Part shown: positions 1 to 40,463 of the stretch, one piece after another
How the letters are laid out: every line of letters begins with the position of its first letter
Position numbering within the stretch: the stretch's first letter is position 1
Origin: a virus
Length of the DNA: 40,463 nt
Reading direction: 5' to 3' (one strand)
Virus record (IMG/VR): IMGVR_UViG_3300031669_000085
Span: 1 to 40,463 of that record
Notes under the pieces: generated by a model
What the model was told of the DNA's origin: nothing
The model's input: only the letters and a program-made list of their open reading frames with translations
Database searches by the model: none
Program-made: the position numbers and the translations under genes

Positions 1-4826: not shown

Positions 4827-5066
4827 ATGTCGAGATCGCGAAAGAAGAATCCTGCCGGGGGAATCGCAAAAGCCCGATCGGATAAGTGGCACAAAAGCCA
4901 TACGTCACGAGTGACAAGACATCGGAACAAGCTTAGGATACGGGCGGAAAAAGAAGTGCTGGCTCTCCCGCATGAACTGGTGAATCAATTCTCCAGCCCA
5001 AAGGATGGCCACATGTGGTATGGATGGGAAACCGTTAAACGGTATCCCGGCTTGATCAGAAAGTAG
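4827..5066 (+). CDS. Small basic protein of unknown function
   Basis: 79 residues; ATG 4827 preceded by GAAAGGA at a good distance. The N-terminus is strongly basic (SRSRKKNPAGG...) with further Arg/Lys clusters; the C-terminal part has MWYGWETVKRYPGL. The N-terminus recalls phage proteins that resemble nucleic-acid-binding tails, but no family is recognised. It fills the gap between tRNA-Ser(GGA) and tRNA-Gly(CCC), and its stop shares its last base with the tRNA. The frame also reads upstream through the tRNA, but that part is an artefact. Confidence 0.7.
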   Translation: MSRSRKKNPAGGIAKARSDKWHKSHTSRVTRHRNKLRIRAEKEVLALPHELVNQFSSPKDGHMWYGWETVKRYPGLIRK

Positions 5067-5139
5067 CGGGTATAGCACATTGGTAGTGCGCTAGTTTCCC
5101 AAGCTAGACAGACGGGTTCGATTCCCGTTACCCGCTCCA
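5066..5139 (+). tRNA. tRNA-Gly (CCC)
   Basis: GCGGGTA/TACCCGC acceptor, anticodon arm CTAGT-TTCCCAA-GCTAG, T73, CCA. Confidence 0.94.
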
Positions 5140-5152
5140 GAAAGGATTGGTT

Positions 5153-5434
5153 GTGGATAGACGAGCCGAGGTTGAGGCGATCCTCGAAGTCATCGATGAC
5201 GATGAAGCGATCTTCTTCGATGGATTCGACGATGCAATCATCGGAATTGGAGCGCAGCAACACAAAGGCCCGTACGTCATCTACGACCGTGAGAAGTGCA
5301 TACAGATCTTGATGGACCGAGACGGAATGCCACACGAAGACGCAGAAGAGTTCTTCAGTTTCAACACTGAGGGGTGTTGGGCTGGAGATCGTACTCCGAT
5401 AATCGTGAGTCGTGTCGAAGATATGCGGATGTAG
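5153..5434 (+). CDS. Conserved phage protein of unknown function
   Basis: 93 residues from GTG 5153, which lies 6 nt after AAAGGA; a TTG at 5147 would leave no spacing. The C-terminal pattern (VIYDREKCIQILMDRDGM...EEFFSFNTEGCWAGDRTP) is a recognisable motif of a small protein common in large tailed phages, with no known function. The N-terminus is acidic. The final 10 bases overlap tRNA-Gly(GCC), so translation and tRNA processing of one transcript must compete. The family match is by motif memory. Confidence 0.8.
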   Translation: MDRRAEVEAILEVIDDDEAIFFDGFDDAIIGIGAQQHKGPYVIYDREKCIQILMDRDGMPHEDAEEFFSFNTEGCWAGDRTPIIVSRVEDMRM

Positions 5435-5499
5435 CTGAGTGGTACAGCGCGACCTTGCCAAGGTCGAGATCGTGGGTTCGAATCCCATCATCCGCTCCA
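5425..5499 (+). tRNA. tRNA-Gly (GCC), copy 1
   Basis: GCGGATG/CATCCGC acceptor, anticodon arm CGACC-TTGCCAA-GGTCG, T73, CCA. The 5' end overlaps the preceding gene by 10 nt. Confidence 0.94.
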
Positions 5500-5501
5500 T
5501 T

Positions 5502-5575
5502 GCGGAATTGGTGTAGTGGTAGCCCACGACCTTGCCATGGTCGAAGCACCGGTTCGATTCCGGTATTCCGCTCCA
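5502..5575 (+). tRNA. tRNA-Gly (GCC), copy 2
   Basis: GCGGAAT/ATTCCGC acceptor, anticodon loop TTGCCAT, T-arm CCGG-TTCGATT-CCGG, T73, CCA. It is distinct from copy 1 in acceptor and D-arm, so not a recent duplicate. Confidence 0.93.
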
Positions 5576-5621
5576 CAGGAAGTGAGGCGCGGAGATAGCT
5601 GCCATCGTCTGTGCCGCAATC

Positions 5622-5813
5622 ATGGCGATCTTCGTTATCGCTACGGCAACTGGCCGGTACCTCGAAAGACGGAACCGACCACATTGCCCAACTCACCAAA
5701 TACCAATGGTAGTATTCGACAGTGCTAAAAGAGAGTACGTCTGCACCGCTAATGGATGTACATGGTGTGCAGATGTTGGCGACGATGGTTCCGTACAGTT
5801 CTTTCGCACATAG
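5622..5813 (+). CDS. Small putative membrane or zinc-binding protein
   Basis: 63 residues from ATG 5622. A hydrophobic stretch (MAIFVIATATG) is followed by a basic turn and a likely zinc knuckle: HCPTH...PM...YVC...NGC, a CxxH...C...C pattern frequent in small phage proteins. In-frame codons upstream of ATG (back to about 5588) extend the hydrophobic helix but offer no standard start; there is no good ribosome site at 5622, while AGGAAGTGAGG lies at 5578-5588. The true start may be non-standard. The stop overlaps tRNA-Val(TAC) by two bases. Confidence 0.6.
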   Translation: MAIFVIATATGRYLERRNRPHCPTHQIPMVVFDSAKREYVCTANGCTWCADVGDDGSVQFFRT

Positions 5814-5888
5814 GCGCGTAACTCAATTGGCTAGAGTGCCAGTCCTACAAACTGGATGTTCCCGGTTCGAGTCCGGGCGTGCCTACCA
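5812..5888 (+). tRNA. tRNA-Val (TAC)
   Basis: AGGCGCG/CGTGCCT acceptor, anticodon arm CCAGT-CCTACAA-ACTGG, T-arm CCCGG-TTCGAGT-CCGGG, A73, CCA. Confidence 0.94.
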
Positions 5889-5889
5889 T

Positions 5890-5966
5890 ACGCCGGTAGC
5901 TTAGATGGCTAAAGCGCTAGCGTCACAAGCTAGAGATCGGTGGTTCGAGTCCACCTCGGCGTACCA
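5890..5966 (+). tRNA. tRNA-Val (CAC)
   Basis: ACGCCGG/TCGGCGT acceptor, anticodon arm CTAGC-GTCACAA-GCTAG, T-arm GGTGG-TTCGAGT-CCACC, A73, CCA. Confidence 0.94.
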
Positions 5967-5969
5967 AAT

Positions 5970-5998
5970 TTGACCCTGCCAAGCTTCCCATATATAGT
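5970..5998 (+). promoter_or_regulatory. Promoter for tmRNA (CCTGC-type family)
   Basis: TTGACC (5970-5975), 17-nt spacer, TATAGT (5993-5998). The spacer CCTGCCAAGCTTC aligns with promoters at 8641, 11031, 12674 and 18206. CCTGCC/GGCAGG forms an inverted repeat around the -10. Predicted start is about 17 nt before the mature tmRNA. Confidence 0.75.
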
Positions 5999-6021
5999 AG
6001 GCAGGTTAACGACGAAAGGAT

Positions 6022-6437
6022 GGGGCTGAACTGGTATCGACCATGCTGTGGAAGACTGATGCTGCGTGTCGCGGACTCGCTGGCCGCGTTAACAAGCGAG
6101 AACACATTTAGCTGCCAACGCTATCAATAGCGTCGAGGACTTGGAAGCTCTCTGGGCCAACGCACCGGCTCCGGTTGAGGCTCCGGCCCTCTCCCTCGCC
6201 TAGCCAGCGCAGGGATAACCCCGCCTCGTAGTGTGTTCGGACTACGAGGAAGGCTTTACGAACTGCGTGCTGACGTGGTTGACCCGGTCAGCGCCGAGGA
6301 TACAACAGGAGTCAATAGGCTGCGGGAAGAGTTGCTGGTTCCCGGCTCGTAGCTGAGAATCTGATAGGAATCAGACACACACGTAGATGCTCAGACGGAA
6401 ACACATTGGGACCGGGGTTCGATTCCCCGCAGCTCCA
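6022..6437 (+). ncRNA. ssrA: tmRNA (3' end displaced by an insertion)
   Basis: 5' GGGGCTG pairs with 3' CAGCTCC; the 3' end has a T-arm with GGTTCGATTCC. The tag frame starts at GCT 6111 or GCC 6114, reads (A)ANAINSVEDL... and ends in PALSLA at TAG 6201, about 29-30 residues, much longer than typical bacterial tags and of the size known in actinophage tmRNAs. Downstream pseudoknot-like GC repeats are visible. It releases stalled ribosomes and tags products for proteolysis. After the discriminator the genomic sequence is AAT, not CCA; the CCA-bearing end is found after the next gene at 7146-7148. CCA can be added by the host enzyme, so function may persist. Confidence 0.9.
6421..6437 (+). repeat. 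17-bp direct repeat, left copy (tmRNA 3' end)
   Basis: GATTCCCCGCAGCTCCA, the T-arm/acceptor end of tmRNA, repeated exactly at 7129-7145. The two copies flank the Vsr-like endonuclease gene. Confidence 0.9.
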
Positions 6438-6455
6438 AATATATCCACATGTTCA

Positions 6456-6499
6456 TTGACATACCAACTCCACTAGTGTAGATTGCCACTAGAGGAGGT
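6456..6499 (+). promoter_or_regulatory. Promoter inside an inverted repeat, upstream of Vsr-like endonuclease
   Basis: TTGACA (6456-6461), 17-nt spacer, TAGATT (6479-6484). Arms CTCCACTAGTG (6468-6478) and CACTAGAGGAG (6487-6497) match except for one base and cover the ribosome site AGGAGG. This is the same architecture as at 115 and 1912, although this protein has no obvious helix-turn-helix. Confidence 0.65.
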
Positions 6500-6506
6500 C
6501 TGAACT

Positions 6507-7130
6507 GTGGTGACGATAAGGTGTGCTGTTTGTGGCGCGGAAAAGGAGATTCCAAAGAAGGAGTGTGACCGTCAGAACCGTCGCGGGCGGTCACACTTCT
6601 TCTGCGGTAGATCCTGCGCGGCAGTCGCGCGAAACGCACCGAGGAGGGTGCAAGACGTACAGAAAACGTGTCCTTGGTGTGGGAAGACGTTTGAGTCTAC
6701 CACAAAAGCCAAGGCTGCTTCGTACTGTTCGCGTTCGTGCGCGTCGAAATCGTCGGTAACGGTCGCACGTCGAAACTGCGCGCGTAAGATTGGCAAACTG
6801 CACGCAACGAATTTAACTTATACAATTGAGCAGACTGCGAACGGACTTAGAAAACGAGAAGGGTGGAAGTACGTCAGACTTGCGACATTTCTTCTTGGGA
6901 AGGGTGTTCGGCATCAATTTGAATATCCGCTCGAACATTGGGTATTCGATTTGGCCTTATTCGACACGAAAACGCTGATTGAGTTCGATGGTCCGTATCA
7001 TAACACAACTCGACAGCGCGACGAGGATAGCCAAAAAACTGGAGATGCGAGAAAGTGCGGGTGGCAGGTAATCAGAGTTTCAACGTCTGTCGGAGTCATT
7101 GATCCGACAGTGTTGAAGCCTTTTGTATGA
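6507..7130 (+). CDS. Vsr/DUF559-like homing endonuclease inserted in tmRNA
   Basis: 207 residues from GTG 6507, 7 nt after AGGAGGT. Two zinc fingers come first (CAVCGAEK...FFCGRSC and CPWCGKTF...YCSRSC), then a PD-(D/E)xK nuclease of the Vsr type: FDLALFDTKTLIEFDGPYHN...RDEDSQKTGDARKCGWQVIRV, with the catalytic Asp/Glu/His visible. Homing enzymes of this group (I-Bth0305I type) are known in phages. The stop codon is created by the T-G-A at the start of the right 17-bp repeat. Insertion into tmRNA is read directly from the repeats; cleavage of the empty site is inference. Confidence 0.85.
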   Translation: MVTIRCAVCGAEKEIPKKECDRQNRRGRSHFFCGRSCAAVARNAPRRVQDVQKTCPWCGKTFESTTKAKAASYCSRSCASKSSVTVARRNCARKIGKLHATNLTYTIEQTANGLRKREGWKYVRLATFLLGKGVRHQFEYPLEHWVFDLALFDTKTLIEFDGPYHNTTRQRDEDSQKTGDARKCGWQVIRVSTSVGVIDPTVLKPFV

Positions 7131-7145
7131 TTCCCCGCAGCTCCA
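7129..7145 (+). repeat. 17-bp direct repeat, right copy
   Basis: Exact copy of 6421-6437. It is followed by CCA at 7146-7148, so this copy has the natural tRNA-like terminus while the left copy does not. Confidence 0.9.
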
Positions 7146-7160
7146 CCACTTGGAGATCAC

Positions 7161-7394
7161 ATGGACGACGAATTGAAAGTGCTCCATGATTACGAGATTG
7201 CGAAGCTTCAGCGTGCTATTAGGGATGGCCACATTCAGAGAGCAACGGTTCTCTTGTGGGATGACTACGAGATCGTCGACATCAAAGTCGGAATAAATCC
7301 CGCGATGCCATTCGATTCGATAAAGTTCGACTTTCTACTCAGGATCGACGATGACGATGATCGCCTGAAGTTGAGTGACTTTGATTTCGAATGA
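7161..7394 (+). CDS. Acidic small protein of unknown function
   Basis: 77 residues, ATG 7161, with GGAG 9 nt upstream. A predicted helix (DELKVLHDYEIAKLQRAIRDG) is followed by beta-rich sequence and a very acidic tail (LRIDDDDDRLKLSDFDFE). No family is recognised. It directly follows the tmRNA terminus and precedes tRNA-Pro; as it starts after the original end of tmRNA, it probably predates the insertion. Confidence 0.7.
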   Translation: MDDELKVLHDYEIAKLQRAIRDGHIQRATVLLWDDYEIVDIKVGINPAMPFDSIKFDFLLRIDDDDDRLKLSDFDFE

Positions 7395-7436
7395 ACGGTG
7401 TGTGGATGGAGTTGGTGCAAAAGCAATGGAACTAAT

Positions 7437-7515
7437 CGGACGCTCGCCTAACTTGGTTATGGCACCACGTTTGGGACGTGGAACAATCCCGGTTCAAATC
7501 CGGGGCGTCCGACCA
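7437..7515 (+). tRNA. tRNA-Pro (TGG)
   Basis: CGGACGC/GCGTCCG acceptor with the C1-G72 pair typical of Pro, anticodon arm CCACG-TTTGGGA-CGTGG, T-loop TTCAAAT, A73, CCA. Confidence 0.93.
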
Positions 7516-7530
7516 CCATTTAGATGGAGC

Positions 7531-7565
7531 AGGGGTCGCTGGTTCGAATTCAGTCATTCCGACCA
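7531..7565 (+). pseudogene. tRNA 3'-half fragment
   Basis: T-arm GCTGG-TTCGAAT-TCAGT, acceptor strand CATTCCG, A73 and CCA. No matching 5' strand (CGGAATG) was found. A Pro-like G72 suggests a lost second Pro tRNA. Confidence 0.65.
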
Positions 7566-7950
7566 CGTACAACGACGTATCACATAGATGGGAAGTTGCC
7601 GGGGACGACTGCTTAAGCGCGTTGGGAGGGTGGCCACCTTCCCTCTCGCAGGGCGGCGGTCCGAGCTAAAATGGGATCTAGATGACACCGGCTATAGCCC
7701 TCTTCCCGCCACGAACAACGGCGTATCTTATAGAGCGACTCACGGGGTCGGAGGGTCCACCCGAGGAAGAGCGCAGGGCCACGGATTATTGTTCGTTGGA
7801 AGCCCGCGAAAGCCCAGACCCTCCATTGCTTTCAAGGTGACCAGTGTGACCGCTGGGTGAACTTGGGAAACGGCGGATATGGATCTTGGGGTCTTCCCCG
7901 CCCGGAGCTTGCCAATGCTTGGAGGGTACGCTCTGTCGATCCCACGACAG
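7566..7950 (+). ncRNA. Gene-free, highly structured stretch; candidate large ncRNA(s)
   Basis: No credible coding frame. Two units start with a related run (CAACGACGTATC at 7570 and CAACGGCGTATC at about 7718, each followed by ATAGA). Unit 1 is closed by GGGAAG/CTTCCC with GCCGG/CCGGC inside and a palindromic hairpin GGGAGGGTGG/CCACCTTCCC. Unit 2 has GGAGGGTC/GACCCTCC, ACCAG/CTGGGT, GGCGG/CCGCC and a final CTGTCG/CGACAG hairpin at 7933-7950. It is not recognised as RNase P, GOLLD or a group I intron. Confidence 0.5.
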
Positions 7951-7988
7951 TCTATAGCTCAGTTTGGTAGAGCGCCCGAGCTTTTGAG
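7948..7988 (+). pseudogene. tRNA-Lys-like 5' half, cut after the anticodon loop
   Basis: CAGTCTA-TA, D-arm GCTC-AGTTTGGTA-GAGC, anticodon strand CCGAG and loop CTTTTGA (TTT), then the cloverleaf stops. The break point matches that of the split tRNA-Cys at 3333. An intact tRNA-Lys(TTT) lies at 10897 next to an HNH gene. Confidence 0.6.
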
Positions 7989-8040
7989 ATACGGATCTTT
8001 GAATAGTGGAAACGGGAAACGAAAAACTCGACGATAGGAA

Positions 8041-8116
8041 GCGGGTGTAGCTCAGCCGGTAGAGCACGTCCTTGGTAAGGACGAGGTCATGGGTTCGAAT
8101 CCCATCACCCGCTCCA
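8041..8116 (+). tRNA. tRNA-Thr (GGT)
   Basis: GCGGGTG/CACCCGC acceptor, anticodon arm CGTCC-TTGGTAA-GGACG, T-loop TTCGAAT, T73, CCA. Confidence 0.95.
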
Positions 8117-8170
8117 TATTTTACTAGAAGAGGTCCGACGTGTTCGATATGCTGAAGGAAAGAGTTCGTA

Positions 8171-8244
8171 GCCGATATCGTATAGTGGCATTACGTCTCT
8201 CTCGTAAGGAGAAAACGCGGGTTCGATTCCTGCTATCGGCTCCA
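8171..8244 (+). tRNA. tRNA-Thr (CGT)
   Basis: GCCGATA/TATCGGC acceptor, anticodon arm TCTCT-CTCGTAA-GGAGA, T73, CCA. Confidence 0.94.
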
Positions 8245-8258
8245 TGAAAGGATCGTGA

Positions 8259-8471
8259 ATGTCGGTCCATCGATTCGTGCAAACGACTCTCGATGGAGTA
8301 TGCGGAGGAAGCTACGGAATTCGTACCCCCATCGCGAAGAAGGATTTGAAAGTAGGCGATGTCGTGGAAATCGACTACGGAAAGAAGCTCCGAGCCGGTT
8401 ACCGCGACGCCACGATCGCCAAGATCGACGACGAGTTCCGCAACATCGAGTTGGAACTAGTCAAGAAGTAA
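8259..8471 (+). CDS. Small protein of unknown function
   Basis: 70 residues, ATG 8259 placed 6 nt after AAAGGA. The middle reads KKDLKVGDVVEIDYGKKLRAGYRDATIAKID, a beta-rich SH3-like or ribosome-associated-like pattern, but no family is named with confidence. It sits alone between tRNA-Thr(CGT) and a tRNA fragment. Codon use looks like its neighbours. Confidence 0.72.
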   Translation: MSVHRFVQTTLDGVCGGSYGIRTPIAKKDLKVGDVVEIDYGKKLRAGYRDATIAKIDDEFRNIELELVKK

Positions 8472-8474
8472 CGA

Positions 8475-8526
8475 CAGGCTATAGCTCAGTTTGGTAGAGC
8501 GCCTGCTTCGCAGGAGGAATTTGAGT
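8475..8526 (+). pseudogene. Truncated tRNA fused to the next tRNA
   Basis: CAGGCTA-TA, D-arm GCTC-AGTTTGGTA-GAGC identical to the Lys-like fragment at 7948, then CCTGC-TTC-GCAGG with a collapsed anticodon loop. A T-loop-like TTTGAGT follows, and the sequence passes directly into tRNA-Pro. It lacks T-stem and acceptor 3' strand; a deletion relic. Confidence 0.6.
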
Positions 8527-8605
8527 CGGGGCGTAGCTCAGTTTGGTAGAGCGCTGCGTTCGGGACGCAGAGGTTTCGCTGGTTCAAATCCAGTCGCCCC
8601 GACCA
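8527..8605 (+). tRNA. tRNA-Pro (CGG)
   Basis: CGGGGCG/CGCCCCG acceptor with C1-G72, anticodon arm CTGCG-TTCGGGA-CGCAG, T-arm GCTGG-TTCAAAT-CCAGT, A73, CCA. Confidence 0.94.
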
Positions 8606-8640
8606 AAATCAACTGGTCAGAGGATACAGCCTGACCAACT

Positions 8641-8664
8641 ACCCTGCGTACCCTCGCTAATACA
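8641..8664 (+). promoter_or_regulatory. Promoter of the CCTGC-type family, upstream of Nudix gene
   Basis: ACCCTGCGTACCC...CTAATACAG aligns with the promoters at 5970, 11031, 12674 and 18206. A -10-like TAATAC lies at 8657-8662; the -35 is weak. CTAC/GTAG flank it as a short inverted repeat. Confidence 0.5.
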
Positions 8665-8677
8665 GTAGGAGGTATGC

Positions 8678-9130
8678 ATGATGTCATATACGTACGAATA
8701 CGAAATGCCCGCAGTGACGGTCGATGCACTGATCGTCAGACATCGGCCTGCCGATGTCGGTGAGTGGGACGTTGAGATTCTGCTGATCAGGCGGAAGAAT
8801 GAACCATTCAAAGGAATGTGGGCATTTCCCGGAGGATTCGTCGACAAGAACGAGGAGCCGGTTGATGCCTGCGTTCGCGAAGTCAAAGAGGAGACGGGGA
8901 TAGATCTTCCAAACGCAGTGAAGCTGTTCTGGGCTGCTGGTGGAAAGGACCGCGATCCGCGAGGATGGACAATCGCCCTCACGTTCCGTACTGAGGTTCC
9001 GTGGGACATCGAGGCGAAGGCAAGTGACGACGCTATTGAGATTGGGTGGTTCGATATCATGAACCCGCCGCCGATGGCCTTCGATCATCGGAAGACGTTA
9101 TCGGTGAGGCTGGCGAACCACTGGAAATAG
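8678..9130 (+). CDS. Nudix hydrolase
   Basis: 150 residues, ATG 8678 with AGGAGG 5 nt upstream. A complete Nudix box is present at about residues 52-75: GGFVDKNEEPVDACVREVKEETGI fits Gx5Ex7REUxEExGU (listed here as pattern, with REVKEETG the catalytic helix). The N-terminal beta strands (AVTVDALIV...VEILLIRRK) and the WAFPGG before the box are typical. The family hydrolyses nucleoside diphosphates linked to another moiety; phage members act on ADP-ribose, dNTPs or RNA caps, and the substrate here is not evident. Its stop abuts tRNA-Val(GAC). Confidence 0.92.
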   Translation: MMSYTYEYEMPAVTVDALIVRHRPADVGEWDVEILLIRRKNEPFKGMWAFPGGFVDKNEEPVDACVREVKEETGIDLPNAVKLFWAAGGKDRDPRGWTIALTFRTEVPWDIEAKASDDAIEIGWFDIMNPPPMAFDHRKTLSVRLANHWK

Positions 9131-9207
9131 GGGCGCTTAGCTCAGCTGGCTAGAGCACTAGCTCGACAAGCTAGGGGTCGGTGGTTCGAGTCCACTAGCG
9201 CCCACCA
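9131..9207 (+). tRNA. tRNA-Val (GAC) with C33
   Basis: GGGCGCT/AGCGCCC acceptor, D-arm GCTC/GAGC, anticodon arm CTAGC-TCGACAA-GCTAG, T-arm GGTGG/CCACT, A73, CCA. Position 33 is C instead of the near-universal T. Confidence 0.88.
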
Positions 9208-9223
9208 CAAGAAAGGTCGACAG

Positions 9224-9346
9224 ATGGACGTCGACAGAAGTGAATATGGCGTTCCGAAGATTCTGGCAGCACCGAAGGTGGCCCGGCAGTTAAGCATCGT
9301 GGAGCGGGCGGTACTGGCGGGGAGGACTCAATATGACGGGCACTAG
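9224..9346 (+). CDS. Small ORF between tRNAs
   Basis: 40 codons, ATG 9224 with GAAAGG 8 nt upstream. The product MDVDRSEYGVPKILAAPKVA... is slightly basic and unrecognised. It matches the local pattern of short genes that fill tRNA gaps: it starts 17 nt after tRNA-Val and its last 10 bases overlap tRNA-Ile(TAT). It is too short for certainty. Confidence 0.5.
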   Translation: MDVDRSEYGVPKILAAPKVARQLSIVERAVLAGRTQYDGH

Positions 9347-9411
9347 TGTATTGGTAAGCACGGGAGTCTTATACACTCCAAGGCGGGGTTCAACTCCCTG
9401 GTGCCCGACCA
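9337..9411 (+). tRNA. tRNA-Ile (TAT)
   Basis: CGGGCAC/GTGCCCG acceptor, anticodon arm GGAGT-CTTATAC-ACTCC, T-loop TTCAACT, A73, CCA. It reads AUA, a rare codon in most actinobacteria. Confidence 0.92.
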
Positions 9412-9412
9412 C

Positions 9413-9536
9413 GATGATCAGGCTCGCAACAACCGTGTTGTAGTCGGTACTCGACAATGGAAAGTAGGACATCTTCGAGGTCATGAGGTTGCAGGCCGAT
9501 CTTGTCGATGTACAAGCACATGTTCGACCTATCATC
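9413..9536 (+). ncRNA. Structured RNA candidate
   Basis: GATGAT..GG (9413-9422) pairs with CCTATCATC (9528-9536), with an inner CAACA/TGTTG hairpin. CTATCATC can instead pair with GATGATAG about 10 nt downstream (perfect 8 bp), giving two exclusive folds. No coding frame or tRNA parts were found; 9537-9645 holds nothing else recognisable. Confidence 0.35.
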
Positions 9537-9645
9537 AACATCAAGGGATGATAGAAGAGGAGACAGTCACGATGCCGATGAAATTTGCGCGACCGGGACG
9601 GCGATGAGGCGCATGCGTTATGCAGAGGGGAAAAGCTACTAAAAG

Positions 9646-9719
9646 GCCGGTATCGCACAGTGGCTGTGCAGCGCTCTTGTAAGGCGTCCACGGAGGTTCG
9701 ATTCCTCCTACCGGCTCCA
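9646..9719 (+). tRNA. tRNA-Thr (TGT)
   Basis: GCCGGTA/TACCGGC acceptor, anticodon arm GCGCT-CTTGTAA-GGCGT, T-arm GGAGG-TTCGATT-CCTCC, T73, CCA. Confidence 0.94.
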
Positions 9720-9821
9720 GTAATCAGCGCTTCTGAGAGGAGCGAGAATATGATGCGGCTAAACTTGGCTCATTGGGTGTCAGTACAGAACGGGCTGCAA
9801 CAATAGACAGGGATTTGTGGA

Positions 9822-9857
9822 GTCAGATTGTGGGTTCGACTCCCATTCTCGGCTCCA
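9822..9857 (+). pseudogene. tRNA 3'-half fragment
   Basis: T-arm GTGGG-TTCGACT-CCCAT, acceptor strand TCTCGGC, T73 and CCA. No matching GCCGAGA 5' strand stands upstream. It abuts the ribosome site of the next HNH gene, again pairing a tRNA scar with an endonuclease. Confidence 0.65.
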
Positions 9858-9870
9858 AGGAGATACGGCG

Positions 9871-10374
9871 ATGAGGAAGGTTCTGCTGCTGAACGGAAAT
9901 GGTGACGTGCTTACTTTCATCCCATGGACTCGCGCTCTGAGTCTCGTACTGAAGGGCCGAGTCACGGTATACGAGACCTTCGAGGATGAAGTGCGGTCAC
10001 AGTCACGCTCGTTCAAGATCCCGGCAGTGATCGGGCTTCTAAAGATGGTTCCATTCAAGCACGGTGGGAGGGTTACACTGAGCAAGACGAACCTTCTGAT
10101 TCGTGACGGATTTGAGTGTCAGTACTGTCGGAGGGAACTCACGCCGAACACGATCACGGTTGACCACGTTATTCCGGTTAGCCGTGGAGGTGGGCGTGAT
10201 TGGATGAACGTCGTATCGGCATGCAAGCCATGCAACGGAAAGAAGGACAATCGAACTCCCGACGAGGCACACATGCCTCTGCTGAGCAGACCGTGGATTC
10301 CTACCCGAAAGGTAGTGCTCCACGAGCACGCGAAGAGCATGGGTGTCGCGCAGTGGATGCCATACTTCGCATAG
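9871..10374 (+). CDS. HNH endonuclease, McrA-like
   Basis: 167 residues, ATG 9871 with AAGGAG 8 nt upstream. The N-terminal strand-rich region (KVLLLNGNGDVLTFIPWTRALSLVLKG) and the FKIPAVIGLL motif are typical of a widespread bacterial and phage HNH family. The C-terminal core carries the zinc CxxC (CQYC), DHVIPVSRGGGRDW and CKPCNGKKDNRTP, with catalytic DH at about residues 96-97. Members are found both as housekeeping nucleases and in phage packaging; this one is placed in a tRNA array beside a tRNA fragment, suggesting a mobile role. An upstream in-frame Met reads through the tRNA remnant and is not used. Confidence 0.87.
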   Translation: MRKVLLLNGNGDVLTFIPWTRALSLVLKGRVTVYETFEDEVRSQSRSFKIPAVIGLLKMVPFKHGGRVTLSKTNLLIRDGFECQYCRRELTPNTITVDHVIPVSRGGGRDWMNVVSACKPCNGKKDNRTPDEAHMPLLSRPWIPTRKVVLHEHAKSMGVAQWMPYFA

Positions 10375-10382
10375 TGGACAAG

Positions 10383-10435
10383 AATACCGGACTTTTAGTC
10401 TTGACTCTTGATTAAAAGTCCGGTATTCTTCTGAC
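10383..10435 (+). promoter_or_regulatory. Leaderless promoter with 15-bp inverted repeat
   Basis: Perfect arms AATACCGGACTTTTA (10383-10397)/TAAAAGTCCGGTATT (10413-10427). TTGACT (10401-10406), 17-nt spacer, TATTCT (10424-10429). The predicted start coincides with the ATG at 10436, giving a leaderless mRNA. The same hairpin lies just after the upstream stop codon and could end that transcript. Confidence 0.65.
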
Positions 10436-10906
10436 ATGGCAAGAAACGACAAACAATGCGTCTTGTGCAGACGCTGGAAGAACCGAAGCGAGTTCAACAA
10501 ACGAAAACGCAGTCGTGACGGTCTGCAGAACGTTTGTCGAATATGCAATGCTGAAAGGTCACGAAGGTACTATCGAGAGAATCACGAGAAGCATCTGCGC
10601 GATACGATTGACCGCAATAGGAGGTACGGAAAAGAGCTTCGTCGTCGAGTAGACGCCGTCAAGCGCGTCAACGGATGCGTCTTTTGTAGTGAACGGGAGC
10701 CGGTGGCTCTTGATTTTCATCATCGCGGCGACAAAGAAGACTGCATTGCCACGATGATCGCGCACAGACGTTCGTGGAAAAGATCAGTCGCCGAGATTCT
10801 GAAATGCGTTGTCGTGTGCGCGTCGTGCCATAGAAAAGTAACGGCTGGTATACTGCAGATACCGAAAGGATCTGGATGCCAGATACCGAATGATCTGGGG
10901 GTATAA
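10436..10906 (+). CDS. HNH endonuclease next to tRNA-Lys
   Basis: 156 residues, same family as 3394-3861. N-terminal finger CVLCRRWKNRSEF...CRICN, basic helix, then HNH core CVFCSE, LDFHHRGD, CASCHRK. There is no ribosome site; the start fits a leaderless transcript. The last 10 bases overlap tRNA-Lys(TTT), as the paralogue overlaps tRNA-Cys. It is probably a mobile endonuclease-tRNA unit. Catalytic residues look intact. Confidence 0.86.
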   Translation: MARNDKQCVLCRRWKNRSEFNKRKRSRDGLQNVCRICNAERSRRYYRENHEKHLRDTIDRNRRYGKELRRRVDAVKRVNGCVFCSEREPVALDFHHRGDKEDCIATMIAHRRSWKRSVAEILKCVVVCASCHRKVTAGILQIPKGSGCQIPNDLGV

Positions 10907-10970
10907 CTCAACGGCCGAGTACCAGTCTTTTAAACTGGGAATCTGGGTTCGACCCCCAGTGCCCCCACCA
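10897..10970 (+). tRNA. tRNA-Lys (TTT)
   Basis: GGGGGTA/TGCCCCC acceptor, anticodon arm CCAGT-CTTTTAA-ACTGG, T-arm CTGGG-TTCGACC-CCCAG, A73, CCA. Confidence 0.95.
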
Positions 10971-10981
10971 GCAGTTTCAGT

Positions 10982-11007
10982 GAGGGGAGGTTCACGAGCC
11001 TCCCCTC
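10982..11007 (+). terminator. Hairpin after tRNA-Lys
   Basis: GAGGGGAGG (10982-10990)/CCTCCCCTC (10999-11007), perfect 9 bp, 8-nt loop, no T tract. It is a plausible terminator of the tRNA array in an actinobacterial setting, where U-less terminators are common. Confidence 0.6.
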
Positions 11008-11030
11008 TCATAGGCTCAAGGCCAGTGGCC

Positions 11031-11062
11031 AATACCCTGCATAGCTTCGCAGCTATACAGGG
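11031..11062 (+). promoter_or_regulatory. Promoter of the CCTGC-type family, with hairpin
   Basis: CCCTGCATAGCTTC...TATACA (-10 at 11054-11059). CCCTG..ATAGCT and AGCTAT..CAGGG form an inverted repeat with a TCGC loop, covering the -10. A member of the five-copy promoter family. Confidence 0.6.
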
Positions 11063-11080
11063 ATCGAAAGGAGATGTTCC

Positions 11081-11866
11081 GTGAGCATCGTGAAGTCTTT
11101 CGAAGCAATCGGCGCAAAGGCCCGGGTGACGCCATCTACTGCACATGGAGTCCGCCGAGACGGCTTTACCATCAATATCACGCATGAAAAGGGCGACGAG
11201 GTATTCGACATTCGGCATGACCCGAACGTCGATTTCGATATCGAGGTTGTCGACAAGCGCCCGAAGGAACGTCATCTCCTTCTGATGGTGAAGCAGGAAG
11301 AGCGCAAGGGAGCGCCGACGAAGCAGAAATTCCTCTGCGGACACGATGAGATGCACTGGTTCGTGGCCCCCGTAAACTCGGCGGTTGCGGATGTTCCTCG
11401 GGCGAAGGAGAGCCTCAAGCCTCCCGAGGTTGTTGCGGCACAGTCCGGAACGAGGCGAAAGAACAAGAAGAAGGTTCGTGGAGGAATCATCAGGCAGGGC
11501 GAATGGTTTTTCATCCCGAAGCCGACTATGAAGGCACCTGCGAATCAGATTCTTCGCAACGAGCCGATCAGGCGCGAAGGGGGCGGAAAGCCTCACATCG
11601 TCGAAGAGGTTTGGCGAAAGGGTGGCGACGCGGTCTACGAGTCTACGGGTGGAATGGTTCTCGATCCTATGAAATATCGAAAGCTCCAGAGAGAGAATCC
11701 GAAACTTGCTCAAAATTATCGAGCGGCTCGCGTGAATGCGGAAGTCTTCGGACGAGGAAAGGTTCGTCATCCCGACCACTCGACCGTCGAACTTGGGCAC
11801 TGGTACCAGATCGTTCCGAATACCGAGCACAAGTTCGCGACTCGGTCGATGCGATTCGTCGATTAG
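11081..11866 (+). CDS. Conserved protein of unknown function
   Basis: 261 residues, GTG 11081 with GAAAGGAG upstream. Visible pieces: an N-terminal beta-rich part, FLCGHDEMHWFVAPV at about 85-100, a basic linker (TRRKNKKKVRGG), RQGEWFFIP at about 144-152, and a C-terminal GKVRHPDHSTVELGHWYQIVPNTE. The HPDH...W and RQGEWFF motifs look conserved and may form a small catalytic or binding site; similar unnamed proteins occur in phages and bacteria. It is driven by its own CCTGC-type promoter and followed by a perfect palindrome. Confidence 0.8.
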   Translation: MSIVKSFEAIGAKARVTPSTAHGVRRDGFTINITHEKGDEVFDIRHDPNVDFDIEVVDKRPKERHLLLMVKQEERKGAPTKQKFLCGHDEMHWFVAPVNSAVADVPRAKESLKPPEVVAAQSGTRRKNKKKVRGGIIRQGEWFFIPKPTMKAPANQILRNEPIRREGGGKPHIVEEVWRKGGDAVYESTGGMVLDPMKYRKLQRENPKLAQNYRAARVNAEVFGRGKVRHPDHSTVELGHWYQIVPNTEHKFATRSMRFVD

Positions 11867-11880
11867 TGACCTACGCGGAG

Positions 11881-11902
11881 GCATGAGGTGGCCACCTCAT
11901 GC
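11881..11902 (+). terminator. Perfect 22-nt palindrome
   Basis: GCATGAGGTGG/CCACCTCATGC, 11 bp without a loop, 14 nt after the stop codon. As RNA it would form a strong hairpin; the lack of a T run leaves the terminator role as inference. Confidence 0.5.
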
Positions 11903-11907
11903 TGAAG

Positions 11908-11943
11908 CTTACGGGTAGCTGGGTTCGACTCCCAGCGCCTAAG
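11908..11943 (+). pseudogene. tRNA minihelix (acceptor plus T-arm only)
   Basis: CTTA.GG, a three-base link, T-arm GCTGGG-TTCGACT-CCCAGC, then CC.TAAG. The acceptor strands pair (CTTA/TAAG plus GG/CC) directly around the T-arm, with no D or anticodon arms. Either a deletion relic or a tRNA-mimic hairpin. Confidence 0.4.
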
Positions 11944-11957
11944 AGGACCGTGAAAAG

Positions 11958-11983
11958 TCGTAGTCGGTGGCCATCGACTACGA
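11958..11983 (+). terminator. Hairpin upstream of deoxyribosyltransferase-like gene
   Basis: TCGTAGTCG/CGACTACGA, 9 bp with an 8-nt loop; a CCGGG/CCCGG hairpin follows about 30 nt later. They may end the preceding unit. Confidence 0.4.
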
Positions 11984-12040
11984 ACAAGTAGCGGGCGCGA
12001 CAGTCCGGGAGGCCCGGTCAATTTTCGAAGGAGTGAATCT

Positions 12041-12535
12041 GTGAAAGTGATCACTGCGCCAAATCATCCGACGGACGCCGAGTACGACGCGCACTGGCCG
12101 ATGCTATTCGTAGCGGGCGGCATTACTGGAGCACCAAATTGGCAGCCCGAATATCTTGAAATGCTGAAGGATGTCGATGGACTTGCGTTTAACCCTCGAC
12201 GCCCAGAGTTCGACGTACGCGATCCGAATAACGCGATTGTGCAGATAGAATGGGAAGCGAAGTATCTGGCGGTTGCGAATGCCATCTCATTCTGGTTTCC
12301 TAAAGAGACTCTGTGTCCGATCACGCTGTACGAACTCGGGCGATGGACGGCTGAGGTGCTGTGCAGAGGAAGTGCGACGAAGAAGTTGTTCATAGGCGTG
12401 CACCCTGAATACGCACGCAGGGATGATGTCGAGATTCAGACGAAGCTTGCGCTTCCGCATTTCGACGTTGTTCACTCGCTCGAAGAGTTGGCGATTCAGG
12501 TTCGGATGTGGTCGCTCGTAGAGACTGAAAGCTAA
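12041..12535 (+). CDS. Nucleoside 2-deoxyribosyltransferase-like protein
   Basis: 164 residues, GTG 12041 with GAAGGAG 7 nt upstream. The N-terminal LFVAGGITGAPNWQPEYLEML and LAFNPRRPEFD are the nucleotide-binding signature of the deoxyribosyltransferase-like superfamily (Nuc_deoxyri_tr2 type); the later IEWEAKYLAVANAISFWFPKE matches the E...W helix that carries the catalytic Glu. Family enzymes cleave or transfer the base of (deoxy)nucleotides. In a phage this suggests nucleotide salvage or control of NAD or dNTP-like signals; the substrate is not shown. It lies just upstream of a tRNA-Leu. Confidence 0.82.
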   Translation: MKVITAPNHPTDAEYDAHWPMLFVAGGITGAPNWQPEYLEMLKDVDGLAFNPRRPEFDVRDPNNAIVQIEWEAKYLAVANAISFWFPKETLCPITLYELGRWTAEVLCRGSATKKLFIGVHPEYARRDDVEIQTKLALPHFDVVHSLEELAIQVRMWSLVETES

Positions 12536-12538
12536 GAT

Positions 12539-12615
12539 GGGCAGGTGCCGGAACTGGTATACGGGAACGGCTCAAACCCGTTTTTCTGAGGGTTCAAATC
12601 CCTCCCTGCCTACCA
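12539..12615 (+). tRNA. tRNA-Leu (CAA) lacking the long variable arm
   Basis: GGGCAGG/CCTGCCT acceptor (G1.T72), Leu-type D-arm, anticodon arm AACGG-CTCAAAC-CCGTT, T-arm GAGGG-TTCAAAT-CCCTC, A73, CCA. Only about 5 nt (TTTCT) separate anticodon and T stems, unlike normal Leu tRNAs. Confidence 0.82.
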
Positions 12616-12621
12616 AATTCG

Positions 12622-12660
12622 AGGGTGCCCGTGGGGGTTCAAATCCCCCTCTCAGCACCA
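12622..12660 (+). pseudogene. tRNA 3'-half fragment
   Basis: T-arm GGGGG-TTCAAAT-CCCCC, acceptor strand TCTCAGC, A73 and CCA. The preceding GGGTGCCC could be part of a long variable arm, suggesting a Ser or Leu tRNA. No 5' half with GCTGAGA was found nearby. Confidence 0.6.
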
Positions 12661-12673
12661 AGAAAAACGCAGG

Positions 12674-12702
12674 ATGACCCTGCATAGCTTCACAAAGTAG
12701 TA
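12674..12702 (+). promoter_or_regulatory. Promoter of the CCTGC-type family, upstream of TROVE gene
   Basis: ATGACC (12674-12679), 17-nt spacer with CTGCATAGCTTC, -10-like GTAGTA (12697-12702). It aligns along about 30 nt with the tmRNA promoter at 5970. Confidence 0.6.
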
Positions 12703-12726
12703 GGACCAAGAAAGGAGGGTAGCTGG

Positions 12727-14352
12727 ATGCCTAACAAGACACTTTTTAACAGCGCCCGAGCAGCAGTACCGAAGGTCGATGCCGTGAACGAGGCTGGTGG
12801 GACGGCCTACACGCTAACCCCGAAGCAGGCGCTCGCACAGATTGCGCTTACTGGCGCTTTCAATGGAACGTTCTACGTCTCCGCTAATCAGCAACTGGAT
12901 GCCGTGAAGGCGCTTCTTCCCAAGGTTGGCGCAGAATACGTCGCGAAGCTCGCGGTCGTGGCGAGGACGCAGGGCTACATGAAGGACATGCCTGCATTCC
13001 TCGTGACGTATCTCGCGATGAAGCACCGTGATCGGAAGGATCTCCTGAAGTCGGTATTCCCGCTGGTTGTGGACAATGGGAAGATGCTCCGAAACGTGAT
13101 CACGTTCGTTCGATCAGGAGTGTTCGACGACAAGCGAACCTTCCCACAGCCACTCCGAAAGGAGCTTGCTGGCTGGTTCAAGCGGAATCCGGATCAGATC
13201 TTCCGTGCGACGGTTGGAAACGATCCGTCGATGCGCGACATCCTGCGAATGCTCCACATTCGGCCGGAGACGAAGATGCACGAGTCGCTCTTCGCCTACA
13301 TCGTGGGCAAGGATGCGAAGGGTCCGCTGCCTGAGATCGTTCAGAAGTTCGAGGCGTTCAAGGCAGATCCGGCGAACGCCGAGGTTCCGAAGGTCGACTT
13401 CCGGATGCTGACTGGCATCGAGATTCCGGACTCTGTCTGGAAGCAGATCGCCACCGACGCACGATGGATGATGACGCGGATGAACCTGAACACGTTCATG
13501 CGGCACAACGTGTTTGAGGACAGCGCCATGGTCAAGATGATCGCAGCGCGTCTCGCTGACGCCGAAGAGATCAAGAAGTCCATGGCATTTCCGTACCAGC
13601 TTCTGGCTGCGTACAGGGCGATCAATGCTGCGATGCCTCGTGAGATCGTCGATGCGCTCCATGACGCAATGGAAATCGCGACGGACAATGTTCCGGTCAT
13701 AGACGGAAACGTCGTGATCGCACTCGACACGTCTGGATCGATGCATGGCGCTGCGATTACGGGAAACCGTGGGTCCGCAACGTCGGCAGTCCGATGCGTT
13801 GACGTGGCCGCGCTGGTGGCAGCGGCGATCATGAGGAAGAACATGGCCGCACGGGTTCTTCCGTTCGACACGCAGATCAGGCGAGTCAAGATCGAACCGC
13901 GTGACACGGTGATGTCGAATGCCGAGAAGCTCGCACGTCTCGGTGGCGGCGGAACCAACTGCTCTCTGCCTCTCGCGAAGCTGAACGCCGAGAAGGCAAT
14001 GGTCGACGCGGTAATCTACGTCTCGGACTACGAGTCGTGGGTAGATTCGGGGCGTTACTCTGGATACGGCCGGGGAACCGGGGTGATGGAAGAGTGGATC
14101 AAGCTGAAGACCCGATGTCGGGGTGCGAAGCTTGTCTGCATCGACCTGACCCCGCAGGGAACCGGGCAGGTATCGCCACGGCAGGACATCCTGCAGGTTG
14201 GCGGATTCTCTGATCAGGTGTTCAACGTTGTCGCAGACTTCATCGCGAACCCGTCGAACAACGCATGGGTCCAGAGGATCGAAGCAGTGGATCTCAAGAT
14301 TTCCTCGAAGGGCGAGTCTTCGGACGAGCCTGCAGAGGAATCGACCGAGTAG
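12727..14352 (+). CDS. TROVE domain protein (Ro60 orthologue)
   Basis: 541 residues, ATG 12727 behind AAAGGAGGG. Residues about 20-325 are the helical TROVE ring domain (repeats such as AKLAVVARTQGYMKDMPAFLV and LDAVKALLPKVG). They are followed by a von Willebrand A domain whose MIDAS motif DTSGSM lies at about 334-339. Ro60 proteins form a ring that binds the ends of misfolded RNAs in the centre and Y RNAs on the outside; in bacteria they can tether PNPase through a Y RNA. The C-terminus is an acidic tail (SSKGESSDEPAEESTE). Codon use is more GC-rich than in its neighbours. Its stop lies 10 nt before Y-RNA-like RNA J, and three more follow, which supports a Ro60-Y RNA system. Confidence 0.93.
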   Translation: MPNKTLFNSARAAVPKVDAVNEAGGTAYTLTPKQALAQIALTGAFNGTFYVSANQQLDAVKALLPKVGAEYVAKLAVVARTQGYMKDMPAFLVTYLAMKHRDRKDLLKSVFPLVVDNGKMLRNVITFVRSGVFDDKRTFPQPLRKELAGWFKRNPDQIFRATVGNDPSMRDILRMLHIRPETKMHESLFAYIVGKDAKGPLPEIVQKFEAFKADPANAEVPKVDFRMLTGIEIPDSVWKQIATDARWMMTRMNLNTFMRHNVFEDSAMVKMIAARLADAEEIKKSMAFPYQLLAAYRAINAAMPREIVDALHDAMEIATDNVPVIDGNVVIALDTSGSMHGAAITGNRGSATSAVRCVDVAALVAAAIMRKNMAARVLPFDTQIRRVKIEPRDTVMSNAEKLARLGGGGTNCSLPLAKLNAEKAMVDAVIYVSDYESWVDSGRYSGYGRGTGVMEEWIKLKTRCRGAKLVCIDLTPQGTGQVSPRQDILQVGGFSDQVFNVVADFIANPSNNAWVQRIEAVDLKISSKGESSDEPAEESTE

Positions 14353-14361
14353 ACAAGGGGT

Positions 14362-14532
14362 TTGAGCAACGGACGCAGAAGAGACTACATCTATTACAGG
14401 TTCGAATCCCGTAGCTCCCGCGAGGGGCGGTAGTTTCGGCTATCGCCCCCATATGGGAGCTTAGCCTAATGGTAAGGCACCCCACTTGAAAAAGTGGGTA
14501 GTAGCGTCTCTCCGATCCTTGACGTTGCTCAA
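14362..14532 (+). ncRNA. Y-RNA-like RNA 'J' with permuted tRNA body
   Basis: TTGAGCAACG (14362-14371)/CGTTGCTCAA (14523-14532) is a perfect 10-bp closing helix. Internal loop GACGCAGA opposite CCGATCCTTGA, then AGAGAC (14380-14385)/GTCTCT (14506-14511) and TACATC. The interior gives the T-arm ACAGG-TTCGAAT-CCCGT and acceptor AGCTCCC first, a hairpin GGGGCGGTAG/CTATCGCCCC, then acceptor GGGAGCT and D-arm GCCT/AGGC. An anticodon-like hairpin CCCACTT-GAAA-AAGTGGG follows. All seven acceptor pairs form. It sits 10 nt after the TROVE stop, where Y RNAs are expected. Confidence 0.7.
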
Positions 14533-14595
14533 TCTTTTGTAGTATGCTGTACTGGTCGCAAGGCTCTTTGACAACTGGAGAGGAGGTGAATGTCG

Positions 14596-14898
14596 ATGCT
14601 GAAGCATCCATGCGTCAAGGACGTGGTAGTGTTCCACGACTCGACCGGCACCCCGCACACTGCGTTTGTCACGGCGTATTTCGGGCAGATGAGTGAAGAC
14701 GGAAGCGGGTACGTCGGAGAGCCGGGATGCGCGAATCTCGTCTTCGTCAGCGACAATGAGTCCAAGCACGATGACTATGGACGACAGATCGAGCGAGAAA
14801 CGTCGGTCGCTCATAGGTCGTCATGGTATGTGCATGGAAACTACTGGCGCTGGCCTGATGAAGACCCGATTCCGTACAAGCCGCCGACGTCCGTGTAG
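14596..14898 (+). CDS. Conserved phage protein of unknown function
   Basis: 100 residues. ATG 14596 gives 9 nt of spacing from AGGAGG; an in-frame ATG at 14590 is only 3 nt away and less likely. The sequence VKDVVVFHDSTGTPHTAFVTAYF...ANLVFVSDNESKHDDYGRQIERETS...HGNYWRW looks like a compact beta-rich protein found in several large phages, without known function. It lies between RNA J and the G-H-I RNA array, so it may be co-transcribed with them. Confidence 0.78.
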   Translation: MLKHPCVKDVVVFHDSTGTPHTAFVTAYFGQMSEDGSGYVGEPGCANLVFVSDNESKHDDYGRQIERETSVAHRSSWYVHGNYWRWPDEDPIPYKPPTSV

Positions 14899-14959
14899 TA
14901 CCGCTATGAACGGGAACCTCAAAGGAACCTGTGACTGGCAACGTGTGGATGAGAGACTT

Positions 14960-15052
14960 GCAGAGAGGCACGCGTGCGACAGATGATTGTGGGATTACAT
15001 CTAATTGGTAGCGATCTCACTACTACTTGCTGTCTCACGCATGCTTCTCTGT
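14960..15052 (+). ncRNA. Y-RNA-like RNA 'G' (short form)
   Basis: A 21-position closing helix (14960-14980 with 15032-15052) has 19 pairs including two G.T. Internal loop AGATGATT opposite TACTACTTGCT; GTGGGAT (14989-14995)/ATCTCAC (15014-15020) is 7 bp with one G.T; then TACATC and a short loop. First of three tandem elements. Confidence 0.68.
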
Positions 15053-15053
15053 C

Positions 15054-15279
15054 AGAGAGGCGGAAGCGCGGCAGATGCCGAAGGGACTACATCATCAGAT
15101 TAGCCCGTCGTACTGTACGTCGCACCCTGCTCGGGTAGAGTGAAAATCCTGATGGCCAATCTCAAGTGAGATTGGGCTGTGATAAATCAGGTACGATCCC
15201 AAACCATCTGTTCCATAGGAACGTTGCGAGGGTGAGTTCTCTATCTCTTCTATTCTTGCTGCCTCGCTTCCGCTTTTCT
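15054..15279 (+). ncRNA. Y-RNA-like RNA 'H' (long form)
   Basis: A 21-position closing helix (15054-15074 with 15259-15279) has 20 pairs. Internal loop ATGCC opposite TATTCTTG, GAAGGGA (15080-15086)/TCTCTTC (15244-15250), then CTACATC. The interior of about 155 nt contains CATCAGATT/AATCCTGATG, CCAATCTCA/TGAGATTGG and GTTCC/GGAAC. No clear permuted tRNA, although GGTACGATCCC resembles a drifting T-arm. Confidence 0.65.
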
Positions 15280-15281
15280 AG

Positions 15282-15374
15282 AGAGAGGCACGAGGACCGC
15301 AGATGCTGGAGTGATTACATCAATTATAAATATGGATATCACTTCATTTCTTGCTGCTGTCCTCGTGCTTCTCT
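15282..15374 (+). ncRNA. Y-RNA-like RNA 'I' (short form)
   Basis: A 16-bp closing helix (15282-15297 with 15359-15374, one G.T), GCAG/CTGC (15299-15302/15354-15357), internal loop ATGCTG opposite CATTTCTTG, GAGTGAT (15309-15315)/ATCACTT (15338-15344), then TACATC. Third tandem element. The following C/T-rich run may help termination. Confidence 0.68.
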
Positions 15375-15444
15375 CCCTTCCTTCCAGACTTTCCTATTGA
15401 CTCGCCTCCTTGCCAACGTAGGATTGAGCAACCGGAGGTGATCC

Positions 15445-16035
15445 GTGCTCGCAGAATTCGATCCGTACAGATGGGACTTGCTGATCTTTGTTGTTGGAGT
15501 CGTCGCGATGGTGCTGATCCATCGGTGGCGCGTGCGGAAGATGAAGGAAGAAGCTCTCGCGGCACTCGATAGATTCTCGACTGGCTTTACCAACCTCACT
15601 CTGACGTACTGGCACGACGAAAGTCTCAAGCCTCTCCAAAAAGAGATCGATCTAGCGAACAAGCTATTCTCGGCAGTTCAGGCCACGTGGGGTACTCGCT
15701 TTGCAAGCTGCACGCACGAATCATTCGATATCTGGTTCGTCCGAAGCCCCGAGCAACGTGTTGGCTGGAGACAGTACGGAGGAATCAAGTGGGTCGACAT
15801 TCCGAAGGTTGCCGGGATAGCCCCGACCAACGCTGACAACGGCTATGGAGGTCTTCGATCCGGGCGCACGGTCTATGTTGCGACCTTCATCGAGGGGCGT
15901 GATCCGCTGAAGCTGCTAGCACACGAATTTACTCATGCCGTAACAGGAATCTCCAACGATGCAAAGGGAGTTCACCCGCCTGAATTCGACATCGAAAAGA
16001 AGAAGCTCATAGCCGCGCTAGAGAAGATGGAGTGA
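15445..16035 (+). CDS. Membrane-anchored putative zinc metalloprotease
   Basis: 196 residues, GTG 15445 behind GGAGGTGA. One N-terminal membrane segment (LLIFVVGVVAMVLIHRW, about residues 12-28) is followed by a basic stop and a soluble domain. HEFTH at about 160-164 is a canonical HExxH zinc site, with HPPEFD about 12 residues later as a possible third ligand. This suggests a small membrane-tethered metallopeptidase facing one side of the membrane; substrate unknown. Its stop overlaps the start of the next gene (TGATG), so the two are translationally coupled. No signal for secretion beyond the anchor. Confidence 0.72.
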   Translation: MLAEFDPYRWDLLIFVVGVVAMVLIHRWRVRKMKEEALAALDRFSTGFTNLTLTYWHDESLKPLQKEIDLANKLFSAVQATWGTRFASCTHESFDIWFVRSPEQRVGWRQYGGIKWVDIPKVAGIAPTNADNGYGGLRSGRTVYVATFIEGRDPLKLLAHEFTHAVTGISNDAKGVHPPEFDIEKKKLIAALEKME

Positions 16036-16247
16036 TGGAGACGACCATCACTGCTGCTGCAATTGTGGCGCTCGTTCTAGCGCTGTGGCATGCCGTCAAT
16101 CTCTCGGTCTTTCTGATGACGTGGATTGGGGGGCATCTTATCCCGGCGGATAAGAAGATCGTCATGTATCTCGTTTTCGTTTCTCTCGTGTCGTTGCTAG
16201 GATTTGGTGGTGGATGCTGGATATTTGTGATGCTGCTTCCTAAATAG
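16035..16247 (+). CDS. Small membrane protein with two transmembrane segments
   Basis: 70 residues from ATG 16035, which overlaps the upstream stop as TGATG; a GTG at 16032 is also in frame. Two hydrophobic helices (ITAAAIVALVLALWHAV and VMYLVFVSLVSLLGFG) surround a short polar loop with a basic IPADKK. Coupled with the metalloprotease-like gene, so a partner, holin-like or regulatory role is possible but not shown. Confidence 0.7.
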   Translation: METTITAAAIVALVLALWHAVNLSVFLMTWIGGHLIPADKKIVMYLVFVSLVSLLGFGGGCWIFVMLLPK

Positions 16248-16269
16248 TGACCCTGCGCTGGAGTTCTGA

Positions 16270-18210
16270 ATGCCCACGCTAAAGCCCTTCTTTCAAGACG
16301 AGAACTGTATCATCTACAATGCGTCGTCATACGACATCATCCTTCATCTCGAAGAGCAGTTTGACTCGGTGATCACCGATCCTCCCTACGGGATCGATGT
16401 CAGCACGTGGGACTACGATGTCCCAAGTCTTCGATTCTGGAGAAACGTCAGGAGAATGGCGAAGCCCGGAGCGCTACTGCTATCATTTGGTGGCCCGAGG
16501 ACATTCCATCGTCTTGCCTGCGAGATTGACGACGCAGGATGGGAAATCAAGGACTGCATCTCGTGGTTATACGGTTGCCTGAGCGACGACACCGAGGTAT
16601 TGACGCGCGATGGGTGGGAACGCTACCATACAGCCAAAAGAAAGGAGATTCTGGCGTATGATCCTCAAGCCGACGTTTACCAATGGGAAAAGCCTGAGCG
16701 GTGGTCCGCTTACCGTGTCGAGCAAGATACCGCCTACCGAATTAAGTCGGATACGACGGATCAGATCGTTAGCCGAAATCATCGTTGCCTTGTTGAACGA
16801 TGCGGAAGTCTTACATTCGTGGCGGCAGAAGAATGCGCTGGCGTGGAGCGCGTGCCGTACCTGCAATGCGATCTTTCTGCATTACCGCAAGGACGTAGGT
16901 CACTACTGCTCCAGGCCGTGCTGCGGCAAGGCGAAGGACTGGCTGAAACTGCACTCTGCGAACGGCAAGGGCAAGATGCGACCGGGCACAGGGCTGGTTG
17001 GCCCGAAGAACCCGGCATGGAAGGGCGGGCTGACCTACTTCAAGCGGAAGGGCAAGTACGCCAACCAGTCGATCAAGTACGTTCGATGTCCTGCGGAGTT
17101 TGCGGCGATGGCGCGTCGGGATGGCTACGTCGCGGAGCATCGGTTACTAGTGGCCATGGAGATGGAGCTGCCGCTGTTGCGGAGCGAGTGCGTACATCAC
17201 GTCAACCACGACGCGATGGACAACCGACTGGAGAACCTGATGCTGTTCGCGTCGAACGCGGATCACAAGCGGCACGAACACGGACAAGCTATCAAATATC
17301 TCTGGCAACTGTCACGCCCATCGCCTACTCTGGCCTGATCTTCTGCCCGACCGTCAGCACTGGTGCGTTTGTCGCCAGGCGAAATGGCAAGGTGTTTATC
17401 ACCGGCAACTCTGGCTTCCCGAAATCTCTTGATATCAGCAAAGCCGTTGACAAGCAGCTTGGCGCAGAGCGCGAGAAGGTACAGACTCCCGTCGTTGTGT
17501 CGACGAAGTTCACTAACGACAAGGAGAGCATTCGTCCGTGGATAAAGCGGGCAGTCGAGCTTGGATATCACGAGCATGATGGAGATGTTCCAGCGTCGCC
17601 AGAAGGTGAGTTATGGCATGGGTGGAAGACGACGCTCAAGCCTGCGTGGGAACCAATCATTGTCGCAATGAATCCGCTTCACGGATCGTTTGCTGAGAAC
17701 GCGCTCAATTATGGGGTTGCAGGATTCAACGTTGAAGAAGCTCGCATTGAATCAGAGGAGCGCCCCGACAAAGTTCCAGCAATGTCAACTGACTCGGCCA
17801 ATCCCATCACGCTCGCCGACAGCGGATTCATGGGCGGAACAAAGATTATTGGAACAACGACTCGTGGACGATTGCCTACGAATGTCATTATTGACGAAGA
17901 CGCGGCCAAGATTCTCGAAGAACAAAAAGAAGGCGCATCTCGATTCTTCTACTGTGCTAAGGTGACGACCGGGCGTGGAAAGATGAATTCTCATCCGACC
18001 GTTAAACCACTGTCGCTCATGCGGTATCTCTGCACGCTGACGAAAACGCCGACCGGAGGAACTGTTCTTGACCCGTTTGCCGGTTCTGGCACAACGCTGG
18101 TCGCCGCACTTGAGTGCGGCCGCAAGGCAATCGGAATTGAGATCGATCGACACTACTGCGAGATCGCCGCGAAGCGTGTGGTCGACTTCTTTCGGAAGAA
18201 TCGCTCCTAG
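16270..18210 (+). CDS. DNA methyltransferase (beta class) interrupted by an intein
   Basis: 646 codons; about 368 residues after removal of the intein. The N-terminal part holds motif IV, TDPPYGID, at about residues 36-42, typical of N6-adenine or N4-cytosine enzymes. The C-terminal part has FAGSGTTLVAALECGRKAIGIEID at about 603, the AdoMet-binding motif I. This order (IV before I) marks the beta class. The host protein continues WLYG/SGFPKSLDISK across the intein, a conserved stretch of these enzymes. It may protect phage DNA against restriction. ATG 16270 has only weak ribosome binding sequence (GGAG at 16260-16263). Confidence 0.88.
   Translation: MPTLKPFFQDENCIIYNASSYDIILHLEEQFDSVITDPPYGIDVSTWDYDVPSLRFWRNVRRMAKPGALLLSFGGPRTFHRLACEIDDAGWEIKDCISWLYGCLSDDTEVLTRDGWERYHTAKRKEILAYDPQADVYQWEKPERWSAYRVEQDTAYRIKSDTTDQIVSRNHRCLVERCGSLTFVAAEECAGVERVPYLQCDLSALPQGRRSLLLQAVLRQGEGLAETALCERQGQDATGHRAGWPEEPGMEGRADLLQAEGQVRQPVDQVRSMSCGVCGDGASGWLRRGASVTSGHGDGAAAVAERVRTSRQPRRDGQPTGEPDAVRVERGSQAARTRTSYQISLATVTPIAYSGLIFCPTVSTGAFVARRNGKVFITGNSGFPKSLDISKAVDKQLGAEREKVQTPVVVSTKFTNDKESIRPWIKRAVELGYHEHDGDVPASPEGELWHGWKTTLKPAWEPIIVAMNPLHGSFAENALNYGVAGFNVEEARIESEERPDKVPAMSTDSANPITLADSGFMGGTKIIGTTTRGRLPTNVIIDEDAAKILEEQKEGASRFFYCAKVTTGRGKMNSHPTVKPLSLMRYLCTLTKTPTGGTVLDPFAGSGTTLVAALECGRKAIGIEIDRHYCEIAAKRVVDFFRKNRS
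16576..17409 (+). mobile_element. Intein in the methyltransferase
   Basis: Begins with Cys (CLSDDTEVLTRDGWERY, splicing block A), has a block B-like IVSRNHRCLVER, and ends ...VSTGAFVARRNGKVFITGN before Ser, the C-terminal extein residue. The penultimate His is replaced by Gly. Residues between about 200 and 355 of the protein have no intein character in this frame, since that DNA encodes an HNH enzyme in another frame. The Hint splicing halves remain in one frame without stops. 278 residues. Confidence 0.82.
16658..17338 (+). CDS. HNH endonuclease encoded in a different frame inside the intein
   Basis: In the +1 frame relative to the methyltransferase, an open frame ends at 17338. A possible internal start at ATG 16658 follows AAAGGAG by about 10 nt. 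From about 16835 the product has a zinc finger (CRTCNAIFLHYRKDVGHYCSRPC), NPAWKGG and an HNH core with EHRLLVAMEMELPLL...CVHHVNHDAMDNRLENL, all diagnostic. The first roughly 60 codons overlap genuine intein coding sequence and look non-native, so the real start may be later or expression may need a frameshift. Confidence 0.7.
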   Translation: MILKPTFTNGKSLSGGPLTVSSKIPPTELSRIRRIRSLAEIIVALLNDAEVLHSWRQKNALAWSACRTCNAIFLHYRKDVGHYCSRPCCGKAKDWLKLHSANGKGKMRPGTGLVGPKNPAWKGGLTYFKRKGKYANQSIKYVRCPAEFAAMARRDGYVAEHRLLVAMEMELPLLRSECVHHVNHDAMDNRLENLMLFASNADHKRHEHGQAIKYLWQLSRPSPTLA

Positions 18211-18234
18211 CCTGCATAGCTTCCAATATATAGC
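18206..18234 (+). promoter_or_regulatory. Promoter of the CCTGC-type family
   Basis: CTAGCCTGCATAGCTTC...ATATATAGC with -10-like TATAGC at 18229-18234. It starts inside the last codons of the methyltransferase gene and lies 13 nt before the next start. Confidence 0.5.
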
Positions 18235-18246
18235 GGGAGGTTATGT

Positions 18247-19206
18247 ATGGTGTTCTTCGATAGATTTGCAGGAATTGTCGAGAAGTGGTTTCAAAATCTC
18301 ATCCCAATCATCCAGAATACCAAGCTCTTCGTCTTTGCCGGACGAGCGCACGAAGTTCTTCCAAGATGGATTTCTGAAGAGGAGATGCGCAAGATAGAAG
18401 AAGAATTCTTTCTTCCCTTTCCCAACGTCGCCATTGAGGACACGCTATCGCTGATCGTTATGTGGGACGTTGTGAAGGATCAACGAGGACTCCACTGCGA
18501 ACGGCACTTCATGGAATACATGGAGTTCGGAGTTCCGATGACGGAGGCAGATTCCGAGACTGATCGATTGCTGAGCCACGATCTTCCAAACTGGCCATCT
18601 GACGTTGAGTTCAAAGAGGCCAGGAAGAAAATAGATCCCCGAACGGCTATGATCACGCATGGGATAATCAACGATTCAACTCTCACTGGAAATCTTGATA
18701 CGCACGGGCAGCCTGAGGTCATTCACGAATATCAGGTCATGGAAGGATGCATCGTTCATCCAGATGGTTCCATAGATCCGATGGAATCGATTCTCGATAA
18801 AGAGGGGATCACGTCGACTGTCAAAGCAACGACGCGAAACGCGTGGGTCGCGATGAAGGAGATCTGGTACTTCAATTCTCCCGACAAGTTCATCCTCGAA
18901 GAACGACCCGATAATTCAGATAGAACCATGACGAAGGCGCTGAAACTTGGAAAGATCGCGAGACGACATCAGAGGCCAACATATACGATTCTGCATCCTC
19001 AGACAATTCGGCAACGTCTTCGTCTTCCTCCCCTGACCCAAGGAGGACCAAAGAGCCCCCACGAGCGGCGGGCACATCGACGAACATTTCACAGCGACAA
19101 GTTCTGGAGAATGAAAGGCAAGAGTATTATCATACCGGCGGCGTGGATCGGACCATCTGAGGCGAAGGTTGGTAAGAAGATCTATCGAGTACTGCTCGAC
19201 AAATAG
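18247..19206 (+). CDS. Conserved phage protein of unknown function
   Basis: 319 residues, ATG 18247 with GGGAGG upstream. The N-terminal and middle regions are acidic and unrecognised. The C-terminal PHERRAHRRTFHSDKFWRMKGKSIIIPAAWIGPSEAKVGKKIYRVLLDK contains the HxRRxHxRTxxSxxF...W(I/V)GP pattern seen at the C-terminus of many tailed-phage proteins encoded near terminase genes, where the basic part may bind nucleic acid. It is transcribed from its own CCTGC-type promoter. Function unknown. Confidence 0.8.
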   Translation: MVFFDRFAGIVEKWFQNLIPIIQNTKLFVFAGRAHEVLPRWISEEEMRKIEEEFFLPFPNVAIEDTLSLIVMWDVVKDQRGLHCERHFMEYMEFGVPMTEADSETDRLLSHDLPNWPSDVEFKEARKKIDPRTAMITHGIINDSTLTGNLDTHGQPEVIHEYQVMEGCIVHPDGSIDPMESILDKEGITSTVKATTRNAWVAMKEIWYFNSPDKFILEERPDNSDRTMTKALKLGKIARRHQRPTYTILHPQTIRQRLRLPPLTQGGPKSPHERRAHRRTFHSDKFWRMKGKSIIIPAAWIGPSEAKVGKKIYRVLLDK

Positions 19207-19286
19207 GATATTTACAGGGAATTCCGTATGTAGTTGTTCGGTCGTCGACGGAACGAAAAGAAACGGTCGATGCTGGAGCAACAAGT

Positions 19287-19439
19287 ATGGTCGAGATTGT
19301 TTCTGCCTCTGACGCAGTAATCAGCAATGCCATAACTCGTGCTCTTGGGAACAAGCGAAGCTGGGATAAGACTGCCTGCGGAGAAGGTCAGGCGGCAGCG
19401 ATCATCGTGCGAACTCTGAGAGAGTTGTATGGGATTTGA
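19287..19439 (+). CDS. Small ORF upstream of cysteine-rich protein
   Basis: 50 residues, ATG 19287 with GGAG 8 nt upstream. MVEIVSASDAVISNAITRALGNKRSWDK... looks like a small helical protein; no family recognised. It overlaps the next gene by 11 nt, typical of translational coupling, which supports it being real. Confidence 0.6.
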   Translation: MVEIVSASDAVISNAITRALGNKRSWDKTACGEGQAAAIIVRTLRELYGI

Positions 19440-20490
19440 TATTCAGAAACTGACGCTCCAGCAGCGCTCGATTAAGCCCGCACCACACGACGAGGCGATC
19501 AGAGCCGCGTGCCAAGTCTGCGACTACTACGACCTATGTGGAGGCTTCTGGGTCTGGGACGACAGTCGATGGTGCGACGAAGATTGTCTTGATTGTCCGG
19601 CATACTGTTGTCATCGAAAGCATTGGTTCGCCGACGCCCGAAGACTTGGAGGACTCTCGTTCGACGATATTCACTGGAAGCCTTGGAGCATGGAATGGCC
19701 CGGTATCGTGTGGTCAATCGGTGGCCGAGTTAATGGTCTTCCGGAACCAGTCTACATCATTCCTGTCGACTCGCTGATGGATCGCTTCTCGTTGAATTGG
19801 GCGCGAACGCCGGATCTTCGAAAGCGATTCTCTATTCCTGAGACTAGCAAGATCGGCATTTCGTTTTGCTTTCGGGATTGGTTGCTCGACAAGTTTCGCT
19901 ACCGCGAAGATCTCGTTGCCGACGGCATTCAGAAGTTCAATGCCGATTTCGTGCTACCTATCAACTATTCAATCTACCGTAACTTTCCGAGACTCGATCA
20001 GATGATCGCAATGCGCCGCCGCATGCTCAGCCTCAAATTGTTTCAGGAGCGTGGATGGAACGTGGTTCCTGACATGGGCGCGATTCGGGACATCGATATC
20101 GAGCGTTGGGGAGATTGGGTACTCCGCGAGAAGTGCGATACCGTTTTCATGACTGTCCAGACTGTACGTGGAAACATGAATAAGCCTGAGTACAAAATCA
20201 AGTTTGGGGTACTTCAGAAGCTACGAGAGAAAGTAGGTCCTGATGTACGATTCTTAATTCAAGGAGTAAGTACTAGACGAATGTCGTTGTTTGTGCAGAG
20301 TCTTGGAAAAGTGTCACTCGTTAACTCTGCAGCGTGGGTCAAAGCAGAAATGCGCATCAACGCAGTCACGGGTGAGGGCGTCAGATATCAGGGCTTGTCT
20401 GTGCAAGACACTTTTTCCTTGAATGTTCGCCTACTCAAACGTATCCTATGCGAGACGCGCTCAAACTCTGTTTCATCAAATGGAGGATAG
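19429..20490 (+). CDS. Cysteine-rich protein, DUF4417-like
   Basis: 353 residues, ATG 19429. The N-terminus has many cysteines (CQVCDYYDLCGGFW...CDEDCLDCPAYCC), probably binding metal or an iron-sulfur cluster. The central and C-terminal part (FNADFVLPINYSIY...MIAMRRRMLSLKLFQERGWNVVPDMG) resembles DUF4417 proteins, phage and bacterial proteins of unknown activity. It overlaps the small ORF upstream, and its last codons carry the ribosome site (GGAGG) of the next gene. Confidence 0.75.
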   Translation: MGFDIQKLTLQQRSIKPAPHDEAIRAACQVCDYYDLCGGFWVWDDSRWCDEDCLDCPAYCCHRKHWFADARRLGGLSFDDIHWKPWSMEWPGIVWSIGGRVNGLPEPVYIIPVDSLMDRFSLNWARTPDLRKRFSIPETSKIGISFCFRDWLLDKFRYREDLVADGIQKFNADFVLPINYSIYRNFPRLDQMIAMRRRMLSLKLFQERGWNVVPDMGAIRDIDIERWGDWVLREKCDTVFMTVQTVRGNMNKPEYKIKFGVLQKLREKVGPDVRFLIQGVSTRRMSLFVQSLGKVSLVNSAAWVKAEMRINAVTGEGVRYQGLSVQDTFSLNVRLLKRILCETRSNSVSSNGG

Positions 20491-20494
20491 TCAC

Positions 20495-21262
20495 ATGGGT
20501 AATGACGGTGGGGCAATCGGAAAGAATTCTGGTGGCGGCGCTACGGGCAATAAGCACCGAGCGCTGGCGCAGGCCCCGCCCGGAAGCGGGCGTGAGGGCG
20601 ATGCTAACGTTGCCAAGCAGTTGAACACCGGCACCAATACGGCTAACGTCACTAAGCAGGATAGGCAAGATTGGATCGACTCGAACGGGGTGTACGGGGC
20701 GCGAAATACCGGAGGCGTTCGCTCAAAGGCCGCGAATCAGGTTCAGGCACAGGTAACCCAGAACCTGACGGCCGCGCAAAAGAGGGCAACGGGCGTTCGG
20801 CACAAGAACGACCGTCGTCCCGAAGATCCTCGTCTGACCGGTAAACGTGTCATGCGTGCGACCAGAGCGCAGTTGGCAACCCACAAGAGACTGATGACCC
20901 AGTCGTTCAAATCGACTACCGGATCTGGTAATACCAGACCGGTGGGAAAGATGGTAGTCAGAGATCTTGGAACTCGTGCCAACGGAACTCGTCGCGGGTA
21001 TGAGATCACGCAGCGGTACACGAATAGCATGTCAAACCAAAAGTATCACGGAGTTAGCGCCAACAAGCCGGGCGCACTCGGTACGGCAAGAGGACAGGTT
21101 CGGCGACTTAGTTCAACTAGGCCATCTGGTCCAACACCGAGAGTCACGACCCGGACTCCGGGAGTAAAGATTAACACGATAAAGCCGCAAAGAACTGGTC
21201 GCTCGGTACCACTAGACGAGCAGAAAGCAGCCACGAAGAGAACTAGGAGTGCCCAAAGGTAG
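20495..21262 (+). CDS. Basic, disordered protein of unknown function
   Basis: 255 residues, ATG 20495 behind GGAGG at 20482. Rich in Gly, Thr, Arg, Lys, Asn and Gln, with little hydrophobic core (GNDGGAIGKNSGGGATGNK..., ...TPRVTTRTPGVK). Probably largely unfolded and possibly nucleic-acid binding. The TKQDRQDWIDSNGVYG segment may be a short folded motif. An earlier in-frame Met at 20423 overlaps the previous gene and lacks a ribosome site. It could be a head-associated or packaging accessory protein given the location. Confidence 0.75.
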   Translation: MGNDGGAIGKNSGGGATGNKHRALAQAPPGSGREGDANVAKQLNTGTNTANVTKQDRQDWIDSNGVYGARNTGGVRSKAANQVQAQVTQNLTAAQKRATGVRHKNDRRPEDPRLTGKRVMRATRAQLATHKRLMTQSFKSTTGSGNTRPVGKMVVRDLGTRANGTRRGYEITQRYTNSMSNQKYHGVSANKPGALGTARGQVRRLSSTRPSGPTPRVTTRTPGVKINTIKPQRTGRSVPLDEQKAATKRTRSAQR

Positions 21263-21326
21263 TGTTCGGTCGCGAATGCGCCGTGCCTGAGAAGCTGAGT
21301 GAGATCCTGAGAGATAGGAGGATGTG

Positions 21327-22268
21327 ATGGCTGGTATAGTGAATGGTGACGACGTAAAGCTGATCGCAATCGAGAATCTGGAGCCGAACAGCTGGAATCC
21401 GCAGATCATGTCGGACGCGAAGTTCAACGAACTAGTTGAAGAGATTCGCGAAGACGGCTTCGACGAGCCAATTCACGTCGTCGAGCATCCTGACCCAGTA
21501 AAGAAGGCGCAGGAAATCTTTCTGATAGTAAACGGAGAGCATCGTTGGCAGGCTGCTCGTGTTCTCGGGATCACAGAGATTCCGTGCGTCATTAAGGATG
21601 GATGGAAAGACGAACAGACTCAGAAGATCAAGACGGTTCGTCGCAATCTCCTTCACGGTGATCTGGACAAGACGCGATTCACAAAACTCGTTCACACGCT
21701 GAACGACACTGGCATTCCGATGAAAGATCTTCCGGGAATTCTCGGCTTCGAAAGTGAAGAGGTATTTCGGGAGAAGTTTATTGCCGAGGAACGAGAACGG
21801 CAGGAACAGGAACAGGAGCAAGCTAGCAAAAGCGCCAGCGACCGGGAGAAGGATGAGAATATGGTCGTTGAGAATCTATCATTCATTCTCAACGAGATCT
21901 TTGCCGAGTACGGGGAGACCATCCCACAGGGATTCATGTTCTTCTGGCATAAGAATCGATGCCATCTGATGGTCCAGATGGATGAGAAGCTTGAAGGACT
22001 CGTCGAAGCTGCGGTGAAGTATCTACGCAGTAGCGGAAAGAACGTCAATCCCCTGCTTCGTCGGGCCATTGAGCGCGAGTTCGACGCTATTCAGCAGCAA
22101 GATGGGACCGATCCTCGGAAGGTTCGTGGCATTAAGGGAAAGACCGACGAAATCGAATTTGGTGCAGACGACGGAAACCTCGATGGAGATCTTGACGGAG
22201 ATCTCGATGCGGATCTTGATGAAGATCCGTCAGAAGAAGACGCTGTCGCCGAGGTAGACGAGGAGTAG
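21327..22268 (+). CDS. ParB-like nuclease-domain protein
   Basis: 313 residues. ATG 21327 is 5 nt after AGGAGG; a GTG at 21324 is too close. The N-terminal ParB/Srx-like fold is clear: IENLEPNSWNPQIM...FNELVEEIREDGFDEPIHVV...IVNGEHRWQAARVLGITEIPCVI, with the GEHRWxA nucleotide-binding motif at about 70-76. The middle is charged and coiled-coil-like (ERERQEQEQEQ), and the C-terminus has LDGD/LDAD repeats. Located just before the terminase genes, as ParB-like proteins often are in actinophages; possibly a DNA-binding or nuclease helper of packaging. Confidence 0.85.
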   Translation: MAGIVNGDDVKLIAIENLEPNSWNPQIMSDAKFNELVEEIREDGFDEPIHVVEHPDPVKKAQEIFLIVNGEHRWQAARVLGITEIPCVIKDGWKDEQTQKIKTVRRNLLHGDLDKTRFTKLVHTLNDTGIPMKDLPGILGFESEEVFREKFIAEERERQEQEQEQASKSASDREKDENMVVENLSFILNEIFAEYGETIPQGFMFFWHKNRCHLMVQMDEKLEGLVEAAVKYLRSSGKNVNPLLRRAIEREFDAIQQQDGTDPRKVRGIKGKTDEIEFGADDGNLDGDLDGDLDADLDEDPSEEDAVAEVDEE

Positions 22269-22270
22269 CC

Positions 22271-22798
22271 ATGGCTGGGAAGAGATCAGCTGGCGTTGAT
22301 ATCAACGGCAATCCATTCGAAGGACGCGAGGGAATAGAGCGCCGACGAGCAATTGTTCTCGATCTCACCCGTCGTGGGATGACGAATCACGCAATTGCGA
22401 AGATTCTCAAGGTTCATCGCAATACTGTCACAAATGATCTGAAGGCTATCAAGAAGTTTCAGGCCGAGGCAGTTCGAAATCTCGATCCTGACGAAGAAAC
22501 TGGATCTGCTCTCGACTATTACACCAAGATTCGCGATCAGGCGTACGCTCAGTATCTCGAAGCAAAGAATCCAAATGCAAAGCTTGGATTCTTGCAGGCC
22601 GCTCTTCGGGCGCAAGATATGCACGTGAAGCTTCTCATGGATACCGGAACAATCGACAAGACTCCGACGAAGGTATCTAGCAGTCTTTCGGGAGCAGTTC
22701 AGCACGCGCATACCGGATTCGAGAAGAAGACTACCGACGAACTTCACGACCGACTTCGCGTCCTTCGCGACGATCTTGGAGTTACGGGAACTGGATAA
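22271..22798 (+). CDS. Terminase small subunit (probable)
   Basis: 175 residues, ATG 22271, two bases after the upstream stop. An HTH lies at about 30-60 (LTRRGMTNHAIAKILKVHRNTVTNDL), a DNA-recognition fold typical of terminase small subunits, followed by helices likely to form the oligomer ring. Its TAA overlaps the ATG of the large subunit. Assignment rests on the HTH and on position. Confidence 0.78.
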   Translation: MAGKRSAGVDINGNPFEGREGIERRRAIVLDLTRRGMTNHAIAKILKVHRNTVTNDLKAIKKFQAEAVRNLDPDEETGSALDYYTKIRDQAYAQYLEAKNPNAKLGFLQAALRAQDMHVKLLMDTGTIDKTPTKVSSSLSGAVQHAHTGFEKKTTDELHDRLRVLRDDLGVTGTG

Positions 22799-25700
22799 TG
22801 TCACCTGCCGAGACGCCGAAATCAAAGAAACGAGTCGCTGTTGGGAACAAGATACTTTCCCGAAGACAGCAGCTTATGTTTTCGAAGAAGCTCTCTGAAT
22901 TAGAGGCCATTGAACGAGAACTGCAGCGGCGTACCAATCTTACCAACCCAATGGTGTACGGGCTTCCCGACCTACTCTTTGGAAAAGACGAAGAGCCAGG
23001 AGTCCTCAACGAGTCGACCGGTGAGGTAGAGCGTCAGATACGAGCGATTCCAGAATCTGATGATGAGTATCGCGAGCGACAGAACGCTGCCGTAAAGAAT
23101 ATCATTGAGACTCATCTGCACTTCACGAAGGACGGACGTCAGATAGACATCAGGTTCATTGACAAACAGGTGGCGTTCATATCCGACTTCTTCTTCGGCC
23201 GCGTGAAGCGCGGTATTCTATGGAAGGGACGTGGATGTCTAACCCCAGAGAATCTGGTGGTCTCGAATCGAGGTCTCATCCCTATTTCGAAACTCACCGC
23301 CGACGATCTGGTAATTAACCGGGACGGCCGGTTGACCGAGGTCGTGGACGTAGTCCCCCGCAAATATCGCGGGAAGATAGTGCGGCTGGAGATCAACGGC
23401 AACGGACAGAAGCTCGGATTCACCCCCGACCACCTCGTGCTTGGAATACGAACTTCTAGATGCAATCAGAAGGAAGGGAACTGCGGAAGGACGGTCTGCA
23501 CCAATCTGTGTACGCGTTCTTGCCCTAACCGATTCTGGGAGACCTACCGGGAAGATTGGATCGAGGCTGGAAGTCTCCGAAAGGGCGACCTAGTATTCGT
23601 GCCGTCTCCAGTCACCAATCCAGAGGCTCGTAACATCTCATTCTCCGGGTGCGCCAATCAGCACTGGACTGGCTCCTGCTCGTTTCCCATGAACGACGAG
23701 TTCTTCCGATTACTGGGATATTGGCTGGCTGAGGGAGATGCCCACGTTCCCGGAAGACGCGTCCGGCTGGCATTCGAGTCCGGAAAGGACGACCGATTCA
23801 TTGCCGACGCCGTTCAAATTGTAGATGCTCTCATGGGTCTAAAGGCTGGAATAGAGGAAGATGGAAGGAAGAAGTCGGTTATTATTCACAGCGCCGGACT
23901 AGCCAAAGTCCTCTCTTCATTTGGCAAAGTTCGAAGCAAAGGAGTTCCGCTTCAATTCCTCTCGAAGGCATCGAACTCGCAACTTCGTAATCTGGTCGTT
24001 GGGATGCTCCGAGGAGACGGACACTGGGACGGAACATCGATTCGAGCCTCGTGGTGCTCTCCTCTCGTAGCTGCTGATTTCATGTATGCATGTTGGAGAC
24101 TCGGCTTTACCCCATCCTGCAGAATTGTCGAAGGACAAGACCGGGAGGGTTTCCTCGTCAATCGATCTGGTGATCAGTTCTATCTTCAGATCGGCGGACA
24201 TCCTGGCCGAGAGCTAGCCAAGCTGGCATGGGAAGTCGACGCCGCTCCTCTGCAGAACGATCCAATGAATACTCAACGCCGCTGGTTCCGAGAAGGGAAG
24301 GTATTCTCCCGGGTCGACAAGGTCTCGACGGAGGACTACGACGGAGACGTCTGGGACATTGAAGTTGCCGAGGGCTCTTCATTCTGCCTTCCGTATCTGG
24401 TAGCGCATAACTGTGGTGGATCGTTGTGCGCCGCGATTCTTATATGGCTAACTATGATCTACAAGAATATGTCGTTCATCGATCTTGGTGGATCGATGGA
24501 GCAATCAAGAGTTGTGTATGAATACGTGTGCGCATTCTGGGATTGTATTCCAAATATGCGCGAGAGGCTTCTCTCCAAAGATCCTCTCATCTCAATGACG
24601 AAACTGATAACTGGCGTGCAGCTGAAATGCATCGTTCCCGGCACGCTCGTTCTCACTGATCGCGGGATCATTCCAGTGGAGAGCGTTGTCGTCGGTGATC
24701 GGGTCATCGCTGGAGACGGTAGATTCAGTTCAGTTAAGATGACGATTACACGACGTCACCGAGGAGACGTGGTCAGAGTAGTTCCAGTTGGGTATGGGCG
24801 CGGGTTCGAAACTACCCTCGATCATCAAATATGGGCCATGAAAGTCGCGCGGCCAGTCCGACACGCTCTTCAGCGCGGTGAGGCGGTCGACGAGATCCCG
24901 AAAGCAGATTGGATAGAGGCCCAAGACCTTGAAATTGGCGACGTTCTTCCAGTTCCGAAATTGCGCACAGACCCTTCTCCGAAGACGCTCATTCTGGAAG
25001 ACTTACGATCTCGGAGACGGGGGCCAAAGCCGCTGATTTCTATTCCGATTACACCGGACTTCTATCGTCTTCTCGGCTACGTGCTTGCTGATGGAAGCAG
25101 CCATAAGCAATGGATCAATATCGCCTTTGGCGATCACGAGACAGCGAACATCGATGATTGCGTACGTCTTGTTCGATCATGTCTCGACCGGAAAGCATGT
25201 GTCCTATCTCGGCCAGACAAGGCAATCAAGATTGTTCACTTCAGCTTTATGGCCTTCGCGCAGTGGTTGCGAGACAACTGTGGAAAGCGAGAAGAGAAGG
25301 AACTGCCCCTGTGGCTTCTTGAGCAGGCTACTGACATCGAGATACGGGAATTCGTAGTCGGAGCAGTTAGGGGAGACGGCGGCTTTAATGAATCGGTCTC
25401 GGAGTCGGGGACGAAGCGCAAGATGCAGTTTACTAATACTTCGTCGAAACTAACTCAGTCAGTGATGCTCGCATGCCATCGGCTAGGTCTGGTTGGCGGT
25501 CTTATTCTTCCAAAGTCTCGAAAGTCGACTATTCGAGGTAAAGAGTTCGTTTCGAAGCAGCAGTACAATTGGCAAATAACAGGAACCGCATGCGACCAAC
25601 TCGCAACTATGCTAGGGCAAGAGTGGAAGAGCGAGAAGTCAAAGAGCTTTCAGCAGGGATGGCATGACGATACGCACGTATATCGGCCGATTAAGAAAAT

Positions 25701-28700
25701 CGAGCGTCGTCAGTATGATGGACCAGTCGTCGATCTGGTGATCGACGGTCATCCATCGTTCACGCTTCCCGGCGCACTCGTCCATAATTGCATTCCGGCA
25801 TCAGAGAAGATGGCGCGAGGAAAGCACCTTCCCGGTCTCGTTGCCGACGAGGCGTCAATAGTTCCCGGGACTCTCATATGGACTCGTCGCGGGGTCGTTC
25901 CTATAGAGACCATCGTTACCGACGACATTGTACTCGCTGCCGATGGACAGTGGCGAAAAGTCGTTGCTACTACGAGTCATCCGTATTCCGGAAAGATTGT
26001 AAAACTCACTGGTTGCGGTGATGGGATCGGGGCATGGATTACCGAGGAGCATCGAGTATTTGGCGCTACCGGTATCGGGGTAACGCGAGTTTTGAATGAT
26101 CGCGTATACGCGTCATTTGACACGGCACTTCCATCGTCAGACTGGCACCGAGCATGGGACTATGATGTAGGCGACGTGCTGTCTTATCCGCGCCCCCAGC
26201 GAGTTGGAAATCTCCCTGAATTTCTCGTGTCGGGCGACCCCCAGCTCTGGCGGTTTCTTGGGTACTGGTGCGGAGATGGCGGAGCGCCGGTAACGAAAAC
26301 GGACAATTATCCGATCAAGCTTCATCTCGACACAGCGAAGTCGTTTTTCGTTAATGATGCGCTTGAGTGCATGTCGCACGTTCTCAATAGATGGGTCCGA
26401 ACTGAGACGTCCCCGTCACGCTCGAACTCAATTGATCTGGTCGTATCGAGTTGTAAAGAATGGTGGGAGCGGCTTAGAAACCTCGTTGGCATGCAGGACG
26501 ATCGTGGAATTCCGCTTGAATGGCTTGAGGCCGCGTCGGACGACGACCTACGGAATTTCATGATAGGACTCCTGCGAACGGACGGGGGTCCGGCGTTTAG
26601 ACCCGACGGCGTCTTATCGAAATGGTCGTGGACCGGAACATCCCAGCATCTTGCGGCAAATGTTATGTACTGTACAAGTCGCCTAGGAATTCCCGCATCT
26701 GTGGGAACACGCGGTTCGGCCAGGCACGGAATTCCGTCGAAGCCTCAGTGGGATGTCCACATTCGGTGGGACTACGCCAAGAAAATACTGCTTGACGAAG
26801 ATGTTGAGGGAATGCGCCTTCCAACGAAGGCAGTCAATCCGAAGCAGTGGTGCGATGAGTCGTTGTGGCATTCCGTTATTACAAAGATCGACGAAGATCA
26901 TTATGAGGGCACGGTCTACGATCTGCAGGTAGAGGGCAATCCATCATTCGGGTGCTTGCAACGGCTGATGCTCCACAACTGCCAGAACGACATCAACGCG
27001 GACACAACGTTCAAAGCCGCTATGCAGATGTCAATGTCAGAGCCCGATCACATGATCCTCTTATTGTCGACGTTTCATCATCCCGTCGGGCTGTTCCAAG
27101 AAGTCTGGGATACTGCTGAGTCCAAAGGCTTCGCTCGATATAAGTGGAACTGCGTACTGCCGGATACGTGGATGCTCACGTCGAGCGGATTCCGGCAAGC
27201 TAAGTCGGTGATTGCTGGCGACTCTGTGCTTTCGGAGGACGGTAATTTTCATCTTGTTGAACGATCTTGGTCGCAGACCAGCGCGAAAGACGTAGTCAAG
27301 GTTGTTCCGTACGGCTGGTTCACGGGATTTGAGGTAACGCACGATCACAAGTTACTGGTAATGCGGGATGGTACAAGGCAGTGGATAACTGCTGATGCAC
27401 TGAGAGCAGAATCTGACTTGCTCGTGTTCCCGACAGGACACCTGTCCGATGCAATACAGAAGGTTAATCTCAGTTACGAGGACGCACGTTTCGCGAGTGA
27501 TCGGGTGGACCAAGTTTTAGACATGACGCCCGATCTTGCGCGATTGGTGGGATATTGGCTGGGGGATGGGTGTCTTGATGGCGAAAAGGTCGTGGCGTCG
27601 TTCGGAGATCCCGAGAAGTACAAGGACGATTACATTGCTCTTGTGAAGTCCCTATTCTCGCGAACAGTAACTGTAGATAAGGATGTGCCGAATGAGCGAG
27701 GCCAATTCCAACATCGGGGATTCGTTAAATGGCTGAGTGAGAATGCGCGAGACGAAAACGGCGCGAAAGGACTCAGTTGGAGCATTTTCAATTCGTTGAC
27801 GCGAGAGGCGGCGGAGCAACTGGTAATCGGGTTGTTGCGGACAGCCGGTAACGTGTCGCTCCACAGAAACAATGCGTTGAAGGTGTCGTTTGGTCAAGTG
27901 TCGCAATTGCTATCTCAACAGATGTTCATGTTGCTTGCGAGACTCGGTTACCATCCGTCATTAGGCAGGAGGAAGCAACGAGACTCTGTGTATAATGACC
28001 GGGTAATCAGTGGCGACGACTACTGGGAAATCTACGTAAACGGAGATGGCGCATGTTCACTTGCTGAGTTGCTCGGTATGACATTCCGCGAAGCTCGCTC
28101 CGTGCGAGCGAAATTCAAGATTGTCGGCGATGAGCAGCTTGTGAGAATCCGAAAGATCGAGCGCCGATCTTACGTTGGACCGGTGTTTGATTTTGCCGTA
28201 CGTGACGTGCATTCGTTCGCTTTTCCGTGGGCGATTGCGCACAACTGTTTCGATGTCATGAAGACGTGCGATGCAGGTTTAGATGGGGCTACGCCAGAAG
28301 ATCCAGATGCGCTGACTTTCTGCCAAACGTCATGTCCGCTTACCGTGAAAGAACCGCTATACGACGAGAATGATCAACTTATCGGCCACCGATTCAATGG
28401 ATGCAATGGAACGTCGAGACACTCAAATGGATTCCTTCCACGCGACAATGTGATCAACGCACTCGTGTTGAATGAAGGATCAGAGATCTTCCGAGTCGAG
28501 TTTGCTTGCGAACGCCCGCAGTTCAGTGGTCCGATCTACGGACTAGCGGCAATTGAGAACGCACTTACTGATGAAATGGAGATTGATGATACCGAGACTA
28601 CCCTAGTCGGAATTGACTGGGGCGTTACCGAGGGATCACTCGTTCTCGGGAAGGATTCGGTGGCTAATGGACCTCAGGTCATCGAGACAAAATTCCTGTC

Positions 28701-29190
28701 GGTTAAACTAGTCTCCGAATACATCAAGGTTCTATCCGACTGGCAAGATGAGTATGGAAAACTTGAAATCTACGCCGACTCCTCACACCAATTCAATATT
28801 GGAGACCTTGAAGAAGTTGGATTCGAGGTTACGCCAATCGATTTCGCGACAATGAAGGAGTACGGGATAGGAAACCTCCTCAAGATGTTCATGTATGGGA
28901 AGATAAAGATTCTCGACGACAACACCCATCTCGTTGACCAACTGAAGTCATACCGAAAAGATCCGAAGACTGGCAAGCCGATCAAAATCAACGATCACGG
29001 GCCTGACGCATTGTTATGTATGACGATCACTATCGATTTTCTAGAACGATGGAGTGATCTGATCACGGCACGTGCTCAAGGTATTACTCGAAATAAAGTG
29101 CTAAAAACTATGAATGAACTAGGCATTCAATCCGATTCTAATGTTGACGAAAAACCCGTTGACAGAGATAGTGGTGTAATGATATTCTGA
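22798..29190 (+). CDS. terL: Terminase large subunit with four inteins
   Basis: 2130 codons; about 611 residues after removal of four inteins. ATG 22798 overlaps the small subunit stop. The ATPase is broken at active sites: Walker A (KGRG/CGGSLCAA, intein 1), an internal position (VQLK/CIPASEK, intein 2), Walker B (LVADEA/CQND, intein 3) and a downstream motif (KWN/CFDVMK, intein 4). The C-terminal RNase H-like nuclease has GIDWG at about 1938-1942, ADSSHQF, and DHGPDALL near 2080. It packages DNA into proheads via the portal and needs correct splicing of all four inteins. Confidence 0.95.
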   Translation: MSPAETPKSKKRVAVGNKILSRRQQLMFSKKLSELEAIERELQRRTNLTNPMVYGLPDLLFGKDEEPGVLNESTGEVERQIRAIPESDDEYRERQNAAVKNIIETHLHFTKDGRQIDIRFIDKQVAFISDFFFGRVKRGILWKGRGCLTPENLVVSNRGLIPISKLTADDLVINRDGRLTEVVDVVPRKYRGKIVRLEINGNGQKLGFTPDHLVLGIRTSRCNQKEGNCGRTVCTNLCTRSCPNRFWETYREDWIEAGSLRKGDLVFVPSPVTNPEARNISFSGCANQHWTGSCSFPMNDEFFRLLGYWLAEGDAHVPGRRVRLAFESGKDDRFIADAVQIVDALMGLKAGIEEDGRKKSVIIHSAGLAKVLSSFGKVRSKGVPLQFLSKASNSQLRNLVVGMLRGDGHWDGTSIRASWCSPLVAADFMYACWRLGFTPSCRIVEGQDREGFLVNRSGDQFYLQIGGHPGRELAKLAWEVDAAPLQNDPMNTQRRWFREGKVFSRVDKVSTEDYDGDVWDIEVAEGSSFCLPYLVAHNCGGSLCAAILIWLTMIYKNMSFIDLGGSMEQSRVVYEYVCAFWDCIPNMRERLLSKDPLISMTKLITGVQLKCIVPGTLVLTDRGIIPVESVVVGDRVIAGDGRFSSVKMTITRRHRGDVVRVVPVGYGRGFETTLDHQIWAMKVARPVRHALQRGEAVDEIPKADWIEAQDLEIGDVLPVPKLRTDPSPKTLILEDLRSRRRGPKPLISIPITPDFYRLLGYVLADGSSHKQWINIAFGDHETANIDDCVRLVRSCLDRKACVLSRPDKAIKIVHFSFMAFAQWLRDNCGKREEKELPLWLLEQATDIEIREFVVGAVRGDGGFNESVSESGTKRKMQFTNTSSKLTQSVMLACHRLGLVGGLILPKSRKSTIRGKEFVSKQQYNWQITGTACDQLATMLGQEWKSEKSKSFQQGWHDDTHVYRPIKKIERRQYDGPVVDLVIDGHPSFTLPGALVHNCIPASEKMARGKHLPGLVADEASIVPGTLIWTRRGVVPIETIVTDDIVLAADGQWRKVVATTSHPYSGKIVKLTGCGDGIGAWITEEHRVFGATGIGVTRVLNDRVYASFDTALPSSDWHRAWDYDVGDVLSYPRPQRVGNLPEFLVSGDPQLWRFLGYWCGDGGAPVTKTDNYPIKLHLDTAKSFFVNDALECMSHVLNRWVRTETSPSRSNSIDLVVSSCKEWWERLRNLVGMQDDRGIPLEWLEAASDDDLRNFMIGLLRTDGGPAFRPDGVLSKWSWTGTSQHLAANVMYCTSRLGIPASVGTRGSARHGIPSKPQWDVHIRWDYAKKILLDEDVEGMRLPTKAVNPKQWCDESLWHSVITKIDEDHYEGTVYDLQVEGNPSFGCLQRLMLHNCQNDINADTTFKAAMQMSMSEPDHMILLLSTFHHPVGLFQEVWDTAESKGFARYKWNCVLPDTWMLTSSGFRQAKSVIAGDSVLSEDGNFHLVERSWSQTSAKDVVKVVPYGWFTGFEVTHDHKLLVMRDGTRQWITADALRAESDLLVFPTGHLSDAIQKVNLSYEDARFASDRVDQVLDMTPDLARLVGYWLGDGCLDGEKVVASFGDPEKYKDDYIALVKSLFSRTVTVDKDVPNERGQFQHRGFVKWLSENARDENGAKGLSWSIFNSLTREAAEQLVIGLLRTAGNVSLHRNNALKVSFGQVSQLLSQQMFMLLARLGYHPSLGRRKQRDSVYNDRVISGDDYWEIYVNGDGACSLAELLGMTFREARSVRAKFKIVGDEQLVRIRKIERRSYVGPVFDFAVRDVHSFAFPWAIAHNCFDVMKTCDAGLDGATPEDPDALTFCQTSCPLTVKEPLYDENDQLIGHRFNGCNGTSRHSNGFLPRDNVINALVLNEGSEIFRVEFACERPQFSGPIYGLAAIENALTDEMEIDDTETTLVGIDWGVTEGSLVLGKDSVANGPQVIETKFLSVKLVSEYIKVLSDWQDEYGKLEIYADSSHQFNIGDLEEVGFEVTPIDFATMKEYGIGNLLKMFMYGKIKILDDNTHLVDQLKSYRKDPKTGKPIKINDHGPDALLCMTITIDFLERWSDLITARAQGITRNKVLKTMNELGIQSDSNVDEKPVDRDSGVMIF
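23236..24411 (+). mobile_element. Terminase intein 1 (Walker A site)
   Basis: 392 residues; Cys1 (CLTPENLVVSNRGLIPI) to ...CLPYLVAHN before Cys. LAGLIDADG-type endonuclease motifs LLGYWLAEG and VVGMLRGDG each retain an acidic residue. A Cys-rich insert (CNQKEGNCGRTVCTNLCTRSC) suggests a metal site. Confidence 0.92.
24628..25788 (+). mobile_element. Terminase intein 2
   Basis: 387 residues; Cys1 (CIVPGTLVLTDRGIIPVE) to ...TLPGALVHN before Cys. Endonuclease motifs LLGYVLADG and VVGAVRGDG keep both Asp residues. Confidence 0.92.
25855..26979 (+). mobile_element. Terminase intein 3 (Walker B site)
   Basis: 375 residues; begins with Ser (SIVPGTLIWTRRGVVPIE), an allowed but less common first residue, and ends ...RLMLHN before Cys. 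Motifs FLGYWCGDG and MIGLLRTDG retain Asp. Sits directly after DEA. Confidence 0.92.
27151..28245 (+). mobile_element. Terminase intein 4, endonuclease probably inactive
   Basis: 365 residues; Cys1 (CVLPDTWMLTSSGFRQAK) to ...FPWAIAHN before Cys. First motif LVGYWLGDG is intact, but the second reads VIGLLRTAG, with Ala where the catalytic Asp should be. Confidence 0.92.
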
Positions 29191-29239
29191 CGTCGGTAGG
29201 CTACATCCACCTCAACTTGTTTCTTGAAAGGGGCTGGCG

Positions 29240-29575
29240 ATGGACGAAGGTAAGAGTGTTTTCAAGGGCATCTTCGTTACTCCTTCTGTGAAGGGGTCGT
29301 TGGGACTCGTCGAGAAGGACGCCGCCTCGGCTGAAGCCCCGGTTGTTGAAGAGACGAAGGTCGAAGAGACGTCGACCGAAAAGCCAGAGGCTGAAGAGAC
29401 TAAGGCTGAAGAGACGGTCGAAGAAAAGGTCGAAGAAAAGGTCGAAGAGAAGGTCGAAGAAAAGGTCGAAGAGACTAAGGCTGAAGAGCCAAAGGCTGAA
29501 GAGAAATCCGAAGAAGCTCTGGTTGCTGAGGAGAAGAAGGACGAGACGACAGCCGAAGCGAAGCCGGCTGAGTAG
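29240..29575 (+). CDS. Acidic repeat protein
   Basis: 111 residues, ATG 29240 with AAAGGGG upstream. The N-terminus (GKSVFKGIFVTPSVKGSLGLVE) is followed by a long Glu/Lys/Ala/Thr run with four nearly identical EEKV units encoded by 12-nt repeats, likely an extended or coiled structure. This may be a prohead-scaffold-like or linker protein; similar low-complexity proteins sit beside portal genes in large phages. The repeats suggest length variation. The antisense strand has open frames only because of the repeat. Confidence 0.7.
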   Translation: MDEGKSVFKGIFVTPSVKGSLGLVEKDAASAEAPVVEETKVEETSTEKPEAEETKAEETVEEKVEEKVEEKVEEKVEETKAEEPKAEEKSEEALVAEEKKDETTAEAKPAE

Positions 29576-29598
29576 TCCAATCGATTGGATTCGACTCC

Positions 29599-30282
29599 AT
29601 GCCGGTTGTACGATGCCAGCTTGATGGAAAACCGGGATTCAAATGGGGTCCGCTGGGAAAATGTTACACGTATGTTTCCGGCGACGAAGCGTCTCGTAGA
29701 CGTGCTCAAGCTCAAGCGAATGCGCAAGGAGTAGCGGCACGAGCAGGCGGGTATACTGGCAAGGAGACTTGCATGACCTGTGGCACGCAAGATACGGCTC
29801 TCGCTATCTCTTTCTTCCAAGAACCAAAGAAGTGCTGTTTCGACTCGATGGTTCCTTGGACTGTTTATGGCGAAGCGCAGAAGCTAAAGTGCGTCAACTG
29901 TGGGAACGTCCTCTCTAGTATTCGTGTGGAGAAGGGGTCGTTCATTGCCGACGACTATCGCAATGTTTGCGCCTACCTACTTCGTAAGCAGGTATTCGGA
30001 ACTCGCGACGACGCTGACAAGTGGCTTCGCAACAACTCATTTGTCCGTCGCTACAACGCTGCTCGACAGCAGGTTGTAGAGATCGACGTCGTTCGTGAGA
30101 CTGAGACCGCTTGGGCTGTGATCAGCCGACCCTACGACTGGTTCGCTCGCGGAACTCTCAAGGCCATGTGGACCAGTATCGGAATCATTGTCGTCACCGG
30201 TAATCTCCGCGAGGACGTCGATGACAGAATTCCTACGGAAGCGGAGCTTTCAGCTACCGCTAATTTCGTGGAAAGGATCTAG
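29599..30282 (+). CDS. Conserved head-region protein with zinc-binding motif
   Basis: 227 residues, ATG 29599 (weak ribosome site). The N-terminal DGKPGFKWGPLGKCYTYVSGDEASRRRAQAQANAQG is a motif seen at the start of several phage head-gene products. CMTC at about 58-61 and CVNC at about 97-100 (about 35 residues apart) are probable zinc ligands. The rest is helical with no known fold. It lies between terminase and portal. Function unknown; a packaging or head accessory role is inferred from place only. Confidence 0.72.
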   Translation: MPVVRCQLDGKPGFKWGPLGKCYTYVSGDEASRRRAQAQANAQGVAARAGGYTGKETCMTCGTQDTALAISFFQEPKKCCFDSMVPWTVYGEAQKLKCVNCGNVLSSIRVEKGSFIADDYRNVCAYLLRKQVFGTRDDADKWLRNNSFVRRYNAARQQVVEIDVVRETETAWAVISRPYDWFARGTLKAMWTSIGIIVVTGNLREDVDDRIPTEAELSATANFVERI

Positions 30283-30284
30283 AA

Positions 30285-30656
30285 ATGGCGAAGAAGCTAG
30301 CAGATTTCGCGATGATGGGTCAGGGTACCGGCAGCCGCTCGAAGAAGGGCGACGTTGCGATGGGCGGTCGGGCAACTGCTGACGATCAGAAGAACACGGC
30401 AGGTTTCGCATCGGGGCGAAATCCTCTTCCGGGCGGGGCTCCTCGAATGAGTCAGGCTCCAGCTTCGACCAAGAACGCCAGTACCGGTGTTTCCGGGACG
30501 GCTCTTCCGGTCGGGAGCCAGCAGAACAGTGGTTCCAGTGTCGCACGCACCCTGAAGAACGCATCTCGTGGTGCATCGAACGCGACGCTTCCCCTCGGAA
30601 CTCAGCCGGTTAGCGGAAGTTCAGTCGCTCCGTCGCTGAAGAACGAGAAGAAGTAA
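30285..30656 (+). CDS. Ser/Gly/Ala-rich protein of unknown function
   Basis: 123 residues, ATG 30285 with AAAGGA upstream, two bases after the preceding stop. Low complexity with two similar segments (...STGVSGTALPVGSQQNSGSSVARTLKN... and ...GASNATLPLGTQPVSGSSVAPSLKN), an internal duplication of about 25 residues. Probably flexible. No family recognised. Confidence 0.7.
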   Translation: MAKKLADFAMMGQGTGSRSKKGDVAMGGRATADDQKNTAGFASGRNPLPGGAPRMSQAPASTKNASTGVSGTALPVGSQQNSGSSVARTLKNASRGASNATLPLGTQPVSGSSVAPSLKNEKK

Positions 30657-30660
30657 CCTC

Positions 30661-30873
30661 GTGTGCATGCCGTTCGAGTACAAACTCGTTCGGCTGTGTA
30701 TTGATCACGATGCTGAGTCACGGATGACCGCGCTCGGTGCTCGTGGATGGCGATTAGCTGGAATGGACGGCGGCTACGCGATATTCAGCCGCCGTCCTCC
30801 TAGTGCAATCGACCTCGATGTTCCACGAGTAGACCCGGACCGGTGTGAAATCGAGAAATCTGCCCGTGGGTGA
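30661..30873 (+). CDS. DUF4177-like small protein
   Basis: 70 residues, GTG 30661 or ATG 30667. PFEYKLVRLC...AESRMTALGARGWRLAGMDGGYAIFSRRPP fits the DUF4177 pattern (YEY...LNxLGxxGW...R), a small alpha/beta protein of unknown role. Its 3' end overlaps the annotated portal start by 29 nt. Confidence 0.72.
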   Translation: MCMPFEYKLVRLCIDHDAESRMTALGARGWRLAGMDGGYAIFSRRPPSAIDLDVPRVDPDRCEIEKSARG

Positions 30874-33800
30874 ATCTGTCACAGATATGGCTGTCGCCGA
30901 CCTCGTTAAAGAGGTGAGTGAAGAGCTTCCTATCGTAGCAGAACTCATTGGCGATGAGACCGAGAAGCTCGATATCACCATTGACGACATCATCAGCAAA
31001 AACATCAGCGGAGTCGTTCAACAGGAGATCGATATTCTTCAGGAGACGACGCTAGATCTCAAGAAGAAGGTTGTCTCGCCTCCATACGATCCATTGAAGC
31101 TCGCTCTCATGCTTGAGATCAATACTCGATTGATGCGAGCATGTCATCTTCGCGCTCGCAACACAATAGGTCTTGGGTGGGCGATTCAGCCAGTTCCTGC
31201 TGATCCTGACGAAGAGCAGGCTCCGGCAATTAATCAGAAGGAATATTCACGTCAGAAGAAGCTTCTTAAGAAGCTCTATTCTGATCCTACTCCAAATGCG
31301 GGAATGATGCCGGGGTCGGTGTCGACACCACTCGACTTCTCCGAAGTATCGTATCGGATGAAGGTCGATGAGGAGTCAACAGGAACCGGATACTATGAGA
31401 TTACCCGTGACAACAAGGGTGAGATCGACGGCATCTACAATATTCCTGCGCATACTGTTCGAGCCCTCAACTCTGGCGGCTTCGTTCAGATACGGGGAAG
31501 GAAGAAGAAGTTCTTCAAGCGCTTTGGAGACATTCGCGTCGTGTCGTCAGAATCGGGCGAGCAGGAATCAAATCTTTCGATAGAAAAGCGAGCAACTGAG
31601 CTTCTTCCGAATCTCATCTATAGCTCACGATCCTCCTTCTATGGAATTCCTCGCTGGATCTCAGCTGTTGCTGCTGTTCAGGGTTCGCGGCTAGCGGCCG
31701 TTCGAAATATGGCATTCTTCGAGAACGATGCGGTCGGGAGAATGGCCATAGTAGTATCTGGCGGAGCACTTACACAACAGTCAGTGCAGGACATCCGCAC
31801 ATTCGTGAATCGAGAGGGCAAAGGCGTCGAAAAGGCTCATCGCGTGATGGTGCTTCAGGCCGAACCCCGCCGAGTCATCAGCAGTAAGGGTGTCGGAACA
31901 AAGATCGATGTCGTGCCGCTGACAGTCGGTATCAGCGAAGATGCTTCGTTTGGTACATATCGCAGCGCGAACGACGAGGAGGTTCGAGAAGCATCCGGAC
32001 TTTCGTCACCATTCTTTACGTCTGAGGGCGTCAACCGTGCCTGCCTTGTTGGGGATACCCGACTTCCGTTGCTCGACGGCCGCACGCTGACGATGCGCGA
32101 GCTGGCTGATGAGCACGCTGACGAGAAGTTCTGGGTGTATGCGTGTGACGGCAGCAGGATTGTTCCCGGGTACGCCCACTCTCCGAGGAAGATGAGGGAC
32201 GATGCGCAGCTAGTTGAAGTTTTGCTTGATAACGGAGAGTCCATCAAGTGCACCCCAGACCACCTCTTTATGCTCAGAGACGGGTCTTACAAAGAGGCTC
32301 AGAAACTATCCTTCGGCGACCGGCTAATGCCCTTCCGACAGAAGATTCCTACGTCTGGGTTCAACATGGGCCATCGCTTCTATAAGATGCTGACAAAGGG
32401 CTGGGAGACTGTACATGCGATGGTTGCGCGGGAGTCTTTTGGGTACGCTCCTTCCGCAGATACGGTGATTCATCATCGAGACCTCAACAAGCTTAACAAT
32501 GTTCCGGATAACCTGACGGCAGAGACCCCGTCTTCTCACGCTGCAATTCACATGGCGCAGAGGATGGAGAATGAGGAGTTTTGTAGGAAGGCCGAGGAGG
32601 CGCGCAAAGCTGGCTGGGCTAGGTGGGCGGCTGAGAATCCTGAGAAGGTTAGTCAGATTGCACGGACTGCTTCTGATGCGCTACGAGAAAAGTGGGCTGA
32701 CGACGAGTTTCGGGAGAGAATGATCAAGATTTTCTGTGAGGCCCGGTCCAGCGACGATTGTCGACGAGCCTTCGTACAACGAATGCGTCCAATAATCACT
32801 TCCCCGGAATTTGTCCTCCGACTTACTGATCGTGTGCGCGCTCTGTGGAAGAGCCCCGCATTTAGGGAAAAGCAGCGCGCAGCAGTCTCTAATGCGGTTA
32901 AGGATCGCTGGAGCACTTACGAGGACGAGAAGTCTCGCGCACTTCAACCGATGCGAGATGCTCGGCGCAATGACGATGTTACGTTTGCCCAAATATGCTG
33001 TGCCGCTGCTCGCTCGTCTTCGTGGAAAGAGCTGTGTGGCGCAGTTGGGGCGAGTCGAAGTAGAGTCGTTCGAATACTTCGTGACAATGATACGACATAC
33101 GAAAACCTGAAGCGCGACAATCACAGAGTAGTGTCCGTGTCCGATGCCGGAACAGCTGACGTCTACGACATTACAGTGGATGACTATCACAACTTTGCTA
33201 CGATGGCGGGAGTGTTCGTACACAATTCGGCCAATGTTTTGAGGAAGATCACAATCGAACAGGATCTCATTCCAGATCTTCGTTCGCACCAGCACGTACT
33301 CAATAGGACGGTATCAAAGGACGTGTTGACAGCGTCATTGAGCGCGGCCCAACTGGGAAGATTTCAGCCCATCGCAGAACTTCGGTATCTCCCTCCTGCA
33401 AGTGTGGACGAACTTGAGGAGGCGCAGATTCAGGGCATGTATGCTCGTTCTGGTATTGTCACGATCAATGAGGCGAGACTTAAGCTTGGGCTCAAGGCGC
33501 TACCGCCAGACTTCGTATATGGGCAGCTTCCGTTGCCAATGGCGCTTAGTCTTCTTGAGATGGGACTTCTATATCAGGGAGCTATCACTTCGGATGGCGT
33601 TGAATCGTATGACGCTACCGTAGCTGCCGCGCAAGAGCAGGCACGCGTCGCCGCCGAAGCAAAGGCTACTGCAACGGCATCCGCTAAATCGGCGTCCTCC
33701 GAAGGAGCACCGCCTCCCCCAGCTGGAGCATCGGCACAGAAGTCTCTATATTCGTCCGAGAGTACCAAGCGGCTCGATAAGATCAATGAAATGACCGGCA

Positions 33801-33946
33801 TGGCAACTCGACTCAGGCATTTTCTCAAAGAGAAGCTCGGTCGAGATATGATTTCGGCTGAGATCATTTTCCAGAACCGCGCAGGTGAGACGGTTGACCG
33901 GATCTCGCTCGGGGATCTGAGCGACGAGGAGGATTCCAATGAATAA
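30845..33946 (+). CDS. Portal protein with one intein
   Basis: 1033 codons; about 638 residues after splicing. The N-extein (DPLKLALMLEINTRLMRACHLRARNTIGLGW..., with RNMAFFENDAVGRMAIVVSGG) and C-extein (SANVLRKITIEQDLIPDLRSHQHVLNR..., with EEAQIQGMYARSGIVTINEARLKLGL) show the core of HK97/SPP1-type portals. The portal forms the dodecameric DNA gate where terminase docks. GTG 30845 lacks a good ribosome site and overlaps the previous gene; GTG 30866 or ATG 30887 may be the real start. The stop overlaps the protease start by 8 nt. A low-complexity Ala/Glu run lies near the C-terminus. Confidence 0.9.
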   Translation: MKSRNLPVGESVTDMAVADLVKEVSEELPIVAELIGDETEKLDITIDDIISKNISGVVQQEIDILQETTLDLKKKVVSPPYDPLKLALMLEINTRLMRACHLRARNTIGLGWAIQPVPADPDEEQAPAINQKEYSRQKKLLKKLYSDPTPNAGMMPGSVSTPLDFSEVSYRMKVDEESTGTGYYEITRDNKGEIDGIYNIPAHTVRALNSGGFVQIRGRKKKFFKRFGDIRVVSSESGEQESNLSIEKRATELLPNLIYSSRSSFYGIPRWISAVAAVQGSRLAAVRNMAFFENDAVGRMAIVVSGGALTQQSVQDIRTFVNREGKGVEKAHRVMVLQAEPRRVISSKGVGTKIDVVPLTVGISEDASFGTYRSANDEEVREASGLSSPFFTSEGVNRACLVGDTRLPLLDGRTLTMRELADEHADEKFWVYACDGSRIVPGYAHSPRKMRDDAQLVEVLLDNGESIKCTPDHLFMLRDGSYKEAQKLSFGDRLMPFRQKIPTSGFNMGHRFYKMLTKGWETVHAMVARESFGYAPSADTVIHHRDLNKLNNVPDNLTAETPSSHAAIHMAQRMENEEFCRKAEEARKAGWARWAAENPEKVSQIARTASDALREKWADDEFRERMIKIFCEARSSDDCRRAFVQRMRPIITSPEFVLRLTDRVRALWKSPAFREKQRAAVSNAVKDRWSTYEDEKSRALQPMRDARRNDDVTFAQICCAAARSSSWKELCGAVGASRSRVVRILRDNDTTYENLKRDNHRVVSVSDAGTADVYDITVDDYHNFATMAGVFVHNSANVLRKITIEQDLIPDLRSHQHVLNRTVSKDVLTASLSAAQLGRFQPIAELRYLPPASVDELEEAQIQGMYARSGIVTINEARLKLGLKALPPDFVYGQLPLPMALSLLEMGLLYQGAITSDGVESYDATVAAAQEQARVAAEAKATATASAKSASSEGAPPPPAGASAQKSLYSSESTKRLDKINEMTGMATRLRHFLKEKLGRDMISAEIIFQNRAGETVDRISLGDLSDEEDSNE
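32042..33226 (+). mobile_element. Intein in the portal, with HNH endonuclease
   Basis: 395 residues; Cys1 (CLVGDTRLPLLDGRTLT) to ...FATMAGVFVHN before Ser. The inserted endonuclease is HNH (VIHHRDLNKLNNVPDNL) followed by NUMOD-like basic helices, unlike the LAGLIDADG inteins of the terminase. Confidence 0.92.

Positions 33947-40463: not shown

Follow-up and report, generated by a model that had tools for sequence, protein, structure and literature searches.

The tmRNA gene of the phage studied here carries an endonuclease gene directly behind its 3' end, together with a second copy of that end. The best explanation is a homing element of the EDxHD/Vsr-like type, free-standing and specific for phage tmRNA 3' ends (probability about 0.8). 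The window, by which we mean the whole stretch of DNA that was analysed, is a linear viral contig of 40,463 bases with a dense tRNA gene array and one tmRNA. The locus comprises the following features, all on the plus strand.

6022..6437, +, tmRNA (ssrA) gene, detected by ARAGORN and by Rfam RF00023 (118.8 bits, E 5e-46)
6421..6437, +, left copy of the tmRNA 3' end, from T-loop G57 to the discriminator base
6438..6506, +, element linker of 69 nt with promoter-like and ribosome-binding-site-like sites and a motif common with other linkers
6507..7130, +, endonuclease gene of 207 aa with a GTG start, identified from its open frame, Pfam, invariant residues and predicted structure
7129..7148, +, right copy of the tmRNA 3' end with CCA, displaced and probably native, with counterparts in L006 and L035

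The 17-nt 3' end of the tmRNA, GATTCCCCGCAGCTCCA, was found in two exact copies, at 6421-6437 and 7129-7145, which are offset by 708 nt; there was no further exact occurrence in the 40,463-base record. The left copy pairs at 7/7 positions with the acceptor 5' strand and at 5/5 positions in the T-stem. Since it completes the tmRNA, whose tag is ANAINSVEDLEALWANAPAPVEAPALSLA, the RNA gene stays whole despite the insertion. The nucleotides directly 3' are AAT after the left copy and CCA after the right copy, and the 3' end of the window tmRNA has no encoded CCA. Each of the 27 tRNAs checked in the window has a terminal CCA, which makes the tmRNA the exception. When the window was scored for tmRNA ends, the observed score was 17 and the best chance score 12; none of 2974 sampled positions, which took in real tRNA ends, was as good. 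The TGA stop of the endonuclease gene lies at 7128-7130. A preliminary description, made from the sequence alone, had claimed an exact 17-nt repeat of the tmRNA end behind a Vsr-like gene, with a left copy that completes the tmRNA without CCA and a right copy with CCA. The repeat was borne out by its coordinates, and the roles of the two copies by sequence and pairing. The right repeat was also said to provide the stop codon; this is correct for the last two bases of the TGA, which come from the right copy, and incorrect for the first. The specificity that had been assumed for the 17-mer is lower, since some phage tRNA-Ala genes share this 3' end.

The endonuclease gene fills most of the insertion (6438-7128). 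Within the linker in front of it, 6456-6484 resembles a promoter (TTGACA-17-TAGATT) and AGGAGGT at 6493-6499 resembles a ribosome-binding site. A TATCTCCAC-like motif is common to the linkers of the window and of four other phages, and it exceeds what composition gives (1 of 500 shuffles of the five linkers was as good). The common motif hints that the linker may travel together with the endonuclease gene. The reading frame is free-standing, being complete, with its own promoter-like site and outside any intron. A group I intron in the tmRNA was considered and rejected, as the region 6438-7148 gave no match to group I or other intron families at E up to 10 and leaves too little non-coding sequence.

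Two four-cysteine (zinc-finger-like) motifs were found in the protein, at aa 6-37 and aa 55-78, followed by a Vsr/DUF559/EDxHD-like nuclease domain at about aa 115-203. Pfam DUF559 (PF04480) matched above its cut-off with 34.8 bits, and the related MTES_1575 family matched below its own cut-off. The eight cysteines of the two groups are invariant among six homologues, as are E139, D148, E159, D161, H165 and D174. The order of these acidic and histidine residues is compatible with the E, D, H, D of EDxHD enzymes, the comparison with I-Bth0305I being one of residue order. The structure predicted for the 207-aa protein had a mean pLDDT of 82 and a pTM of 0.49. Its top PDB match was the catalytic domain of I-Bth0305I (3r3p, E 1.1e-3, probability 1.00) and its second was Vsr (1vsr), and sequence profiles also matched the endonuclease-like protein 3hrl. 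VIA-align gave Z 8.3 for I-Bth0305I and 8.2 for Vsr, among several other top matches, and a Z of about 8 is not decisive alone. A Vsr-like nuclease fold was thus found in the model of the 207-aa protein. The preliminary identification as a homing endonuclease agrees with the fold search, which ranked a homing endonuclease, I-Bth0305I, first.

Four other viral lineages, on contigs of 73 to about 513 kb, have homologues with 32-47% identity behind the tmRNA end. The distance from tmRNA end to gene is 53-61 nt in these four and, in the window, 69 nt, measured from an encoded CCA if there is one and otherwise from the discriminator base; gene and tmRNA are on the same strand in all five. The 160-kb contig L006 was found through its tmRNA 3' end; its homologous gene begins 57 nt past the tmRNA, the protein is 47% identical to that of the window, and GGGGTTCGATTCCCGCCAGCTCCA, a near copy of its own tmRNA 3' end, follows directly after the stop codon. 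An alignment-based search placed the gene right behind the tmRNA in L033 (about 513 kb) and L035 (436 kb), and the L035 gene has GGACTCCCGCCGCCTCCACCA behind it, which copies the end of that phage's own tmRNA. The gene is also right behind the tmRNA in L040, which is identical to L041 over 5.6 kb (contigs of 73 and 64 kb). A second copy of the tmRNA end just behind the gene was therefore present in three of the five lineages (window, L006 and L035); L033 and L040 showed none that could be recognised. Each record, searched as a whole, gave a single full-length homologue, and in the four tmRNA-bearing lineages besides the window this homologue adjoins the one tmRNA that scored above the cut-off. 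The carriers are metagenomic contigs without exception. The L040 tmRNA (1997-2430) has an unusual T-arm, ACGAC TATCGTAT GTCGT, without TTCGANT, possibly a cleavage-resistant target.

The tmRNAs of these loci are 31-45% identical to each other, and DNA similarity among the loci is almost nil beyond tRNA genes, tmRNA ends and short parts of the endonuclease gene. Such low similarity indicates repeated association and not descent of one locus, and the presence of the same arrangement in at least four other unrelated bacterial viruses indicates a recurrent mobile element and not a one-off accident. The chance of placement behind the tmRNA was estimated as about 3e-18 jointly for the five lineages and 8e-12 for the three found by protein alone, figures which assume uniform placement, ignore any hot spot and serve only as a guide. 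The site-specific recurrence by which a free-standing homing endonuclease is recognised was seen in five phage lineages. The proposal in the preliminary description, a mobile endonuclease gene in the tmRNA end with a function-preserving duplicate, was largely supported by these related loci, three of five having the second copy.

The strong linkage to tmRNA in five phages could also mean that the Vsr-like protein acts on RNA, in processing of the phage tmRNA or in attack on the host tmRNA, and is a functional partner and not a selfish gene. RNA binding by some proteins of the same fold is described in PMC11879112, and mitoribosome matches appeared in our structure searches. We consider such a role very unlikely, however, as homologues were found without a nearby tmRNA. 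One is present on the 120-kb contig L034, on which no tmRNA was detected; this contig also counts against an element specific for tmRNA, as does the lack of a recognisable right copy in L033 and L040. Another, L054, is a second and divergent homologue in the L006 phage, and no tRNA was found within its 3.3-kb locus. A nuclease-domain homologue also lies inside a longer, intein-like gene of L036, the invariant acidic and histidine residues and the zinc-finger-like motifs fit a DNA endonuclease, and action on RNA would leave the displaced right copies unexplained. The L054 homologue is flanked by an 18-nt repeat, 83% identical (1420-1437 and 2224-2241), which may be due to chance. The L036 match (2200-3360) is partial and lies within an apparent intein, judged by eye; it suggests that the same nuclease serves inteins too.

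To return to the homing element, the right copies were compared with the tmRNA in front of them. All seven positions (7/7) of the resident tmRNA's 5' strand, which reads GGGGCTG in the window and in L006 and GGGGGCG in L035, pair with the acceptor strand of the right copy. Together with the CCA, this suggests that the left copy may have been supplied by the element and that the right copy is probably native. Within both L006 and L035, the right copy departs from the left at two T-stem positions, the same two in each phage (CCCGC versus CCCC[G/T]), and there matches the Rfam consensus. The differences would be consistent with a right copy that is native and a left copy that was imported; drift of the freed copy is also possible.

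Because the tRNA-Ala genes of L010, L011 and L015 end in exactly the 3' sequence of the window, it was worth testing whether the right 17 nt are what is left of a tRNA-Ala gene that once followed the tmRNA and had its 5' part replaced by the endonuclease gene, with no duplication of the tmRNA end. The tmRNA and tRNA-Ala can have identical acceptor and T-arm, and this tRNA array contains other tRNA 3'-half remnants. The remnant explanation is nevertheless quite improbable, as the right copies fit the resident tmRNA in three of three phages. The right copy of L035 has the acceptor strand CGCCTCC, which pairs with its own tmRNA, whereas the one extra match to the 17-nt end pattern in that record has CAGCTCC; in the window and L006 records the pattern occurs only at the two tmRNA copies. 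In addition, a window tmRNA without CCA among tRNAs that all have CCA, as far as checked, looks as if its native end had been displaced.

The topology of a replacement end on the left and a native end with CCA on the right also matches that of an integrase-mediated island, and tmRNA is a common integrase target (PMC11915505). The locus might in that case be the scar of such an island, with attL and attR at the tmRNA end and the endonuclease gene as leftover cargo. We regard this as highly improbable: the insertion is only about 708 bp with one gene, the three loci with both copies have no integrase between the repeats, and only this gene family occurs at a fixed short distance in five unrelated phages. 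Free-standing endonucleases of T4 often cut far from their own genes (PMC2988022), and the enzyme could similarly cut elsewhere, for example in tRNA genes of rival phages, much as T4 SegB acts in the tRNA region, and merely be parked behind the tmRNA, the right copies being unrelated tandem duplications. This appears unlikely, since the right copies adjoin the gene end in three phages with the same T-loop start in two, and unrelated phages repeatedly have the gene at this position after the tmRNA. In the window and L035 the right copy is homologous from TTC|GAYTCC, in the T-loop, onwards; in L006 the homology reaches further.

The preliminary description had called for related phages with an uninterrupted tmRNA ending in CCA. 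Searches by capsid protein, tmRNA and other proteins found none, and no empty-site close relative of the window's phage was obtained, so the insertion was inferred from the architecture and from comparison with unrelated phages. The capsid-protein searches returned eight fragments (7-25 kb) whose capsid proteins are closely related, plus a single distant match, L031 (106 kb); no tmRNA was present in the six capsid-relative records examined. Searches with the tmRNA 5' end and with the Ro60-like protein gave no relatives. Neither the endonuclease nor the L033, L035 and L006 loci had a close relative among phage reference records, and the patterns used detected no homologue of the endonuclease in bacterial and archaeal genome contigs. 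Loci with both repeats and no gene, which the preliminary description had named as evidence against insertion, were not seen. As the records yielded no SmpB gene, the tmRNA would depend on SmpB of the host.

Other features of the array and of the viral records were as follows. The window has three further endonuclease-like genes, 160-726 (HNH by Pfam), 3316-3861 and 10436-10906 (both without a Pfam match), the stop codons of which fall inside the 5' end of the next tRNA (717, 3847 and 10897). Orphan tRNA 3' ends with CCA lie at 3934-3961, 7538-7565, 9830-9857 and 12633-12660, several of them just after an intact tRNA; no matching 5' halves were found upstream of these four. The orphan ends are signs of repeated recombination or insertion in the array. 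A selenocysteine tRNA match (4250-4334) scored 44.9 bits, just below the family cut-off of 47. A Y-RNA-like match (YrlA, 1110-1243) scored 39.1 bits, below the cut-off of 69, and the same phage has a gene for a Ro60/TROVE-like protein (12727-14352). Several inteins are apparent by eye in the long reading frames 22798-29190, 30845-33946 and 16270-18210 (terminase-, portal- and methylase-like). Message-less tRNA-like domains of tmRNA, 76-80 nt long with a G3-U70 acceptor and a T-arm, were detected in three viral groups (L003, L004, L007, L009 and L012; L005; L013/L014). They look like new members of the form known from phage DS6A, which is similarly message-less and inhibits tmRNA when expressed in E. 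coli (PMC11915505).

In the mechanism that we propose for the homing element, the zinc-finger-like motifs would bind the uninterrupted tmRNA gene and the Vsr-like domain would cut it near the T-loop, a position suggested by the start of the right-copy homology. The T-loop of the tmRNA is thereby named as the likely cleavage site. During mixed infection, recombinational repair from the element-bearing phage would copy the gene into the cut tmRNA. The inserted segment would consist of a replacement tmRNA 3' end, the promoter and the endonuclease gene. By virtue of the replacement end the tmRNA would keep a full tRNA-like domain, and the native end with CCA would come to lie behind the gene, available there as a short arm of homology. 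As the insertion splits the target, the carrier would be protected from its own enzyme. The tmRNA of the window would have lost its encoded CCA and would need the CCA-adding enzyme of the host. The empty site of the window would have the tmRNA end CAGCTCCACCA joined directly to the flank CTTGGAGATCACATGG. We infer cleavage and mobility from this architecture and its recurrence.

Somewhat better than even is our estimate for the broader proposal, a family of phage mobile elements with the unit 'tmRNA 3' end + promoter + Vsr/EDxHD endonuclease', in which a portable copy of 17-24 nt of the tRNA-like domain keeps the tmRNA working and acts as a homology arm, and which moves between the tmRNA genes of unrelated phages. 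If this is true, the family would parallel the integrase islands at tRNA genes, with a nuclease in place of the integrase. The locus also suggests how large phage arrays gain, cap and reshuffle their tRNA and tmRNA genes.

Among known systems, the mobile ORFs of fungal mitochondria are the closest working parallel. In these, an endonuclease gene is inserted together with a replacement 3' end of the host gene, with the native 3' end displaced downstream of the inserted gene; examples are the Allomyces macrogynus atp6 element and those in Glomus atp6, atp9, cox2 and nad3 (PMC3630166). The insertion is near the 3' end of a conserved gene, which is kept in phase by the replacement end (PMC3630166). 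The window, L006 and L035 have the same plan of replacement end and displaced native end. However, fungal mobile ORFs have mitochondrial protein-coding targets and LAGLIDADG or GIY-YIG enzymes, whereas the target here is a phage RNA gene, and the carried end is only 17-24 nt, unlike theirs. Because its enzyme is DUF559/Vsr-like and its target a phage RNA gene, the element works like a fungal mobile ORF and is not a member of that group.

I-Bth0305I, an EDxHD enzyme, is the best structural match, is phage-borne and likewise has modular DNA-binding parts, but it is intron-encoded, whereas the window enzyme is free-standing, has two four-cysteine motifs and is located at tmRNA. The gene of T4 SegB is likewise free-standing, lies in a phage tRNA array and has its own promoter (PMC2988022). 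SegB is, however, a GIY-YIG enzyme, for which the review gives distant cut sites and no replacement end of an RNA gene (PMC2988022).

Group I introns, which sometimes carry a homing endonuclease gene, invade the conserved tmRNA T-loop (PMC11915505) and thus share the target; in the insertion described here no intron was found, and as the left copy restores the RNA there is nothing to splice, unlike the case of the introns. The 3' end of tmRNA is also a common site of islands and integrases (PMC11915505). The two-end topology is the same in both cases, but here the insertion has a single endonuclease gene of about 0.6 kb and no integrase. Integrase islands at tRNA and tmRNA genes have a replacement 3' end on one side and the native end on the other side. 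In the literature covered, which was a part of the whole, no published report of a free-standing endonuclease gene at tmRNA was found. The element would be an endonuclease gene that invades a functional phage RNA gene without splicing, by means of a carried replacement RNA end, in five unrelated lineages, and it would connect homing in phages with the use of a 'replacement 3' end' by fungal mobile ORFs and by integrase islands. None of these known systems is identical with it, as its enzyme is Vsr/EDxHD-like, free-standing and tied to tmRNA.
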